In this document: piece after piece, positions 1 to 64,000 of the stretch
Layout of the letters: each line of letters starts with the position of its first letter
Position numbering within the stretch: the first letter of the stretch is position 1
Position numbers and translations under genes: made by a program
NCBI RefSeq assembly: GCF_041053055.1
Contig: NZ_CP163443.1
Coordinates: 62,001-126,000 of the forward strand
DNA length: 64,000 bases
Reading direction: 5' to 3'
DNA from: Streptomyces sp. R41
GTDB lineage: Bacteria > Actinomycetota > Actinomycetes > Streptomycetales > Streptomycetaceae
The notes under the pieces: generated by a model
What the model was told of the DNA's origin: nothing
The model's input: the letters and a program-made list of their open reading frames with translations, nothing else
Databases searched by the model: none

Positions 1-1289
1 GTCGCTCTCGCGCAGATGGTCAGGCCGGGCCCGCGTAGACGCCGCGTTGTCCGGGACGGGTGGTGGCGCTCAGCCGCGCACCAGCGGTGCCGGGCATCGG
101 GGTGCGCGGTCTTCCACGCACAGGCAGAGGAGTCGGGTCCGAGCCCGGCGTTGACGATCAGCATCTCGCCCAGGCGGTTCAGCCTACGGCAGCCCGTCGG
201 CCCGGAGAAGGAGCCGGTTCAGGGCGTCACGGGTCAGCTGTCGCTGCTCTGCGAGGACCTGTTGGACGCGTTCCTTGGCCGTCTCCACCGGGCCATGAAC
301 GCGTCCTGGCCGGCCATCAGATTACCGACGGTGCATAGCGGTCGGCATGAGAATGACCCGGCCTTTCGTCACTCACGTCAGCCACAGATGAACACCATCC
401 GTCAGTGCCAACCACGAGGTCATTGAGCCTGCGCCACTGACGCTCAGATGACGATGCCCAACTGACGCTCCTCCGCAGACCGTCACACGACAAGAGCCGA
501 CCCCGAGTCGAGCGCTCCCTGCTGGCCGTGTACTGGGCAATCTCCGGCTACGGCCTGCGCGCCTCCCGAGCCGCGGGTGGCTGGCGCTGACGATGACCGC
601 CACATTCTGCGCCCTACTGCCGTGGGGCCTGCCGAAGGAAGCCCCGAAGCCGGAGACCACCGGCCGCCTCACCGGCCAAGAAATCTCCCTGCGCACTGAC
701 ACCCCAGCCCCTCGCAACCCGACCGGGCCGCTGAGCGAGCAGCTCAACGGCGAGCGCGCTGAGAAGGCCCTGCGGGTGGTCCTCAACTCGGTGATCTTCC
801 GCACTTCAGGGCAGAACCTCACCACCGCCGGCACCTACATCGAGATGGCCTCCCGGTTCATCGAGCCGATTTCTCCTTGCCCTGGCCCTGCTCGCCGTCC
901 GTGGCCGCGTCAAGCGGTAGCAGCAACACCAGCTCGGCCGGGACCTCGACCAGGGTTCCGTCGAGGCTGTGCAGCTCGCCAACCGCGGCGCCGTCGTACG
1001 GCGCGACGGCACCGTGCTGTACGCCAACGAACTCACCCCCGAGGGCAACTGGTCGCGCCATCCCGCAGCAGAGCGGCGGTGCGCGTGGAGCGGTCGCGAC
1101 CGTGGACCGCTCCCGAGACCGCCGTCCTCCGCCGCGAGCTGCCCCGCACCCGAGGCGCCTCCCCCGCGGAGCAACGGCCCGCACGGATGCCTGCGCTTCG
1201 ACTCCGCCGCCTACCTCCCCCTACGGCACGCAGGTAACCATCTTCGACCGCATCACCCCGGTCATGCACTACAACCGGCTGCGAGGAGC
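1..1289. other. mosaic region without a convincing gene
   Basis: No open frame here has a start, ribosome site and recognisable protein together. Small pieces look protein-like but are broken. A 34-codon minus-strand stretch (288 down to 184) reads as a charged, leucine-rich helix and stops. Plus-strand stretches around 760-860 and 966-1050 have protein-like composition but run into other frames. I read it as decayed coding sequence next to the toxin locus. I cannot name the parents. Confidence 0.4.
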
Positions 1290-1670
1290 TCAGATAGGTC
1301 CCCAGATTGCTACTTCGCCGTCTGGGACGCACACAATGCGTCGCCCATCTGGGTAAACCACCCCCCAAGCCTCATATTCATCGTGCGGAGGGGCGGTCAG
1401 CTCTTCCCCTCCTTCAAAGGACATGGACAGCACTCCTGCGTCGCTGTAGCTCGCAGTTGAGATCACCGAATGGAGTAGCTCCACGATGCGTCCCGCCACT
1501 GGACCGGGGCTTTCGGGATCAAACCTCACGTGAATCCCATCAGCTCCCATGAGCGTTGCGTCCGTTTCGATGCGCATCTCGACATCTCCACTGGTGAAAA
1601 GGGTCAGCGCACTATCGAGGCAAACTCTGTCGACCGATTGCCCTCGAAGTTCCAGGTCCATGACTACCAT
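1290..1670 (-). CDS. DUF6188 family protein, probable immunity protein of the upstream RHS toxin
   Basis: A 126-aa soluble protein opening with the MDLELRGQSVDRV pattern and closing with an EAWG(V)xxPDG segment, both typical of the DUF6188 family, which is found as small genes beside polymorphic toxins. The ATG at 1670 overlaps the last codons of the RHS gene (stop at 1664-1666), so translation is probably coupled. A second in-frame ATG at 1661 gives the usual MDLEL start and may be the real one. Position directly 3' of a toxin tip, same strand and overlap are the arguments for immunity. The cognate pairing is inferred and no biochemical role can be read from the sequence. Nothing looks damaged. 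Confidence 0.75.
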   Translation of the reverse strand: MVVMDLELRGQSVDRVCLDSALTLFTSGDVEMRIETDATLMGADGIHVRFDPESPGPVAGRIVELLHSVISTASYSDAGVLSMSFEGGEELTAPPHDEYEAWGVVYPDGRRIVCVPDGEVAIWGPI

Positions 1671-4600
1671 CCAGCCGGCAACGGGTAGGTTCCGTCGGAA
1701 TTCATGGGGATATGTGTTGCCGCTCTGTCCCCAGGCTTGCCATTCAGTCCAATGGGTTGACCATGCTTGTTTTCGAAGCGGACGTAGCCGTTCGGGTATC
1801 TCGACGTCGGGCTCATGATGCGAATCGACGTGGATTTACCTTGCGCGTCGGCGGGCGAGCGCCAAATCATACCCTTTCCGTTTTGGGCGGTACCTGCAGT
1901 CCATTCACCCGTGGTTCCTGCGGGACGCTGCGGAAAAATACTATTTCCTGCAGAAAGCTGCGGACCAAAATTCGGACACGCGGTGCTGTTGTGAACCAGC
2001 ACCGGAATATCTCCTGCAAGCACATAATACGTGTGGAGCCCGTTAACAGTCAGGTCGTGCATGTCGGCCTGGCCAGGCCGAGCAAGCACCGCGACAATCA
2101 CCGCATGGCTGGCATCTGCGGAATTCACGATGTGGCCTGGTGTCAGTCGCCCTGCTTCCTTCCACGCCTTGGCCGTATCGTCCCAGATGGGGTGGAGAGA
2201 TGTCGTGTGCAGGGTCTGCAGGCGTCCGTCGCGACCGCGGATCTTCACATCGATGAGGTCACTGTCGTGATTGATGTAGGTGGCCGTTACCTCCCGGGTC
2301 CCTTCATGGCGTCCCGTGCCCGGATCGGCAGCCTCGACTTGATCCCCTGGTTCGACCTTGCCGATAGGCTTGGTTTTCCCGTCCTTCATCAGGACCGGAG
2401 TTGAATGACTGAAGCTGCATCCGGCCGCTTTGAGGACTTTACTGAACGCTGCTCCGACTTCTCCGGCGAGAAGGATGGGAACGGTCTCTGACGCTTCCTT
2501 CATCGAGTCATACGCGCCCTTGTCGACTCCGCAGAGTTCAGCGTTGTCAATGCAGTAGGTGGCAGCGATTCTCTTCGCTTTGGCGAAGTCGCCGGTTTCC
2601 TTCCATACCCGGTATGCCTCGGAACAGGCGGCTCGACCGAAGCAAGCCATGGCTGTTCTGTCGCCGTCGCCGACGGGTGCGTCCCAGTAACCTCCACCCG
2701 TGCGGTTTTGGCCGTAATAGACCCAGAGGTTGGCAAGACGATCCTCATCCATGTTCTCGGGCCGCGGCAGAAGCGACAGCATGAAGTCGCCTGTGGTGGG
2801 GTCACCATCGGTGCCATTGCCCTCCTGAAATTCGCTGGTACCGCCGTAACCGTCGCCTTTGCCGCCGGGTTCGTAGTCGCTGCCGCCCTGGTCGAGGTGT
2901 CTTGTCAGGCCGGTGGGGTCGGAGTAGTTGATGGGGTCGTTGCCGCTGTAGCTGTAGGCGGAGAGGTTCTGCGGGTCATAAGGGGCGCTGAGGGGATCGG
3001 GGCTGAGGAAGCGGCCCAGATGCGGGTCGTAGGCGCGGGCGCCGAGGAGGGAGAGGCCCGTGCTGGTGTCTTCGGTTTTGCCGAGGAATCCGTTGTTGGT
3101 GCCGGTGGGCAGGGCGCCGCTGCGGTCGTCTCCGAAGGGGGTATAGCGACGGCGGGTGGCGGTGCCGCTGGTGGCGTCGACCGTGAGCTGTGTGGAGGCC
3201 TGGTTGTCGGCCATCAGGTAGGTGACTTTGCCGCCGGAGGTGGTGTTGCCCATGGTGGTGCGCATGGCAACGGTGGATCCGCCGCTGCTGTAGTACCGGG
3301 TTGCACTGACTTTGATGCCGTCGTTGCGCAGTTCCATGCCGCCGATGTAGGCGACGGTTTCCTGCGGGGTGGTGCGGACGGCGAGGTTGCCGTCGGCGTC
3401 GTATACGTAGCGGGTCAGGTCGCTGCCGGACGCCTTGGTGGTCTTGACGGTGGAGAGTTGGCCCTGCTTGGTCCAGGTGTAGTCGGTGGTGGTGCTGGGT
3501 TCGACGCGCTTGAGCATCGTCCCGTCGGCGTCGTAGGTGATGGTGTCCGTACTGGTGGTGGCGCCGGCGGTGATGTGGTTGATCTTGCGGACGCCGTGCG
3601 GCCAGTCAGCGTTGGCGGTCGTCCAGGTGCCCGAGTCGTTGTATCCGGGGTAGAGGTAGTCGCGGTTGGTGGCCTTGCCGGCCTGGTCGGTGTCGGTGAC
3701 GGACTGGAGGTTGCCCAGGCGGTCGTAGGTGTACGCGGTCTGGTAGGGGGCTTCGCCGGTGAAGTCGGAGTTGTTGCCCAGGGGGCACGTGCCCGCCCCT
3801 GCACGGGTGTAGGCGTTGGTCAGTCGCGCCTGGTCGTCGTAGCGGAAGCACTGCGCCTGCTCGGCCTGACCGCTTGCCTGTTCAAGCAGTTGGGTGATCT
3901 TCCCGTCGAAGTCGTAGCTGTAGGTGTCCTTCTGGGACTCGGTGATGAGCCGGTCGACGGTGGTGGTCGTGGAGATGCCCTGCAGCCAGCGGGTGCCGTT
4001 GTCGTCGAAGTAGCTGTACGAGCGCTGGGCCGTAACACTGCCGGCCCCGATGGTCGGCATGCCGTATAGACGGTCGGTCAGACGGCTGTACGCGTCGTAG
4101 ACCGTCGTCTTGACGTAGGTCTGCTGGTCGGAGGTGAGGCTGCGGGGCTGTCCGTAGGAGTTGTATCCGGTGGTGACGGTTTCTTGGGCCAGGCCGCCGG
4201 CCGCGGGGTAGTTCACCGAGGTGACGTGGTCGGCGGCGTCGTAGGTGAAGCCCGTGGTGTAGTCGCCGGCCAGGCCGGTGACGTTGGCCGGGATGGTGAC
4301 GGTCGTGCTCTCCGGGCGGCCGCGGTCGTCGAAGCTGTTGACCTTGGTGGTGTAGGTGTTGCCGCTTGTGTCCCGGCTGATGGCCGAGGTGATCTGGCCC
4401 TTGCCGCCGGGGGTGGACTGGCCGTCCCACACCCATGCGGCCAGTTCATCGGCCCCGCTGGTCACGGACGTCTTGCGGCCCAGGCTGTCGTAGCCGTAGG
4501 TGAGGACGGTCTTCCCGTTGTTGCTGGTGGTCTTGCTGATCTGTCCGTTGGCGTCGTATTCCGTGGTCGACGATCCGGCGTCCGGGTCGTCGACCACGGT

Positions 4601-7600
4601 GCGCTGGCCGGCCCAGTTGTAGGTGTAGATGGTGTTGTTGCCGCGCGGGTCGCTGATCTGCTTGAGCTGGCCCGTGCTGGTGTAGGTGTACTGGGTGGTG
4701 TAGGCGGAACTGCCGTTGTGCTCGACGACCTTCGAGGTCTGCCCGTACACGTCGGTGTAGGTGTCCGTGGCTCCGCTCGTCGTCGGGGTGACGGTGGTGT
4801 AGTCACCGTGGTACGACGCCAGCGCACGACCGTACAGCTGAGGCGAGGCAGAGGTTCCGTCACCGACGAGAATCTGCGACTCGGTGGTGCGGCTGGCCCA
4901 GTCCAGGGTCAGGTCGGTGTAGGAGGGAAGGTCCTTCACCTCGGGGCTGGAGGGTCCGCCGGAGCCTGCTGTGCCTTGGTTGCGGAAGACGGCGGAGGTG
5001 CCGGTGACGTTGCCTGCCGTGTCGTAACGGGTGACGGCCACCTGCCGGTTGGGTACCTCCTCGCCCGTCGACGGGTCGATGCCGTAGGGGATCGGAGTCT
5101 GTGTCTCCCGGGCGCGGCCCAGACCGTCGGCGTAGGTGTACATGGACAGATAGGTGGTCCCGGACTGCAGGGTCTGGGTGCCCACGCGGGGGTAGCCGTC
5201 GACCGAGTCCGGCACCCCGCCGATGGGGGAGGTGGGGATGCTGTAGCTGAACTTCGCCGACGGCGAGGTTCCGGTCTCGGTGGGCTTCCACACCTCGAGG
5301 GTGCGGCCTGCGGCATCCAGAGTGGTCTTGGTGATTTTCCCGTTGGGGTCCTTGCTCTGGTAGGCCACACCCCAGAAGCGGGACAGCCACACCGTGGAGG
5401 TCAGGGGACCGCGGTAGGCGGCCGGACCGTCGGGGTCGGGGGTCGTGGTGGTGATGCCGTCTACCGGCCAGGAGTTGTCCGGGCTGTAGGTGATGGTGGT
5501 GCGGTTCGCCTTGCCGTCTTCGGTCCACACCGTCCGGCCGGCGTTGTCGTAGCCGTGCTTCACCCGCAGGAAGTCGGTCGATCCTGACGAGGCGTAGGTG
5601 CGCAGCTCGGTCGGGTTGCCGTCGACGGGATTGTTGGCGCCCACCGAGGCGGCGTTGTCGTAGAAGGTGACGGTGTAGCCGTCCTGGTTGTCGGCGCCCC
5701 GGCCGTCGCATCCGGAGCCGTCCGTGCTGTAGTGCCGCGTTTCGTCGATGAGGACAGTCCACCGCTTGACGTTGCTGCCGTCGTATGGGTCGTCGTTGTA
5801 GGCGCGGCCGAAGGTGGTGCAGCGGTTGTCCGAGACGCCCTTCTCGCCCTGGTCGTCGACGCGCATGGGCAGCCCGTACTTGTTTGCGGTGTCGTTGTCG
5901 TCGAATTCGTTCTGGACGACGTGTTCACGCCAGCCGGTGGAGACTTTGGTGAAGGTGGTGGATTCCTTCTCGCGGACGAAGCGGGCGTCGGGCAACCCGG
6001 TGTAGGTCGCGGTGGGGTGAACCCAGTACTGGTGGAACACCCGTTCGTGCGAGTCGCCGGTGTCGTCCCGCTTCGACGTTTCGATCGTCTTGCCCTGCAG
6101 CCACGGCGAGTCGGTGTATGAGGTGCCCTCACCGTCGGTGACGCTGACCGAGCGGGTCTTCGAGGGATCGGCCTTGTCGGTGCGGTCGGCGTCCAGGCCG
6201 CGGTAGAGCCAGTGGAAGGTGGAGTGCTTGACGGTGCCGGTGCCGGTGGTGACTTCGACGCGCTGGTAGCCGCGCCAGTCCGACCAGGTCTCGTCGTCGT
6301 CCGCGGTGAGGGGGTCGTTGGTGAAGCGCCAGCCGGCCCCGCCCTGGTAGTCGTAGGTGGTCGTCATCTCCGGGGCGCCGTCCTGGTTGCTGGTCACCGT
6401 CGGGTCGACGGTGACCTTGGTGACCAGGAATTTTTTGAACCAGCCGGTGGTGGAGTCGGTCGCCCCTTCGGGGGTCCATTTCTGCCAGTAGCAGTCCTGG
6501 GTGTTCGACGACTGGGTGGGGTAGTTGTCCGAGCTGCACGCGTTGGGTGAGCCGTAGGAGACCGTGGTGGTCGCTCCGAGGTCCCCGTGGATCGTCTCAA
6601 TGCGGCGGAAGTTCAGCTCCTTCTCGCCTACTTGGTTGTCCAGGTCGATGCCGTTGAAGTTGATGACCGGCAGGATGATGTCTTCGCCCGACTTGTACGT
6701 CTCGCGCTGCACGTAGTCCAGCCACAGCGTCTTGCCGACCGAGCCGTCCGGGTTGGGCAGCCCGTGCTTGGTCTGGTACTGCTGCACCAGGTCCCAGCCG
6801 GCGGCCGACGTGTCCAGCACGTAGGTCTTGATGTCCCACAGCATGTCCTTGGTGAAGAACGTGGGGTAGTACGTCTTGCCCGCACAGTAGTAATCCGCCG
6901 ACGAGCCGTCACACAACAAGTCGACCGGCACATCCGGATACGACGACGGCGTGGAGGAGATCGATGGGCAAGGTTTCGGCTCGCTGCGCAGCGGGTCCGC
7001 GTCAGACATCCGCTCCACGCACCGGCCCACATGGGACAGGACGACCCTGCCGGTCGGCTTGGAGCCGGCGATCTGCGTCGGCCACCCGTACTGGATCTCG
7101 GTCAGGTAGCCGCCCGCGGTGTACGAGCGGGCCTTGTCGGTGTTGGCGACCGACCGGTAGTAGTTGGTGTCCTTGTCGTAGAAGTAGACCGACTCGACCT
7201 CGTTGGCATCCACGGTGCGGTCCAGGTTCCACCGCCAGGCCTGCGTGCACGGCTCGGGGAACTGGTCGTGGCACGGCTCGCCCTGGTCGTTTCCGACCAC
7301 GGGTTCGGTGAAGACGGAGGCTGTCGCGCTGCTGGTGCGCTCGGAGCGGCCCCAGCCGAAGTAGTAGCGCTTCCCGTCCTGGGTGGAGATCACCCAGTAC
7401 TCGTCGTCCGCGCCGTGCCCGCCCGTCAGGTGCTGCACTCGCCAGCCCGGGTCGTCCTGCACGTGGTAGGAGCCGGTGCCGGTGTTGTCCTGGACGAGCT
7501 GCGAGCTGACGCCGTTGAGGCTGATGACGTAGACCGCGCCGTCCGGCTCCTCGGCCGTGTTCGGCGAGTCCCAGCACATGTCGCCGATCGTCTTCAGACC

Positions 7601-8803
7601 GTCCTGGCTGCAGTTGCGGTAGCGCCGCTCGATGAAACCGACACCCAGGTCCCAGCCCATACCGACCCAGGAGGCCTGGTTGTTGGTGGCCGAGGTGCGG
7701 CCGTCCACCGACTGCGAGTTGTACGTCATCGCCAGCGACGGGGCCGACCCCATCGCCGGCCTGGGCAGCTGCACCGGCAGGCTGTAGGTGAACGCGCCGG
7801 AGCCGGTCGCCACGTCCCAGGACCCGCTCGGTGACAGTGCCGAGGCCCGGTAGTCACCCTGGTCCGAGGACGAGCCGGTGGTCACCGCGTAGACGCTCGC
7901 ACCCGCACCACTGGTCAACTGCGAGGACAGCCCGCTGTCGTCCGGCTCGGCCACCACCGTTGCGGTCAGCGTGCCCGCGGTGGTGTCGTTGTCCACCGGC
8001 ACGAATTCACGGCTCGTGCAGCCCTCGGCATCGGGGGTCTCCAACGCACAGGCGGGAAGCTTCACGAGCCGCAGCCGGGAAGCGAACTCGCCGCCGTAGG
8101 CGTACTTGAAGCCGGAGTAGTCGATGCTGACCTGCACCTGCCCTGGCGTGGCCACCCCGTCGGAGCGAGTGACCTGCAGACCGAGCCCGACCCCTCCCGC
8201 CGGCGCGACGTCGGCACGGTCCAGCACCCGCACATCGACCTGATCGGGAGACACCGGGTCATCCGCAGGCTCAGCCGATGCCGAAGGAGAATCCGAGGGC
8301 TCGGGTGAGGAGGTCACGCTCGTCTCGGGCGTGGGTGACGTGGCCGCCTCGGGGCTGTCCGAAGGGCCGGGGCCCGTGGACGGTGACGCGTCGTCGTCCG
8401 TGAGCCGTGCCGAGGCCAGTTGGGCAACAGCCCCATCTTCTTCGGGCAGAGGAGCCACCTCGACCACGTCACCGACCGCAGTGACGTCTTGGTCCTGCGA
8501 CTGCGACGCGGACGCGCTCGGCGTCACCGCCCCCGCATCACCAGGCGCCACCTGCGACAGGTCCACCGTCGCCTCGGCCGCACTCGGCCAGTTGGGCGCG
8601 GGCAGCGCCTTGCCCACTTCCTCCGCCTGCTGCGCGGGCACCCTACCCAGCGACTGGGAGGGCACGATCGGTGTCGAGTCCTCCGCAGCGGCCGCCTCGG
8701 GCGGCGACACCACCGACATCGTCGACAGCAAGCCGGCCATCAAAGCACCGGCTAGCCCAACTGACAGCAAACGCGCACGCCTTACGGCCACTCGACCCCC
8801 CAC
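1664..8803 (-). CDS. secreted RHS-repeat polymorphic toxin with Hint domain and C-terminal toxin tip
   Basis: A contact-type toxin of about 2,380 aa. The N-terminus has a basic stretch, a hydrophobic core and an AAAA cleavage region (signal peptide), then a Ser/Pro/Glu-rich linker. A long middle region is full of YD/RHS repeats (YxxxGxxxxxxD). The conserved RHS-core end motif (YDPHLGRFLSPDPL, then NDPINYSDPTGL) lies about residues 1930-1975. A Hint (intein-like) module runs from Cys about 2138 (from the longest possible start), through a TTSLHPIW block, to a His-Asn pair about 2280 (PVLVHN), so self-cleavage should free the last ~107 residues. That tip has an RIMSPTxRYPNGYVRF core. It resembles small nuclease-type toxin tips, but I cannot assign the family. 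Start: GTG at 8803 has AGGTGG five bases upstream. GTG 8791, ATG 8818 and TTG 8827 are alternatives. The gene ends inside the immunity gene. Confidence 0.9.
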   Translation of the reverse strand: MGGRVAVRRARLLSVGLAGALMAGLLSTMSVVSPPEAAAAEDSTPIVPSQSLGRVPAQQAEEVGKALPAPNWPSAAEATVDLSQVAPGDAGAVTPSASASQSQDQDVTAVGDVVEVAPLPEEDGAVAQLASARLTDDDASPSTGPGPSDSPEAATSPTPETSVTSSPEPSDSPSASAEPADDPVSPDQVDVRVLDRADVAPAGGVGLGLQVTRSDGVATPGQVQVSIDYSGFKYAYGGEFASRLRLVKLPACALETPDAEGCTSREFVPVDNDTTAGTLTATVVAEPDDSGLSSQLTSGAGASVYAVTTGSSSDQGDYRASALSPSGSWDVATGSGAFTYSLPVQLPRPAMGSAPSLAMTYNSQSVDGRTSATNNQASWVGMGWDLGVGFIERRYRNCSQDGLKTIGDMCWDSPNTAEEPDGAVYVISLNGVSSQLVQDNTGTGSYHVQDDPGWRVQHLTGGHGADDEYWVISTQDGKRYYFGWGRSERTSSATASVFTEPVVGNDQGEPCHDQFPEPCTQAWRWNLDRTVDANEVESVYFYDKDTNYYRSVANTDKARSYTAGGYLTEIQYGWPTQIAGSKPTGRVVLSHVGRCVERMSDADPLRSEPKPCPSISSTPSSYPDVPVDLLCDGSSADYYCAGKTYYPTFFTKDMLWDIKTYVLDTSAAGWDLVQQYQTKHGLPNPDGSVGKTLWLDYVQRETYKSGEDIILPVINFNGIDLDNQVGEKELNFRRIETIHGDLGATTTVSYGSPNACSSDNYPTQSSNTQDCYWQKWTPEGATDSTTGWFKKFLVTKVTVDPTVTSNQDGAPEMTTTYDYQGGAGWRFTNDPLTADDDETWSDWRGYQRVEVTTGTGTVKHSTFHWLYRGLDADRTDKADPSKTRSVSVTDGEGTSYTDSPWLQGKTIETSKRDDTGDSHERVFHQYWVHPTATYTGLPDARFVREKESTTFTKVSTGWREHVVQNEFDDNDTANKYGLPMRVDDQGEKGVSDNRCTTFGRAYNDDPYDGSNVKRWTVLIDETRHYSTDGSGCDGRGADNQDGYTVTFYDNAASVGANNPVDGNPTELRTYASSGSTDFLRVKHGYDNAGRTVWTEDGKANRTTITYSPDNSWPVDGITTTTPDPDGPAAYRGPLTSTVWLSRFWGVAYQSKDPNGKITKTTLDAAGRTLEVWKPTETGTSPSAKFSYSIPTSPIGGVPDSVDGYPRVGTQTLQSGTTYLSMYTYADGLGRARETQTPIPYGIDPSTGEEVPNRQVAVTRYDTAGNVTGTSAVFRNQGTAGSGGPSSPEVKDLPSYTDLTLDWASRTTESQILVGDGTSASPQLYGRALASYHGDYTTVTPTTSGATDTYTDVYGQTSKVVEHNGSSAYTTQYTYTSTGQLKQISDPRGNNTIYTYNWAGQRTVVDDPDAGSSTTEYDANGQISKTTSNNGKTVLTYGYDSLGRKTSVTSGADELAAWVWDGQSTPGGKGQITSAISRDTSGNTYTTKVNSFDDRGRPESTTVTIPANVTGLAGDYTTGFTYDAADHVTSVNYPAAGGLAQETVTTGYNSYGQPRSLTSDQQTYVKTTVYDAYSRLTDRLYGMPTIGAGSVTAQRSYSYFDDNGTRWLQGISTTTTVDRLITESQKDTYSYDFDGKITQLLEQASGQAEQAQCFRYDDQARLTNAYTRAGAGTCPLGNNSDFTGEAPYQTAYTYDRLGNLQSVTDTDQAGKATNRDYLYPGYNDSGTWTTANADWPHGVRKINHITAGATTSTDTITYDADGTMLKRVEPSTTTDYTWTKQGQLSTVKTTKASGSDLTRYVYDADGNLAVRTTPQETVAYIGGMELRNDGIKVSATRYYSSGGSTVAMRTTMGNTTSGGKVTYLMADNQASTQLTVDATSGTATRRRYTPFGDDRSGALPTGTNNGFLGKTEDTSTGLSLLGARAYDPHLGRFLSPDPLSAPYDPQNLSAYSYSGNDPINYSDPTGLTRHLDQGGSDYEPGGKGDGYGGTSEFQEGNGTDGDPTTGDFMLSLLPRPENMDEDRLANLWVYYGQNRTGGGYWDAPVGDGDRTAMACFGRAACSEAYRVWKETGDFAKAKRIAATYCIDNAELCGVDKGAYDSMKEASETVPILLAGEVGAAFSKVLKAAGCSFSHSTPVLMKDGKTKPIGKVEPGDQVEAADPGTGRHEGTREVTATYINHDSDLIDVKIRGRDGRLQTLHTTSLHPIWDDTAKAWKEAGRLTPGHIVNSADASHAVIVAVLARPGQADMHDLTVNGLHTYYVLAGDIPVLVHNSTACPNFGPQLSAGNSIFPQRPAGTTGEWTAGTAQNGKGMIWRSPADAQGKSTSIRIMSPTSRYPNGYVRFENKHGQPIGLNGKPGDRAATHIPMNSDGTYPLPAGW

Positions 8804-8827
8804 GCATGCCACCTGCATCACACGCAA

Positions 8828-9170
8828 GGGCAGTCCAATGAATCAACTGCCGTCATCCGGGCACGCCGAACGTGCTCACCAGCACGACGGGATCGGCCTG
8901 ACCCGGAATTTGATCAGTGAAGCGGGACAGTAGTTCCTGTGAACAGGGCGTGAATAGAGGGTTCGTTCGCAGGTTCCATCCTGGAGCTGTGACGTTCTCC
9001 ACACACAGATGACCTGCCAAGCAGGTGCCTGACCTGCACTTCAAGCAACATTGTCCTGATTCGAGCTTTTGCGTGGCCGCAGCGAAGGGCCGCATCCGGC
9101 CGCATCAAGCACAGCGCAGCCCCGCCGCGGAGGGAATTTCCCGCGAGCGAGGCTGAGTTCTCTCCGGCAT
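8828..9170. other. intergenic region upstream of the RHS toxin
   Basis: About 340 bp with lower GC than its surroundings and no open frame I would call. It must hold the promoter of the toxin and the 3' end of the lipoprotein transcript. I saw no clear terminator hairpin and no strong promoter consensus. Confidence 0.4.
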
Positions 9171-9764
9171 CTAGCTCGGCAGCAGCACGGTGAACGACGG
9201 TCTCCCCGAGGCGTCGAAGTAGGTCACCGTCCCGCCCCTGCGGACGACGTCGAGGACGACACTGCCCGTCACGGACTGGCCCGGCGCATACTGCCTGTCG
9301 ATGTCCCCTCCCCCGACGGACTCCCGCGTCGTGCAGTCCCGCTCGCCTACCCCGTCCTGGCACCTCATCGCGCCATACGGGCTGAAACGCCCGGTCTCGT
9401 TCCCGACGTTCTTGATCGTGAGGGTGAGGACGACGTACTGCCCGCGCTTCGACCCGTGCGATGTGCCGAGCTCCGCCGCCGACAGATACTTGGCCGACTG
9501 CACCCTGACGCGCATCTTCGTCGACACCGATTCGTCAGACCCGTCCACGGCCGTATACGGGCCGACCGTTCCGACCATCAGCAACGGGGCAAGCGCCGAC
9601 GAGGACGGCTCCTCCGACGGCTCCGAGACAGACTCCACATCAGCCTGCGCAGACACCGACGGCTTCGCAGCCCCCTCATCCGAGGGACTCTCTCCCGAAC
9701 ACCCCACCGCGAAAGCGGACAGGACCACAGCCGGCACAACGGCACGGCGAACACAAGCGCGCAC
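9171..9764 (-). CDS. secreted lipoprotein with DUF4352-like domain
   Basis: About 197 aa. The GTG at 9764 is chosen because a GGGGGGA ribosome site lies just upstream. The frame stays open to 9962 but that extension looks non-coding. The N-terminus RACVRRAV, hydrophobic core and LSAFAVGC lipobox give a lipoprotein signal with lipidated Cys about residue 20. A Ser/Glu linker follows, then a beta-rich domain: a VRVQSAKYL strand, YVVLTLTIKNVGN, then a Cys-containing loop and a YAPGQSVTGSVVLDV segment. This is the immunoglobulin-like fold of DUF4352-type lipoproteins. Probably an exported surface protein of unknown function. It lies upstream of the RHS gene on the same strand, but with about 370 bp between them it is unlikely to be in its operon. 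Confidence 0.7.
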   Translation of the reverse strand: MRACVRRAVVPAVVLSAFAVGCSGESPSDEGAAKPSVSAQADVESVSEPSEEPSSSALAPLLMVGTVGPYTAVDGSDESVSTKMRVRVQSAKYLSAAELGTSHGSKRGQYVVLTLTIKNVGNETGRFSPYGAMRCQDGVGERDCTTRESVGGGDIDRQYAPGQSVTGSVVLDVVRRGGTVTYFDASGRPSFTVLLPS

Positions 9765-10006
9765 AGCGCATCCCCCCCATGAACAGCGGCCCTCCCTGGC
9801 CGCAGGAGCCGTAAGAGTAGGCCACGCACCGCGTGCACCTGCGAGGTGTGTCCCCTTCCCCGTGCGCGCAGCAGCGGCCGCGTCCTGGGCGCACCGGGCA
9901 GACACCACCGACGGGCCGCCTTCGGGCCGCTGCCAGGCGACCTTACGAAGGGCACGAATCACAGGGCGTGCAGTGGCCGCCTGGGCCGTGTCGACGACCG
10001 GTGATC

Positions 10007-10144
10007 ATGTTGGGCACCGGCCACGGTCTAAAAGTCCTGCGATTCCCGTACGCCGAGCCGCCCTGCATCCACATCGTCAGCGGCCGACGGGTCGGTCGAA
10101 CGGTCCCCGTGGAAAACCTCGTCACGTGCGTTGAGCAGGCGTGA
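10007..10144 (+). CDS. short open frame, possible gene remnant
   Basis: An ATG at 10007 opens a 45-aa frame with protein-like composition (KVLRFPYAEPPCIHIVSG, then VPVENLVTC) in a stretch with no other gene. There is no good ribosome site. It reads like the C-terminal tail of a lost gene rather than a complete protein. I do not recognise the family. The rest of 9765-10348 holds nothing I can support. Confidence 0.2.
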   Translation: MLGTGHGLKVLRFPYAEPPCIHIVSGRRVGRTVPVENLVTCVEQA

Positions 10145-10348
10145 CACCCCCTCCACGCGAACCCGGTTGGAATCTGGCTTCTCAAGTGGCGGGCCGTGGA
10201 AGGCCTCGCCCCGTCAAGCGGGCGCGCGGAGTGGTGGGATCCGCCGCCTGCAAGGGATGCGCGGGAGCATGAGGGTGGATGGCGTCCCGCCAAGTGGTGT
10301 AGCGGGGCATGGCCCTTCTTGGGTGGACGTGGCTATCTGAAGGCGCCG

Positions 10349-10537
10349 TCAGGTGAACGCGGCTGCTGGCAGCTCTGCCTCCGTCTCCTCCCAGGGGAGG
10401 TCGATGCCGAGCTCGCCCTCCAGGAACCGCAGGAACGCGACGTCGCCCATCTCGTTACCGCTGTGAACGAAGCCAAGCGCCACTTCGGCTGGTTCGCCGT
10501 TCGTAAGGTGCGGCTGGCCGGGCTCGAAGGACGTCAC
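10349..10537 (-). CDS. small hypothetical protein
   Basis: A 62-aa acidic soluble protein from a GTG at 10537 preceded by GGGGAG. It lies 42 bp downstream of the DUF4240 gene on the same strand. A 17-codon ATG frame that begins at the DUF4240 stop also ends at this GTG (overlapping TGA), so translation may be handed along. The C-terminal half (FLRFLEGELGIDLPWEE) looks helical. It could be a complete small gene or the decayed end of a larger one. No family recognised. Confidence 0.4.
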   Translation of the reverse strand: MTSFEPGQPHLTNGEPAEVALGFVHSGNEMGDVAFLRFLEGELGIDLPWEETEAELPAAAFT

Positions 10538-10579
10538 CGGCTCCCCGCCGTTTCTTTTGGCGTAGCTGGGCTGTTGGTG

Positions 10580-11011
10580 CTACTCATCAGCCCAGCCGGC
10601 GGTGTTCGAGTAGGACTCGTAGGAGTAGCGGGTGCTGCGATCCCACTCTTCACCGGTGATTCGACTGTATGCCTCGTCTGGCACGTAGAGCAGGCTCTCT
10701 GCCCAGATGAGGTCTTGGGCGTAGGGAGTAAACAGCTGCGGATCGCGGAGCACTGCTTCGTAGGCTTCGCGGCTGGCGGCCACAACGGCTGCGCGGGTGT
10801 AGAGGAAGCTGTCGCTCGACAGGTCGTGCCCGTACTCCTTGCGATCCAGTCGGTAGAGCGCCCATGACAGCTGCTCGGCGAACCCGATGACCGTCGCAAG
10901 CGGTCCAGCGGAGAGACGGTTTGTCAGTGCCATGGCCAGTTGTTCGGCGTCCGGGTCGGGCGTGGACGGTGTGCAGTCGTCGATGAGCTGCCAGAAGGCG
11001 TTCTCGTTCAT
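10580..11011 (-). CDS. DUF4240 domain-containing protein
   Basis: A 143-aa protein starting MNENAFWQLIDDC, the standard opening of DUF4240 proteins (MxxxxFWxLID). A leucine-rich helix with a WALYRLDRKEYG segment and the AREAYEAVL-type motif (SREAYEAVLRDPQLF) follow. The family is common in actinobacteria and some lie near SUKH/immunity-type genes. Its activity is unknown. The ATG at 11011 is chosen because homologs start at this motif. The open frame upstream runs into an IS5 fragment and is not part of the gene, so the promoter may have been disturbed or supplied by that insertion. Confidence 0.8.
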   Translation of the reverse strand: MNENAFWQLIDDCTPSTPDPDAEQLAMALTNRLSAGPLATVIGFAEQLSWALYRLDRKEYGHDLSSDSFLYTRAAVVAASREAYEAVLRDPQLFTPYAQDLIWAESLLYVPDEAYSRITGEEWDRSTRYSYESYSNTAGWADE

Positions 11012-11075
11012 GCGCAGAGCATGATGGAGGGCTCTGACAGCGGCTGCCCACGGCCCCACCGTCTGTGCCCTACCC

Positions 11076-11330
11076 CACCAGACGACGGTGGGAGATGAGG
11101 GCTGTGGAGATGGCGACGAAGGCGAGGAAGTGTTCAGCTTTGCGCTTATAGCGTCGCCTGCCGGCAGAACGGGGACAGAGGGTGGACTGAAGCCGCGTGC
11201 TGTCGCACAGACCGCCGGGCATTCTACGATCCGGCGCATGATGGACCCCGAGGTGCCACGTCCGATCCTGTCGACCGAGGCAAGTACGGCTCGAAGATCC
11301 ACCTGATCACGGAAAGAACCGCAGATTGGG
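11076..11330. pseudogene. IS5-family transposase fragments in both orientations
   Basis: Two pieces of the same transposase type lie head to head. On the minus strand about 11165-11078 encodes the C-terminal signature RRYKRKAEHFLAF followed by ALISHRRL. On the plus strand about 11262-11320 encodes PVDRGKYGSKIHLITER, a segment from the middle of the protein. The sequence between does not continue either one. This is a rearranged remnant, not a functional element. Confidence 0.6.
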
Positions 11331-11394
11331 TGACCCGCACGTCCGTCCGCACTTACTGATCGTTTCAGAATGAGTTCCGGAGGCGGCGAAGGCA

Positions 11395-11525
11395 TATGAG
11401 GCTGCAGGTCAATTCGAGCAGACCTTGGTGGAGATCGGCGCGTCGTTCGTAGCGGGTCCGGAGCCGGCGACGTCGCGTCGGTCGATCAAGGGTTTGATGC
11501 CGCGTTTCCTCGATGCTTGACGCCT
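11395..11525 (-). pseudogene. IS5-type transposase C-terminal remnant, different group
   Basis: Minus-strand frames give RGIKPLIDRRDVAGSG and, in another frame, RYERRADLHQGLLEL followed by CSLIC. This pair of motifs marks the C-terminal third of IS5-superfamily transposases whose tail is HQGLLxLxCSLIC, distinct from the HFLAF type next door. The frames are broken and the DDE core is gone. Confidence 0.45.
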
Positions 11526-11559
11526 TCGACGCATTGCCTGAGCCGTTTTAGAGATCATC

Positions 11560-12018
11560 TCAATTGGTGAGTCTGCGGTAGCAGATGAGGGTGCAGGCGA
11601 TGCTGGTGAAGGCCAGGAAGTGGATGGCCTGCCGCTCGTAGCGACGGTGGAGACGTCGGCAGCCGGCGAGCCAGGCCATGGTGCGTTCGATGGTCCACCG
11701 GTGGCGCCCCAGCTTCTGTGACGTCTCAACTCCCTTGCGGGCGATGCGTGGTGTTATGTGGCGTAGGCGGAGCCATTGCCGCAGGTGACGGTTGTCGTAG
11801 GCTTTGTCGGCGTGAAGCTTGGCGGGGCGCCGACGGCGTGGACCGCGCCGGGATCTGATCGGTGGGATGCCGCGCACGAGCGGTTCGAGGGCCTGGCTGT
11901 CATGAAGGTTGGCGCCGGAGATGCCGACGGAAAGCGGCAGTCCGGTCCGCTCGTTGATCAAGTGGATCTTCGAGCCGTACTTGCCCCGATCTACAGGATT
12001 CGGACCCGTCAGGTCCCC
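11560..12018 (-). CDS. IS5-family transposase orfB (catalytic part)
   Basis: This frame continues the transposase one base back relative to orfA: GDLTGPNPVDRGKYGSKIHL, then HADKAYD with the second Asp and HRWTIERTMAWL with the catalytic Glu, ending CYRRLTN. The last residues and the TGA stop are encoded within the left inverted repeat. No good independent start exists between the junction and the catalytic motifs, so it is most likely made as a -1 fusion with orfA at the CTG-AAA-AAG-GGG site near 12018-12026. The fused protein would be about 270 aa, normal for the group. Confidence 0.8.
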   Translation of the reverse strand, partial: GDLTGPNPVDRGKYGSKIHLINERTGLPLSVGISGANLHDSQALEPLVRGIPPIRSRRGPRRRRPAKLHADKAYDNRHLRQWLRLRHITPRIARKGVETSQKLGRHRWTIERTMAWLAGCRRLHRRYERQAIHFLAFTSIACTLICYRRLTN

Positions 12019-12362
12019 TTTTTCAGGGCCCGCATGTTCACCGAGTCGATTGCGCATCGTGACCAGTCCAGCTCGCCTCGAGCCCCCAGCTCGTCCAGGA
12101 CCAGACGATGCAGTTTCGCCCAGACCCGTTGTCGGCTCCACTCCATGAACCGGCGGTGAGCCGTGGCCCCCGATGGCCCGAACACGGGCGGGACCTGCGA
12201 CCACGTGCACCCGGTCGTGGCCACGAAGACAATCGCCGCCAACACCTCACGGTCCCCATGACGGCGCCGACCACCACCCTGCGGCCGAGTCGGCGCCTCC
12301 GGCACCACCCGCTGGAACAACTCCCACAGCCCATCTGGGACCAGACGCTCAGTCAGCAACAC
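12009..12362 (-). CDS. IS5-family transposase orfA (N-terminal part)
   Basis: A 117-aa product with the N-terminal DUF4096-type domain of IS5/IS427-group transposases: LVPDGLWELFQRVVPE, then a basic GGGRRRHGDREV segment, GCTWSQVP, and AIDSVNM with the first catalytic Asp (AxDS). GTG start at 12362 just inside the right inverted repeat. It ends at 12009 immediately after an AAAAAGGGG run. Alone it lacks the second Asp and the Glu, so an active enzyme needs ribosomal frameshifting into orfB. Confidence 0.85.
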   Translation of the reverse strand: MLLTERLVPDGLWELFQRVVPEAPTRPQGGGRRRHGDREVLAAIVFVATTGCTWSQVPPVFGPSGATAHRRFMEWSRQRVWAKLHRLVLDELGARGELDWSRCAIDSVNMRALKKGT

Positions 12363-12519
12363 AGCACCAGACTACCGGCATCACCAATTGAGATGATCTC
12401 TTAGAAGCCGTTGTCTTTCCGGACGTGATCGTTGAGTTTCCGCTGCTCAGGCATGGTTCGGGTGTCGTTGCGGGAGAGTTCGGGCGATCAGTTCGTTCTT
12501 GGCGATGCGGAGATGACCG

Positions 12520-13047
12520 GTGACATCGGTGATGGGTTTGCTGGAGGAACGTGAGACGGCTGCCCGGGTGCGGGCGGAGGAGCTTCAGGCGGAAGCGGAC
12601 CGGATTCTCGCGGAACTTGCCGAGGCGGAGGCGGTGTTGGAGCGTCGGGTGATCGCCAGGGTCGAGCTGGCCGAGGCCCTGGCCGCGCCTGGCGATGCTG
12701 CCGATGCGTCTGCCCAGGAGGTGGCGGCCCCGGTGCCGCCGGCCGGGGCGGCGAGGGTTCCGGTCTCCGGGTCCGTCGTGCAGCGGTGGCGGGAGGGGAT
12801 GACGGCGGTGGCGCTCGCGCCGGACTACCGGCGGATCGTGGAGCTGCTGGAGGATGAACTGACGGGCGGCGGGGAGGGGTTGATGGCGAAGGAGATGACG
12901 GTCCGGCTCGGGCTCGAGTCGGTGCCGGCGAAGATCGAGGGGGTGCGGTCGAAGGCGAAGCGGCTGGTCGAGCGGGGCTGGCTGACCCTCGCGCCGTCGG
13001 GCCGGTTCATGCCGCGAGTGTCGTCTGTTCCTGACGCGGCATCCTGA
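12520..13047 (+). CDS. coiled-coil/winged-helix-like protein convergent with an IS5 transposase
   Basis: About 175 aa. The N-terminal third is a long charged helix (RVRAEELQAEADRILAELAEAEAVLERR), probably a coiled coil. A Pro/Ala linker follows, then a C-terminal domain (PDYRRIVELLED, MAKEMTVRLGLE, KIEGVRSKAKRLVERGWL) with the look of a winged helix-turn-helix. I know this type of protein from Streptomyces genomes, where it often sits beside IS5-type transposases, so it may be an accessory or passenger of that element (inference). GTG 12520 and ATG 12532 are both possible starts. Its last ~40 bp overlap the 3' end of the opposite transposase gene. Confidence 0.6.
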   Translation: MTSVMGLLEERETAARVRAEELQAEADRILAELAEAEAVLERRVIARVELAEALAAPGDAADASAQEVAAPVPPAGAARVPVSGSVVQRWREGMTAVALAPDYRRIVELLEDELTGGGEGLMAKEMTVRLGLESVPAKIEGVRSKAKRLVERGWLTLAPSGRFMPRVSSVPDAAS

Positions 13048-13966
13048 TCGTCTGACCGTGGGCAGTGGTGCGGGCCAGGCGGCGGGCCATAAGCATGCTC
13101 GCCGAGAAGTGGATGAACGCCTCGCTGCTGGCGGGTAGCGTCTCGTAGTCCCGGGCCAGACGCCTCGTGCGCAACAGCCACCCCAAAGTTCGTTCCACCA
13201 CCCACCGTCTCGGCAGTACCACGAATCCCTTCATGTCGTCGCTCCGCTTGACGATCTGCAGGGTGAGCTGGAGTTTCTCCTTCGCCCAGTCGACCAGGAC
13301 GCCCGTGTAGCCGCCGTCGGCCCACACCAGGCTGATCTTCCTGAACCGCGTCCGCAGCCGGGGCAGCATGACGCGGGCGGCCTGCCGGTCGGTGACGTCC
13401 GCGGCGGTCACCAGCACCATCAACAGCAGGCCGAGGCAGTCCGTGATGACGTGCCGGCGCCTGCCGTTGATCTTCTTCCCGCCGTCGAAGCCGCGTGAAG
13501 CAGCCGGCACCGAGGCGGCGCCCTTCACCGACTGCGAGTCGATGATCGCCGCACTCGGCTCCGTCTGACGGCCCTCGGCCTCACGGACCTTCCCGCGCAG
13601 CCGGTCGTGCAACTCCTTTACCAGGCCGTTCTCCCTCCACCTGCGGAAGAAGGCATACACGCGGTCCCAAGCGGGGAAATCCGCAGGAACCGAGCGCCAC
13701 TTCACGCCGTTGTCGGTGACGTAGAAGACCGCATCCAGCATCTGCCGGTGACAGTAGCCCTCCGGCTGGCCGCCCCTACCCTCCAGCCACGCCGGCACCG
13801 GCAGCGCGTCACGCACCACCGCCCACTCCGCGTCGGTCATGTCCGACGGATACCGCCGCGCCCTCTCGGGCCGGTCGGCCGCGTTCCCGAACCGGTGAGC
13901 GAGGCAATCGCACACCGACACGCGGGAGTTGGACGGGACGAGGGCCGTCACGCAAGACTGGAACAA
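13007..13966 (-). CDS. IS5-family transposase, single ORF
   Basis: A 319-aa frame. The recognisable protein begins at RRYPSDMTDAEW (about residue 38) with the DUF4096-like domain (GVKWRSVPADFPAWDRVY). The DDE core is complete: IIDSQSVKG (D), LVWADGGYTG (D), and RRWVVERTLGWL (E), followed by RRLARDYE. The first ~40 residues are unusual, so the ATG at 13840 may be the working start. Terminal repeats were not found with confidence. A 9-bp inverted repeat (13965-13973 and 14015-14023) brackets the 5' end. The frame is intact and could be active. Confidence 0.85.
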   Translation of the reverse strand: MFQSCVTALVPSNSRVSVCDCLAHRFGNAADRPERARRYPSDMTDAEWAVVRDALPVPAWLEGRGGQPEGYCHRQMLDAVFYVTDNGVKWRSVPADFPAWDRVYAFFRRWRENGLVKELHDRLRGKVREAEGRQTEPSAAIIDSQSVKGAASVPAASRGFDGGKKINGRRRHVITDCLGLLLMVLVTAADVTDRQAARVMLPRLRTRFRKISLVWADGGYTGVLVDWAKEKLQLTLQIVKRSDDMKGFVVLPRRWVVERTLGWLLRTRRLARDYETLPASSEAFIHFSASMLMARRLARTTAHGQTIRMPRQEQTTLAA

Positions 13967-14108
13967 CAGGGCCTCCTGATACTCGAGTGGCGTCGCAACC
14001 CCGAGCTACCAAGGGGCCCTGTTCTCATGCATCCACCCGGCTAAGATCACCCGACCAGGCACCCTGTTCGACCAGAACCGTCCTCGTGATCGATAGGAAT
14101 ACGGCCTC

Positions 14109-14128
14109 TTAGACGCCATCTCAATTGG
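14109..14128. repeat. solitary IS5-type terminal inverted repeat
   Basis: These 20 bases differ from the left end of the intact IS at 11551 at only two internal positions and are preceded by TTA as in the other copies. The sequence that follows is not the transposase 3' end but about 380 bp holding an ankyrin gene. IS coding sequence resumes only near 14505. It is either the true left end of the older IS copy, with extra DNA inside it, or a leftover end. Confidence 0.6.
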
Positions 14129-14186
14129 TGACGAGTGGCGTCGATAGTCGCTGGCAGACGTGCTGTGGCGGCGGTTGAATGTCGTG

Positions 14187-14525
14187 GTGAGCAACTTCTG
14201 GACAACACCTGCGCATCACGCGGTCGAGCACGAGGATGCGGAAACCCTGGCCCAGATGCTGGCCGACGGCACCGATCCCGATGAGGTCTTCAGCAACATG
14301 ACGCTGTTGACGCACGCGATCGATGCCGAGGGCGACGGCTCCCTGCAGAGCGGCAAACCGTTGACCGTGCACACCACTGCTGTGCTGCTGGCCTTCGGGG
14401 CTGACCCGGAGCTCGCCGACCCAGACGGTCGCACCCCCATGGACGTGGCCGAGTACTACGGCCACGACCTGGCGATGAAGCTACTGCGGGCCCACATCAG
14501 CGGCCGAGCCGCCGGTAACAGATGA
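14187..14525 (+). CDS. short ankyrin-repeat protein fused at its tail to IS sequence
   Basis: About 112 aa with ankyrin-type helices: TPAHHAVEHEDAETLAQMLADGTDP, LLTHAIDAEGDG, TAVLLAFGADPELADPDG, and TPMDVAEYYGHDLAMKLLRAHI. Ankyrin repeats bind partner proteins and no enzyme domain is present. The start is uncertain (GTG 14187, 14184 or 14160, none with a good ribosome site). The last residues (SGRAAGNR) are read from the opposite strand of an IS5 transposase gene, so the natural C-terminus was replaced. The upstream side is an IS end. It may be a displaced gene on its way to decay or a gene carried by the IS. Confidence 0.6.
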   Translation: MSNFWTTPAHHAVEHEDAETLAQMLADGTDPDEVFSNMTLLTHAIDAEGDGSLQSGKPLTVHTTAVLLAFGADPELADPDGRTPMDVAEYYGHDLAMKLLRAHISGRAAGNR

Positions 14526-14708
14526 GCGTGCAGGCGATACTCGTGAAGGCGAGGAAATGCTCGGCCTTGCGCTCATAACGACGGTGGAGGCGGCGGCAGC
14601 CGGCGAGCCAGGACATGGTGCGTTCGATCGTCCAACGGTGACGTCCCAATCGCTGGGAGGTCTCAACTCCTTTGCGGGCGATGCGGTGCCTGATGCCGCG
14701 GCTGCTTA
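14505..14708 (-). pseudogene. outer IS5 copy, transposase C-terminal half (interrupted by the inner IS)
   Basis: The minus-strand reading gives the C-terminal end of the same transposase type (RIARKGVETSQRLGRHRW, ERTMSWLAGCRRLHRRYERKAEHFLAF). It picks up exactly where the fragment at 15561-15706 stops (LHADKGYDYPHLRRWL), once the inner element 14709-15560 and its TTA duplication are removed. This proves the nesting. Its own left end is missing or displaced to 14109. Confidence 0.8.
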
Positions 14709-15175
14709 GACGTCATCTCATTGGTGAGTCTGCGGTAGCAGATGAGGGTGCAGGCGATGCTGGTGAAGGCTAGGAAGTGGTCGGCTTTGCGTTCGTAGCG
14801 GCGGTGGAGTCGGCGGCATCCGGCGAGCCAGGACATGGTGCGTTCGACGGTCCAGCGGTGGCGGCCAAGTCGTTGTGAGGTCTCGATGCCCTTGCGGGCG
14901 ATGCGATGCCGGATGCCTCGGCTGGATAACCATCGCCGCAGGTGGGCGTAGTCGTAGCCCTTGTCGGCGTGAAGTTTGTCGGGCCTGCGGCGTCGGCGTC
15001 CCCGGCGGGAGCGGATCGGAGGGATGCCCTGTACCAGGGGAATCAGCGCCTGGCTGTCGTGCGTGTTGGCGCCCGAGATGCCGACGGACAGGGGCAGGCC
15101 GGTCCGTTCCGTGATCAAGTGGATCTTTGACCCGTACTTGCCCCGATCTACAGGATTCGGGCCTGTCAGATCCCC
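14663..15175 (-). CDS. IS5-family transposase orfB of the nested copy, stop codon lost
   Basis: Catalytic half with HADKGYD and HRWTVERTMSWL, reached by a -1 shift from orfA. In the intact copy the protein ends CYRRLTN and stops within the terminal repeat. Here a one-base deletion in that repeat turns the stop into NEMTS, and translation continues about 18 codons out of the element into the interrupted older IS before stopping at 14663. Both active-site residues of this half are present. Whether the tail matters is unknown. Confidence 0.75.
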   Translation of the reverse strand, partial: GDLTGPNPVDRGKYGSKIHLITERTGLPLSVGISGANTHDSQALIPLVQGIPPIRSRRGRRRRRPDKLHADKGYDYAHLRRWLSSRGIRHRIARKGIETSQRLGRHRWTVERTMSWLAGCRRLHRRYERKADHFLAFTSIACTLICYRRLTNEMTSKQPRHQAPHRPQRS

Positions 15176-15560
15176 CTTTTCAAGGCCCGCATGTTGACCG
15201 AGTCGATCGCGCACCGGGACCAGTCCAACTCACCGCGGGACCCGAGTTCGTCGAGGACCAGGCGGTGGAGTCTGGCCCAGACTCGGGCCTTCGTCCACTC
15301 GGTGAATCGTCGGTGAGCCGTCGCGCCGGACGGCCCGAACGACGCGGTCGGCAGCTGCTGCCACGTGCATCCCGAGGTCGCCACGAACACGATTGCGGCC
15401 AACACTTCGCGGTCGCCGTGCCGGCGCCGACCACCACCCTGAGGCCGCGACGGCGCCTCCGGCACCACCCGCTGGAACAGCTCCCACAACTCGTCCGGCA
15501 CCAGCCGCTCAACGATCCCCGCCATGGTCGACAGCGTACTCAACCAAATGAGATGGCTTC
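14709..15560 (-). mobile_element. IS5-family insertion sequence nested in an older copy
   Basis: An 852-bp relative of the element at 11551. Its imperfect ends (GACGTCATCTCATTGGTGAG at 14709 and the reverse complement of CAACCAAATGAGATGGCTTC at 15560) are flanked by TTA duplications (14706-14708 and 15561-15563). The left end has lost one T compared with the intact copy (CATTGG instead of CAATTGG). That base loss also removes the orfB stop codon. Confidence 0.85.
15166..15525 (-). CDS. IS5-family transposase orfA of the nested copy
   Basis: A 119-aa product (MAGIVERLVPDELWELF start, GCTWQQLP, AIDSVNMRAL) equivalent to orfA at 12009. The ATG at 15525 is the first start inside the right end. 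The frame itself stays open upstream into the outer IS, a by-product of the nesting. It ends at 15166 just after an AAAAGGGGG run (15172-15180), the counterpart of the frameshift site in the intact copy. Confidence 0.8.
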   Translation of the reverse strand: MAGIVERLVPDELWELFQRVVPEAPSRPQGGGRRRHGDREVLAAIVFVATSGCTWQQLPTASFGPSGATAHRRFTEWTKARVWARLHRLVLDELGSRGELDWSRCAIDSVNMRALKRGI

Positions 15561-15706
15561 TTAACCATCGCCGCAGGTGGGGATAGTCGTAGCCCTTGTC
15601 GGCATGGAGCTTGCCGGGCCTGCGGCGCCGGGGGCCCCGGTGGGACCGGACCGGCGGTATGCCCTTCACAAGTGGGATCAGGGCCTGGCTGTACCCGGCA
15701 CCGCGG
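15561..15706 (-). pseudogene. outer IS5 copy, transposase central fragment
   Basis: The minus-strand reading gives QALIPLVKGIPPVRSHRGPRR, then RPGKLHADKGYDYPHLRRW, the middle of the transposase that continues at 14708 beyond the nested element. On its upstream side (about 15705) homology stops abruptly against the unrelated plus-strand gene 15672-16424, so the N-terminal half and the right end of this copy are deleted. Confidence 0.75.
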
Positions 15707-16424
15707 TTCGGACAAGGCCGAGCACAGCGTCAACCAGCGCCGGTTGCTGCTGCTCCTGCTCGACAAGCGGCAGCAGGTAGCGCACCTGAGTGCGCTGGCG
15801 CAGGTGCCGCTGGCGATGTGGCTGTGGTGGGACGGCTACGTCTCCACCCGGCAGGCGCAGCGGGCGTGGGTGACGTGGGTGGGGCGTGGCAGGCGCAGCC
15901 AGGAGGTGGCGCGCGAGGGTGCTGTGGGTCTGCTGGAGCAGGTCGGGCATCAACTGGCCGGCGAGACCGCGCGGGCCCGGTTCGTGCGGATCATCACCGC
16001 ACTGGGCAACGGGAGGACCCTGACGGTGCGCGGGCGAGCCGAGCTGCTGGATGCCGTACGGGACGTGATGGAGCCGGAGTCGGTGTTCGCCGCCAGCGGC
16101 CTCGTCCGCGCGCTCGGCCCCGCGCAGACACCGATGACCGTCGAGGCGGTCGTGGGCCACGTCGAGGCCCTCAGCGCCGCGCTGAGCCGCACCCTGGACG
16201 GGACCGTGGACAGTGCGCTGCTGGAGCGTGCCCGTGCCGTCCACCGTGCCTCCATGGCCGACTACCTCGCCCAACGCGGCGACCTCGCCGCCGGAGCCGG
16301 AGAGCTGGCCAGCCTCTTTCGCGAGCCCACCCTCCAGGAACAGTTCGACCAGGCCGGGAAGCAGCTGCTGCTCGTCGTAGGGATGGAGCTGCTCCACGGC
16401 CGTACCCGTCCGGCCGGGCGGTAG
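15672..16424 (+). CDS. hypothetical protein, 5' end replaced by an IS remnant
   Basis: A 250-aa frame whose first ~12 codons lie in IS5 sequence read backwards, so the native start is lost. From about residue 14 it is a helical, Leu/Arg-rich protein: QRRLLLLLLDKRQQVAHLS, MWLWWDGYVSTRQAQRAW, then an Ala/Glu-rich region of several helices (AELLDAVRDVMEPES, VVGHVEALSAALSRTL) ending LLLVVGMELLHGR. No family recognised. The long intact frame suggests the truncation is recent or that it is still expressed. The next 230 bp (16425-16654) contain only low-confidence open frames. Confidence 0.5.
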   Translation: MGSGPGCTRHRGSDKAEHSVNQRRLLLLLLDKRQQVAHLSALAQVPLAMWLWWDGYVSTRQAQRAWVTWVGRGRRSQEVAREGAVGLLEQVGHQLAGETARARFVRIITALGNGRTLTVRGRAELLDAVRDVMEPESVFAASGLVRALGPAQTPMTVEAVVGHVEALSAALSRTLDGTVDSALLERARAVHRASMADYLAQRGDLAAGAGELASLFREPTLQEQFDQAGKQLLLVVGMELLHGRTRPAGR

Positions 16425-16777
16425 GAGCGGCGTACTTCGCCGGCCAGACAAGGCGCAGCCGTCAACGGGCGGTTCGCGATGCCCTTCGAAGGGCGTCGGA
16501 ACGAGGCCGCGAGATCCTGCTGCGTTCAGCCCCCCGGGTCCTGGGGGTGCCCGTCCATATCACCGTGCCGCGGGTGAAGGGGGTGGGTGCCGTCCAGGGC
16601 GTCGGCTTACGCCGAGGCGTGCGGCACTCGATCATCGACCAGGTCACCCACTGAAGCGAGGTAACCACCAGGTTCGCGTAGCGATGGCCGGCCTCGGACG
16701 CCCCCCAGGAAGCCCCACAGCCCGGCCGATCCTCTGGAGATACCATCAGCTCTCTTTGCGATCATCTAGGGGAAACC

Positions 16778-17371
16778 GTGCGTCGACGTCGAGTATCCAT
16801 ATGTGCCGCTCTTGGAACTCTTGCCCTGGTCACAGCCTGCTCGGACTCACAGGCCTCCCCCACCTCCACCGCACAGCCATTGACTTCGGCCACCACGCAG
16901 TCATCGACTCCGGCCACCACGCAGTCATTGACTACGGCCACCACGCTCGACCAAGCCGATGAGCGCCTCCACGAGCTGTTGCTCAAGGTGACCACGGCCG
17001 CACGGAAGTCAGGACCGCCCCCGATCGGCGCCGTGCATCCCGCAGTGGAGACCGCTCCTGACTGCCAGGATCCGGGCACCGCGAGACACACGGTAACCAT
17101 GTCGCTCCTTCAGGGGGCCGGGTCTGCGGACGTTGGCCCGGATGTCCGAGCCGACCTCCAGAAGCAGGGCTGGAGCATGGGCGGATGGCGCATCCATGAC
17201 AAAAGAAGGCGCTACACATCTCCGGGCAAGTTCGGGGGATTCACCATCTTCGTCTCCTACGTGAAGGGCTCCGGCGAGACGAACGTGCTCGCGAACACTC
17301 CGTGCCTGAAGGGCTCGCCACTCACGAAGTCCTCAATGTTCCCCGAACCTGGCAGCACCGAACCCCAGTAA
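16778..17371 (+). CDS. lipoprotein with Thr-rich repeat linker
   Basis: A 197-aa exported lipoprotein from a GTG with an AGGGGAAACC ribosome site. The basic N-terminus, hydrophobic core and LALVTAC lipobox place the lipidated Cys about residue 21. A Ser/Thr linker follows, made of imperfect 8-residue repeats (TSATTQSS-like) encoded by 24-bp tandem repeats. The mature domain has two Cys (APDCQ, NTPCLKG), probably a disulfide, and a DLQKQGWSMGGWRI segment. No family named. It stands alone between IS fragments. Confidence 0.7.
   Translation: MRRRRVSICAALGTLALVTACSDSQASPTSTAQPLTSATTQSSTPATTQSLTTATTLDQADERLHELLLKVTTAARKSGPPPIGAVHPAVETAPDCQDPGTARHTVTMSLLQGAGSADVGPDVRADLQKQGWSMGGWRIHDKRRRYTSPGKFGGFTIFVSYVKGSGETNVLANTPCLKGSPLTKSSMFPEPGSTEPQ
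16878..16949 (+). repeat. three 24-bp tandem repeats in a lipoprotein gene
   Basis: Units at 16878-16901, 16902-16925 and 16926-16949 are nearly identical (core CGGCCACCACGCAGT) and keep the reading frame, giving the Thr-rich spacer behind the lipobox. In-frame units of this kind can change number by slippage and alter the length of the surface linker. Confidence 0.8.
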
Positions 17372-17454
17372 GCTCCCAGCGGTGCGCAGGACGACAAGGA
17401 CGGCGGACTGCGGCTAAGGGCTGGCTAGCTCGTGCCCGCACGCACCTCGTGCAG

Positions 17455-17612
17455 CAGCTGGCGATGCGGTGCCGGATCCTGCGGCCCCGGAGCCATCTCC
17501 TCAGGTGGTCGTAGTCGTAGCCCTTGTCGGCGTGGAGCTTGGCAGGACGTCTGCGGCGGGCCCTCGGCGGGAGCGGATGGGCGGGATCCCGCGCACAAGG
17601 GGCTTCAGGTAG
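17455..17612 (-). pseudogene. IS5 transposase central fragment
   Basis: The minus strand encodes KPLVRGIPPIRS in one frame and LHADKGYDYDHLRRWLRG, then RIRHRIA in another, the same central transposase segment as at 15561, with a frameshift in the RRR-rich stretch. Nothing else of the element remains. It lies just upstream of the immunity-like gene at 17656. Confidence 0.65.
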
Positions 17613-17655
17613 GAGTCGGCTCGGGCTTGTCGGCGCGGACGGACATAATTCGGCT

Positions 17656-18111
17656 GTGGATCTGAGACCGGAGTTGTTGCCCCCGCCCGTGAGTCGGCAG
17701 CGGCTGGACGAGGTGTGCGCCGAGGTGGAGCGGATCGCTGACCTGCTGGAAACCCGCCCGGAGGCGGCGGGTGAGGCGATCAAGGCCTTCAACGCGATGA
17801 CCGGGCACGACTACGTGGCCCTCGACTTCGCCGAGTACCACGGCAGCAGGAGCCTGGAAGAGTTCGGCACAGAGGCGGCCCGGCCGGCCCGCCCCGTGGT
17901 CGCGGACATCACCCGGGACGAACTCGTGGAGATCGTCCGCAGACTGCTGACGGTCTCTCCGGAGAGCGACTACTACCTGCGGCTCCTGGAAGCGAACGTG
18001 CCGCATCCCCACGTGATTGACCTGATCTTCCACCCCTCGGACGACCTTCAGGACGCATCTGCGGAGCAGATTGTCGATGCGGCTCTGAAGTACCGACCGA
18101 TCGCACTCTGA
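17656..18111 (+). CDS. colicin/pyocin-type (E9imm-like) bacteriocin immunity protein with N-terminal extension
   Basis: A 151-aa protein from GTG 17656. Residues about 84-151 match the small four-helix immunity family of nuclease colicins and pyocins: ITRDELVEIVRRLLTV, LRLLEANVPHPHVIDLIFHPSDD and EQIVDAALKYRPIAL reproduce the family pattern (HPxxxDLIFxP, EEIVxxxxxYKP). Such proteins bind and block DNase or tRNase toxin tips. Residues 1-80 are an acidic helical extension not needed for that fold. No toxin gene lies next to it, only IS debris, so it looks like an orphan. The family call rests on motif pattern alone. Confidence 0.65.
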   Translation: MDLRPELLPPPVSRQRLDEVCAEVERIADLLETRPEAAGEAIKAFNAMTGHDYVALDFAEYHGSRSLEEFGTEAARPARPVVADITRDELVEIVRRLLTVSPESDYYLRLLEANVPHPHVIDLIFHPSDDLQDASAEQIVDAALKYRPIAL

Positions 18112-18266
18112 ACCCTGCGCAGATGTCAGCCGGCCGTGGCCTGTTGCTCGGCGCGGGCGCGGGTGGTGGGTCAGGAGACTGCAGGTAGCGGCGCAGCATG
18201 GAGGCGTCGAGGTCCTGGCGCTGGAGGTGGGCGGCGAGGTGACACACGTGGCAGCGTCCAGGCGGC

Positions 18267-19439
18267 TCAGCGCACCGTGGCGGCGTCTCGCGGGACGAAC
18301 CGCGTGTAAGGGTGGGCGGGGTCCGGGCTCGGCTCGCCCGGCGGCAGCACGGGAGCGAGCGTCTCGAACACCCGCTCCATCACCTGGTCCGTGTACCCGT
18401 CCATCGTGGCCGATGCCTGGAGCAGCACACCCCCCGCCCGCAGCGAAAGCACCCGGTGGAACGCACCCGAGTCCTCCAGCGCCGCGGCGCCACCCAGCCG
18501 CGCTGCAAGTTCCGCCGGACAGACCGTCACCCAGGCGTAGCCGCGTAGGAACCGCCGGCCTTCGCGCAGGGACGTGCGCCGCCTGCGGCGCAGCACGGTA
18601 TCGAGGTTGGTGAGCTCGTCGAAGTTGTCCCACTCGATGTGGCCGAAGAGGGGGCTGCTCCCATCCAGTGCGGCGTACAGGAAGTCCACCACCGCAGTGC
18701 AGGATGCGGCGTCATCCGGGGAGTTGACGCTGGCCGAAGCCGATGCCCGCCAGATGGAACCGTCATCCATGACGTGATAGGAACTCGCCCGTCCCAGCAC
18801 AGCCATGGTCTCCATGGGACCGATCGCCCCGACCACTCGACCGGCATCGGTGACGGCGAGAACTGGGCCGACGGTGCCAGCCTGAATCTGATGGTGGAGG
18901 AATGCGAGGCCGTCGCTGGTGAGGCGGTGGGCGAAGGCGGCGAACGTGGCCTGTACGGGCGCTGGTAGGCCGTGTACGGGCCGGACTGGCCCTTCTTTGT
19001 GTGACTGGGCCTGGCCGAGTTCCCGGAGCTGTACGCGCGTGACGGCCGTCCCGGCAGGGGGTTCGTCGTTGGGGCCGTGGAAGGTGATCACGCGAGCTGT
19101 GGCGGTGGCGTGGTCGGCCGCGAGCTTTGCCGCCAGGTCGGCCGCCTCGTCATGGCCGGGCCCGTAGGTGTAGACCGTGAGAGTGCCGTGGCCGCGGTGG
19201 ATCAGGGTGGGGATCAGGGTGCGGACGCTGTTGTGCTCGATTGCATCGGGCAGGACTATCTCGTCCTTGTGCTCGGACCAGCGCTGGTCCTTGTCGTAGG
19301 GGAGGAACGTGCCGGTGCCGGCGACGCGGACGATGTCGGTGAAGAGGCCGGGATCGAGGGCGCCGGGGTGGACGGGGCCGATCGTCGGCACGTACGGCAC
19401 AGCTACGACAGGCTGCAACCAGTCCCACTTCAAGCGCAT
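18267..19439 (-). CDS. hypothetical protein, about 390 aa
   Basis: A soluble protein starting MRLKWDWLQPVVAVPYVPT at ATG 19439 (a longer frame to 19466 adds nine residues). Features: TLTVYTYGPGHDEAADLAAKL about residues 90-110, a GPVLAVTDAGRVVGAIGPMETM beta segment about 205, and SPLFGHIEWDNFDEL about 280. No family or catalytic motif recognised. It runs convergent to the immunity gene and in the same direction as the XRE regulator, 96 bp downstream of it, so an operon is possible. The spacer 18112-18266 has only a short minus-strand frame that I do not call. Confidence 0.65.
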   Translation of the reverse strand: MRLKWDWLQPVVAVPYVPTIGPVHPGALDPGLFTDIVRVAGTGTFLPYDKDQRWSEHKDEIVLPDAIEHNSVRTLIPTLIHRGHGTLTVYTYGPGHDEAADLAAKLAADHATATARVITFHGPNDEPPAGTAVTRVQLRELGQAQSHKEGPVRPVHGLPAPVQATFAAFAHRLTSDGLAFLHHQIQAGTVGPVLAVTDAGRVVGAIGPMETMAVLGRASSYHVMDDGSIWRASASASVNSPDDAASCTAVVDFLYAALDGSSPLFGHIEWDNFDELTNLDTVLRRRRRTSLREGRRFLRGYAWVTVCPAELAARLGGAAALEDSGAFHRVLSLRAGGVLLQASATMDGYTDQVMERVFETLAPVLPPGEPSPDPAHPYTRFVPRDAATVR

Positions 19440-19535
19440 GGCACTCACGCTACTCGCCTGGCGCACAGGGCTCAGGCCCCGGCGCGTTCGGCGGATTCCA
19501 CGCGACCATGCAGGGGGCCTTTCTCTGCTCTGGGG

Positions 19536-20297
19536 TCAGGCTTCGGGGCGTCGGTCGTAGGCGGCGAGCGTCGCCTTGTTCGTCGACGCGTCCTGAAAGA
19601 CAAGCTCCCACGGGCCGGTGTTCACATCGAACTCCTTGCCGAACCCGACCCACTTGCCCGTCATACGGCGGCCGGTCGGCTCGACGAGCAGCTGAATCGC
19701 GCCGTGGTAGCGGGCTCCGCGGTAGTAACCCTCGGATGCCGTCTGCTCCGTCCACGTGCCGGTAGCGACGTGACCCTCTATCTCCAGATCCATCGTCAGC
19801 GGCGAGTCCGACGAGCCGGGCAGGGAGCGCACCGTGAGCCGGTTGCCGTGCTGCAGGATCACCGCGTAGTGCAGACCCGTGAAAGCGGAGTCACGGCCGC
19901 TGGAGAAGTACTCGTACCGCGACAACCACACCCCCGAGTAGTTGCGTGACGAGGTCTGCGGCACTCCCTGCGGCGCGTTCACCGCGGGGCCAACGCCGTT
20001 GGCTCCTGCTTCCATGTCGTGCCCGCCGTGGCCGTCGTCAGAGACGCGCGCCAGGGGGACGGTGACGGTGAAGCCGAGCGATTCGATGGGCAGGCCGGTG
20101 ACGTCCTCAAGGGCGCGGGCGTAGACCGGTCGGGGTGAGGTAGTGGTGCCGGCTTCCCAGCGCTGCACCAGTCTCTTGTTCGCATCGTTGGGGACACCTG
20201 CGCGGGCGCCGGCCTCACGGACCGCGCGGGCGAAGTCGTCTTGGGACAGGAGCATGCCCATACGTACTGCTCGCAGGGCGCTGTTCGGTGTGGCCAT
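19536..20297 (-). CDS. XRE-family transcriptional regulator with C-terminal beta-rich sensor-like domain
   Basis: A 253-aa protein. Residues 5-75 form a helix-turn-helix of the XRE type (ALRAVRMGMLLSQDDFARAV, VQRWEAGTTTSPRPVY, LEDVTGLP). The C-terminal part (about 118-250) is beta-strand rich, NYSGVWLSRYEYFSSG then LTGKW-like RRMTGKWVGFGKEFDVNTGPW, a barrel-like module that could bind a ligand. ATG 20297 is chosen because family members begin at this MxxPNxALR pattern. Divergent from the plus-strand genes beginning at 20415. The 117-bp gap probably carries the operator for both. Confidence 0.8.
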   Translation of the reverse strand: MATPNSALRAVRMGMLLSQDDFARAVREAGARAGVPNDANKRLVQRWEAGTTTSPRPVYARALEDVTGLPIESLGFTVTVPLARVSDDGHGGHDMEAGANGVGPAVNAPQGVPQTSSRNYSGVWLSRYEYFSSGRDSAFTGLHYAVILQHGNRLTVRSLPGSSDSPLTMDLEIEGHVATGTWTEQTASEGYYRGARYHGAIQLLVEPTGRRMTGKWVGFGKEFDVNTGPWELVFQDASTNKATLAAYDRRPEA

Positions 20298-20414
20298 ACG
20301 AGCACGGTAGACCTCGGCCGCTCGGAATGACACCGAAATGACACCCCCGATGTCGCCGGTTTGACGCCTGCACTGACGCCGCGCAGCCCACCGTGACGGG
20401 GCCACCTTGAATCC

Positions 20415-20594
20415 GTGACCGATACAGGCAGCGACAGCATGCACCCAGGTCTGACCATCACGGTCTACCGAGTCGACCCCGAGACGATGAAGCGCACCCC
20501 CGTCTACTCCCGCTCGCTCTCGCCCGCCGACGAGCCCGTATTCAGCCTGGCCTTCCCGCCGTGCCGCTGCTTCCGCTGCACGAAAGGCGGCTGA
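20415..20594 (+). CDS. small Cys-rich hypothetical protein
   Basis: 59 aa from GTG 20415: TITVYRVDPETMKRTP, then LAFPPCRCFRCTKGG at the end. The terminal CRCFRC cluster suggests metal binding. Proteins of this size with a PPCxCxxC tail are frequent beside XRE regulators in Streptomyces (from memory). It is divergent from the XRE gene and 4 bp upstream of the next small gene, so the two are probably co-transcribed. Confidence 0.6.
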   Translation: MTDTGSDSMHPGLTITVYRVDPETMKRTPVYSRSLSPADEPVFSLAFPPCRCFRCTKGG

Positions 20595-20598
20595 CCGG

Positions 20599-20799
20599 AT
20601 GAGCCCGATGTGGGACGACAAGCCCGAGCACACGGAAGGGATCTGCGTCGCCTGCGGCCAGCACACCGATAACGGCATAGTTCGCTGGCTGCCCCGCACG
20701 TCCGGACCCGACGTCCGCCTGATCGTCCACGCAGAGGGCAACGAGTGCTGGCCCAAGCAACCCGTGGAGCCCATCCGGCTGGCCAGCTCCGGCCTTTGA
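20599..20799 (+). CDS. small hypothetical protein with CxxC
   Basis: 66 aa from ATG 20599, four bases after the previous stop. Contains ICVACGQHTDNGIVRWLPR and a later Cys (NECWPK), a possible zinc site. Same direction as the aaRS-like gene 120 bp downstream. Unknown function, probably part of the XRE-divergent cluster. Confidence 0.55.
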   Translation: MSPMWDDKPEHTEGICVACGQHTDNGIVRWLPRTSGPDVRLIVHAEGNECWPKQPVEPIRLASSGL

Positions 20800-20918
20800 G
20801 ACCCCGCCCTCGTACCCCGTGGCTCCTGAGGGCGGGCGGCCCAGTAAGCCCGATCAGAGCGGCGCACACATCGAAGCCGGTGCCGCCGTCCTGTCTATCC
20901 ACAGAGGGGGAATGAACG

Positions 20919-22031
20919 GTGTCTCTGCACCCTGTCTCACCCAACACGGTGCTCGCCAACGCGCTCACGAGCGCCGAGGATGTTCTCGCACCATGCATTC
21001 GCAATACGCCGCCCGACCGCGTCGTGTTCGTCGTGGGCACTCAGATCAACGGCGCGCCGCACCTGGGAACTTCGCTCGTGCAGTCCCTCAGCTTCGCCGC
21101 TGCGGCGCGCGTCCGCGACCGCTTCGCGTTACCTGTCGAGGTGCACTTCGGCGCCCTCGACAACGCGCCGCACGAGGTCATCACCGACCCGGCATCGGGC
21201 CACAGCTACCAACGCGCCTACGCGCACGCGCTCGGCGAGGACGCCCTGGCCGCGGACGTCGATGAGATGTACCGGCCGCTGTTCGCCGAACTGTCCGAGC
21301 GGCTGCACGTGCCTTACTCGATCGAGATGTACTCGCAGCAGCAGGCCGGCGAGCACTTCCGGCGAACGTGGCTTCGCACGCATCGACGCATCAACGCTGC
21401 TCGCTGGTGGCTCGCCCCCTCGACGGGTGTGCCGCACGTGCGCGTCCCCTGCCCGCAGCCCGGGTGCGGATGGGCAGAGAAGTACGCCGAGCGGACCTGC
21501 ATTCGCACGAGCGGCGACGAGCGCGCCGAAGTGAGCTCAGTCTGCCTGCATCACGGCCCGTATGAGGTCACCATCGAGCCGACCCGAGGCGGTTACCTCG
21601 ACCTCGCAACGCTGTATCGGAATCTCGTCAAAGAGTTGTCTCTCGCCGGGTCCCCGGGGCGCCTGTACGTCATGGTGAAGGGCGGCGACTGGGTGTTCGG
21701 CTCGCAGCTCGTCGACGGCGCACTGCAGGCAGTCGGGCTCACGCCGGGGCAGCGGCCGGCGCGGCTATTCTGCCCGCAGGTCGTCACGGACACGGGCGCG
21801 AAGCTATCGAAGTCCCTCATACGAGACGGTCTCGCCGACTTGCCCGACGGCTCCGCCCCTTGGATGCTCGACACCCGACTCTGGTCAGGATCGTTGTCCG
21901 ACTACGCCGAGCAGCTGCTCGGCATGGCCGAGGTGCTGCTGTCGAACCCCCGGCACTTCTTCCGCTCGTACTCGGCCGGCGAACTCGGCCGCCTGATGAC
22001 AACAGCCACTAGGAGCGTTCCCGCCTCATGA
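20919..22031 (+). CDS. stand-alone class I aminoacyl-tRNA synthetase-like protein (catalytic domain only)
   Basis: 370 aa from GTG 20919 behind AGAGGGGG. The class I signatures are clear: INGAPHLGT (HIGH-type, residues 43-51) and AKLSKSL (KMSKS, about 294-300). The pocket-like segment MVKGGDWVFGSQLVDGAL lies about 252-269. A Cys/His cluster (C178, C183, C194, C209, H211/H212) lies in the insertion where class I lysyl- and methionyl-type enzymes often bind zinc. After KMSKS only ~70 residues remain, so no anticodon-binding domain is present. It should activate an amino acid or similar acid with ATP. The acceptor need not be a tRNA. It overlaps the ASCH gene by 4 nt, implying shared function. 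Confidence 0.75.
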   Translation: MSLHPVSPNTVLANALTSAEDVLAPCIRNTPPDRVVFVVGTQINGAPHLGTSLVQSLSFAAAARVRDRFALPVEVHFGALDNAPHEVITDPASGHSYQRAYAHALGEDALAADVDEMYRPLFAELSERLHVPYSIEMYSQQQAGEHFRRTWLRTHRRINAARWWLAPSTGVPHVRVPCPQPGCGWAEKYAERTCIRTSGDERAEVSSVCLHHGPYEVTIEPTRGGYLDLATLYRNLVKELSLAGSPGRLYVMVKGGDWVFGSQLVDGALQAVGLTPGQRPARLFCPQVVTDTGAKLSKSLIRDGLADLPDGSAPWMLDTRLWSGSLSDYAEQLLGMAEVLLSNPRHFFRSYSAGELGRLMTTATRSVPAS

Positions 22032-22384
22032 AGGAAACCGCCGCTCGCGTCCACGAGCTGAACCTGTACCGCCGGTACTTCGACCTCGTCGCAGCCGGCC
22101 GCAAGACGATCGAGGTGCGGGTGCGGTACCCACACCTCAAGGACCTCACCGCCAGCGACGTGATCCGCTTCCGAATCAAGGGCACCGAAGAGACGTGCGA
22201 AGTACTCGTGCGGCGGGTCACCGCGTATGACGACTTCGAGGCGCTGCTCGACGGCGAGGGACCAGTGAACGTCAACCCGACCGCGAGCCGCAACGAACAG
22301 CTCGCGAACATTCGAAGTATCTATGGCCCTGAAAAGGAAGCGCTCGGCGCTCTCGCGATCGATATCGAGCTCATCGCATCGTGA
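22028..22384 (+). CDS. ASCH domain protein
   Basis: 118 aa, ATG overlapping the preceding stop (ATGA at 22028). The ASCH pattern is strong: LNLYRRYFDLVAAGRKTIEVRV (residues 11-32) with K26, T27 and E29 at the positions of the GxKTxExR active-site/RNA-binding motif, then DVIRFRIK and CEVLVRRVTAYDDFEALL. ASCH proteins resemble PUA domains and include RNA binders and the N4-acetylcytidine amidohydrolase YqfB. Coupling to an aaRS-like enzyme suggests an RNA or acyl-adenylate product as substrate (inference). The reading frame is complete. Confidence 0.8.
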   Translation: MKETAARVHELNLYRRYFDLVAAGRKTIEVRVRYPHLKDLTASDVIRFRIKGTEETCEVLVRRVTAYDDFEALLDGEGPVNVNPTASRNEQLANIRSIYGPEKEALGALAIDIELIAS

Positions 22385-23014
22385 GCCCAGGAGCCTGACA
22401 CGCACGATGAGCCCCGGCCGGCGGCTGGTTCCCTGCCGGGGCTCTCAGCTGCCCTCAGGCGGGCCTGGGGCGAGGAGCAGGGAGTTCCCACTGCGCATCG
22501 TCGTCGACACCGTCGACACCAGCGACACGGCCTCGATCATGCTCTGTGCCGACGAACACCGGTGGGCGGAGGCCCGGTTCCCGCGCAGCAAGGGCGCCGT
22601 CGCCATCGGCGAGACCCCCTATGTGAGGGACGACGTCGTGCGGGACTCCCCGCCACCTGGTTGATCTCTGCATGACGAGTACAGCGCGGCCCAGCACACT
22701 CGTTGCTGCCCCTGTGCCGCGACCGCGCAGCGGCCCGACCATGACGCCGTGGTGGGGACGCCCCTGTCTCGACCCGCCAAGGTCTCCGACGTGGTCGGTA
22801 GTCTCAGCCCCGGACAGATCGTCGCGATCGAGTGCACGGTCTCACGCTCGTCCAGACCGCAAAGACGCTGGAATCGTGGGCGTGACAGTAGAGGTCGTCG
22901 GGATCGCGAGGCGATGACGGAAGCCGATGTCCGGCCGGAGTTCCGTGCGGCCGCATAGCAGCGGCGAAGTTAGCGGCCAGCCCGAGTCTCGCCTCACGCG
23001 GCAACGTCATTCCC
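22385..23014. other. gene-poor stretch
   Basis: Several overlapping open frames exist on both strands but none has a ribosome site or recognisable protein. The plus-strand segment 22485-22660 (IVVDTVDTSDTASIMLCADEHRW) has the most coding-like composition and may be a decayed gene. Nothing here is called. Confidence 0.4.
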
Positions 23015-23250
23015 AGGCGAGTTGCCCTCTCTGGAACGATGCCGGAGTGTGGCAGCGCCTACGCAAGGTGCTGCTTCGGCCCGGCCTCGGTCGACCGGCT
23101 GTGATCACCGACGGCCATGGCACCCCGCTCGCGGTGCTGTCGACCGACGGCAACCGCAACGGCGTCACCCAGCTACTGCCTTGCTCGACACGATCCCGCC
23201 GGTCCGCCGCTGGGTAGGCCGTCCCCGCCGCCTAGGGCGCGCCACCAGCA
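23015..23250 (+). pseudogene. IS5-family transposase relic
   Basis: The plus strand reads CPLWNDAGVWQRLRKVLL, then ITDGHGTPLAVLSTDGNRNGVTQLLP, then after a frameshift LLDTIPPVRRWVGRPRR. These are the familiar pieces of a Streptomyces IS5 transposase, but about 40 residues with the first catalytic Asp between the first and second piece are deleted. Confidence 0.75.
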
Positions 23251-23350
23251 GGGTTGGAAACCACAATCCCAGAGGCTGAAAATGATGTCCGCAGCTGTGT
23301 TCGGAAGTGGAGGAGGGTGCTGATCACACCAGCCGCGGGTGTTCTGCCCT

Positions 23351-23791
23351 TCACTCGTACCGGCCAGATTCCTTGTGCCAGTCGTAGTTGGAGCGCTGCC
23401 AGTTGCCCATCCCCGTGATGAAGTACTCGACGCCTGGTTGGCCGGTGTCAGACAGGAGCCGGTATTCGTCGGTCGCCTGCAGGAGTTCTGCGTGGTCCTG
23501 GAAGCGCCGCACAGCGGCGTGGAGTTGTTCCCTGCTCCTAGCGAGGACCTCCTCGAGACTCGGCCCTGACCGCTCCCGGATGATCACATGGTCGTGGAAT
23601 CCGCCGCTCTCCTTCTCCTTCTTTGCACTGAACGCGTCGTTCACCTGGGCGACGATGTCGCCCAGGTGCTCGCGCAAGCGATTCACCGGTGCCGTCGACT
23701 GGATGGACTCGGGAATCCCGAAGTGCCATCCACGCTCCAGTAGGTCGAGGTACACCGGCGCCCCACCGGCGATGGGGCGCAGTGCACACAT
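23351..23791 (-). CDS. hypothetical protein, about 146 aa
   Basis: A soluble, charged protein: VYLDLLERGWHFGIPESIQ, a helix LREHLGDIVAQVNDAFSAKKEKESG, FHDHVIIRERSGPSLEEVLARS, and a C-terminal YFITGMGNWQRSNYDWHKESGRYE. ATG 23791 gives 146 aa. The internal GTG at VYLDLLERGW, preceded by GGTGGGG, is also plausible. No family recognised. It lies downstream of the PAP2 gene on the same strand (41-bp gap). Confidence 0.55.
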   Translation of the reverse strand: MCALRPIAGGAPVYLDLLERGWHFGIPESIQSTAPVNRLREHLGDIVAQVNDAFSAKKEKESGGFHDHVIIRERSGPSLEEVLARSREQLHAAVRRFQDHAELLQATDEYRLLSDTGQPGVEYFITGMGNWQRSNYDWHKESGRYE

Positions 23792-23832
23792 AGCCCGGGA
23801 AGCGCTCAGCCCACAACCTGATGCACCATGAC

Positions 23833-25224
23833 TCAAACCAGCTCGGGCTGCGGTTCCGGTTGCTGCGCTGGTGCCGCATTCGGATCCCACAGCTTGGTGG
23901 TCCGCACGTAGCCGTGGACCACTGAGGTCATCGCCAGAATGAGAAGTGGTCCAAACACCCACGGGTGTTTGGCCATCTCCATCGGCAGATAGCGATATGA
24001 CACCAAGAGCGCGGCGAAGACCGTCGCACCGTAGGCGACCAGCTGGATTCCTGGCCGGTCCCAGCCACGGTCGAGCGAGCGCATCGCCGCCTCGATCGTG
24101 AGAGCAAACACCACACCGGCAACGAGATCCGCGCCGTAGTGGTAGCCGAATCCGAGCGTCGCGCTCAGCGTGGCAATGAGCCAGAACGCGCCTGCGAATC
24201 GCAGAAGCCGTGGACCCTTGCGGGAATGAATGAAGAGCGAGGTGGCCCACGCCGTGTGCAGGCTGGGCATGCAGTTGCGTGGGGTGATCTGGTCGAACGG
24301 GATCTGGTGCGGGGTGTAGATCGGCGGCGGCATGTCCGGCCACAGGTTGGCCACCGCCCAGTGGCCGCCGTCGGCGCCGTAGGCGAAGACCGGTCCGACC
24401 ACCGGGAAGAGCATGTAGATGCCGGGCCCGAGCAGGCCGATGACCAGAAAGGTGCGCACCAGATGGTGGCCCGGGAAGCGACGCTCGACCGCCACGTTAC
24501 GCAGCTGGTACAGCGCGAAGATCGCCGCTGCCAGCGGGAGCTGACCATAGACACCGGCGAGAACATGGGAACCGATCGGGCCGATGGCCTCGACAATCCG
24601 CCCTGCCAGCCACGACGGGTTGCCCAGCGCGTGATCGGCGGTTGCCACGTACTGGTCGAGCACCGCCGGGCGGGTCTTCGACGTGATGAGCAGCCAGGTA
24701 TCGCCAGTCTTGTGGCCGGCCACCAGCAGCAGGCCCAGCCCGACACCCTTCAGCAGCAGGACACGTTCCCGGCCGGTGCGGCGCGTGACAGCGATGACCG
24801 CATAGCCCAAAATCACCCACAACGCGCCGTTGCCGAAGTTCATCCTGGCGTCGACCGCCCACCGCACCAGCCAGAAGGCGACGTCGATGCCGATCGCGAC
24901 ACCAGCCGCGATGAACCGTTGCCGCCAGGTGAGCACCACCATCATCAACGCCATACCGGCGTACAACAGCGGCCCCGAATGGGGGGCGAATATCACCTCT
25001 CGCACCTGGTTGGTGATCGGCCCCGGCAGGCCGTAGCGGCGCGCGGCGATCTCCAGCGTGATGAGGAATCCGAGAGCCGCCACACCGGCCATGGCCCACA
25101 GCATCGCCCGCCGTTGACGCCACGCGGCGAACGTAATTCTGCAGGTTATTCGCGAAAACACCCGCAACGCTATAGATATCAATTGTTCGGCCGATTTGTT
25201 AGATGTTAGGTAGATGGGTAACAC
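23833..25224 (-). CDS. PAP2-superfamily integral membrane protein (AUR1-like)
   Basis: Up to 463 aa with about ten hydrophobic segments. Two PAP2 signatures face the catalytic site: NCMPSLHTAW (C2, nucleophile-assisting His, about residue 315) and GFGYHYGADLVAG (C3, His and Asp, about 357). The arrangement and length match AUR1/inositolphosphotransferase-type PAP2 enzymes, which move phosphate or phospho-inositol head groups between lipids. The C-terminus is Pro/Gln-rich and probably cytoplasmic. The start is uncertain. GTG 25224 opens the frame in AT-richer DNA that may be promoter, while GTG at VFSRIT or ATG 25104 would also precede the first membrane helix. Confidence 0.8.
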   Translation of the reverse strand: MLPIYLTSNKSAEQLISIALRVFSRITCRITFAAWRQRRAMLWAMAGVAALGFLITLEIAARRYGLPGPITNQVREVIFAPHSGPLLYAGMALMMVVLTWRQRFIAAGVAIGIDVAFWLVRWAVDARMNFGNGALWVILGYAVIAVTRRTGRERVLLLKGVGLGLLLVAGHKTGDTWLLITSKTRPAVLDQYVATADHALGNPSWLAGRIVEAIGPIGSHVLAGVYGQLPLAAAIFALYQLRNVAVERRFPGHHLVRTFLVIGLLGPGIYMLFPVVGPVFAYGADGGHWAVANLWPDMPPPIYTPHQIPFDQITPRNCMPSLHTAWATSLFIHSRKGPRLLRFAGAFWLIATLSATLGFGYHYGADLVAGVVFALTIEAAMRSLDRGWDRPGIQLVAYGATVFAALLVSYRYLPMEMAKHPWVFGPLLILAMTSVVHGYVRTTKLWDPNAAPAQQPEPQPELV

Positions 25225-25348
25225 GGAACGCCGGCCGCGGTCAGGGCGTCGATGACGCCGTGAAGGCGGGCGGCCTTGATGTCGTGTACAGCGCCGGACG
25301 GTCCCGGCGACGCCCAGCGCCGTGCGCCCGCGGGGGTTGCTCCGACCG

Positions 25349-25391
25349 AAGGGGACCGTCCCACACCGTCTCGGTGTGGGACGGTCCCCTT
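25349..25391. terminator. strong hairpin terminator
   Basis: A perfect 20-bp stem (25349-25368 with 25372-25391) and a 3-base TCT loop, with AA before and TT after on both strands. It lies 36 bp beyond the stop of the endonuclease-type gene at 25427 (minus strand), whose transcript it should end, and upstream of the PAP2 gene. Confidence 0.85.
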
Positions 25392-25426
25392 CATGCGTGC
25401 GGTCCGCTGCCCGGACAGCCCGGCGC

Positions 25427-26860
25427 TCAATGCGCGGGCAAAGTCACCGTGCCCCAGAGGGGCTGGTGGTCCGAGGGGTTGGCGGTGTTCGAGCCGATGG
25501 TGCAGCCGGACCAGGTCGCGGAGGTCGAGCCGAAGAGGTAGTCCAGCTTCGAGCTTCCCTTGGTGGGCCTGTTGGCAGGCTGATCGCACTCCTTGTACGC
25601 GTTGTACAGCGGCTGGAGGACCGGCTCGCTGCTCCCGTCCGGCGTCACGGTCGGGGTGGCGTTCAGATCGCCGCCGAAGACGGGCCGGTAACCGCTGTAC
25701 TGAGCGACCTGCTGCGCCAGGTAGGTTGCTTGGGCCTGCTGCGTATACCGCTTCGGGTCGTCGTAGCCGGAGCCGCCGGTGCTGAAATGGGCCGTGCAGG
25801 CCATGACGGCCCAGGTCGGAACAGCGGCGCACAGGGCGGTGCGGCGCTCCGTGTCCGCCGGGGACTCCAGCTCCACTGCCTTGTACCAGGTGTTCTCGGC
25901 GGGCACGGCGATGGCGACGCCGTAGGCCCCGCGATTCGCGCCGCACGACTTCTGGGCCCAGTGGCTGGTGCCGACCTTGTACTGGATCGGGGCGAACCGG
26001 ACGTCCCAGGTGTCCGCCCCGCCGTCGAGGGTGGCTTCCAGCTTCTGCTCCAGCGGCTTGGCCAGCTTCTCGCAGAACTCCTCGAGGAAGATCACGTCAG
26101 CCTGCGCGGCGACGGCCCGCTGCGTGACGGCGTAGGCGAACTCGTCGGCCGAGTAGTCGTACATCGGGCAGTCGCCGTTGTTGCTGCAGGTGTTCCAGGT
26201 CAGCGCGTGGATATTGCGCGTCGGCGTGGACGCGGCGGTCGGTGGCTGCGACGAGGCGGGGATCGGAACGAGCTTGAAACGCTCCCAGGAGCCCGGCGTC
26301 GTGGTCATACGGGCCCGCAGCAGTCCCTCGTCGCCGCCGGTGCTGTTGACCTCGGCGGAGACGTAGTAGTCCTGGGACGTGCCGCCCTCGGTGAAGTTGT
26401 ACTGCAGCGCGTACCAGCCGTCCTTCAAGTCGACCAGCTCAAACCGCTCCCAATTGCCGATGGCGTCGGTCTGCCGGGCCCGGAGCATGCCGAAATGGGA
26501 GTCCGCGTCGTGGAACTCGGCGGACACATAGAGGCCGTTGGCTTCGGAACGCAAGGCGGCGTGCGAGCCCTTGTCGTCGGTGTGCAGCGTGAAGGTCTCC
26601 CACGACCCGAGGCTGCTCGGGTCGCTGCAGTTCGTTCGCGCGCGGAGCTTGCCGGACTGGTTGCCGGCGTCGTTGATCTCCGCCGAGACGCACACCGGCT
26701 TGCCGGCGTTGTCGCTGGCCGCCTTCGACTGGAGCGCGTACTTACGCCCCGCCGACTTCTCGGTCAGGACGTCGCCCGCCTGCGCCGACGACGCTATGGA
26801 CAGCGTGAGGAACGTCAGCAGGAGCGCGAGCAGGGCTCCCGTACGCGTTGTTCTTCGCAA
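25427..26860 (-). CDS. secreted endonuclease/exonuclease/phosphatase family protein with N-terminal beta-trefoil/fascin-like module
   Basis: 477 aa. Signal peptide 1-28 (LLALLLTFLTLSIASSAQA). Residues about 30-200 contain three similar units (GKYALQSK, then VSAEIN; LYVSAEFHDADSHFGMLRAR; YYVSAEVNSTGGDEGLLRAR), the pattern of a fascin-like/beta-trefoil binding domain. The rest is an EEP metal-dependent phosphodiesterase: HALTWNTC, DVIFLEEFC (metal Glu), MACTAHF, FGGDLNATP, and SDHQPLWG (final Asp-His). Substrate may be nucleic acid or a phospholipid and cannot be told. A standalone gene with its own hairpin terminator at 25349. Confidence 0.85.
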   Translation of the reverse strand: MRRTTRTGALLALLLTFLTLSIASSAQAGDVLTEKSAGRKYALQSKAASDNAGKPVCVSAEINDAGNQSGKLRARTNCSDPSSLGSWETFTLHTDDKGSHAALRSEANGLYVSAEFHDADSHFGMLRARQTDAIGNWERFELVDLKDGWYALQYNFTEGGTSQDYYVSAEVNSTGGDEGLLRARMTTTPGSWERFKLVPIPASSQPPTAASTPTRNIHALTWNTCSNNGDCPMYDYSADEFAYAVTQRAVAAQADVIFLEEFCEKLAKPLEQKLEATLDGGADTWDVRFAPIQYKVGTSHWAQKSCGANRGAYGVAIAVPAENTWYKAVELESPADTERRTALCAAVPTWAVMACTAHFSTGGSGYDDPKRYTQQAQATYLAQQVAQYSGYRPVFGGDLNATPTVTPDGSSEPVLQPLYNAYKECDQPANRPTKGSSKLDYLFGSTSATWSGCTIGSNTANPSDHQPLWGTVTLPAH

Positions 26861-27436
26861 CGTAACTCCGTTCTCCTTCCCAGGGTGTTCCTCGGGAGGT
26901 CCTCATTTCTCGGTTCCACCGGCGGTCTCCGCGAGGCCGGTGCCGGATGGTGCCGAGCGTCGTGTCGGGCACGCCCGCGTGCGGCGGCACGAGGACACGC
27001 AAGGGCCCGGCACAGCCTCGTGTTAGCCCGTGCCGTGGGCGATCTGGATCTTCTCATAGAGTTAAAGTCCGATAAACAGAGAATGAGGTTTTTCTAAACT
27101 TCCTCCGAGGGTCGGCAGTGGGCTGCGAGCAGGGCCTTGGCCTGCGGAAGCTCAATGTCGACCAGGAGTGGAGGCCAGATGCCAGAACCTCAGCTTGGGA
27201 AGCTCAGGTGATGTAACACGGCGCCCCCGCTGACCTGCGGAGTCGGCGCGCTGACGCGTGGCCGGCCACCGACTCGGCAACTCGCCCTGAACGGCGGGGA
27301 TCTGGGGAACCTCGACTCGTATTCGACAGGACGGTTGAAGCGGTCGGGCCCGACTGCCAGCGCTCTTGCGAGGGGTTGAGAACTGCTGGCATTGGAGTGT
27401 GTGTGAGTGTGTAAGACTATGTATTAGTGTATTGGC
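26861..27436. other. intergenic region with IS607 left end
   Basis: No gene called in about 575 bp. An AT-richer stretch around 27050-27105 suits a promoter for the minus-strand secreted enzyme. The GTGTGTGAGTGTGTAAG run at 27399-27415 just before the tnpA start probably belongs to the left end of the IS607 element. These elements have no inverted repeats, so the exact boundary cannot be seen. Confidence 0.4.
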
Positions 27437-28012
27437 ATGAACCTTACGGAGTGGGCGCGAGCGCAGGGGATCAGTCCCCATACCGCTTACCGCTGGTTCC
27501 GTAACGGCACTTTGCCGGTGCCTGCTGAACGTGTCGGGCCGCGCACGATCCTGGTGAACGTCGAGGCCAACACCGCACCCGAGGCGGTTGGCGGGATCGG
27601 CCTGTACGCCCGCGTCTCCTCCCACGATCAGAAGGCGGATCTGGAGCGTCAGGTTGCTCGGCTGTCGGAGTGGGCGGCGAAGGCCGGTCACCGGGTGGTG
27701 CGCGTGGAGTCCGAGATCGCCTCGGGCATGAGCGGTGCCCGTTCCAAGGCCCGCCGCCTGCTGGCCGACCCGGACGTGACCACGGTTGTCGTGGAACACA
27801 AGGACCGACTGGGCCGCATGAACGTCGAACTCGTCGAGGCCGCACTGTCCGCCCACGGCCGCCGCTTGGTGGTCCTGACCGACGGTGAAGTTGAAGACGA
27901 CCTCGTGCGGGACATGGTGGAGGTCCTGACCTCGTTCTGTGCCCGCCTGTACGGGCGCAGGTCGGCGAAGAACAGGGCGTGCAAGGCGCTGGAAGCCGCC
28001 AAGCGTGGCTGA
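27437..28012 (+). CDS. tnpA: IS607-family serine recombinase TnpA
   Basis: 191 aa. MerR-like helix-turn-helix at residues 1-45 (LTEWARAQGISPHTAYRWFRNG) followed by the resolvase catalytic domain: LYARVSSHDQKADLERQ with nucleophile Ser61 and Arg59, then IASGMSGARSKARRLL, VVVEHKDRLGRM, and the C-terminal LTSFCARLYGRRSAKNR helix. All expected catalytic residues are present. ATG 27437. The stop overlaps the tnpB start. Confidence 0.9.
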   Translation: MNLTEWARAQGISPHTAYRWFRNGTLPVPAERVGPRTILVNVEANTAPEAVGGIGLYARVSSHDQKADLERQVARLSEWAAKAGHRVVRVESEIASGMSGARSKARRLLADPDVTTVVVEHKDRLGRMNVELVEAALSAHGRRLVVLTDGEVEDDLVRDMVEVLTSFCARLYGRRSAKNRACKALEAAKRG

Positions 28013-29621
28013 GCTCCGCCCGATCGATCCGCCGTTCGTTGCTCTCGGCCCGTCCGGGGTGGCGATCCGCGACCGCTTCAAGGGCCTCACGGCCGAGGAT
28101 GACAAGGTGTTGTGCCTGGTCGGGCTACATCTGGGTTCGCTCGCGTCGAAGGACCTCGCGGCCCGCTGTCGCGATGGGCTGGAGCATTCCACGGACACGT
28201 GGGCGGCGCGGAAGCGGGAGCTGACCTCGCAATCGTCGTCGCGGTGGGCGGGGGCGATCACCAAAGCCACGCATGATCAGTGGGCGCTCGCTCGCCGCTG
28301 TCAGCTCGCGCACATCCAGAACCTTGAAGCCGGCATCAAGACCATCCGGCATCGGCTGTCCCTGCCGATCGGGGAGAAGGGCAGCAAGAAGGCTCCGGGC
28401 GGATACCGCAGTAAGCAGGAGTGGTTCGCCAAGGCCCGGCGTTTGCAGGTGCTTGAGGACCGGCTGGAACGCGAGCGGACCGACCGCGAGGCTGGACGAG
28501 TTCGCGTCGTGCGCGGAGGCAAGCGTCTGGCCCGTGCCCGGCACAACCTGGGGGCCGCGCAGCTCACCGAGACCGGATGGCGGCAGCGGTGGGAGGCCGA
28601 GCGCTGGTTCATCCAGGCGGATGGCGAGTCCGGGAAGCGGTGCGGGAACGAGACGATCCGCGTCACCCCGGACGGCGAGGTGAGTATCAAGCTCCCGGCC
28701 CCGCTGGCTCATCTAGCGAACGCAAAGCATGGCCGGTACGTCTTCGCTGCAAGGGTGCGGTTCCCGCACCGGGGGCAGGAATGGGCCAACCGGATCGAAG
28801 CGAACCGGGCTGTGGCCTACCGCATCCACTACGACGTGGCGCGCGGGCGCTGGTACCTGACCGCCTCCTGGCAGTATCAGCCAACCAAGACCATCCCCAT
28901 CGAGGCCGCGCTCGCCGAAGGCGTGATCGGCGTCGACACCAACGCTGACCACATCGCCGCATGGCGCCTCGATATCCACGGCAACCCGATCGGCCAGCCG
29001 CGCCGCTTCTTCTACGACCTGTCCGGCACCGCGGAACATCGCGACGCGCAGGTCCGGCACACCCTCACCCGGCTGCTGAACTGGGCCAAGACCTGCGGCG
29101 TGCGCACTGTCGCGATTGAGGACCTGGACTTCGGTGCGGAAAAGACGCGCGAGAAGCATGGCCGCAAGAAGCGGTTCCGCCAGCTCATCTCGGGCATGCC
29201 CACGGGTAAACTGCGCGCCCGGCTGACGTCTATGGCCGACGCCGCCGGTATCGCGATCATCGCTGTGGACCCGGCCTACACCTCCAAGTGGGGCGCCCAG
29301 CACTGGCAGAACCCGCTCACCAGCAGCAAACGCAAGACCACCCGTCACGATGCGGCGAGCATCGCGATTGGACGACGCGCCCAAGGGCACCCGATCCGGC
29401 GTCGGACGGTACCGCCCCCACACGACCAGAGCGATCGTGTGGGGCATCGGACCGTCCAGGCCGACCGGCGTGCTCATGGGTGCGAGGAACTCCGCCCCCG
29501 CATTCCCGGACCACGCACACGATGCGCTGGGACCGGATGCGGAGCGAATACGGGGGACCAGTGTGCCCAACACCGTTCGGGGCACGCGGCTGAACATGTG
29601 CAACTCATGCTCAGTCTTTAG
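28005..29621 (+). CDS. tnpB: TnpB-type RuvC nuclease, large variant without a visible zinc ribbon
   Basis: 538 aa from GTG 28005, which overlaps the tnpA stop by 8 nt. RuvC motifs: GVIGVDTNADHIA (Asp about 311), VAIEDLDFG (Glu about 371), and TTRHDAASIAIGRRA (Asp about 448). In ordinary TnpB a CxxC...CxxC zinc ribbon sits before the last motif. Here that position is AYTSKWGAQHW with no Cys pair. The N-terminal ~180 residues are basic and coiled (KKAPGGYRSKQEW, LEDRLERERTDR). Longer than typical TnpB. This fits the tnpB-related group seen in actinobacterial IS607. Nuclease competence is plausible but untested. Confidence 0.8.
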   Translation: MAELRPIDPPFVALGPSGVAIRDRFKGLTAEDDKVLCLVGLHLGSLASKDLAARCRDGLEHSTDTWAARKRELTSQSSSRWAGAITKATHDQWALARRCQLAHIQNLEAGIKTIRHRLSLPIGEKGSKKAPGGYRSKQEWFAKARRLQVLEDRLERERTDREAGRVRVVRGGKRLARARHNLGAAQLTETGWRQRWEAERWFIQADGESGKRCGNETIRVTPDGEVSIKLPAPLAHLANAKHGRYVFAARVRFPHRGQEWANRIEANRAVAYRIHYDVARGRWYLTASWQYQPTKTIPIEAALAEGVIGVDTNADHIAAWRLDIHGNPIGQPRRFFYDLSGTAEHRDAQVRHTLTRLLNWAKTCGVRTVAIEDLDFGAEKTREKHGRKKRFRQLISGMPTGKLRARLTSMADAAGIAIIAVDPAYTSKWGAQHWQNPLTSSKRKTTRHDAASIAIGRRAQGHPIRRRTVPPPHDQSDRVGHRTVQADRRAHGCEELRPRIPGPRTRCAGTGCGANTGDQCAQHRSGHAAEHVQLMLSL

Positions 29622-29797
29622 GAACGGTACGAGACTCCCGAAGCGTGGTCGGCGAGCTGTGGGAGCTAGGGAGGATTGAGCGCCTCGCCATCGGCTTGTG
29701 AAGTCCGAGCAGGGCGTAGACCAAGGGCCCAGTTCCCAGGCGGACCTGAGCGGAGAAGTACGTGACCGTACCTCAGTGTGTGCATGCCCCAGACGAA

Positions 29798-29827
29798 GGG
29801 TTCCCGGCTCACGCGAGCCGGGAACCC
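29798..29827. terminator. hairpin terminator downstream of the aldo/keto reductase
   Basis: A perfect 13-bp stem (29798-29810 with 29815-29827, GGGTTCCCGGCTC arm) and ACGC loop, 17 bp beyond the minus-strand stop at 29844. It probably ends that transcript and separates it from the IS607 element. Confidence 0.8.
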
Positions 29828-29843
29828 TCCGAACCGGTGTGGA

Positions 29844-30837
<994 letters not shown>

Positions 30838-31499
30838 GCGGATAGCCTTTCCTGATAGGGACCGATCTTGTAGTCGATGGCGGCGAGGCTCACCGTTTCC
30901 TTGAGCCCATCCATTGCTGGGCATATCCCTTCGGTGAGTGAGGGTGCGGCGCTGGCGCGGCAGGTGGGAACAGTGCCGGAGGCGCTGAGGCGGGAATGCG
31001 CCGCCTGCAGTGCCCGGTAGTTTCTGCCCTGTGCGCAGAACGAGCGCTTCGACCGGTGCGTTGACGCCCGGTGAGTAAGTCCACTGCAGGAGCGCGACGA
31101 GGGTTACAAAAGGTACTTTTATGTTCCTGGGGGACACCGGAATTGGGCACCTTCATGGATGACGACGACTGTGCCCCCTACCGAATCGCTGCGTAACGCG
31201 GCGACATCCACAAGGCGATCCACCGCCTTCGTGAACTACGTCCGCCATTCGCACGATCAGGGTGCCCGGCCTCAAATGGCCCAGCGCCGACTGCCGAGTG
31301 CGGTAAGCCCGGTCATTTATGGAGCCGGTGCGGGGAGCGGAATGTCGCCCACGTTCCCACGCCGCCCGTGCGCCTTGTGTATGGATCACGCCAGGTGGAA
31401 GGCCGTCCGTGCCTTCCACCCGGCACCGGAACGCCTCCGCTCGGAGCGTGCCGGGGATATGAGGCTCAGGACGAGGGGCCTTGATGGCGGCGGTGAGGG

Positions 31500-32232
31500 T
31501 GCTGAGGGCCGGAACGGTACGACACCGACGCGCTCGCCGAGATTCGGCGCTCCGTGGGCGAGCGGGTCTGGTGGAGCCTCTACATGCAGCAGCCGCGCCT
31601 GCAGGACGGCGGCGTGTGGCAATGGCCGTGGACCAGCAACAACCCGCATCAGCGCAGCTCAATTCCGCGGCATCGACCTGGCGCGCATCGTAGTTGCGGT
31701 CGACCCGGCGGGCGGAGAGTCCGCGGTCGGCGACGAAACCGGCATCGTCGCCGCAGCCTCCGCCCGCGACGGCCACCTGTACGTCCTTGACGACCGCTCC
31801 GGCAACCGTGGCGCCGACTCCTGGGGCCGTGAGACCTGCCTTCTCGCGATCGAGCTGCGCGCGGACGCCATCGTGGTGGAGAGCAATTACGGCGGCGACA
31901 TGAGCCGCCAAATCCTCCAACAGGCCTGGCAGGAACTCCAGCGTGAGCAGCGCACCGAGAACATGGCGATGCCCGCGGTCCTGCCGGTCACCGCCAAGCA
32001 CGGCAAGAGGTTGAGGGCGGAGCCGATCGCCCAGCTCTACGAGCAGGGGCGCGTTCACCACATTGGGGAGTGGCCAACGCTGGAGCAGCAGATGGTGACA
32101 TGGGTTGCCGGCATGGACTCCCCAAACAGAATGGACGCAGCGGTACACGCACTGACGCAGCTCGCCGACCCGCAACAGGGCGGCTTCACATCGTCGGCCT
32201 ATCAGGATGGCCGACTGAGCGGACGACGATGA
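31500..32232 (+). pseudogene. phage terminase large subunit relic (nuclease domain)
   Basis: About 31510-31640 reads YDTDALAEIRRSVGERVWW then SLYMQQPRLQDGGVWQW, a terminase segment. After a frameshift near 31650 the nuclease domain follows: DLARIVVAVDPAGGES (first Asp), DAIVVESNYGG, and SPNRMDAAVHALTQL (last Asp). The ATPase half with Walker motifs is absent. No other phage genes lie nearby. A leftover of a decayed prophage. Confidence 0.7.
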
Positions 32233-32286
32233 CAGTCAGTCCGCGCCTCACCCAGCTATGCCGTCCCCGCGTCATGAAGCCTCGCT

Positions 32287-33664
32287 GTCAACTACCTCGG
32301 GCTGAAGCCCGAGGCTTGTAAGTCCTGTCCGCCACTGGCTGTGGCGTCTGGCCTACGTCCTACACCTTGACGGTGTTGGGGCGGTTGACTGCGCCCCGCT
32401 GCCACACAGCCTCGCCACGGTGGGCGATGTTGCGGGAGCCGTTGCGGTCCGCGTGCATCACCACTCCGCAGGAGCGGCACGCGAACCAGGCCTGGGACAC
32501 CCGGTTGGTGCGGTGGGTGTGCCAGCACTCGGAGCACTGGCGGGAGGTGTTGCGCGGGTCGACGAAGACCACGGGCACACCTGCCCGCCGTGCTTTGTAC
32601 TCGACGAACGCGCCGAGCTGGGCGAAGGCCCACGAGTGCAGCCGGTACCGCTGTTCCTTCTTGGCCGTGACCCTCTGCCGGATGCCCTTCAGCTCTTCCA
32701 GGGCGACCCCGTGCGAGGTGCGTTCAGCGGTCTTGACGATTGTCTTGGCGATGTGGTGGTTGGTGTCGGCGGCGAACCGGGCCTCGCGGCGGCGGATGCC
32801 TTTCAGCCTGCGCTTGGCGCTTTTGGTGCCCTTGGCCTGCAACTTCTGGCGCAGGCGGTTCATGCGCCGCCGGTAGCGGTTCACCTTCCGCCCGGACATG
32901 ATCTTTCCGTCCGACGTGGTGGCGATGTTGACGATGCCGAGGTCCACGCCGAGGAAGCCGTCAGGCTCATACGCTGCGGGTTCGGGCAGGTCGATGGTGG
33001 CGACGAGATAGAGCGTCCCGTCACGCAGCATCAGGTCGGACTCGCCCTTGCGGTACTGGAGCATCTTCAGTGCCTCGGGCGAGCACACGAACGGCACGCC
33101 CTTGATCCGGCCCGCGACGGTCCAGATGGAGACGGTCTTCTCGTCCAGGTTCCAGGTAAGGCACCGGTCGTCGAACGGCTGGGCCGCGTCCTCGCGGAAG
33201 ACGATCGGCTTGGACTCCGCTTTGCGCCTGGCCTTGCCGGTCAGGTGGCCGGCCTTGATGTTCCCGGCCATCGTCGCGTAGGCGTCCACGACCTTCTTCA
33301 CCACTCGCACCGCCGGTTGCGCCGACAGATCGAAGGTGGCTTTGAGGTCGTAGTACACCTCGTCCTGCAACTCGTTGCGGCGCTTGAGGCCCTTGTTGAA
33401 CGCCACCGTGGAGACCCAGTTGGCACCTCGGTTGCAGGCACGCAGGGTCGCGGCCAGCGTGTCGGCGTCATAAGCCGACCGGGGCCGCAATTTCACCTGC
33501 GCAACAATCTTCACACAGCTGACCCTAGTAAGCCCGAACAAAGTAGGTCAACTCGGGGCCGCCCTGGGGGCTTTGTGCTGCGCAGCGATGCTGCGGCGCT
33601 CCGCGCCGCAAGACCGAGGAAGCCATTCCTCCCCAGCCTGAAGGCCGGGGCATCCTGGCTAGAT
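32287..33664 (-). mobile_element. IS605/IS1341-type element carrying only tnpB (approximate limits)
   Basis: A tnpB gene without tnpA, with imperfect palindromes at both ends: 32295-32314 (CCTCGGGCT/AGCCCGAGG with GA loop) on the 3' side and 33631-33650 (CCCCAGCC TGAA GGCCGGGG, one mismatch) on the 5' side. Subterminal hairpins are what Y1 transposases recognise, so the element can move only if a TnpA is supplied in trans. The 32233-32359 stretch after the tnpB stop is where a guide RNA would be encoded. Confidence 0.65.
32360..33514 (-). CDS. tnpB: TnpB RNA-guided nuclease (IS605-type)
   Basis: 384 aa from GTG 33514 (VKIVAQVKLRP, the usual start). N-terminal helix-turn-helix/RNA-binding part, then RuvC motifs FLGVDLGIVNIATT (Asp), VALEELKGI (Glu) and HADRNGSRNIA (Asp), with a zinc ribbon CSECWHTHR...FACRSCG between the last two. 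All catalytic and zinc residues are present, so the nuclease may still act and keep the element by cutting empty sites, as known for TnpB. No tnpA partner. Confidence 0.88.
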   Translation of the reverse strand: MKIVAQVKLRPRSAYDADTLAATLRACNRGANWVSTVAFNKGLKRRNELQDEVYYDLKATFDLSAQPAVRVVKKVVDAYATMAGNIKAGHLTGKARRKAESKPIVFREDAAQPFDDRCLTWNLDEKTVSIWTVAGRIKGVPFVCSPEALKMLQYRKGESDLMLRDGTLYLVATIDLPEPAAYEPDGFLGVDLGIVNIATTSDGKIMSGRKVNRYRRRMNRLRQKLQAKGTKSAKRRLKGIRRREARFAADTNHHIAKTIVKTAERTSHGVALEELKGIRQRVTAKKEQRYRLHSWAFAQLGAFVEYKARRAGVPVVFVDPRNTSRQCSECWHTHRTNRVSQAWFACRSCGVVMHADRNGSRNIAHRGEAVWQRGAVNRPNTVKV

Positions 33665-34091
33665 GTGGGTGAAAGGCCACTTGAGCTGGTGAACGATCGC
33701 GGCACGACGACGTGATCAATCCTTCTCCCTCCGGGGGTTGGGCGCAGGGGCACTGTTCGCAGAGCAGAGGGCGGCACTAGGCTGCCCGGTGAGGCCCGAG
33801 CCCCCGGCAGCAGCTCAATTGCTCCGCCCCAGGGAGGCGCGTGGTGCACGCAGGTCTCGGCAGCGCCTTCGCGCATTCCCATTCGGCGAGGCAGGACTCG
33901 ACCTCCGGCAATCGTCAACGCTGTCTCGGCTGCGGCGATGCACCGCGTCCCAATTCGGTGTCAGGGCATCGAACCAATCTTGACGTGATCCGAACTTCAC
34001 GACGAAGCCAGCCAGTTGACCCAGATCTCCCTCTCGTTTCGGCGGCAACCGGCCGCTGGCCCCCGATGCCCAGCCACACGAGGAGTCCCCT
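33665..34091. other. intergenic region upstream of the desaturase
   Basis: No gene supported. Plus-strand frames exist but have weak coding character. A GAGGAG ribosome site lies just before the desaturase GTG. A short segment near 33885-33905 resembles the T-arm of a tRNA on the minus strand but lacks a base and the rest of a cloverleaf, possibly an old phage attachment scar given the terminase relic next door (speculative). Confidence 0.35.
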
Positions 34092-35156
34092 GTGACTGCA
34101 ACTGCTCTCGCACCCCCTGAGACCACCGTCGGCGAGGAGTTCGGCAAGGAACTCGACCGAATCCGCTCCGAGATCATCGCCGCGCGCGGCGCTGGCGACG
34201 CGCACTACATCCGTACCGTGATCGCCGCCCAGCGCGGTCTGGAAGCGGGAGGCCGGCTCGCCCTCGCCGTCTCGCTATTTCCGCCTGCCTGGGCGGCGGG
34301 CACGGCCATGCTTTCCCTCGCCAAGATCCTGGAGAACATGGAGCTGGGCCACAACATCCTGCACGGTCAGTGGGACTGGATGGGCGACCCGGCCATCCAC
34401 TCCACAACCTGGGAGTGGGATTTCCTCACGCCCGCCGAGGCCTGGAAGCACACCCACAACCACCTGCACCACACGTACACCAACGTCGTGGACCTCGACC
34501 GCGACCTCGGGTACGTCGTCTTCCGGATGAGCGCCGAGCAGGCCTGGCGTCCGCGCCATCTGGCCCAGCCGTTCTACAACTTCCTCCTCGCGCCGCTCTT
34601 CGAGTGGGGCATCGCGCTGTACGACCTGGAGCCCGATGCCGTCGCCGCCGGTCGCAAGTCGTGGCGTTCCTTCCTGGACGACGTGAGCGGGTTTCTTGCC
34701 AAGGCCACCCGCCAGCTAGCCAAGGACTATGTGATCTTCCCGTTGCTCGCGGGCCCGTCCGCGCTGCCCTGCCTGCTCGGGAACCTCACCGCCAACACGG
34801 TGCGCAACGTGTGGACCCACACCATCATCTTCTGCGGCCATTTCCCCGGGGCCGTCCAGACCTTCTCCGGGGAGCGCATCGAGGGCGAAACCCGCGGCGA
34901 GTGGTATCTGCGCCAGATCCAGGGCTCCGCCAACATCGAGGGCGGTCCGCTCTTCCACATCCTCAGCGGAAACCTCGGCCACCAGATCGAGCACCATGCC
35001 TTCCCCGATCTGCCCAGCAACCGCTATGCGGAGATCGCCCCGCAGGTGCGCGAACTCTGCGAGAAGTACGGCATCCCGTACGTCACCGGCCCGTTGTGGC
35101 GGCAGTACGGCTCCACCTGGGGCCGCATCCTGCGCTTCGCCGTACCGACCGGCTGA
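34092..35156 (+). CDS. membrane fatty acid desaturase
   Basis: 354 aa from GTG 34092 with GAGGAG upstream. A membrane-bound di-iron desaturase: HNILH (residues 87-91), HTHNHLHH (120-127) and HQIEHH (297-302) are the three histidine boxes, separated by hydrophobic segments. It should introduce a double bond into acyl chains of membrane lipid or acyl-CoA/ACP with ferredoxin-type electrons. The final box HxxEHH fits acyl-lipid and sphingolipid-type enzymes. Standing apart from the TnpB element, followed by a DUF6328 gene, it suits membrane-fluidity stress adaptation. Complete. Confidence 0.88.
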   Translation: MTATALAPPETTVGEEFGKELDRIRSEIIAARGAGDAHYIRTVIAAQRGLEAGGRLALAVSLFPPAWAAGTAMLSLAKILENMELGHNILHGQWDWMGDPAIHSTTWEWDFLTPAEAWKHTHNHLHHTYTNVVDLDRDLGYVVFRMSAEQAWRPRHLAQPFYNFLLAPLFEWGIALYDLEPDAVAAGRKSWRSFLDDVSGFLAKATRQLAKDYVIFPLLAGPSALPCLLGNLTANTVRNVWTHTIIFCGHFPGAVQTFSGERIEGETRGEWYLRQIQGSANIEGGPLFHILSGNLGHQIEHHAFPDLPSNRYAEIAPQVRELCEKYGIPYVTGPLWRQYGSTWGRILRFAVPTG

Positions 35157-35289
35157 ACTGCCCTGACGGAACTGAGGCGTTCGCCGCTTCGGACGCCTCT
35201 TGGGGCCGGCACGCAGCCACCTCAAGAAGCGCGGGACGCTCTGTCCGGCCGGGGGGTCGTTCCGCAGCCTTCGAGTAGCTTGCCAGGAT

Positions 35290-35835
35290 ATGGCTGAGGA
35301 GAATTCCCGTACCCCGCGCGAGGAGACGACACTGGAGCTGGCCGACCGCAATTACGGCGCGCAGATCCTGTTCGCGTTTCTGCTGACGCTGGCCTTCACC
35401 GCCCGCTTCCCCACGCTCGATACGGCGCAGCGCACCATGTACATCACCACTCTGCTGCGCGCGGTGCTCGCGGCGGCCCTGTTCACTGCACCGGCTGCCT
35501 TGCACCGCACGCTGTTTCAGCGCGGGGCCAAGCCCGAGATCGTGCGGACCTCTCCACGGCTCGAGGGGGCGGGTATGAGCGTCTTGATGCTGGCTCTCGC
35601 CGGTTCCGTGCTGCTCGTCGTGGACGTGGTGCTCGGCCGGGTCGAGGGCATGATGGCGGGGAGCGCGACGCTGCTGTGTGCAGCGGTCTGTGGGGGCTGT
35701 TGCCGCAGCTCGTCAGGCGGCACGCCGCACGGTCCGAGGCCCGTGCGGCCCTGGGACCGCCGACCAGAGCAGGCCAAGTGGGCGCAAGTAGTCAGGAGTG
35801 ATGCCCGTCGTGCCGAACCTAGTTGCCGACCGTGA
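35290..35835 (+). CDS. DUF6328 family membrane protein, C-terminus frameshifted
   Basis: From ATG 35290 (AGGAT upstream). The N-terminus MAEENSRTPREETTLELADRN and four hydrophobic segments (ILFAFLLTLAFTARF, LLRAVLAAALFTAPAALHR, VLMLALAGSVLLVVDVVLG, MAGSATLL) match DUF6328 proteins. After ATLL the frame goes into CGGCCRSSSGG, while the neighbouring frame reads LWGLLPQLVRRHAARSEARA and then stops near 35800, which is the normal family tail. A one-base deletion about 35685 is the simplest explanation, or a sequencing error. Probable membrane stress protein of unknown role. Confidence 0.75.
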   Translation: MAEENSRTPREETTLELADRNYGAQILFAFLLTLAFTARFPTLDTAQRTMYITTLLRAVLAAALFTAPAALHRTLFQRGAKPEIVRTSPRLEGAGMSVLMLALAGSVLLVVDVVLGRVEGMMAGSATLLCAAVCGGCCRSSSGGTPHGPRPVRPWDRRPEQAKWAQVVRSDARRAEPSCRP

Positions 35836-35875
35836 CTGCGATGCGGGTGACCGGTCGGCTCCCCCCTGATTCCAG

Positions 35876-35935
35876 AACACAGCCGCCGCAGTCACCGGTG
35901 TGATGCATGCACCGGTTCCCTGCGGCGGCTGTGTT
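35876..35935. terminator. bidirectional hairpin terminator
   Basis: A perfect 16-bp stem (35876-35891 with 35920-35935, AACACAGCCGCCGCAG arm) topped by a second 7-bp stem (35894-35900 with 35910-35916, ACCGGTG arm). It lies between the convergent DUF6328 gene and the FVDSP-domain gene at 35955, ending both. Confidence 0.85.
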
Positions 35936-35954
35936 TCCTGCGGGGAGGGCAGTG

Positions 35955-36422
35955 TTACTGGCTGGCGGGTGCTGACATGTGCAGCAGCCGTTCGGTGATC
36001 TCCCGGTACGACCTGAGCGCGAGCCGTAGTTCCTCGGTCTGCGTATCTGTTTCCTGGTCCTGCCAGCCCGATCGCAGGACGCGCCGCTGCTCCGTGAGGG
36101 TGCTCGTGAAGTGGGTGGCGACTTCGTCGAAGACACTGTCGGCTTCCTCCACGGCCTGGCGTGGGCTGTCGACGAAGGTGTTGAGGGCCTGTTGGAGGCG
36201 CAGGGTGAGCTTGTCATGTTCGCCCTGCGGGAGCAGCTCCGCGACCGGCTTGCGATCGGGGCTGGGGCTGGGGCGGTCGGCGTTGGTGGCGGGTTCACGC
36301 GGTGTGTGAGCGGGTTGGGTGGGAGGTGTCTGAGAGGCCCGCTGGGTCTGCGGGGTGCGCTGGGGCGCGGGATCCGTGCCTCCGGGCTGGGGGTGCCGTG
36401 CGTGTTCGGCGTTGTGCGACAT
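35955..36422 (-). CDS. soluble FVDSP-domain protein of unknown function
   Basis: 155 aa from ATG 36422. Residues 1-60 are Pro/Thr/Gln-rich and disordered. The folded part (about 65-150) is helical with LQQALNTFVDSPRQAVEEADSVF (FVDSP at 83-87) and EELRLALRSYREITERLL. The same two motifs occur in the upstream membrane-anchored gene and in the pair at 48467/49069. Its ATG overlaps the stop of the upstream gene by one base (TGATG), so the two are co-translated. Looks cytoplasmic, as no signal is present. Function unknown. Confidence 0.75.
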   Translation of the reverse strand: MSHNAEHARHPQPGGTDPAPQRTPQTQRASQTPPTQPAHTPREPATNADRPSPSPDRKPVAELLPQGEHDKLTLRLQQALNTFVDSPRQAVEEADSVFDEVATHFTSTLTEQRRVLRSGWQDQETDTQTEELRLALRSYREITERLLHMSAPASQ

Positions 36423-37045
36423 CAGGTGCTGCTTCCCTTCGCGTGGCGTCGGTTCAGTGCCCACGGGGCGTGGCCGTTGCCGTCGGGGGACGGCGGGCGG
36501 TGCCGGTCGAAGTCGCCGGCTTGTTCGGTGACCAACGTCTCGAAGAGGCTTCGGGCCTCGATCATGGCCTCCCGCATGTCCTCGGTGTCGCCCTGGCCGT
36601 GTGCCGCTGCGTGCACGCAGCGGTAGCCGTGGACATGGGCGGCGTGGTGGACAGAAAGAGCAGCGAGTTGCTCCTCGAACTGTTCGCCGTCGGGGAAGCC
36701 GCGGTCCCTCGCCAGGCCTGCAAGGAGTGCGTCGGCCGCGGTGACGGCCTTCTGTGGCGAGTCGACGAACTGTTCCTGGATGTCGGCCCACTGAGCCCTG
36801 TATTGCGCGCGGGCCTCGGGCGACAACGGCTGCTCCACGAGGGAGCCGTGTTGCTTGACGCGCTCGCCGAGTTCCTGCTCGGCAGCCTTGGTGTCGCCGT
36901 TGTGGTCGGCGACGGCACGGTCGTACTCGGGTCCGAAGCGGTGCTTGAGCCCGCGCCCGCCGCCGTCGCGGATGCGTCCACGTCCGACGATGAGGACGGT
37001 GACCGCCGCGATGACGATCACGGCGATGATCACGATGGTGAGCAT
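36422..37045 (-). CDS. membrane-anchored FVDSP-domain protein of unknown function
   Basis: 207 aa. One N-terminal membrane helix (residues 1-21, LTIVIIAVIVIAAVTVLIV), a basic RGR segment, then HRFGPEYDRAV (36-46), PLSPEARAQYRAQWADIQEQFVDSPQKAV (FVDSP 93-97), and EDMREAMIEARSLFETLV near 160-180. The protein type with an RFGPEYD motif behind one membrane helix is widespread in actinobacteria but unnamed. Paired and overlapping with the soluble 35955 gene. The pair recurs on the other strand at 48467-49575. Confidence 0.8.
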   Translation of the reverse strand: MLTIVIIAVIVIAAVTVLIVGRGRIRDGGGRGLKHRFGPEYDRAVADHNGDTKAAEQELGERVKQHGSLVEQPLSPEARAQYRAQWADIQEQFVDSPQKAVTAADALLAGLARDRGFPDGEQFEEQLAALSVHHAAHVHGYRCVHAAAHGQGDTEDMREAMIEARSLFETLVTEQAGDFDRHRPPSPDGNGHAPWALNRRHAKGSST

Positions 37046-37179
37046 GGCGGCCTTCTCTGGCTCTCGGCTCGTAGGTTGTTTGGCTTCATTACCGTCCCCA
37101 TCAATTCCTGTCGGCTGACTCCGCGTTGGCCTGCCGGGTGGTGTCCACGCGACGTGGGCACCACCCGGGGCGTTTGTGG

Positions 37180-37353
37180 TCAGTGCCTGAAGGCGTCCTT
37201 GGCCTTGTCGCCGGACTGCTTCAGGTTTCCGGAGATCTGGTCGGTCCTGCCTTCGCGCTGCAGTCGCCTGTTGCGGGTGGTCCGGCCGATGCGTTCGGTG
37301 ACCCGGCCCTTGAATGCCTGGGTCTTGTGCTTGATCGTCTGTCCGACGCTCAT
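37180..37353 (-). CDS. CsbD family stress protein
   Basis: 57 aa from ATG 37353. A CsbD-like short basic helical protein: GQTIKHKTQAFKGRVTERIG, then a GRTDQISGNLKQSGDKAKDAF tail with the family's G(N)xKQxxxKxKDAF. CsbD proteins accumulate under general stress in many bacteria. Their action is unknown. A paralogue of equal length lies at 42098. It stands 134 bp downstream of the FVDSP pair on the same strand. Confidence 0.85.
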   Translation of the reverse strand: MSVGQTIKHKTQAFKGRVTERIGRTTRNRRLQREGRTDQISGNLKQSGDKAKDAFRH

Positions 37354-37444
37354 GGTTGTCCTCTGCTCATTCGCTGGATGGGCTCCCGCGCGTGATTGCC
37401 GTACAAGCCGCCATTCCCGCGGGCGGGAGAGCGCCTGGTGTGGA

Positions 37445-37630
37445 CTACCCGCGACTGCGCCCGTACCGGCGGCCGCCACCGCCACGCCTGCCCCCGCCGC
37501 GTCCGCGCATCGCGAAGCCGACGAGCCAGACGACCAGCAGGACGGCGGCGACCCACCAAAGGGCCTGCATGGTGAAGCCGAACCCGAACACCACCAGGAT
37601 CAGCAGAAAGAGAAGAATCCATAGGATCAT
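37445..37630 (-). CDS. small membrane protein with Gly/Arg tail
   Basis: 61 aa: two hydrophobic segments (LWILLFLLILVVFGFGF; ALWWVAAVLLVVWLVGFAM) then RGRGGGRRGGGGRRYGRSRG. The gene at 38346 has the same plan (LVLIVVLFGLGFLNPLWWVAAAVLVFG then an Arg-rich tail), so they are paralogues. Likely an envelope-stress micro-membrane protein. No named family. Confidence 0.7.
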   Translation of the reverse strand: MILWILLFLLILVVFGFGFTMQALWWVAAVLLVVWLVGFAMRGRGGGRRGGGGRRYGRSRG

Positions 37631-37748
37631 CGCCGGGCCTCCAGATCGCGGGGATTTCCTGTGTTCCGCGGGGTCTGGGCGAAGCGGGAAGGTGGAATGC
37701 GTCGCCCCGAGTGATCCGGAGCGGCATAGCCCTACGCCGTGCTGTCAG

Positions 37749-37961
37749 TCAACGCCTGGCAACTTCCCTTGTCAACGTAGTGTCGGCACGGGGGAGTTCT
37801 GCGAGCTGGGCAGGGGCCGCTGGGGCAAACGGAGCCTCGGCGGGAGCGTCGACCGGCTCGGCCGGCGGCGCCGGCAGGATGCGGTCCTCCCACCAGGACA
37901 GGGCCAGCACGGTGGCGAGCAGGACGAAGGGCGTCGAAGCCGGAACGATCAGCGCGTACAT
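37749..37961 (-). CDS. small membrane protein
   Basis: 70 aa from ATG 37961: MYALIVPASTPFVLLATVLALSWWED, one membrane helix, then a Pro/Ala-rich cytoplasmic or external tail (APPAEPVDAPAEAP). Proteins with this start are common in Streptomyces stress islands but have no assigned role. It lies 118 bp upstream of the other small membrane gene. Confidence 0.55.
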   Translation of the reverse strand: MYALIVPASTPFVLLATVLALSWWEDRILPAPPAEPVDAPAEAPFAPAAPAQLAELPRADTTLTREVARR

Positions 37962-38345
37962 GTGTGTCGCCTGTCGTGAAATGTGTGCGGCGCGGCGGGC
38001 AGCAGATGGACGGTGCCCGCTTGGGGCGCATCGAGGCTGCGTCAGGATCGCGTAGCGACGGCGAGTGCGGGAGCGGCCCGTTGGTGGCGGGGCAGGTTCC
38101 GGCACCGATGCGCGAGGTGCGCCCTCGAAGGAGCGCGAGAGGTGATCGACGCTGCCGGGGGCTCGGGCCGTACCGTGCACGGTAGCCCTCGCCGCACTCC
38201 CTGAACAGACGGCAAGTGGCCATCTGCACCAGGTAGAAGACCGTTACATGGGGCGCTATCCGCAACCTCTGGGCAGGGTTACGCTGTTCGCACAGGCCCC
38301 AGTCCCCGGCAGTGATGCCTGGTTCCGCTCCCGGGGAGGCCCGCC

Positions 38346-38624
38346 GTGTTCGTTCTGCTTCTCGTCCTGATCGTGGTCTTGTTCGGCCTCGGCTTCCTCA
38401 ATCCCCTCTGGTGGGTGGCCGCGGCCGTGCTGGTCTTCGGCGCCACCCGGTATGGCCGCGGTGGTGGCGGGGGCTGGATCCGTGGTGACGGGTCCGATCT
38501 CGGGGAGTACCGGGACTACGAGAACCGCCGGGATCGTCAGGACCGCTGGGACCGTCGCTACAGCCGTCAGCACCGGGCGCGCTGGAGGGGCGAGGACCGG
38601 CGGGACCGCGAACGCCGCGGGTGA
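38346..38624 (+). CDS. small membrane protein with charged tail
   Basis: 92 aa, paralogue of 37445: hydrophobic hairpin MFVLLLVLIVVLFGLGFLNPLWWVAAAVLVFG, a Gly loop, then a highly charged Arg/Asp tail (YENRRDRQDRWDRRYSRQHRAR) that may bind RNA or anionic lipid. Divergent from the minus-strand cluster 37961-35955. It begins the plus-strand run with the ANTAR and PRC-barrel genes. Confidence 0.7.
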   Translation: MFVLLLVLIVVLFGLGFLNPLWWVAAAVLVFGATRYGRGGGGGWIRGDGSDLGEYRDYENRRDRQDRWDRRYSRQHRARWRGEDRRDRERRG

Positions 38625-38707
38625 CCTGTGAAGTTGCCTGACATCCAGAGGTTCCGGGGCGGCTTCAGCCACGCCGGATGCGTGGAAATCGTGGAGAGGT
38701 AGATGCC

Positions 38708-39109
38708 ATGCATCGCACAACCATGCTCCCAGAGGATTGGTGGGATCTGCGAGCCGAGGCCTCGGTAGAGAACTCGGCGGGTCAGGATGTCGTGGCGCTG
38801 CGCGCTGAGATCGATCAGCTGCGGCGGTCGCTGGCCGCCCGTGCGGTCGTCGACCAGGCCTGCGGCATGGTGATGATCCTGGCCCCCTGCCGCCGGGGGC
38901 CGGCCAGGAACCTGCTGATGGACATCTCGCGGCAGTGCAACACCAAACTTCCGGAGGTGGCTGCGGCTCTGGTCGCCGCCTGGGAGGGGGAGCCGCTTTC
39001 GTGGCGGATGCAGCGGGCGCTTCGGCGCGCACTGCGGCGGCTCTACGCGGAAGACCGGGGGTGCGACTCACCACCGGCGGATGAGCCGTCCGGAAAGGGA
39101 AGGTCATGA
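38708..39109 (+). CDS. ANTAR domain protein without sensor domain
   Basis: 133 aa from ATG 38708 (GGAGAGG upstream). Residues about 28-100 form the ANTAR fold: a coiled helix ALRAEIDQLRRSLAARAVVDQACGMVMILAPC, then ARNLLMDISRQCNTKLPEVAAALVA. ANTAR binds paired hairpins in nascent RNA and prevents termination. No GAF or receiver domain is fused, so it must be controlled otherwise. Its stop overlaps the PRC-barrel start (ATGA at 39106). Paralogue 39517 follows. Confidence 0.8.
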   Translation: MHRTTMLPEDWWDLRAEASVENSAGQDVVALRAEIDQLRRSLAARAVVDQACGMVMILAPCRRGPARNLLMDISRQCNTKLPEVAAALVAAWEGEPLSWRMQRALRRALRRLYAEDRGCDSPPADEPSGKGRS

Positions 39110-39462
39110 TTCACGCAGCCGACGTCCGCGAATGGCGCAACCGCGACGTCGTCGACACCGAGGGCCACAAGATCGGTGTGCTCGAAGCGGTCTATGTGGA
39201 CACCACCACCGATGAACCGGCCATGGCCACGGTACGGACCGGACTGCCCACCCGGCACCGTCTGCTCTTCGTCCCCATCGAGGACGCGATCGCCGGGCCG
39301 GGCTATCTCAAGGTCGGCTATGTCAGAACGCTGGTGAAGCAAGCTCCCTCGATCGGCACCGACGACGTGCTGCCCGCCGGGCAGGAGGAAGCGATCTTCA
39401 AACACTACGGCCTGCCCTACCAGCCCGGTGCAGCCGGGGAGAGGCAGCTGGCGCGCCGCTGA
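39106..39462 (+). CDS. PRC-barrel domain protein
   Basis: 118 aa. N-terminal PRC-barrel: DVREWRNRDVVDTEGHKIGVLEAVYVDTTTDEPAMATVRTG, RLLFVPIEDAIAGPGYLKVGYVRTLVKQAP. The C-terminal EEAIFKHYGLPYQPG tail is common in actinobacterial stress PRC proteins. Such domains are protein-interaction barrels known from RimM and photosynthetic H subunits. Coupled by a 4-nt overlap to the ANTAR gene, so the two may act together. Confidence 0.85.
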   Translation: MIHAADVREWRNRDVVDTEGHKIGVLEAVYVDTTTDEPAMATVRTGLPTRHRLLFVPIEDAIAGPGYLKVGYVRTLVKQAPSIGTDDVLPAGQEEAIFKHYGLPYQPGAAGERQLARR

Positions 39463-39516
39463 ACGCCCATGGACATGAGGACTGCGTTGCGAGGACTGCG
39501 TTGTGAGGTACGCACC

Positions 39517-39876
39517 ATGCACCAGCTGACCACGCCCCATGAAGAACAGCCTCTGTTGACGGCTGTGGTTTCGGCGAGGGATGCGGCTTTGCTGGCCGAG
39601 GTCGTCGAACTGCGCGCCAAGAACAAGCAGTTGGAGCAGGCGCTGGCGAGCCGAGCGGTGATCGACCAAGCGCGCGGCATGGTGATGGCCCTGGCACCGT
39701 GTTCCAGCGAGCGGGCCTGGGACCTGCTGGTGGACGTATCGCAGCACTGCAACGTCAAACTCCGGAACGTGGCTGCAGCCCTGGTCGCCACGACGAGGGA
39801 CAAGACGCTCCCGGAACCGATACAGCGGGAGCTGCGCCGGGGGCTGCGGCGCCTTCACGCGGCAGACCGGAGATGA
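39517..39876 (+). CDS. ANTAR domain protein without sensor domain (second copy)
   Basis: 119 aa from ATG 39517, chosen because GAGGT precedes it and the paralogue 38708 starts likewise (MH). Helix LLAEVVELRAKNKQLEQALASRAVIDQARGMVMALAPC, then AWDLLVDVSQHCNVKLRNVAAALVATT. Its last ~35 residues and about 160 bp of 3' flank recur at 49900-50110, where they are joined to a PRC-barrel fragment, showing that this locus took part in a duplication. An RNA antiterminator role is inferred from the family. Confidence 0.78.
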   Translation: MHQLTTPHEEQPLLTAVVSARDAALLAEVVELRAKNKQLEQALASRAVIDQARGMVMALAPCSSERAWDLLVDVSQHCNVKLRNVAAALVATTRDKTLPEPIQRELRRGLRRLHAADRR

Positions 39877-40171
39877 CGGCACGCGCGCCCAGCGGACGGC
39901 ACCGGGGCTGTGAGCTCAACCCCCCGGTGCACTTGTCCGCGCTTGGCCATGGGACGCTCCGTCGAGTATCCCAACTCTTGTGATGGCAAGCACCCTCGGC
40001 CCGGCTCTCGCTGCTGTTTTCGGGCCTGCCCTTGACCATCACGTCCACCTTCACCACGCCTACGTCGTACTTGTGCTCCTGATCCGGTGGCAGGGGGGAG
40101 GCTCGCGCTTCCACGGTGATGCGGTGTGCCCGGGAACTGTTCCGGGCACACTGCATCGCGCCGCCCAGGCG

Positions 40172-40591
40172 TCAGCCGATACCGAACGGCTGCTGACCCA
40201 TCTGGCCGTAGCCGAAGCCAGGCCGCTGGCCCTGCTGACCGAACCCACCACCCTGCTGGCCCTGCTGGCCCTGCTGGAGCAGCGCCACGATCGCCGTCGG
40301 CAGCGCCTGCTGCACGGACTGTTCCACCGCATGCTGGATGCCGGTTTGCAGCGAGCGGTGCAGCGCGAGAGCGAGGTACGGGTGCGCCTGCTGGGCCATG
40401 CCCTGCTGCTGGAGCTGCTGCTTGATCTGCTGGATCTGGTGGAAGGTCTGCTCCACTCGCTGCGCGACCTCCTGGCTCGCCTGCTGACAGGCCTGCTGGA
40501 TCACCTGCTGGACCACCTGGGCGAGCTGCTGCTGACCACCCGTCTGCGGGCCGGCCTGCTGCATGGGTTGAGTACCGGTCATCGCCGACAT
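40172..40591 (-). CDS. glutamine-rich low-complexity protein
   Basis: 139 aa from ATG 40591 with GGAGG four bases before. Composition is extreme: repeated QQ pairs throughout (VVQQVIQQACQQASQEVAQR, IQQIKQQLQQQG), a helical HRSLQTGIQHAVEQSVQQALP segment, and a Gly/Gln tail (QQGQQGQQGGGFGQQGQR) ending GYGQMGQQPFGIG. No membrane or signal region. It could self-associate through the coiled Gln-rich helices and the prion-like tail. No family recognised. The opposite strand is also open because of codon bias, but the ribosome site supports this strand. Confidence 0.55.
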   Translation of the reverse strand: MSAMTGTQPMQQAGPQTGGQQQLAQVVQQVIQQACQQASQEVAQRVEQTFHQIQQIKQQLQQQGMAQQAHPYLALALHRSLQTGIQHAVEQSVQQALPTAIVALLQQGQQGQQGGGFGQQGQRPGFGYGQMGQQPFGIG

Positions 40592-40615
40592 GAATCCTCC
40601 ATTCGAGGCCATCAA

Positions 40616-41168
40616 CGGGAAGACGGCATAGGAATTTATGCCGTCTTTGTCGGATAAGCCTGAGGATCTAACCGCTAGGTCGGTGTCGACTCCACTGCAA
40701 TCGGACGACTGACTCCTGGGTACCGCGTTCGGATTGCCGCCTCCACCGGCATACGGAGTGAGATTTTCTCAGTGAAATGATCTTCGTGAAGCGGCGCGAA
40801 TCGCCTGCGCGTGGGCGAAACGGATGAGCGGTACCCGGCCACGGACAGGCCAGACGTTGGCCTCAAGCCGGTACGCGCCCATAGGCATGGGCCGGTCATC
40901 AGAGCAGATTCACGGCCGCGGTACAAGTCCATGCCCTTCCAACGACGACGCTGGGATTAGGTGCAACGGAATCGTCACCCAACCGCGGGGGCGGAATTCC
41001 GTCCGCCGCGCAGCAGTAGCTGGTGTCAGCCTCAGCCTGCCGAACAGGACGGATACCGGCGTCGGCGTAGTGGGGCGCTTCTTTCGCAAGATCCTTTTTG
41101 TCCTGTCGCCGGATACCTCGCGGCGGGTCGTGCGTGGAACGGATCGGGATGATCCGCACTTAGGCCGT
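40616..41168. other. gene-poor stretch between the Gln-rich gene and DUF6131
   Basis: No supported gene. Overlapping frames on both strands have no ribosome sites and no family patterns. Part of it must carry the promoter of the Gln-rich gene (AT-richer 40620-40680). Confidence 0.4.
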
Positions 41169-41324
41169 CTACCAGTAGTGCCGTCGTCCACGGACCGCGT
41201 GTCCCAGCGATCCCAGGATCCACAGAATTGCCCCGATGACGAGCAGGATGATCCCGATGGTCCACAGGATGGCGATGTTGGCCAGGAAACCGATGACGAG
41301 CAGGATGACTCCAAGGATGATCAT
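41169..41324 (-). CDS. DUF6131 family small membrane protein
   Basis: 51 aa, below the usual gene-finding size limit. MIILGVILLVIGFLANIAIL, WTIGIILLVIGAILWILGSLG, then HAVRGRRHYW. The two membrane helices with the repeated LLVIG unit and the RRHYW end are the DUF6131 pattern. GGAGG lies before the ATG at 41324. Divergent from 41557. A decayed copy of this gene, in the same relation to the 41557 paralogue, lies at 57213. Confidence 0.85.
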   Translation of the reverse strand: MIILGVILLVIGFLANIAILWTIGIILLVIGAILWILGSLGHAVRGRRHYW

Positions 41325-41556
41325 GATGTCCTCCGATCTCGCGGAGTAATCCCCCTACCCAGGGTCCCCGGCCCGCCTCAGCGCAAACCCACACCTGAGT
41401 GCCCGGAAGTTGGCTAGGTCGCGGCCGAGCGGCATCGCGGTCGATGGTCCCCAGCGAGTGGGCCACCAGTCCCCGGGGATCCTGCCGTCCCTGTCGCGGT
41501 GGCTTCGTGGGCGCTGCGGTTCTACTGTAATTACCAGGTAGACCCCGGAGCGCATC

Positions 41557-42003
41557 ATGATCGTCATCCTCGGACTCATCATCTTGATCGCCGCGGTAGT
41601 CGTCGGCGTGGCCGGTGTTCTCACCAACAGCGCCAGCGGGCATGAACTCACCGGCGGGTTCTCGGTATTCGGCCACGGCATGACCGGCTCCACCGGCACG
41701 CTGTTCCTGTACGGCATCATCGTCGGAGCGGCGGCCCTGTTCGGGCTGATCCTGCTCTTGACCGGTGCACGCGGACGCCCTTCTCGCCGAGGCAGCGTCT
41801 CGCGCCGCGGAGTCAAGCAGTCCCGCGGCGAAACGGCCTCTGCCGGGAGGGACCGCGACGACCTGGTCGACGGACGCGAGCCCGCCCGCGCGGAGGACGC
41901 GAACGCGCGGGGGAACTCACCCCACGGTGATCGCACTCTCACCCCGGACGGCGGTCGTCGCAGCAGATTGCACTTGTTCGGGCACCGATCCGCCCCCCAG
42001 TAG
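41557..42003 (+). CDS. membrane protein with conserved GSTGTLFLYG segment
   Basis: 148 aa from ATG 41557. Two membrane helices (VILGLIILIAAVVVGVAGVL and LFLYGIIVGAAALFGLILLL) separated by an external loop HELTGGFSVFGHGMTGSTG, then a basic, Arg/Asp-rich cytoplasmic tail. A typical small actinobacterial stress membrane protein (unnamed). A paralogue with the same loop is at 57374. The DUF6131 gene is divergent 232 bp away in both places, so the block was duplicated. Confidence 0.7.
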   Translation: MIVILGLIILIAAVVVGVAGVLTNSASGHELTGGFSVFGHGMTGSTGTLFLYGIIVGAAALFGLILLLTGARGRPSRRGSVSRRGVKQSRGETASAGRDRDDLVDGREPARAEDANARGNSPHGDRTLTPDGGRRSRLHLFGHRSAPQ

Positions 42004-42078
42004 ACGTGCTGCCGCACACGCAGAACGCTGACCGGCCAGCGCCACGGATACTCCTCCCACCGAACCCCAGCAGACAAC

Positions 42079-42624
42079 TCACCCAGGGTGGCTCCCCATG
42101 AGTATCGCGAAGAAGATCGCGCACAAAGCCGAAGCGATGAAGGGCGGTGCCAAGAAGACAACCGGCCGCGCCACCGGCAGTCGGCGCCTGCAGGCCGAGG
42201 GCCGCGGAGACCAGGTCAAGGGCAACATCAAGCAGGCCGGGGCGAAGATCAAGGACGCCTTCAAGCACTGACCACTCCGCCCCGTCGACCCGACCAGGGC
42301 GACGGAAAAGCACGTGTCGAGGGGCCGGGTCGCCGGTTCGTCAGCGAGCCTTCGCCGCCAGCGCATCGCGGACCGGCCAGTCCGTACGGCGGCCACGTCG
42401 TACAGGAAGAGCCCCATGCCCGCTGCCGCGAGCATGGCCACGACCGTCGCGGGCACGCGTCGCGCGGACCAGAACCGGTGCACGTGCCGACCGGAGTCGG
42501 CGCCTACCGTCGCGCCCGGTCCGGGCGTGCCCGCCGCGGTGGACGAGCACCCCATTCCGGAAGGGAGATCGGGGTAGATGGCCGGCACACGCTGGGTTGC
42601 CGGCTCCGGCTCCTGTTCGCTCAT
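42079..42624 (-). pseudogene. truncated DUF6286 gene of the Asp23 cluster
   Basis: ATG 42624 overlaps the stop of the second Asp23 gene (ATGA). The first ~105 residues match DUF6286 proteins that close actinobacterial Asp23 operons: an acidic start, RFWSARRVPATVVAMLAAAGMGLFLYD (membrane helix), VRTGRSAMRWRRRLADEPATRPLD. After that, at about 42310, similarity ends and the frame runs antisense through the CsbD gene to 42079. The second membrane helix and everything after it are missing. Probably non-functional or a single-pass stub. Confidence 0.7.
42098..42271 (+). CDS. CsbD family stress protein
   Basis: 57 aa from ATG 42098: MSIAKKIAHKAEAMKGGAKK, then GRGDQVKGNIKQAGAKIKDAFKH. Same length and plan as the CsbD protein at 37180. 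It lies opposite the 3' end of the truncated DUF6286 gene, and the junction suggests the CsbD segment arrived there by recombination. Confidence 0.85.
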   Translation: MSIAKKIAHKAEAMKGGAKKTTGRATGSRRLQAEGRGDQVKGNIKQAGAKIKDAFKH

Positions 42625-43073
42625 CTCGTCCTCCCCCGCCTCATGCCCCGCGTGTGCGCTGAATGCAGCTGTTCGACCGAGACCACGACTGTGTGCACGT
42701 CCATGCCTGTCAGCCCGCTCACCTTCTCGGCGACTGCGCGGCGGACCGCACCGCACTGCGCGCCGATGTCGGACGGGTAGCCCAGCTCCACCGCGATGTG
42801 CACCCGCGCCTGACCGAGCACGGTCCTCCGCTCGGCGGCGCCCGTGTCGGCAGCGCCTCGCGAAGCTCTTTCGCGTTCAGGTGCGGGCCGAACCGATACC
42901 GTCGCGTGCGGCTTCGAACGGCCGGGAGGGACGAGATGGGCGGACTCGCTGAATCCGCGCAGCGCCTCGCGAGCCGCCTGGGAGGCGATCTTCGCGACGA
43001 CCCGATCGGCGACACTAGTCGCACCGCGGCCGCCTGCCGGCACCGCCTTGGCCGTGGCCTCGGTCTGGGGCAC
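42621..43073 (-). CDS. Asp23/Gls24 family envelope stress protein (second copy)
   Basis: 150 aa. Asp23 pattern: GRGATSVADRVVAKIASQAAREA at the start, VHIAVELGYPSDIGAQCGAVRRAVAEKVSGLTGMDVHTVVVSVEQL at the end, interrupted by a basic linker (RPAPERERASRG). Asp23 proteins line the inner membrane face through membrane partners and respond to alkaline or envelope stress. Between the small membrane gene 43077 (3-bp gap) and DUF6286 (4-nt overlap). Confidence 0.85.
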   Translation of the reverse strand: MPQTEATAKAVPAGGRGATSVADRVVAKIASQAAREALRGFSESAHLVPPGRSKPHATVSVRPAPERERASRGAADTGAAERRTVLGQARVHIAVELGYPSDIGAQCGAVRRAVAEKVSGLTGMDVHTVVVSVEQLHSAHTRGMRRGRTR

Positions 43074-43076
43074 TGG

Positions 43077-43268
43077 TCACCGTCGCCGGTCGACGCGCTC
43101 GCGGGTTCGGGAGAAGCCGCCGAGCTTCAGGTCACCGTCCAGGAACCGCCCGGCGACGAATCCGCCGGCGCCCAGCGCCGCCACCAAGAGAAAAGCCCCG
43201 AAGCCGCCGAAATACCCGGCGAAGGCGAGCGCCATCCCGGCAACCAAGCCCACCACGGCCATGCTCAT
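43077..43268 (-). CDS. small two-helix membrane protein of the Asp23 operon
   Basis: 63 aa from ATG 43268 (AAGGAGGGCACG upstream). SMAVVGLVAGMALAFAGYFGGFGAFLLVAALGAGGFVAGRFLDGDL, a glycine-rich helical hairpin like DUF2273-type membrane partners, then a basic tail. It sits between two Asp23 genes and probably anchors them. Complete. Confidence 0.75.
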   Translation of the reverse strand: MSMAVVGLVAGMALAFAGYFGGFGAFLLVAALGAGGFVAGRFLDGDLKLGGFSRTRERVDRRR

Positions 43269-43297
43269 CGTGCCCTCCTTCTTGTACCGCCGGTCGG

Positions 43298-43786
43298 CTA
43301 CCGCAGCCGTGACGGCTCTTCCTCTTCGTCCTCCTCGTCGGGAAGCTTCACGTCGCTGACCGCCACGTTGACTTCGACGACTTCCAGGCCCGTCATCCAC
43401 TCGACGGCGGAGATCACACTCTCCCGCACGGCGCCCGCCACATCCGTGATGGAGACGCCGTAGTCGACAACGATCGCCAGATCGATGGCCGTCTGTGTCT
43501 CGCCGACTTCGACCTTGACCCCGCGCGAGACGGACTTGGTGGTGCCGGGTACGCGTTCCCGCGCGGCGCCGAAGGCCCGGGAGATTCCGCTGCCCATCGC
43601 GTGGACACCGACCACATCACGGGCTGCCGTTCCGGCGATCTTCTCGACTACACCGTCGGCGATGGTGGTCCGGCCCCGGGTGCCGGGCTCGCCGCCGCGC
43701 TTCGCGCCGACGTTCTTCCTGAGGTTGTCCCCCGTGAACTCGGCGCCGGAGTTCTCGGGCCGGTTCTGCTGTCCGGTATCGGTCAT
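43298..43786 (-). CDS. Asp23/Gls24 family envelope stress protein
   Basis: 162 aa from ATG 43786. RGRTTIADGVVEKIAGTAARDVVGVHAMGSG opens the domain. VKVEVGETQTAIDLAIVVDYGVSITDVAGAVRESVISAVEWMTGLEVVEVNVAVSDVKL closes it, a textbook Asp23 fold. The acidic DEEDEEEE tail is unusual for its length. First gene of the minus-strand operon Asp23, small membrane protein, Asp23, DUF6286. Divergent from the P10-family gene 43989 over about 200 bp, where the shared promoters must lie. Confidence 0.9.
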   Translation of the reverse strand: MTDTGQQNRPENSGAEFTGDNLRKNVGAKRGGEPGTRGRTTIADGVVEKIAGTAARDVVGVHAMGSGISRAFGAARERVPGTTKSVSRGVKVEVGETQTAIDLAIVVDYGVSITDVAGAVRESVISAVEWMTGLEVVEVNVAVSDVKLPDEEDEEEEPSRLR

Positions 43787-43988
43787 AGCCGGTCGTCCCT
43801 TCCGAGGAGAGGAACCTGCCGTCCGCTTTTCCACCTTAAGTCCGTTTCGCTGACACGGCTCCAGGCATGCGGCAGGCGTGGGACCGCCCCACCGAACAGG
43901 CGGCATGAGCAGCCGCAACAGGGTAGTTCCGGCAGTCTGGGCACAGCACGGCAGCGAAAGAACGCGGTAAGAGAAGGGGTGAGAGACG

Positions 43989-44819
43989 ATGACGGATGAC
44001 GGATGGGCCAAGGCCGTACGGCAGCAACTCGGCCTGGGCCGACTACTGCCGCTCGGCGGCCCCGAGGACGGGTCCTGGATCACCGAACAAGCGGCCAGCG
44101 GAGTACTGAGCCGCGCACCCTCCGGAGTATCCGGGATTCGGCCGGGCACGCTGCGGATCCGCCTGGCTGACCCGGAAGCAGCGCCGGAGCCAAGTATTCC
44201 GGCACCCTGGACCGCACTGCCGCCCGGACCGCTGCGGATCGAGGCGGAATTCTCGGCGCCGGCACGGCAGCCGCTGCCCCAGATCGCGGAGCAGCTGCGG
44301 CAGACGCTGCTCGCAGCGGCTGTCGAACGTCTCGGGCTGGTGGTGGCCGAGGTCGATCTGCATGTGACGGATCTGCTGGAGGTTGCGGCGTCGGCGCAGC
44401 AGCCGACCGCGGCCGAAGCCTCCGAAAGTGCAGCCGGAGAAACCAGTGCCTCGCACGTCGCGGTCACCAAGCCCGGGCACCCGTCGCCCGGGCCGGTGCC
44501 GGTGCGGGACCCGGCAGCGGAGCTGGCCACCGTTGCCATCGCTGTCCCCGGCGTGACCCGCCTCGCCCCCGTTCCAGGACTGCCCACGCCCATGGCCAGA
44601 GGAGGACTTGCTCGCCCCGTCCGGATCGAGGACAGCGACGAGCCCCCAGACAGACACGTCCAGATCCAGCTGGCGGTCGCCGAGACTCATCGCGCTCTCG
44701 ATGTCTCCCTCGCCGTCCGTGCGGCGGTGGCCGCGGCAGCGGAAGGGGACGCCCCCGGCTCGGTGACCGTCGCCGTCCTCGTAACAGCGGTGGAGCCGGG
44801 TCAGGTCCTGCCGACATGA
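43989..44819 (+). CDS. Asp23-cluster partner, annotated elsewhere as P10-family protein
   Basis: 276 aa from ATG 43989. Residues 1-130 hold an Asp23-like stretch (PLRIEAEFSAPARQPLPQIAEQLRQTLLAAAVERLGLVVAEVDLHVTDLL) and the C-terminal half repeats the plan (VAIAVPGVTRLAPVPG, RHVQIQLAVAETHRALDVSLAVRAAVAAAAEG, VTVAVLVTAVE). An Ala/Pro linker joins them. Streptomyces Asp23 clusters regularly include this divergent gene, often labelled nucleopolyhedrovirus P10 family. The name is misleading and there is no viral link. A decayed copy lies at 46520. Confidence 0.75.
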   Translation: MTDDGWAKAVRQQLGLGRLLPLGGPEDGSWITEQAASGVLSRAPSGVSGIRPGTLRIRLADPEAAPEPSIPAPWTALPPGPLRIEAEFSAPARQPLPQIAEQLRQTLLAAAVERLGLVVAEVDLHVTDLLEVAASAQQPTAAEASESAAGETSASHVAVTKPGHPSPGPVPVRDPAAELATVAIAVPGVTRLAPVPGLPTPMARGGLARPVRIEDSDEPPDRHVQIQLAVAETHRALDVSLAVRAAVAAAAEGDAPGSVTVAVLVTAVEPGQVLPT

Positions 44820-44859
44820 CCGGCAGGACAAACACGGAAATCGCGGCCTCGCGTTCGGC

Positions 44860-45065
44860 TCACGGGTGGCGCGGTGTTGCCCGTGCACGCCCGTTGGCCG
44901 TCGCCCGCTGCGGCGCGTCACCGCCTGTGGGGCTGATTCCAGGCTCCGGTTCCTCCCCTCGGCTGTTTCGCCGGACTGCACCGCCGTCACTGTCGCCGTC
45001 TAGGCGGCGCAGTACACCAGCAGCCTGGCCATGAGGTTGATCCACAAAACGACGGCGACCGCCAC
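44860..45065 (-). pseudogene. YihY/BrkB-type membrane protein, C-terminal relic
   Basis: The minus strand reads VAVAVVLWINLMARLLVYCAA, then a stop codon, then in the same frame TVTAVQSGETAEG. The intact gene at 47172 has VPVAVVLWINFMARLLLYCAAWTATAEQSSETAEG at this point, so this is its C-terminal end with an in-frame stop and an acquired 3' part. It follows the P10-family gene tail to tail, as the intact copy follows the P10 relic, so both came from one duplication. Confidence 0.75.
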
Positions 45066-45167
45066 CCCGAGAGGCCGCGATGCGCTGAACACTGAAGAAT
45101 CGACTGCGACTTTCAGCGAAATGCTGAGCACTGTGCGACGCCCGACGCCAGTGGGGCGTGCGCCCGA

Positions 45168-45377
45168 TCAGCGTGCCTCAGACTGCATCCTCTCGTGGAC
45201 GGCGGTCATACATGGCGAGCAGTAGCGTTCGGTCGGCGGGTCATCGGAGACCGGCCTGGTACGCACGGTTTGTGCGACCTGCTGTCCGCACAAGGTGGTG
45301 CGGGCATCACCCTTGGCCCTTACGTGCCACATGACTCCGGCACCGGTTGTCGCAGGGTCGGCGATCATCTCGTACAT
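45168..45377 (-). CDS. small Cys-containing hypothetical protein
   Basis: 69 aa from ATG 45377 with GGGGAGAGG upstream. WHVRAKGDARTTLCGQQVAQ, then ERYCSPCMTAVHERM: a single Cys followed 30 residues later by CxxC, a likely zinc site seen in many short Streptomyces proteins (CGxxL...YCxxC). Isolated between duplicated blocks. Function unknown. Downstream 45483-45889 holds no gene. Confidence 0.6.
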   Translation of the reverse strand: MYEMIADPATTGAGVMWHVRAKGDARTTLCGQQVAQTVRTRPVSDDPPTERYCSPCMTAVHERMQSEAR

Positions 45378-45889
45378 CGGCCTCTCCCCTGGTTTATGGC
45401 CCCGGCTGGGCATGGGTCGCTTGCCTGGCGCGAAGCCGGGTGACGGGCCGCGAATCGGGCGCCATCCCGCTCGTCCATGCAACTACGCCAGCATCTGATC
45501 GGACCATCGGAGGGGGCCGACCGGGTGAATCAGAAGGCGTTGACCTGCTCGGGCCCAGTTGAGTCACGGCTACTGCGACACTCCGTGAACACCGCCACCC
45601 ACTCGTCGTCGGCAGCCCGGGTCCAGCTCTGACTCCGGCTCTTTCAGCGGGCTGTCCCAGTGTGCTGCCCCTGGTGCGGCGTGACTGTTCCGGCAGAGGA
45701 TCGGCGACCTCATCGCCGGAAGAAGCAGAACGGGCAGGACACAAAGCCCCTGGGGCGACGGTGGGCACTCACCGCCGGGGCGGGGCGTGACCAGAGGCAG
45801 ATATGATGAACGGTCCGCGGCATCGGAAGGCACCATCGGCATGCCTGTCGACTACCACGGGCAACGACGGTCTCACGGACTGCCTGAAG

Positions 45890-46384
45890 TCACGCTGCGC
45901 ACCCGGGAGAGAAGATCGCCGCCGCTGCCGTGAGGCGCAGCTTCTCCAGCGCGTCGATCTGGCCCCGCGCCCGGTCCAGCAGATCCTGCAACTGGGATTC
46001 ATCCAGACGGGGCTCCTCCGCGGCCACGACAAGCAGCGTCCGCCAGATGAGAGTCTTCCCCTCGACTCCCAGCCGTAGGGTCTCGAGCTCGATGAACGTG
46101 CTCAGCCCGGAGCGCCGGTACACGACTCCGTTTGGTTTCAGGCGCCCCAGCCGCTCGGCCGCCCAGCCACCGTAGACCTTGTAACGGCGTGCGGGGACGC
46201 CGAGTGCGTCCATGAGTTCGAGCAGGGTCTCCCGGTCCTGGGCGATCTCGTCGGAGATGCGCTTCAGGTCGGCGCTGCGCGCCGAGTGGCGGTGCTGATG
46301 GGCGATGCGCTGCGCGAGCCCGATGCCGAAGGTGGCACCGGCCAAGTGGTCATTCAGGTAGATCCCGAGCTTGTCGCGATGCAT
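45890..46384 (-). CDS. conserved hypothetical protein, about 164 aa
   Basis: Soluble, helical: MHRDKLGIYLNDHLAGATFGIGLAQRIAHQH, RISDEIAQDRETLLELMDALGVPARRYKVYGGWAAERLGRLKPNG, LIWRTLLVVAAEEPRLDESQL, DLLDRARGQIDALEKLRL. Proteins with this LNDHLAGAT start and YKVYxGWxAE core are conserved in actinobacteria without assigned function, and may be ferritin-like or helical bundles (inference from helix pattern). ATG 46384. No operon partners. Confidence 0.7.
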   Translation of the reverse strand: MHRDKLGIYLNDHLAGATFGIGLAQRIAHQHRHSARSADLKRISDEIAQDRETLLELMDALGVPARRYKVYGGWAAERLGRLKPNGVVYRRSGLSTFIELETLRLGVEGKTLIWRTLLVVAAEEPRLDESQLQDLLDRARGQIDALEKLRLTAAAAIFSPGCAA

Positions 46385-46519
46385 CCTGGGCCGCCCCTTT
46401 CTCGACTGTCCTCGGCGATCTCCTCGACGGTGCGACCGCGTACACAGGCGGGCTGGGAGCACCGGCGTCGGAATTCCCCGCACCACGACAGCAAACCGCG
46501 AGAGAACGGAATCGACGGG

Positions 46520-47125
46520 GCGAAATGCTGGGAAAGGACCCGAACGGCTCACGGGTCCAGACGCTGGAGGCTGCATCGGAATCCTCCGCGCCAGCCTGGC
46601 AGTACCTGCCCCAGGCCGCACAGCAGCTGCGGCAGACCCTGCTCGCAGCGGCCCGCGAGCGCCTCGGGCTGGTGACGACCGAGGTCGACTGCACGTGACG
46701 GACCTCCTGGAGGACCCGGAATACCCGACCCCGGTCGCAGCCACCGAAACCGGAGCGTCCCACGTCGTGGTTTCCGGCCCCCTGCACCTGTAACCGGGCC
46801 CGGTTCCCGTGCGGGAACCGGGCGCAGAGCCGGCCGACGCGGCGATGGCCGTACCCGGCGTGATTCGCCTTGCTCCAGTTCCGGGGCTGCCCATACACCA
46901 GGCCGGAGGAGGGCTCGCTTACCCCGTCCGGATCGGGTAGGGCGACGAGCCCTCAGGCAGCACGTCGAGATCCAGCTGGCGACCGACGAGGGCCATCGCG
47001 CGCCCGCCGTCGCCCGCGCTGTCCGGACGGCAGTGACCGCGGCGGCGGAAGCGGACGCCCCCGGCCCGGTGACGGTCGCCGTTCTCGTGATGGCGGTGGA
47101 ACCCGCCAGGGGTCGGCCAGCGTGA
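46520..47125 (+). pseudogene. P10-family gene relic
   Basis: Plus-strand frames give LPQAAQQLRQTLLAAARERLGLVTTEVDC-like text, HVTDLLEDPEYPTP, then VPVREPGAEPADAAMAVPGVIRLAPVPGLPIHQAGGGLAYPVRIG followed by a stop and a degraded VQIQLA-type end. This matches the gene at 43989 in order, with several frameshifts and stops. It precedes the YihY gene tail to tail like the copy at 43989-45065. Confidence 0.75.
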
Positions 47126-47171
47126 CTGGCGAGACACGTATGGATTCGGGCGCTCTTGACCGCGCTCGGCA

Positions 47172-48140
47172 TTACGGGCCGCGCGCTGGAGGCGCCGTGC
47201 GGCGCGGTGCTGCTGGTGCGCCGTCGTTGGACGCCGCCCCCTGTGATACGTCGCCGGCTGCTGGGCTGACCCCGGGACCCGGGCCCTCACCCTCGGCTGT
47301 CTCGCTGGACTGCTCCGCTGTCGCCGTCCAAGCGGCGCAGTACAGCAGCAGCCTGGCCATGAAGTTGATCCACAGCACGACGGCGACCGGCACAGCGAAG
47401 GCGCCGTACATGCTCTTCCCCGCGACGCCCTGCAGATAGCCGGTCAGCAGCCACTTGAGCAGCTCGAAGCCGACCGCACCGATCAAACCTGCGACCACGA
47501 CCGCGTGTCGGCCGGGATGCACCCGCGGCAGCCGGGTGAGCAGGTAGACCAGGAGCAGGAAGTCGACGAGCAGGGCGATGGCCAGGCCGGCGAGGAACAG
47601 CAGCGCCCGTCCCGCCCCGCCCTCGATCCCGACCTTGTCGGCGGCCCAGCCGACGGCACTGTTCGCGAACACCGAACTGCCCATGGCGACCAGCCCGACC
47701 ACGCCGAGACCGACCAGCACCCCGGTGTCCTTGAGCCTGAGCAGGATCGGGTTTCCCGGGTCCTGCTCCTTCTCCCACACCGCGCGCAGGCACCCGCGCA
47801 GGGCGCCGACCCAGTTGATGCCGATCACGAGCAGCAGCGCGCCCGCGATGAGCCCGACGCTTCCGGCGTGCGCGACCAGGCGGTTCAGGTTCAGCAGGTC
47901 GGAAAGGCCCGGCGCCTGGGCGGCAATCTTGTCCTGGAGCTTCCCGAGTTGGTCCTCGCTCAGCAGCGCAGCGCCGATCGCCGCACCTACGGTGATCAGT
48001 GGAAAGAGTGCGACGAAACTGGTGAAGGTAATGGCGGCGGCGAGCCGGGCCCAGTGGACCGCATCCAGCCGCTCGAACGCCCGCCACACGTGAGTACCCC
48101 TCAGCCGTGCGATCAGAGGCAGCCTCGTCAGTGATTGCAT
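47172..48140 (-). CDS. YihY/virulence factor BrkB family membrane protein
   Basis: 322 aa from ATG 48140. Six membrane segments in the YihY order: ARLAAAITFTSFVALFPLITVGAAIG, LIAGALLLVIGINWVGALRGCL, GVLVGLGVVGLVAMGSSVF, GRALLFLAGLAIALLVDFLLLVYLL, AVVVAGLIGAVGFELLKWLLTGYL, AVPVAVVLWINFMARLLLYCAA, then an acidic, Pro-rich tail. The family was once called ribonuclease BN. It is a membrane protein of unknown, possibly transport, function. Relic copy at 44860; distant paralogue at 51182. Confidence 0.88.
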   Translation of the reverse strand: MQSLTRLPLIARLRGTHVWRAFERLDAVHWARLAAAITFTSFVALFPLITVGAAIGAALLSEDQLGKLQDKIAAQAPGLSDLLNLNRLVAHAGSVGLIAGALLLVIGINWVGALRGCLRAVWEKEQDPGNPILLRLKDTGVLVGLGVVGLVAMGSSVFANSAVGWAADKVGIEGGAGRALLFLAGLAIALLVDFLLLVYLLTRLPRVHPGRHAVVVAGLIGAVGFELLKWLLTGYLQGVAGKSMYGAFAVPVAVVLWINFMARLLLYCAAWTATAEQSSETAEGEGPGPGVSPAAGDVSQGAASNDGAPAAPRRTAPPARGP

Positions 48141-48149
48141 GAAGAACAC

Positions 48150-48466
48150 CCACTCTCAGCGTACCCACGGCGGGGAGAAGAGGCATCCGGCGGCGAAGCC
48201 TCACCGAGGTCCGTGGCGAGGCGCGTGCCCTGTGAATGCGGCAGGAGAGCCGGGTCGGTAGTCGGGGCCTCGTGAGCGGTGAGCGCCGAAGGTGTTGCGC
48301 GAGGCGGCGGCCTTCAGCCTTCACCCCACCACTTACCAAATAGAACAATTAGGGGCAATTTGTGGAATCCTGGAATGTGGCACGTCAAGGGACGGCATGT
48401 GTGGCGGTGGTCGTCGTTCGCCCCTATCTGGCTGTCGGCGTGCGCTTTCCATGAGTGGAGGATGCG
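48150..48466. other. intergenic region
   Basis: About 315 bp between divergent genes. An AT-richer run at 48335-48380 (CCAAATAGAACAATTAGGGGC) is the best promoter candidate for the FVDSP gene at 48467. No gene called. Confidence 0.4.
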
Positions 48467-49018
48467 ATGTCGACAATCGTCATCATCGTGGCTGTCGTGG
48501 TCGTCTTGGCTCTGGTCGCGCTGGCCCTGTGGACCATGGCCCGGCGCCGGCACCTGCGGGAGCGTTTTGGGCCGGAGTACGAGCGCACGGTCGAGGCGAA
48601 GCACAGCCGTGGAGCGGCCGGCCGCGATCTGCGCGCGCGCGAGGAGCGGCATGAAGCTCTGGAGATCAGGCCGCTGCCCTCGACGGTTCGGGACCGGTAC
48701 GCCCGGGATTGGACCAGTGTGCAGGAGCACTTCGTCGACAGTCCCGACCGGGCCGTGGGTGAGGCGGACCGGCTCGTGACCACGCTCATGAGCGAGCGTG
48801 GCTACCCTACCGACAGTTACGAGCAACAGAAGCGGGACCTCTCGGTGGAACACTCCCGGACGCTGGAGCACTACCGCGTCGCCCATGAGATCAACGCGCG
48901 AGCCGGAGGCAGGGACACCTCGACGGAGGAACTGCGGAGCGCGATGGTCCACTACCGGGCGCTGTTCGAGGAACTGCTGCATGACGGCACCGGTTCGCCG
49001 GATGAGAAACGCCGATGA
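48467..49018 (+). CDS. membrane-anchored FVDSP-domain protein (second copy)
   Basis: 183 aa from ATG 48467 (GGAGG nearby). One membrane helix (residues 3-24, TIVIIVAVVVVLALVALALW), then RRRHLRERFGPEYERTV, PLPSTVRDRYARDWTSVQEHFVDSPDRAV (FVDSP 89-93), SVEHSRTLEHYRVAHEIN, and STEELRSAMVHYRALFEELL. Same plan as 36422. It is followed 50 bp later by its soluble partner. Confidence 0.8.
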   Translation: MSTIVIIVAVVVVLALVALALWTMARRRHLRERFGPEYERTVEAKHSRGAAGRDLRAREERHEALEIRPLPSTVRDRYARDWTSVQEHFVDSPDRAVGEADRLVTTLMSERGYPTDSYEQQKRDLSVEHSRTLEHYRVAHEINARAGGRDTSTEELRSAMVHYRALFEELLHDGTGSPDEKRR

Positions 49019-49068
49019 ATGACCAGCGGCCGGGAGCGGCAGCTACCACCCCATGGAGGTGAAGGGAC

Positions 49069-49575
49069 ATGCAGAGAGAAGCGCCATCCGGACGCGACGA
49101 GTATCCCGAACCCGTCGAAGAGAGTCTGTCCACCGAGGACATCGCCCGGCCCCAGACCGATACGTCGCAGCAGCCCTCAGACGAGGACCGGACGGCAGCC
49201 CCCAATGCCGACCGAGCAGCGCCTAGGACCAGAATCACGGACGAGGCCGGAGACGAGCCGCACGCCGTAGCCGGCGAACGCAACGCGTCCACGCAGGAGC
49301 CCGATACTGTCCCGCTTCTCGGGCCCCACGAGAGCGAAGGCCTCCGTACCAGGTGGCAGGAGATCCAGCAGGGATTCGTCGATGACCCACAGAAGTCGGT
49401 CCTCGCCGCAGACGGGCTCGTCGCCGAGGTCATGCAACTGCTCGCCGTCACATTCGCCGACCGCAAACAGGCACTCGAAGGCCAATGGCACCGCGGCGAG
49501 GAGGCCGCCACCGAGGACCTGCGCCTGGCCCTGCGTCAATACCGGTCCTTCTTCGACCGCCTGCTCAGTACCTGA
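49069..49575 (+). CDS. soluble FVDSP-domain protein (second copy)
   Basis: 168 aa. Residues 1-90 are acidic and disordered (Glu/Asp/Thr/Pro-rich). From 92 the domain begins: LRTRWQEIQQGFVDDPQKSVLAADGLVAEVMQLLAV (FVDDP 103-107), then TEDLRLALRQYRSFFDRLL. GGAGGTGAAGG lies before ATG 49069. Partner of 48467 and paralogue of 35955, sharing the disordered head and domain order. Confidence 0.78.
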   Translation: MQREAPSGRDEYPEPVEESLSTEDIARPQTDTSQQPSDEDRTAAPNADRAAPRTRITDEAGDEPHAVAGERNASTQEPDTVPLLGPHESEGLRTRWQEIQQGFVDDPQKSVLAADGLVAEVMQLLAVTFADRKQALEGQWHRGEEAATEDLRLALRQYRSFFDRLLST

Positions 49576-49789
49576 CCACCGGCCCGGCCCTCACGGCCCG
49601 TCCGGCCGGTCACTGCAGGCACCTCGGCGAGGCGCATCATGACCGGATTCTCGCTACTGGGTGCGGAGTTGCCCGCTTCGCGCTTTCCCGGTGGGCCTTC
49701 TTCGCGCGCTCGGTGATGCAGTGTTGTCCCATGGGACTGTCGATGACCAGGTGCGCCCGGCCGCCCGGGCGGCGATCGTACCGACCGCT

Positions 49790-49996
49790 TCCGGGGCGAC
49801 GGATGATGAACCCGCAGAGGATCTGATCGGTTTCAAAGTCGAGGCGACCGATGGCGGCATCGGCAAGATCGACAAGCACTCCGACGACGTCGGCGCCGCC
49901 CTGGTCGCCACGACGAACGGCGAGCCGCTCCCGGAACAGATGCAACAGGAACTGCGCCGGGCGCTGCGGCGCCTTCATACAGCAGATCGGTGGTAA
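49790..49996 (+). pseudogene. chimeric fragment: PRC-barrel start joined to ANTAR tail
   Basis: One continuous plus-strand frame reads LIGFKVEATDGGIGKIDKHSDDVG, the beginning of the PRC-barrel gene at 50266, then directly AALVATTNGEPLPEQMQQELRRALRRLH, the end of the ANTAR gene at 39517. The frame extends back to 49661 without recognisable protein. The join and the copied 3' flank indicate recombination between duplicated blocks. No good start codon or ribosome site. Probably not functional. Confidence 0.7.
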
Positions 49997-50265
49997 CGGC
50001 CTGCACACCCAGCGGGCGGCACCGGGAGTTGTGACCTCAACCCTCCGGTGCCTTTGTCCACGCCGGCGATGAGACGCTCTGTCGGGTATCCCCTCTCTTG
50101 CGACGGCAAACCGCCTGCGTGTGCGCATCCTCTTCGGCCATCTGCCGATTTTCGGGAGCCCGGTCCGAATGTTTGGCGAAGTCCGATGGGGGGACCCAGC
50201 CGACGGCAGTTCGGCGAACAGAAGCCCTGCTGTGTTTTCTTCGAAATTTCGAGGAGGAGTACTTC

Positions 50266-50613
50266 GTGAGTGACATATGGGGCTACGATCCGACCGCCGG
50301 CCACAGCGCGGGCATCAACCTGATCGGTTTCACGGTGGAAGCCACTGACGGCAGCATCGGGAAGATCGACAAGCATTCCGACGAAGCCAGCTCGGCCTAT
50401 GTCGTGGTGGACACCGGTGGATGGATCTTCGGCAAGCAGGTACTGCTGCCTGCTGGCACCATCAAGCGCGTCGACGTTCCCGAGCAGAAGGTCTACGTGT
50501 CCCGGACGAAGGAAGAGATCAAGGACGCGCCTGAGTTCGACCCGGAAAAGCATCTGGGAGACCCGGACTATCACGAGCGTTTGAGCTCCTACTATCAGCG
50601 TCCGATGGCCTGA
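50266..50613 (+). CDS. PRC-barrel domain protein
   Basis: 115 aa from GTG 50266 with GAGGAGGAG upstream. SDIWGYDPTAGHS, LIGFTVEATDGSIGKIDKHSDEASSAYVVVDTGGWIFGKQVLLPAGTI, then VYVSRTKEEIKDAPEFD and a YHERLSSYYQRP tail. A complete PRC-barrel protein of the type strongly associated with actinobacterial stress responses. The 5' region resembles the chimera at 49790, its damaged relative. Confidence 0.88.
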   Translation: MSDIWGYDPTAGHSAGINLIGFTVEATDGSIGKIDKHSDEASSAYVVVDTGGWIFGKQVLLPAGTIKRVDVPEQKVYVSRTKEEIKDAPEFDPEKHLGDPDYHERLSSYYQRPMA

Positions 50614-51181
50614 CCCGGCAGTGCTTGACTGCCTCGGTGGTGGTTCGTCCGGGGACCTGCGGCTGAACCGGCATCGGGGCGAACCAGGGTGCCGACCGCC
50701 CTGATCGCCGGAGAGAAACCGGCGTGGTCGGGAAACGTGGTCCGGGAAATAGGACCAGGGGTGTCTTGGGCCATAGATTTCCCCGGTCGTCCTCCATGCG
50801 TGGATCGAGTACCGGAATGACTCTGCCGCGGCTCGCGCTTGACTGCGTGACTGCATTTCCGCCTTTCACCGGAGGGTCATTCGGCTCCCGTGCGGTTCCT
50901 CAGGCCCCCGGTGCGGACTCCACCGCGCCCGGATAGGAGCGCCTTCCCGCAACGGAGGGGATCAGGCGCTGTCCCTTCGGTGAAAGCGACCGGTCCGCGA
51001 CAAGCGAACTACCGCGTCCACGCCGGGATTTGGCGGAGACCAGGCGCTGGTCGCTGTTCCCCGGCCGACAAGCGTCGTGGGCCACCCCCTGTCGCCGACG
51101 GGAGTTCGACCGAATGCTGAGACCGGTACGGCGCTCTCGTAGGGCTGTCGGTGATGTCTCCACATGTGATAGTCGATCTGC
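50614..51181. other. stretch without a supported gene
   Basis: Minus-strand frames span it but are shadows of high GC with no ribosome site or family pattern. It may hold the promoter of the YihY-like gene at 51182. Confidence 0.4.
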
Positions 51182-52027
51182 ATGCCGAAGAAGTCTTCCG
51201 GGGGCCACCGCTCGTCTGTGTCGGTACGGCTGTGCCGTGTGATCCGAGATTCGCCGGCCGAACGCGGATGGCGGCGGGGCAGAGAGATCGAACTTGGGCC
51301 GAGGTCGCTGGGCTTTGCGGCGCTCGGATTCCTCACGCTGGTGCCCCTGCTGATCGTTGTCTCCGCGGCTGATCCGGCGCACGGGCGGGGGTTCGCGCAG
51401 TGGCTGGGGGACGGGCTCGGCGTGTCGAGGGCCGCCAGGGACCAGGTCGCGCAGCTGTTCGCGCGGCCGGGCCAGGTGCTGCAGACCACGACCGCTTTCG
51501 GCCTCGCCGCTCTCGCTGTCTTCGGTCTGAGCTTCGGGGCGGCGGTGCAGACCGGCTACGAAAAGGTCTGGGAGCTGCCCCCGGCCCGCTGGTACGCCAG
51601 ATGGCGACACGTGCTGTGGCTCGCCGTACTCGTCGGATCCCTCTTCCTGACCGGCACCACCACGCTGTGGCGCCATTCGGCGGCCGGCACGCTGGCCGCG
51701 ACGCTGAGCGCCGTCCTGTTCTTCTGGTGGTCGCAGCGGATGCTGCTCGGCGGGCGGATCGCCTGGAGCGCCCTGCTCCCCGGCGCGGCGGCAACGGCGG
51801 TCGGGCTGCTCGGTCTTCGGGTCTTCTCCCGTCTCGTCTTCTCACCGCTGATCGCCTCCAGTGCCGTCACCTACGGTCCCTTCGGAACCGTCCTGGTCAT
51901 CCAGTCCTGGCTGGTCGGTGTGGGCGTCGTCGTCTTCGGCGGTGCACTGGCGGGCCGCCTGCTGCACGAGGAACTCCCCCGCGTGGCACAGGCCCTGAAA
52001 CAGCGGACTCGGCGACAACGGCCCTGA
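51182..52027 (+). CDS. YihY/BrkB-like membrane protein (divergent)
   Basis: 281 aa from ATG 51182. A basic N-terminal region, then six membrane segments: SLGFAALGFLTLVPLLIVVSAA, TTAFGLAALAVFGLSFGAAVQTGYEKVWELP, HVLWLAVLVGSLFLTGTT, TLAATLSAVLFFWWSQRML, AWSALLPGAAATAVGLLGL, and GTVLVIQSWLVGVGVVVFGGALAG. The GYEKVWELP after helix 2 corresponds to the FxxVWE segment of YihY proteins. Diverged from 47172. Function unknown. Confidence 0.75.
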   Translation: MPKKSSGGHRSSVSVRLCRVIRDSPAERGWRRGREIELGPRSLGFAALGFLTLVPLLIVVSAADPAHGRGFAQWLGDGLGVSRAARDQVAQLFARPGQVLQTTTAFGLAALAVFGLSFGAAVQTGYEKVWELPPARWYARWRHVLWLAVLVGSLFLTGTTTLWRHSAAGTLAATLSAVLFFWWSQRMLLGGRIAWSALLPGAAATAVGLLGLRVFSRLVFSPLIASSAVTYGPFGTVLVIQSWLVGVGVVVFGGALAGRLLHEELPRVAQALKQRTRRQRP

Positions 52028-52240
52028 CACAGCGACAACCGCGCGGAACAGCACAGGCGCCGACAGCAGGCCCAAGCCGGGAGTGGCCAGTGCTGCGTCG
52101 GCGACGCCCAAGACGATGACCGATGACTCAGCCGGCTACGCTCCGGCCGCTGCGCGTCGACCGCGCGCATCAATTCCCCCGCCCGGGGCACTCGAGAGCG
52201 GTGGACGCGCACCGCACGCCCACGCCATGGGGAGGACATC

Positions 52241-53074
52241 GTGACGTCGTCTCACACACAAGGGCGCGGCCGGGCCGCGAAGTCCGCGGCCCGTGCCACG
52301 GAGAACGAGACGCTGACTGCCGCAGGGCGAGCGGGCTTTGTCGCCCGCGGCATCGTGTACGTACTGATCGGACTCCTGTCCATCCGGATCGCCGTCGGGA
52401 ACGGCGGCGGCCAGGCGGACCGCCAGGGCGCGCTGCACGAGATCGCGGCGCAGCCCTTCGGGAAGGCAATGCTGTGGGCGCTGGTGGTCGGCTTCGCCGC
52501 CATGGCGCTGTGGCGAGGTGCCCGCGCCGTGCTCACCCGGGGACCCCGGCGGAAGGCGAGTTCGCGCGTGCTGGACGGCGGCCGGGCGGTCTTCTACGGC
52601 TCCGTCTGCTGGGGCACCGCCGCGTACGCCGCCGGGGGCGGCCAGGGTTCCAGCGGCAACACGCAGTCGCAGGACTGGACGGCATCGGCGCTCAAACTGC
52701 CGTACGGCCAAGTGCTGGTGGGCGCCGCGGGCTGCCTCCTGATCGGCATCGGCACGGTACTCGCCGTCCGGGCGGCCTTGCGGCGCTTCCTGCGGCAGCT
52801 GGACACCGGCACCATGAGTCACCGTACAAAGCAGATCGTCACCGCTCTCGGCGTGGGCGGAGGCGTGGCACGTGGCGTGGTGTTCGCCGCGGCCGGGATC
52901 TTCATCCTGGTGGCAGCCATACGCTTCGACCCGCACGAGGCCAAGGGCGCGGACGCGACACTGCGTAGCTTCGCGCAGACACCGGTGGGGCCGTGGCTCC
53001 TGGTCGCCATCGCGATCGGGCTGATTCTCTTCGGCGTCTTCTCCTTCGCCTCAGCCCGCTGGCGCCGCCTGTAA
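52241..53074 (+). CDS. DUF1206 domain membrane protein
   Basis: 277 aa. Three tandem DUF1206 units, each a helical pair starting with an R-G-x-V-Y/F pattern: FVARGIVYVLIGLLSIRIAVG with ALWRGARAVL; VFYGSVCWGTAAYAAGG with VRAALRRFLRQLD; VARGVVFAAAGIFILVAAIRFD with a final LFGVFSFASARWRRL. About six membrane helices. A common actinobacterial membrane protein of unknown function, here between YihY-like and STAS genes. Confidence 0.88.
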   Translation: MTSSHTQGRGRAAKSAARATENETLTAAGRAGFVARGIVYVLIGLLSIRIAVGNGGGQADRQGALHEIAAQPFGKAMLWALVVGFAAMALWRGARAVLTRGPRRKASSRVLDGGRAVFYGSVCWGTAAYAAGGGQGSSGNTQSQDWTASALKLPYGQVLVGAAGCLLIGIGTVLAVRAALRRFLRQLDTGTMSHRTKQIVTALGVGGGVARGVVFAAAGIFILVAAIRFDPHEAKGADATLRSFAQTPVGPWLLVAIAIGLILFGVFSFASARWRRL

Positions 53075-53135
53075 AACGGTAAGCCAAACCAGGTCAGCGA
53101 GGTTTCAACTCTTCTGCCAGGGCTACCCGTTGAAC

Positions 53136-53423
53136 ATGTCCAGACGCTACGGCGGCAACCCCGCGGGGACGGTCATCCTCCTCATCGCGGACATCACGGC
53201 ACTGATCCTGATCCTGTGGATCGCCTTCTACCTGTTCGACGCCAACACCGCCAACAGCACGGTCTCCTGGGTACACGACGCGGCGAACTGGCTCTCGGGC
53301 TGGTCACACAACCTGTTCACCATCCACTCGGACAACTGGCGCACCGTGGTCAACTACGGCCTGCCCGCTGTCGTCTACCTGCTGATCGGTCACGCGGTGG
53401 CCGGCCGGGTCAACCGCACCTAG
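53136..53423 (+). CDS. small membrane protein
   Basis: 95 aa from ATG 53136. AGTVILLIADITALILILWIAFYLFD (helix 1), then NTANSTVSWVHDAANWLSGWSHNLFTI (amphipathic), NYGLPAVVYLLIGHAVAG (helix 2). Sixty-odd bases downstream of DUF1206 in the same direction, probably its operon partner. No named family. Confidence 0.65.
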   Translation: MSRRYGGNPAGTVILLIADITALILILWIAFYLFDANTANSTVSWVHDAANWLSGWSHNLFTIHSDNWRTVVNYGLPAVVYLLIGHAVAGRVNRT

Positions 53424-53622
53424 CCTCCCTCCGCCGAGGCGCAGCCGCGCGTAGAACATCAGGGCGGGACGGGCCGCCATCGGCATCGGCCCACCGCCCT
53501 CGATGCCCACGTGCCGGAGTCCGTGCGCAGCATCGACTGTCCGCGAGATGCGGACGGCACTGAACGGGCAGCCCCAGTCCCAGTCCCCGGCAGCATGGCA
53601 CTCCGCCCCGAGGAGGCCCACG

Positions 53623-54114
53623 GTGTCTGCAGGTACCGCAACTCCCCTCATCCCCGCAGAAGTCCCCCGCACTCCGAGGCGGGCGAATACTCGCATGTCC
53701 GTGCAGAACTGCTCCTCACCTGCCGTGTCCACCCCGGGCCGGCGGCCTGTACTCGCCGGTGTGCCGGAGGGCTGCGAGAAGGTCGTCGTCAGCGGCAGCC
53801 TCGCTCTCGCCACCGTTCCAGCACTGCGCGAGCGCCTTCTGAGCCCACGCCACAACCCCGGAAGCCAGTTGAACCTCGACCTGTCGGGCGTCACCTCCTG
53901 CGACACCCTGGGCCTCGGGCTGCTCGTCGCCACGGCACGCAAGGTCCACCTCTCCGGCGGTGGCCTGCGCCTCGTCGCCCCGAGCCACGCCGTCGCCGAG
54001 GCGCTGAGCGACAGCGGGCTGATCCGGCTCCTCCACGTCCTTCCCGATGCCGGCACAGCTGTCGGCATCACGGCGGCCGAGGCGCCCGACCCAGAGCTCC
54101 TGACAGCGGCCTAG
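53623..54114 (+). CDS. STAS domain anti-sigma factor antagonist
   Basis: 163 aa. GTG 53623 is chosen because a strong GAGGAGG lies 7 bases upstream. A frame open further back has no such site. The STAS fold occupies about 50-150: EKVVVSGSLALATVPALRERLL, LNLDLSGVTSCDTLGLGLLVATARKVH with the phosphorylatable-type Ser/Thr after the DxSG strand (SCDT), and LRLVAPSHAVAEALSDSGLIRLLHV. Such proteins release sigma factors from anti-sigma kinases. No kinase or sigma gene is next door. Confidence 0.85.
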   Translation: MSAGTATPLIPAEVPRTPRRANTRMSVQNCSSPAVSTPGRRPVLAGVPEGCEKVVVSGSLALATVPALRERLLSPRHNPGSQLNLDLSGVTSCDTLGLGLLVATARKVHLSGGGLRLVAPSHAVAEALSDSGLIRLLHVLPDAGTAVGITAAEAPDPELLTAA

Positions 54115-54233
54115 ACACACAGACGACCGATGGACATCCCCGCTTCGCCGGGCGCTGTGCCCTTGAAGGGGCTGAAAACTGCTCCATGGTTCATCAGTGG
54201 ATGTCAGTCTTTCTGAGTGTGCATCATGAGCTC

Positions 54234-54809
54234 GTGAAGCTTTCCGAGTGGGCGGCACGCAATGGCGTGCACTACCAGACCGCGTGGACGTGGGCGAAGG
54301 AGGGCCGAATGCCGGTTCCGGCGCGTCAGACACCGTCCGGTACGTGGCTGGTCGACGAGCCTGCCGTGGACACGACCGGGCGCGTGGTGGTGTACTGCCA
54401 CGTTTTTTCGGCGGACCAGAAGCCGGACCTTGACAGGCAGGTCGCGCGCGTCGTCCAGGGCGCGACGGTGTTGGGATTGCCCGTTGCCGGTGTCGTCACC
54501 GAGATTGGATCCGGCCTCAACGGTCGCCGTCGCAAACTGCACCGGCTCCTGTCCGACCCGGGCGTCGCCGTGATCGTGATCGAGCACCGTGACCGGCTGG
54601 CCCCATTCGGTGTCGAGCACTTGGAAGCTGCCCTGTCGGCATCCGGTCGGCGCCTGGTAGTCCTCGATCCCGCTGAGACTGCCGACGACCTGGTGCGGGA
54701 CATCACCGAGGTGCTGACCTCGATGTGTGCCCGCCTGTACGGTCGCCGGGCGGCGAGGAACCGCGCCGTTCGCGCTATCGCCGCAGCAACCGCGCAGGAA
54801 GACCAGTAG
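54234..54809 (+). CDS. tnpA: IS607 TnpA with the catalytic serine replaced
   Basis: 191 aa from GTG 54234. The MerR-like helix-turn-helix (KLSEWAARNGVHYQTAWTWAKEG) and resolvase domain (IGSGLNGRRRKLHRLL, VIVIEHRDRLAPFG, LTSMCARLYGRRAARNR) are preserved, but the active-site motif normally YARVSS reads YCHVFS (54-59). The catalytic Arg is His56 and the nucleophilic Ser is Phe58. Ser59 remains but is at the neighbouring position. The copy at 27437 keeps the normal residues. The protein may still bind DNA as a dimer, for example as a repressor (inference). Confidence 0.85.
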   Translation: MKLSEWAARNGVHYQTAWTWAKEGRMPVPARQTPSGTWLVDEPAVDTTGRVVVYCHVFSADQKPDLDRQVARVVQGATVLGLPVAGVVTEIGSGLNGRRRKLHRLLSDPGVAVIVIEHRDRLAPFGVEHLEAALSASGRRLVVLDPAETADDLVRDITEVLTSMCARLYGRRAARNRAVRAIAAATAQEDQ

Positions 54810-55345
54810 TGCCGAAGAACAAGCGCCTGCAGCCGCAGCCGGGAACCGACCGGTACCTGTGTCCCGGCCCCGTATCCGGTGTCCTTGGAGTCAAGCGTCA
54901 CATCATCGCTGAGGCCATGCGCCAGGCCGGACGGGATGAGCCGCTCTCCGTGGCCGAGGCCACGGCATGGCGTGATCACCCGGAGAAGGCGCCGGAGGTA
55001 GGCATAGCCGTGCTCGCCACCGTGGTCGCTGCGAAGGCAGAGCGTGAGCACCGCGAGCGCCAGGCGGACATCGAGTATGAGCACCACATGCTCAACCTGA
55101 CCGAGAAGGTCACCAAGCGTCTGCTCGCTGGAGCGAAGCACTTTCGAAACCCGGACGCCGAGCTGATCGCGCAGGACATGGCGTTCCGCGCCAGCAAGGA
55201 ATTGTGCCGCGCGCACACCGACAAGTGCGGCGAGATCAACCCCGAACTCCTCTCCAAACTCGACCTCGCCGCCCTACGGTGGGCCGGCATCGATCCATAC
55301 GCCCACTCGACGTGGATCGTGCACCGGGGGGACTGCTCGGCGTGA
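54809..55345 (+). CDS. unknown protein between tnpA and tnpB of an IS607 element
   Basis: 178 aa from GTG 54809, whose first base is the last base of the tnpA stop. Its own TGA (55343-55345) overlaps the tnpB GTG (55342). Soluble and charged: RYLCPGPVSGVLGVKRHIIAEA, LSVAEATAWRDHPEKAP, long helix AKAEREHRERQADIEYEHHMLNL, RLLAGAKHFRNPDAELIAQDMAFRAS, LRWAGIDPYAHSTWIVHRGDCSA. The Gly-Val/Leu-Gly-Val-Lys and helical coiled region give no family. It may be an accessory of the TnpB RNP or a passenger. Confidence 0.6.
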   Translation: MPKNKRLQPQPGTDRYLCPGPVSGVLGVKRHIIAEAMRQAGRDEPLSVAEATAWRDHPEKAPEVGIAVLATVVAAKAEREHRERQADIEYEHHMLNLTEKVTKRLLAGAKHFRNPDAELIAQDMAFRASKELCRAHTDKCGEINPELLSKLDLAALRWAGIDPYAHSTWIVHRGDCSA

Positions 55346-56793
55346 AGAAGTTCCAGCCGCAGCCCGGTTTCGTGGTCCAGGCGTATCAATACGCCCTGGA
55401 CCCGAACGCCGGCCAGGACAAGGCGCTCAGGTCGCACTGCGGTGCCGCCCGCGCCGCCTACAACTGGGCTGTGAGCTGGGTGTGTGCGGCGTGGTGGCAG
55501 CGGAAGGCGGAGGAGTCCTACGGAATTTCCGCCGACAAGCTCACCGAGTGGCGGCCGTGGTCGCTGCCCTGCCTGCGGAAGGCGTTCAACGAGGCCAAGC
55601 ACACCGACCCCAGGTTCGCCAGATGGTGGACAGAGAACTCCAAGGAGGCGTACTCCACCGGCCTGGCCAACGCCGCCGCCGCGTTCGACAACTACGCCAC
55701 GTCGAAGAACGGACGCCGTAAGGGCTCCCGCATGGGCATGCCTCGCTTCAAGTCGAAGCACAAGGCGCCTCTGGCGTGCCGGTTCACCACGGGCACGATC
55801 CGCGTCGAAGCGGACGGCCGGCATGTGACCCTGCCCCGGCTGGGCACGATCCGCGCCCACGAGCCCACCGGCAAGCTCCTGGGCCACGTGCAGAACGGGA
55901 CGGCCCGCATCCTGTCCGCCACCGTCCGGCACGAGCGAGGATGCTGGTTCGTTTCCTTCCAGACCGAGGTCAAACGCGACATCGTCCGCGTCGCCCGGCC
56001 CGACGTCGCAGTCGGGATCGACCTCGGCGTGAAGGTCCTCGCGGTCATGGCCGACAGCGCCGGAGAGATCCGCTGCATCCCCAACCCGAAGCACTACGAC
56101 GATGCGCTCAAGATGCTCAAGCGCCTGTCCCGACGTGTCTCCCGCCGCCGGGGGCCGAACCGCAGAACCGGGCAGAAGCCCTCCCGCCGCTGGGTGAAAG
56201 CGAACGAACAGCGCAACAAGGTGCATCACCAGGTCGCGAACCTGCGCGCCGATGCCCTGCACAAGCTGACCACCCGCATCCGCGCCGAGTACGGCACCGT
56301 CGTGGTCGAAGACCTCAACGTCGCCGGAATGCTCAAGAACCGTCGCCTGGCACAGAAGATCGCCGATGCCGGGTTCGGGGAGATCCGACGCCAGCTCACC
56401 TACAAGGGCCGGCGCAACGCCTGCCGCACCGTGGTAGCCAACCGCTGGTATCCCAGCTCAAAGACCTGCTCGAACTGCGGCGCGGTGAAAGCCAAGCTGC
56501 CGCTGCACGTCCGAGTCTTCTCCTGCGACGCCTGCGGCCTGGTCATAGACCGGGACGAGAACGCCGCACGCAACCTCGCCGACCTCGCGTCGGCCGGCAT
56601 GACAGGTACCGGAGTGGCCGGAGACCTGGGCACGCGAGTGCCGAAACCGCGTGGAGCCGACCAGAAGACCCGCACCACCACCCGCAGCCGCACGGCCACG
56701 GGTGGGCGGGCAGGTGGCGCAAAACCGACCCACAGTCGGAAGGAACCGCGAGACCTTCATCAGGACACCACGACCCAACTCGGGCTGTGGTGA
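55342..56793 (+). CDS. tnpB: TnpB RNA-guided nuclease (IS607-type)
   Basis: 483 aa from GTG 55342. N-terminal helix-turn-helix AYQYALDPNAGQDKALRSHCGAARAAYNWAV, the standard TnpB opening. RuvC motifs: VGIDLGVKVLAVM (Asp about 229), VVVEDLNVAGM (Glu about 322), and IDRDENAARNLADLA (Asp about 404). Zinc ribbon CSNCGAVKAKL...VFSCDACG between them. All catalytic positions are kept. The C-terminal tail is long, basic and Thr/Arg-rich. With its TnpA inactive it could persist as an independent RNA-guided nuclease or be repurposed. Confidence 0.88.
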   Translation: MKKFQPQPGFVVQAYQYALDPNAGQDKALRSHCGAARAAYNWAVSWVCAAWWQRKAEESYGISADKLTEWRPWSLPCLRKAFNEAKHTDPRFARWWTENSKEAYSTGLANAAAAFDNYATSKNGRRKGSRMGMPRFKSKHKAPLACRFTTGTIRVEADGRHVTLPRLGTIRAHEPTGKLLGHVQNGTARILSATVRHERGCWFVSFQTEVKRDIVRVARPDVAVGIDLGVKVLAVMADSAGEIRCIPNPKHYDDALKMLKRLSRRVSRRRGPNRRTGQKPSRRWVKANEQRNKVHHQVANLRADALHKLTTRIRAEYGTVVVEDLNVAGMLKNRRLAQKIADAGFGEIRRQLTYKGRRNACRTVVANRWYPSSKTCSNCGAVKAKLPLHVRVFSCDACGLVIDRDENAARNLADLASAGMTGTGVAGDLGTRVPKPRGADQKTRTTTRSRTATGGRAGGAKPTHSRKEPRDLHQDTTTQLGLW

Positions 56794-56925
56794 CACCGTT
56801 AAGGACCTTCCGTGTGGAGACGCACGGATTGCTGATGTCTGACTACGACCTCAGCAACGGTGTCCCCGCAACCGACCCCTCCCTTGTGAGCACGTGGAGT
56901 GGCGGTCCGCCCTCTACCCTACGCG

Positions 56926-57096
56926 TCAGTGGACCGGGCGTCGGCGCGAGCGTGATACCGAGCGCACGAGCAGGTACAGCACGCCGGCGACGAGGAGCAG
57001 CACGCCGGTGGACAGTAGATACAGCATGCCGTCCACGACAGCGCCGATGATGACCAGCGCGAGGGCGCTGCCGAGAAGAACCAGGAAGAAGACCAT
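56926..57096 (-). CDS. small membrane protein
   Basis: 56 aa: MVFFLVLLGSALALVIIGAVVDG, then MLYLLSTGVLLLVAGVLYLLV, a two-helix membrane hairpin, and an RSVSRSRRRPVH tail. Too short for most gene finders. Similar in kind to the DUF6131 and 37445 proteins but not clearly the same family. A GGCGTTGGGCC stretch precedes the ATG at 57096, a poor ribosome site, so expression is uncertain. Confidence 0.5.
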   Translation of the reverse strand: MVFFLVLLGSALALVIIGAVVDGMLYLLSTGVLLLVAGVLYLLVRSVSRSRRRPVH

Positions 57097-57212
57097 GGCC
57101 CAACGCCTCCGGGCGTCGTGGCGGATGGGTGGACCGGACGACCTTGGGGCAGCATCAGGAAGGCGTGACCGTCAGTCGTACGAGGGTGCGACGGCGTGCG
57201 GAGTCAGGTCAT

Positions 57213-57290
57213 CTACCCGTAGTGCTGGCGTCCGCCGACCGCGTGACCGACCACACCCAGGCTCTACAGGATGACCCCAAGAATGATCAT
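57213..57290 (-). pseudogene. DUF6131 gene with internal deletion
   Basis: Reads MIILGVIL, then a stop, then in the same frame SLGVVGHAVGGRQHYG and a final stop. The intact gene at 41169 has the same head and tail (SLGHAVRGRRHYW) with about 30 residues between, so the two membrane helices have been deleted here. It sits divergent to the 57374 paralogue exactly as the intact gene sits to 41557. Confidence 0.75.
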
Positions 57291-57373
57291 GGTGTCCTCC
57301 GCTCTCGCACGGACCTCAACTTCAGGGTAGACGCAACCTGTGGCGGTGGCCTGCTGGGCAGAACGGTTCTACC

Positions 57374-58498
57374 GTGGGGAAGGGAAGTGGCTCCCGGGAG
57401 CGCGTCCTGATCATCATCGGACTCGTCATCCTCGTCCCCGCGCTGGTCATCGGCGTCGCCGGCGCTCTTTTCAACAGTGGCAGCGCCCACGAGTTCACCG
57501 GCGGATTCTCGGTCTTCGGTGTCGACGTCACCGGCTCCACCGGCACGCTCTTCCTCTACGGCACCATCGTCGGGGCGGCGGCTCTGCTCGGGCTGAGCCT
57601 GATCCTTACCGGTACACGCCGCACCACTCGCCGCGGCCGCACTGCACGTCGCGGGCTCCAACAGTCCCGGCGCGAGACTGGCCCAGCCGAACAGGAACGC
57701 GGCGGTCTGATCAACGAACACGACACCGCCCGCGCGCAGACGGAACAGCCGGAGCGGAATGACGAAGACCGCGCCGACTTGGTCGAACGCCCTCGTACCC
57801 CGTTACCTCATACCCGGGTCCACTCCGTCCGCTTCGCCGGGCCGCTCGGTGCTTGCGTTGTGTGCCAGGCCGTCCGGTGTCGCCTCCGTTCGCTCCCCGA
57901 GAGGAAGGACCAGCGCCCGCAGGATGGGCAGGCTCGGCGGCCGGTTCAGTTCTCCGACGTCCTGCCATCCCCAGGAGAGGAAGGCGTCATAGGTCACGTG
58001 GTCGGTCTGACTCACCAGAGTTACGCCGAGGGAGGCCTGGTGGTCGGCGAGCAGTCGCTCCTGCAGGTGGCGGGCGAGGCCGCGGTTGCGCTCATGCGGG
58101 TGGACGACGATTTCGGTGATCGCGAAGACATGTCCCGAAGCGGTGAGCTGCTCGATGTTCTGCGGGAGTGCCCCGACGAATCCGTGCCACCAGTCGCCGT
58201 CACGCCGCACCGGGAACCCGAAGACGCAGCCCACCAGCACTGCCGTCTCCGCTGCCACTGTTGCCTCTGCGACCATCATGTCGAATCCCGGCTTGCCTAC
58301 ATCGTCCGTGAGGCGGCCCAGGAAGCCCTCACGGTTGTGGTACTCCTCACCGGCCGCCGTATCCGCGGACTCCACGTACAGATCCGCCAGGTCCTCACGC
58401 TGGTCCTCGGCCTGCCAGCGGCTCAGCCCGCGCAGGTATATCTCTCCGCCCGCGGACGGCTCGTAGCCCTCTACCTTCTGGGCCTGCCCCGGTCCTGA
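57374..58498 (+). CDS. membrane protein paralogue of 41557, start and end altered
   Basis: The first ~145 residues match the 148-aa protein at 41557: two helices (LIIIGLVILVPALVIGVAGALF; LFLYGTIVGAAALLGLSLILT), loop AHEFTGGFSVFGVDVTGSTG, basic tail. The ATG of the paralogue corresponds here to CTG (57404 region), so translation must use the GTG 57374 or fail. The normal stop is also missing. The frame continues antisense through the acetyltransferase gene to 58498, which is unlikely to be real protein. Probably a decaying copy. Confidence 0.5.
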   Translation: MGKGSGSRERVLIIIGLVILVPALVIGVAGALFNSGSAHEFTGGFSVFGVDVTGSTGTLFLYGTIVGAAALLGLSLILTGTRRTTRRGRTARRGLQQSRRETGPAEQERGGLINEHDTARAQTEQPERNDEDRADLVERPRTPLPHTRVHSVRFAGPLGACVVCQAVRCRLRSLPERKDQRPQDGQARRPVQFSDVLPSPGEEGVIGHVVGLTHQSYAEGGLVVGEQSLLQVAGEAAVALMRVDDDFGDREDMSRSGELLDVLRECPDESVPPVAVTPHREPEDAAHQHCRLRCHCCLCDHHVESRLAYIVREAAQEALTVVVLLTGRRIRGLHVQIRQVLTLVLGLPAAQPAQVYLSARGRLVALYLLGLPRS

Positions 58499-58507
58499 CC
58501 GTGCCAT
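57803..58507 (-). CDS. GNAT-like acetyltransferase domain protein
   Basis: 234 aa from ATG 58507 (GTG 58510 also possible). LSRWQAEDQREDLADLYVES, GFDMMVAEATVAAETAVLVGCVFGFPV, then VFAITEIVVHPHERNRGLARHLQERLLADHQASLGVTLVS, the acetyl-CoA-binding region (VxPxxRxxGLAxxL) and the WGWQDVGE strand. Paralogue of 62365, with the same flanks. Its start overlaps the stop of a shrunken STAS remnant (58507-58629), so the original operon order STAS, acetyltransferase is preserved. Substrate unknown. Confidence 0.75.
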   Translation of the reverse strand: MARSGPGQAQKVEGYEPSAGGEIYLRGLSRWQAEDQREDLADLYVESADTAAGEEYHNREGFLGRLTDDVGKPGFDMMVAEATVAAETAVLVGCVFGFPVRRDGDWWHGFVGALPQNIEQLTASGHVFAITEIVVHPHERNRGLARHLQERLLADHQASLGVTLVSQTDHVTYDAFLSWGWQDVGELNRPPSLPILRALVLPLGERTEATPDGLAHNASTERPGEADGVDPGMR

Positions 58508-58629
58508 CACAGCGCACGGCCCAAGAGGGCAAGCGTGACCGGGGCAGGCGGTGACAGAGTTCCATCGAGGGACGGGAGGCGCAGTTGCAGGGACTTCCCT
58601 GCTACGGCGATCTGCTGCGGAATGGACAT
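58507..58629 (-). pseudogene. STAS gene remnant upstream of the acetyltransferase gene
   Basis: A 40-aa frame from ATG 58629: MSIPQQIAVAGKSLQLRLPS, then VTLALLGRAL. Head and tail align with the intact STAS gene at 63027-63452 (MPLPQ start, PLVPVLSG end), but the ~100 central residues with the phosphorylation region are gone. The TGA overlaps the acetyltransferase ATG. Upstream DNA to about 58850 also matches 63440-63715 in blocks, including CGCCGGGGTCTGGGACG. Confidence 0.7.
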
Positions 58630-58867
58630 GACGCCTCGGTTCGGGTAACCCGCTGCACGTACGAAGAGCCAGGTGAACGGCCTTGCCGGCAGGCTGAGTT
58701 CCCGGGCCTGCTTCCCGGCCGTTTTCCCTGCGAGGATGCGCCGGGTGACCGGAGGAAGGTTCCGCTCCCGGCAGGCATCGTGGCCAACTGACAGTGTGCC
58801 GCCGGGGTCTGGGACGCCTACTCGGCAGCATAGTCCCCGGGCCGCGCCGATGGGCTGCCCGCAACAG

Positions 58868-60685
58868 TCATCGGCTGGTGAGCCGGTAGGGGATGGTGCA
58901 GATGACGGCGTCGGTGCTGGTGCGCAGTACGGTCGCGAGAAGTAGGCCGCGCTGGTTTTGCAGGATCCGGTAGCGCCATCGGCGTGGTTGGACCTCGGGG
59001 ATGAGGACGGCGACCTGCCGATTGCCCTGTTGCGCGTGCTGGACGTACGCGACGATCGGGTGCACCAGGGAGCGGTGCGGGCTGTTGAGGGTGTCCAGCC
59101 GCACGCCGGGGTCCCAGAGGTCCCATTGGGTACGGAAGGCGGCGCTCTGCTCTTCCTCGGGGTGGACGCTCACGGCAACGACGTCGTTGCCGAGGGACAG
59201 TGCGGCGTGCAGGGCCTGCTCGGTGAGCTTGCTGATGCCGCCGACGGGGACGATCACCAGGCTCTTGGCCGGATGAGGTGGGTGCGGGCGTCGGCCCAGG
59301 TCGAGTTCGCGTCCTACGGCCTGGTAGTAGCTGTGGATCCGGGAGAACAGCAGCATCAGCGCTGGCACGGTGAGGACCACCACCCAGGCGCCGGCGGTGA
59401 ACTTTGTGGCGATGAAGACCGTGGTGGCGGTCGCGGTCAGGAGTGCGCCGGTGCCGTTGAGGGCGGTTCGCAGCTTCCAGCGCGGGGAGCGCAGGCGGTA
59501 CCAGTGGAGTACCAGGCCGCTCTGGCTGATGGTGAATCCGATGAACACCCCGATCGCGTACAGCGGGATCAGCCGATGGGTGTCGGCGTCCACCGTGATC
59601 AGCAGGACGGCCGCGAGTACCGCTAAAACGACCACGCCATAGCGGTGGACCGGCCGTTCGGCCCGCAGGCCGAACAGGTGAGGCAGCCGGTCGTCGTCGG
59701 ACAGCAGGCTCATCAGTACGGGCAGGCCGCCGAAGCTGGTGTTGGCGGCCAGTGCCAGCACCACGGTGACGGCGATGCTGGCGGCGTAGTAGGCCCAGCC
59801 GGTGCCGAACGAGCCTGCGGTGAGCTGGGCCAGCACGGTGACCCCGCCGCGGGGCGTGACGTGTTCGCGGTGGATCAGCACCGACAGTCCGATGAGCATC
59901 GCGCCAAGCAGGCCGCCCAACATCAGCTCGGTGCGCTGGGCGTTCCGGGCACGCGGTGGGCGGAAGGCGGGAACTCCGTTGGCGATGGCTTCGATCCCGG
60001 TGAGAGCCGAGCAGCCGGCGGCAAAGGCCTTGAGGATCACGATCGCGCCGAGGGCCTCGCTGATGTGCACGGGTTGTGCGCTGCCGACCAGTGCGGCCGG
60101 GTGAGGGCGGAGCAGACCGATGACGATGACGCCGAAGACCGTGACGAGGAAGACCACCATCGGCAGCATCAGAACACGGGCGCTTTCGGCGATGCCCCAC
60201 AGATTGACGGCTGTGATCAAGAGCAGGCCGATCAGGCACATCCCGAGCATGTGGTGGGCAAGGGAGGGGAACACCGATGCGAGGCTGGCGGCCCCTGCGG
60301 CGAGACTCACCGCGACGGTCAGTACGTAGTCCACCACCAAGCTCGCGGCCGCCAGCAGACTGACGGTGGCCCCGAGATTCTTCTTGCCCACCGCGTAGGC
60401 GCCGCCCCCGTCGGGGTGCACCGCTATGACCTGGCAGTAGGAGACGACCAGCACGACGAGCAGGCCCGCGATGGCCAGGGTGACCGGGACGGTCAGACGG
60501 AGCGCCGAGGTACCGGCCACCACCAGTACCAGCACGATGGCTTCCGGCCCGTATGCCACCGAGCTGAGCGCGTCGAGCGACAGTGCGGCCAGCCCTCCGA
60601 AGCTGGTGAGATGGTCCTTCTTCCCCTCCCCGTGCCGCGACGGCACCCTCGGCGTGACCTTCTTCGGCCCCGTTCCAAAGCCCAT
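58868..60685 (-). CDS. APC-superfamily permease, KimA-like
   Basis: 605 aa from ATG 60685. About twelve membrane helices: GGLAALSLDALSSVAYGPEAIVLVL (helix 1 with the unwound SSVAYG), VAVHPDGGGAYAVG-like IAVHPDGGGAYAVGKKN, GCSALTGIEAIANGVPAF, ANTSFGGLPVLMSLL. Then a ~130-residue cytoplasmic domain beginning about 475 (SLVIVPVGGISKLTEQALHAA) with a USP-like fold. Length and plan match KimA/YdaO potassium permeases, which c-di-AMP inhibits. An amino-acid permease is the alternative. Downstream of two GAF-ANTAR genes, suggesting RNA-level control (inference). Confidence 0.82.
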   Translation of the reverse strand: MGFGTGPKKVTPRVPSRHGEGKKDHLTSFGGLAALSLDALSSVAYGPEAIVLVLVVAGTSALRLTVPVTLAIAGLLVVLVVSYCQVIAVHPDGGGAYAVGKKNLGATVSLLAAASLVVDYVLTVAVSLAAGAASLASVFPSLAHHMLGMCLIGLLLITAVNLWGIAESARVLMLPMVVFLVTVFGVIVIGLLRPHPAALVGSAQPVHISEALGAIVILKAFAAGCSALTGIEAIANGVPAFRPPRARNAQRTELMLGGLLGAMLIGLSVLIHREHVTPRGGVTVLAQLTAGSFGTGWAYYAASIAVTVVLALAANTSFGGLPVLMSLLSDDDRLPHLFGLRAERPVHRYGVVVLAVLAAVLLITVDADTHRLIPLYAIGVFIGFTISQSGLVLHWYRLRSPRWKLRTALNGTGALLTATATTVFIATKFTAGAWVVVLTVPALMLLFSRIHSYYQAVGRELDLGRRPHPPHPAKSLVIVPVGGISKLTEQALHAALSLGNDVVAVSVHPEEEQSAAFRTQWDLWDPGVRLDTLNSPHRSLVHPIVAYVQHAQQGNRQVAVLIPEVQPRRWRYRILQNQRGLLLATVLRTSTDAVICTIPYRLTSR

Positions 60686-60810
60686 GCGTGCCTTCCCTGC
60701 TCCCTGTACTCAAGCGCGCCGGAGGACGGCTCTTGTAGTTACCGGCAACAAAGCCAGTGGGGTTCTTCCTGGTGGGGCGGCTGCGTCCGTTCGCCGCCTC
60801 GGAGACGGCG

Positions 60811-61530
60811 TCAGGCCACCAGGCCGTGGAGGGGTTCGGAGTCGTCGATGAAGGCGCGAGCCACATCGGACAGGCGTCGGTTGTGCGCACGGGCGTAACT
60901 GCGCAGGGTGGTGAAGGCCTGTTCCATGTCGATGCTCTGGCGTTCGGCGAGTTTGCCCTTGGCCTGCTCGATCAGTACGCGGCTGTTCAGCGCCGTCTGC
61001 AGCTGCTCGTTGAGAACCGTGCTGCGATGGGTGGAGCGTTGTTGCAGGAGGCTGATGGTGGCGACGTCGGCCAGGGCCTGGGCGATGAGTGTGCCCGCCG
61101 GGTCGAAGGGGCCGGGGGCGGCACGGAAGAGGTTCAGGGCGCCGACGACCTCGTCCCGCAGGCGCATGGGCAGTGCCTGGACCGCCCCGAACCCGCTGCG
61201 GTGGGCCGCCGTGACGAAGCGCGGCCAGCGGTCGACCTCCTGGGTCAGGTCGGGGACGATCACCGGTGTGCCAGTGCGGAAGCACTCCAGACAGGGGCCC
61301 TCGTCGTTCTGCAGCTGGAAGAGTTCCAGCAGGCGCACCTGCTCGTCGGAGGCGGCCATCACGCGCAGTTCACCGTCGCGGTCCGCGAGCAGCACTCCGG
61401 CCGCACTGGCGCCGAGCAGCCCCACGCAGCGGTCGGTCAGCAGGCGCAGGAAATCAATGAGGTCGAAGTCGGCGACCAGGTTGTCCGCCAGCTCGACGAA
61501 GGTCTTGGCCAGGAGCCGCTGATTCATCAT
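60811..61530 (-). CDS. GAF and ANTAR domain transcription antiterminator
   Basis: 239 aa from ATG 61530. GAF domain about 10-165: TFVELADNLVADFDLIDFLRLLTDRCVGLLGASAAGVLLAD, GPCLECFRTGTPVIVPDL, SGFGAVQALPMRLRDEVVGALNLF. ANTAR about 175-235: LQTALNSRVLIEQAKGKLAERQSIDMEQAFTTLRSYARAHNRRLSDVARAFI. The GAF domain senses a small ligand; ANTAR binds RNA hairpins to prevent termination. Starts 76 bp after the second GAF-ANTAR gene, ahead of the permease. Confidence 0.9.
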   Translation of the reverse strand: MMNQRLLAKTFVELADNLVADFDLIDFLRLLTDRCVGLLGASAAGVLLADRDGELRVMAASDEQVRLLELFQLQNDEGPCLECFRTGTPVIVPDLTQEVDRWPRFVTAAHRSGFGAVQALPMRLRDEVVGALNLFRAAPGPFDPAGTLIAQALADVATISLLQQRSTHRSTVLNEQLQTALNSRVLIEQAKGKLAERQSIDMEQAFTTLRSYARAHNRRLSDVARAFIDDSEPLHGLVA

Positions 61531-61606
61531 GCACACCCTCGATTGAGACTAGTCCCGCCGGGAGGGGGCGGGAAGTACAGCACGTTCGTCGGTTGGCACC
61601 GGTGCG

Positions 61607-62368
61607 TCAGGTTTCCTCGTCGGTCCGTTCGGGTTCCGCGTCCGGGGAGAAGCGGAGTCGATGGGCCACCACGTCGGCGGCCACGTCCGCGAGCCGGCGG
61701 CCCTGCATATAGGCGTAGGCGCGCAGCCGTACGAAGGCTTCTTCGATACCGACGCCGAGCTGGACGGTGAGGATGCCGGTGGCCTGGTCGATCTCCGCCC
61801 GGTATCCGCCGAGATCCTCGAAGCCTCGATCTTCCAGCGCTCCGTCGACCGGCGCGCCCGTCTCCTCGATCCGGGCGTCGAGCAGGAGCAGCGTCGCGAG
61901 ATCGGCGAACGCCAGCGCATCGGCCAGCTCCTCTGCATCCAGCACCGTCGGCACGTCGGCGTACAGGTCCAGGACTCCCGGGCTGATCGCCCCCATCTGC
62001 AGAGGCAGCGCGAACACCGCGCGTGCCCCGGCTTCCAGGGCGGCATCGGCGAACACGGTCCAGCGGTCCTGCAGCACACCGGTCAGCAGATCGGGTGTCA
62101 GGACGGCCGAGCCGTGCAGGAAGGCATCCACGCAGGGCCCCTCGCCCAGCGTGAGCTGCAACTCCTCCAACTGCTCGCTGATGTCGTCGGTGCTGCACAG
62201 CGGATGGCTCGCCGCAGTCCGGGACATCGCCGACAGCCCGGCCCCGCCGACCGGCAGCGCGGCCACGGCCGCGGTGCACACATCCACCACACCGACCCGG
62301 GCACCGCGTCGCGCAGCCTGCTCGGCGACCAGCACCTGAATCCGCGCCGAGCGGCTGTCGGACCTCAT
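61607..62368 (-). CDS. GAF and ANTAR domain transcription antiterminator (second)
   Basis: 253 aa from ATG 62368, which overlaps the acetyltransferase stop by 4 nt. GAF-like region: GVVDVCTAAVAALPVGGAGLSAMS, GPCVDAFLHGSAVLTPDLL, ARAVFALPLQMGAISPGVLDLY. ANTAR: YRAEIDQATGILTVQLGVGIEEAFVRLRAYAYMQGRRLADVAADVVAH. The C-terminus is acidic. Third gene of a chain beginning with the STAS gene at 63452. Confidence 0.9.
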   Translation of the reverse strand: MRSDSRSARIQVLVAEQAARRGARVGVVDVCTAAVAALPVGGAGLSAMSRTAASHPLCSTDDISEQLEELQLTLGEGPCVDAFLHGSAVLTPDLLTGVLQDRWTVFADAALEAGARAVFALPLQMGAISPGVLDLYADVPTVLDAEELADALAFADLATLLLLDARIEETGAPVDGALEDRGFEDLGGYRAEIDQATGILTVQLGVGIEEAFVRLRAYAYMQGRRLADVAADVVAHRLRFSPDAEPERTDEET

Positions 62369-63030
62369 CCGGGCCACCGCGTCCAGGCATCGTGAGCAAG
62401 ACCCTCCAGCCGCGCCGCGGTTCGCTCCCCGACCGGAAGGACCAGCACCCGGAGCACCGTGGCGCCGACTGACCTCCAGACTTCTCCTACGTCCAGCCAG
62501 CCCCAGGAGCGGAGCGAGGCGAGGGTCGGGTGATCGGCCTGGTCTACCAAGGTGACGCCGAGGGACGCCTGGTGGTCGGTCAGCAGCCGCTCCTGCAACT
62601 GGCACGCCACGTCACGGTCCTGGTCTTGCGGGTGCGGGCGGACCAGGATGTCGGTGATCGCGAAGACGCTGCCGGACTCGGTGAGTTGCTCGATGCTGCG
62701 CGGTAACGCGCCGTCGAACCCCAGCCACCAGAAGCCGTCGCTGCGCACCGGGAATCCGAAAGCGCATCCCACCAGGCCGTCCGTCTCCGCGATCACCATG
62801 GCGAACCCCGGCCGCCGGATCTCGGCGGTGAGACAGTTCAGAAAGTCCTGGCGGCTGCGGTATTCGTCACGGGCAGACATGTCGCGGGAGTCCACGTACA
62901 GATCCGCGAGCCCCCCGGCCAGGCCCTGCGCCTGCCAGCGGTTCACTCGACGCAACCGCAACGCGTCCATGGTGGACGGCTCGCCGCCATCGGGCTTGTG
63001 TGGCTGCCCTCGTCCTGACCGGGCCGTCAC
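62365..63030 (-). CDS. GNAT-like acetyltransferase domain protein (second copy)
   Basis: 221 aa from GTG 63030, inside the STAS stop (4-nt overlap). ATG 62970 is an alternative. VNRWQAQGLAGGLADLYVDS, VIAETDGLVGCAFGFPV, ESGSVFAITDILVRPHPQDQDRDVACQLQERLLTDHQASLGVTLVDQ, RSWGWLDVGEVW. The acetyl-CoA loop has lost the R-x-x-G of its paralogue (here QDQDRDVAC), so activity is doubtful. The stop overlaps the GAF-ANTAR start. Confidence 0.75.
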   Translation of the reverse strand: MTARSGRGQPHKPDGGEPSTMDALRLRRVNRWQAQGLAGGLADLYVDSRDMSARDEYRSRQDFLNCLTAEIRRPGFAMVIAETDGLVGCAFGFPVRSDGFWWLGFDGALPRSIEQLTESGSVFAITDILVRPHPQDQDRDVACQLQERLLTDHQASLGVTLVDQADHPTLASLRSWGWLDVGEVWRSVGATVLRVLVLPVGERTAARLEGLAHDAWTRWPG

Positions 63031-63452
63031 CGCACATCGCCCGAGAGGACAGGCACCAGCGGAACAGGCCGGTGCGGCGAGGCTTGAGCGATCGGGGCTG
63101 GGACATCCCCGGGAGGAGACGACAGGTTCCCGACCGGAGGGCCGAGGAGCAGGAACCCGGAGCCGGTGAGGTCGAGGATCAGGCCCAGTGCCGGTGGCGG
63201 GTGGTGCAGTCGTAGGATTCCGCCGGCCTCTGTGGTCTTCTGTGAAGCGTAAAGGAAGGCATTGAGGCCGCTGCAGTCGCAGAAGGTCACAGGGGTGAGG
63301 TCGACATCGACGATGCGGATGCCGTCGCTCAGACACCGCGCCAGTGCTGCGCGCACCAGCGGCGCCGATTCCAGGTCGATCTCACCGGCCAGGGTGATCA
63401 GCGTCCGGTTCTGTCGATCATGACGGTAGATGGTGAGCTGTGGGAGGGGCAT
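63027..63452 (-). CDS. STAS domain anti-sigma factor antagonist
   Basis: 141 aa from ATG 63452. PQLTIYRHDRQNRTLITLAGEIDLESAPLVRAAL, IVDVDLTPVTFCDCSGLNAFLYAS with the phosphorylation-type DCSG Ser, and GGILRLHHPPPALGLILDLTGSGFLLL. An SpoIIAA/RsbV-type partner-switch protein. First of three genes joined by 4-nt overlaps (63027-63030 and 62365-62368). An anti-sigma kinase partner is not in the window. Confidence 0.9.
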   Translation of the reverse strand: MPLPQLTIYRHDRQNRTLITLAGEIDLESAPLVRAALARCLSDGIRIVDVDLTPVTFCDCSGLNAFLYASQKTTEAGGILRLHHPPPALGLILDLTGSGFLLLGPPVGNLSSPPGDVPAPIAQASPHRPVPLVPVLSGDVR

Positions 63453-63892
63453 GACGCCTCGGTTCAGAAGACCATCCGACAGTGCACGCGGTGACGCCGG
63501 GATTCCCGGCCCCCCTTGGCGCGCTCCTGGCAGGGGCGTACGTTCGGCGGAGGCGGAGCAACGGCCGGCCCACCAGCCTGTGCGACAGGACAGCGGACCC
63601 ACCCAGTTCCCTCCAGGGATGCGCCGGGTGACGGACGAAAGGTCCGCTCCCCGCAGCCATCTGTATCGAGCAACGACAAGCCGCCGGGGTCTGGGACGTC
63701 CGTACAGCAGCATAGCCCTCAACTGGGTGCGGCAGACGGCCCGAAGCCGCCCAGTCCCAGGATGTGGACGGTGCCAAAGGCCAGCGCGCATATCCAGTGA
63801 CCTGCACGGTACTTGGGCCAGCAGCACGAAGGCGGCGGCTGACAGCCGCTCAGGTATGGCAGTCCGTCGACTGCCCGAGGAGGTGGCTTCGC

Positions 63893-64000
63893 ATGACGGA
63901 GCCGAACGGTTCAACCCGGCAGAAGTCCGATCCCGATGAGCCGAGCATCGGCGTGGGCACGACGCTTCAGGCCGCACGGCCCGGGCCTCAGGAACCGCCG
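63893..64000 (+). CDS. 5' end of a gene running off the window
   Basis: ATG 63893 is preceded by GAGGAGGT eight bases upstream, an excellent ribosome site. The 36 codons visible (MTEPNGSTRQKSDPDE, then SIGVGTTLQAARPGPQEPP) are hydrophilic and probably a disordered head. Function cannot be told. It is divergent from the STAS operon, with about 440 bp between, some of which is copied at 58640-58850. Confidence 0.5.
   Translation, partial: MTEPNGSTRQKSDPDEPSIGVGTTLQAARPGPQEPP

Follow-up and report, generated by a model that had tools for sequence, protein, structure and literature searches.

A mobile Streptomyces gene pair of a LysRS-I-like enzyme without an anticodon-binding domain and an ASCH-domain protein

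The window, which is the whole stretch of 64,000 nucleotides analysed here (bases 62001-126000 of one 10.46 Mb contig of Streptomyces sp. R41), contains two overlapping genes. The first encodes an enzyme resembling class I aminoacyl-tRNA synthetases (aaRS) and the second a protein with an ASCH domain. The features of the pair and of its surroundings, in window positions, are as follows.

20919..22031, + strand: class I aaRS-like enzyme with a LysRS-I-like catalytic core and no anticodon-binding domain (GTG start, 370 aa)
21042..21071, + strand: HIGH-type motif Q-I-N-G-A-P-H-L-G-T, residues 42-51 (Q42, N44, P47, H48 and G50 invariant in 44 sequences)
21450..21554, + strand: Cys3His zinc-ribbon-like insert formed by C178, C183, C209 and H212 (all four invariant in 44 sequences)
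21681..21689, + strand: G255-x-D257 motif of the class I active site (invariant in 44 sequences)
21795..21815, + strand: KMSKS-type motif G-A-K-L-S-K-S, residues 293-299 (G293, K295 and K298 invariant in 44 sequences)
22028..22031, + strand: ATGA stop/start overlap (TGA 22029-22031 over ATG 22028-22030)
22028..22384, + strand: PH0355-like ASCH-domain protein (ATG start, 118 aa; PF04266, 42.2 bits; PDB 2z0t, E 9.3e-8)
22097..22120, + strand: ASCH core GxKxxExR, residues 24-31 (G24, K26, E29 and R31 invariant in 19 sequences)
20415-20594 and 20599-20799: two small Cys-containing ORFs upstream of the pair (open frames)

The overlap of the aaRS-like stop codon with the ASCH start codon, described in an initial annotation of this DNA, was confirmed, and its arrangement suggests translational coupling. 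The same annotation had counted the two small Cys proteins and a divergent XRE regulator as further parts of the locus, a view that did not hold. The XRE-like ORF near the pair is an open frame that matched no Pfam family at E 1e-3, and neither it nor the small ORFs was found by tblastn to be a conserved neighbour of the pair in 101 loci; thus, the true unit is 20919-22384 and not 20415-22384. No tRNA genes were found within the window. In a frame at 23354-24343 on the minus strand, a terpene synthase C-terminal match (PF19086, E 3e-9) covers only residues 187-280, and this frame is probably a relic or has a wrong start.

The HIGH-type and KMSKS-type motifs and the Cys/His cluster noticed at the outset are present, and their key residues are invariant in an alignment of 44 diverse homologues. 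The Cys3His insert may hold a metal, and the conserved HIGH/KMSKS residues point to an enzyme that would carry out ATP-dependent amino-acid activation. In a fold search, the nearest fold was that of class I lysyl-tRNA synthetase (LysRS-I), one of the synthetases that had been suggested for comparison, and the model of the protein aligned with residues 3-338 of the 507 residues of 1irx. The anticodon-binding domain of LysRS-I is C-terminal, and both the end of this alignment and the length of the protein bear out the earlier observation that such a domain is lacking. At the sequence level, the protein matched no Pfam family (the cut-off of PF01921 was not reached) and nothing in NCBIfam; a relative from Macrococcus scored 21.9 bits against PF01921, under the cut-off of 27. 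The family profile matched three LysRS-I sequences weakly (hhalign E 0.0027, probability 11%), and among PDB sequences its matches were confined to weak ones with GluRS and MetRS (best E 0.027). The relation to LysRS-I therefore rests on the fold search and on the sub-cut-off Pfam match of the Macrococcus relative.

Several observations bear on the idea that the protein is what decay has left of a housekeeping synthetase, or simply a spare LysRS of the ordinary kind, as its nearest fold might suggest. The host genome carries a separate, full LysRS-I, against the case considered in the initial annotation of a normal synthetase whose remainder lies elsewhere, and a decayed fragment was rejected on this ground. 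Moreover, the tree separates the family from both LysRS-I sequences that it includes (support 100), and these have S, S, I and S at the positions of the family's invariant Q42, N44, P47 and K298. The invariance of the catalytic residues and a median dN/dS of 0.30 (91 sequences, pairs with near-saturated synonymous sites excluded) also speak against this explanation, which is already contradicted and very improbable. The absence of an anticodon domain, together with the separate LysRS-I, disfavours a role in decoding.

A protein search with the aaRS-like protein yielded 790 relatives; among the 120 listed, the named ones are nearly all from Streptomyces and mostly called 'hypothetical protein'. 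The gene neighbourhood was compared in 101 loci, comprising the best 80 of 147 from a genome scan, 12 viral contigs, 8 phage or plasmid records and the window's own genome, with two pairs of loci sharing identical aaRS DNA (L084/L085 and L090/L094). An ASCH gene lies directly downstream in 97 of the 101, which settles in the affirmative whether the two genes occur together in other genomes, as the initial annotation had expected of a genuine pair. The other four are one locus cut by a contig end (L056) and three distant plasmid relatives (L095-L097). The same 4-bp overlap occurs in 80 of the 97 pair loci, a short gap in one (L013), and a single frame across the junction in 16. The fused form characterizes a clade of Pseudonocardiales together with Actinomadura, Nocardiopsis and one Streptomyces plasmid, and is also found in one Streptomyces locus (L059), apparently with a separate origin. 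A search with a fused protein gave 706 relatives, and the 120 listed are all PF04266-positive and 460-522 aa long. In addition, the evolutionary distances of the two proteins are correlated (r 0.61, reached by none of 2000 permutations) across 76 loci that lie outside the fused clade, after removal of those with stops or in several pieces, and the median dN/dS of ASCH is 0.24 (92 sequences, the same exclusion applying). The two genes are one conserved unit, and their tight coupling and fusion suggest that the target of the enzyme is also what ASCH handles.

The unit is patchily distributed and horizontally mobile. Counting fragments, 41 of 295 Streptomyces genomes have a match, and the family occurred in 3 of 296 genomes of a phylum sample, two of them Streptomyces. 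The pair is present in the Streptomyces phages Picard, where it adjoins a serine integrase, and Mojorita. The proteins of Picard (gp28/gp29) form the same pair in the same order, being 71% and 79% identical to those of the window, and are catalogued by name only as PHROG 35625 'tRNA synthetase' and PHROG 19935 'RNA-binding protein'. Thirteen plasmid records contain a match: nine actinobacterial ones (79-100% of the protein covered), one fragment and three distant relatives. In the fetched flanks, 18 loci have a relaxase-type cluster and 8 have a MobC-like cluster, one member of each having been checked. The neighbours vary and include XRE-type regulators, HATPase, methyltransferase, WbqC, DUF218 and NUDIX proteins; one of the methyltransferases (L052) has a weak match to mad2 in PADLOC (27 bits). 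In the fused clade, the neighbours lie upstream in the same direction and encode AAA_28 (called in 7 loci) and an unknown protein of about 308 aa, present in 15 fused loci (L071, L072, L074-L081, L092, L093 and L098-L100).

The assignment of the downstream protein to ASCH was upheld, its 42.2 bits against PF04266 comparing with a cut-off of 21.2; Pyrococcus PH0355 is a sequence relative, and the protein agrees with the PUA-like fold of solved ASCH proteins. The initial annotation had further likened it to the YqfB hydrolases. For the N4-acetylcytidine amidohydrolase YqfB, the available part of one report proposes Lys21, Thr24, Arg26 and Glu74 as the catalytic set (PMC6972931). In a register taken from a weak match (E 0.39), the ASCH protein has Lys and Arg at the positions of K21 and R26, but the position of Thr24 is occupied by the invariant Glu29. 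A YqfB-like hydrolase working by YqfB's mechanism, as proposed in that part of the report, was rejected, the nucleophile being replaced, and this element of the annotation is not supported.

ASCH proteins were also met in other settings. A second type, about 42-44% identical to that of the window and without an aaRS, is joined to NUDIX or to methyltransferase and NUDIX, or occurs as tandem units beside regulator, NUDIX and kinase-like frames (L122:3158-4846, L123:1634-4834 and L145:696-5982; the labels in L145 were assigned by eye). On Latilactobacillus and Enterococcus plasmids (L120:1479-4426 and L121:3223-4411), small ASCH-like proteins adjoin restriction-modification genes of the MvaI/BcnI and SinI types.

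The two genes are not lost equally. Among the 295 Streptomyces genomes, 32 near full-length aaRS copies were found, 30 with an adjacent ASCH gene and two without; both ASCH-free copies (L148 and L150) sit in a diaminopropionate-type cluster, and no main-clade copy lacking ASCH was found in these genomes. At 13 loci (L130-L142), the ASCH frame is intact but an intact aaRS is lacking; seven of them have aaRS remnants and six no trace. This count leaves out G241 (aaRS over several contigs), G285 (ASCH cut short) and further matches to parts of ASCH; the ASCH frame of G226:C5 is open, and L140 is probably the same locus as L067, their contigs being equal in length. In the 97 pair loci, four aaRS frames (L067, L068, L073 and L080) and no ASCH frames are broken. 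Two orphan ASCH genes from two Streptomyces genomes stand behind the same epimerase-like gene, labelled by eye (L133:2917-4346 and L134:2850-4397), a sign that genomes can retain ASCH by itself.

These losses, and a mobile and patchy occurrence involving phages, plasmids and relaxase-type neighbours, would suit a toxin-antidote or anti-phage pair, in which the aaRS-like enzyme would acylate RNA, tRNA or a nucleotide and stop growth, and ASCH would bind the enzyme or reverse the modification. The decay bias is not clearly above the expectation from gene length: its direction fits an antidote, but the longer gene decays more often. Under a gene-length null (370 vs 118 aa), P is 0.14 for 7/7 and 0.26 for 13/15, counting the two ASCH-free cluster copies; the same formula gives about 0.03 for 13/13 within the main clade, 6 of those 13 having no aaRS trace. 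The asymmetry was therefore dropped as proof of a toxin-antitoxin system. Sequencing errors may explain some frameshifts, and two aaRS remnants (L151 and L152) have no ASCH within the fetched DNA. Moreover, fusion in 16 of the 97 loci is unexpected for a toxin and its antitoxin, and PADLOC-DB gave no matching family for either window protein or for a fused homologue.

A parallel to such a system lies in Escherichia phage PhiR47_2 (L125:1950-3378), where a gene annotated as the toxin GevT overlaps a downstream ASCH gene annotated as the antitoxin GevA (35 bits against ASCH), as in the window pair. GevT matched no Pfam family, appears from its sequence to be a GNAT, and shows no relationship with the aaRS-like enzyme (BLASTP E 0.23, hhalign probability 0.4%); hence, the identity of the pair with GevT/GevA was rejected. 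No paper was found under the names GevT/GevA in the open-licence literature searched. According to the available part of one study, ASCH occurs in (PIN)-GNAT-EVE operons, and operons of GNAT-EVE with ASCH have been proposed as toxin-antitoxin systems (PMC7641849). On this balance, a toxin and its antidote seem a rather unlikely description of the pair.

More distant relatives were found outside the actinobacterial pair. A phage contig (L124), which may be of Bacillota type judging from 64% identity to a Croceifilum protein, carries an aaRS-like gene (28% identical to that of the window) followed by an overlapping ASCH gene, whose product scores 26.0 bits against PF04266 and matches PDB 5gus (E 3e-8), which we take to be the ASCH protein of Z. 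mobilis. A 202-aa gene after an XkdF-like protease ends where this aaRS-like gene begins (L124:4208-5885), and this may be a structural gene that was interrupted when the pair inserted. On Macrococcus plasmids (L096:4134-8048 and L097:6506-10420), two ATP-grasp genes precede an aaRS-like gene that overlaps a 137-aa gene, and a divergent MFS transporter belongs to the same cluster. The 137-aa protein matched the L124 ASCH (BLASTP E 5e-4) and the window ASCH family (hhalign P 5e-4, with a probability of only 31%); it had no Pfam or PDB match of its own, with a relative at E 0.021, and these values are suggestive of an ASCH-like protein. The Pantoea plasmid operon (L095:7192-10972) consists of methyltransferase, aaRS-like, LOG, DMT transporter and Ham1-like genes, with no ASCH, and these genes suggest a small molecule derived from a nucleotide. 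No relative turned up in viral sequences scanned with Macrococcus-like and Pantoea-like profiles. One further frame (L144:2324-3892) begins like an M20 peptidase (labelled by eye), ends with the C-terminal half of an aaRS-like protein and may be a relic.

Among relatives outside the ASCH clade, the nearest are the Streptomyces enzymes of L148/L143 and L150. The ASCH-free enzyme of L148/L143 is 42% identical to that of the window and sister to the ASCH clade (support 91%). Its cluster in genome G092 (L148:9936-18052) contains MFS, CmnB-like and CmnK-like diaminopropionate enzymes, an AurF-type N-oxygenase, a carbamoyltransferase and a methyltransferase. In genome G162 (L150:572-4747), carbamoyltransferase, methyltransferase, aaRS-like and dioxygenase genes follow the same order as in L148, and the aaRS-like enzymes of the two clusters are 41-42% identical to that of the window. 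Both look like an uncharacterised amino-acid natural-product cluster. Such contexts, like the Pantoea operon and the ATP-grasp and MFS genes of Macrococcus, would be consistent with small-molecule biosynthesis or modification, in which the enzyme would ligate a small metabolite with an amino acid while ASCH would be an accessory, tailoring or self-protection enzyme. However, the actinobacterial ASCH-coupled loci are constant only in the pair itself, and their neighbours change by clade with no recurring set of pathway genes. This alternative seems unlikely for the pair.

Class I cores used outside decoding are already known, among them MshC and GluQ-RS, the latter of which aminoacylates queuosine in tRNA. 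These two and BshC appeared among the fold matches of the aaRS-like protein with lower Z (12.4 to 16.8), and to our knowledge none of the three has an ASCH partner. A modification of the GluQ-RS kind, with the core aminoacylating a modified nucleotide inside tRNA or rRNA and ASCH binding the RNA in place of an anticodon-binding domain, would be in keeping with a core that lacks the anticodon domain, with an RNA-type partner and with a fused form that is predicted to pack in a fixed arrangement; nonetheless, we regard it as quite improbable. In the hydrazine synthetases (Spb40 and PyrN), as described in the available text, an aaRS-like domain with a second domain activates amino acids without tRNA (PMC11705231). 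As far as that text describes them, these enzymes are MetRS-like with a cupin partner, whereas the window pair is LysRS-I-like with an ASCH partner, and no cupin was found among the Pfam matches of either window protein. No paper on an aaRS-ASCH pair was found in the open-licence literature searched, and the papers found there on ASCH and Streptomyces do not treat the pair in their available parts. What is new here is that a LysRS-I-related family of its own has ASCH as its partner.

The preferred reading, with a probability of about 45%, is a mobile two-component enzyme, sometimes made as one fused chain, whose aaRS core activates an amino acid and whose ASCH handles a non-decoding acceptor. 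We infer that the LysRS-I-related core would use ATP to form the adenylate of an amino acid, possibly an unusual and perhaps basic one, and would pass it to an acceptor other than an ordinary decoding tRNA. The ASCH domain would pack against the core and recognise or position the acceptor or its product, most probably a nucleotide, a nucleoside or an RNA nucleotide. Since ASCH relatives act on nucleic acids or nucleosides in the available parts of three reports (PMC5615036, PMC6972931 and PMC7641849), amino-acid transfer to a nucleotide or RNA acceptor is tentatively taken as the best single reading. The three possibilities raised in the initial annotation (RNA modification, synthesis of an aminoacyl product and a toxin-antidote-like pair) each find some support in these data. 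Its RNA version is weakened because the YqfB analogues, in the available part of another report, bound no nucleic acid and were interpreted as enzymes of free nucleosides (PMC9599836). The ASCH-free relatives in small-molecule-like clusters (L095, L148 and L150) indicate that the catalytic core does not depend on a nucleotide acceptor, and the presence of ASCH alone at 13 Streptomyces loci suggests that it may have a role of its own. A more speculative proposal, itself rather doubtful, is that a synthetase core, released from its decoding role, would produce an aminoacylated mark, on a nucleotide or RNA, that serves as a toxin, a signal or a protective tag and that a dedicated ASCH would read or erase, with ASCH partners of apparently different subfamilies having come together with these enzymes in two phyla.

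N-N-bond formation and the chemistry of thiol cofactors and tRNA modification have all come from synthetase cores put to use outside translation. The present branch has no Pfam or NCBIfam name, bears an active-site signature of its own, travels on phages, plasmids and mobilisable elements, and is tied to a nucleotide-type domain. Once identified, its acceptor would reveal either an amino-acid conjugate or a kind of mobile effector not seen before, and one branch of the ASCH superfamily, which is little characterised, would gain a function.
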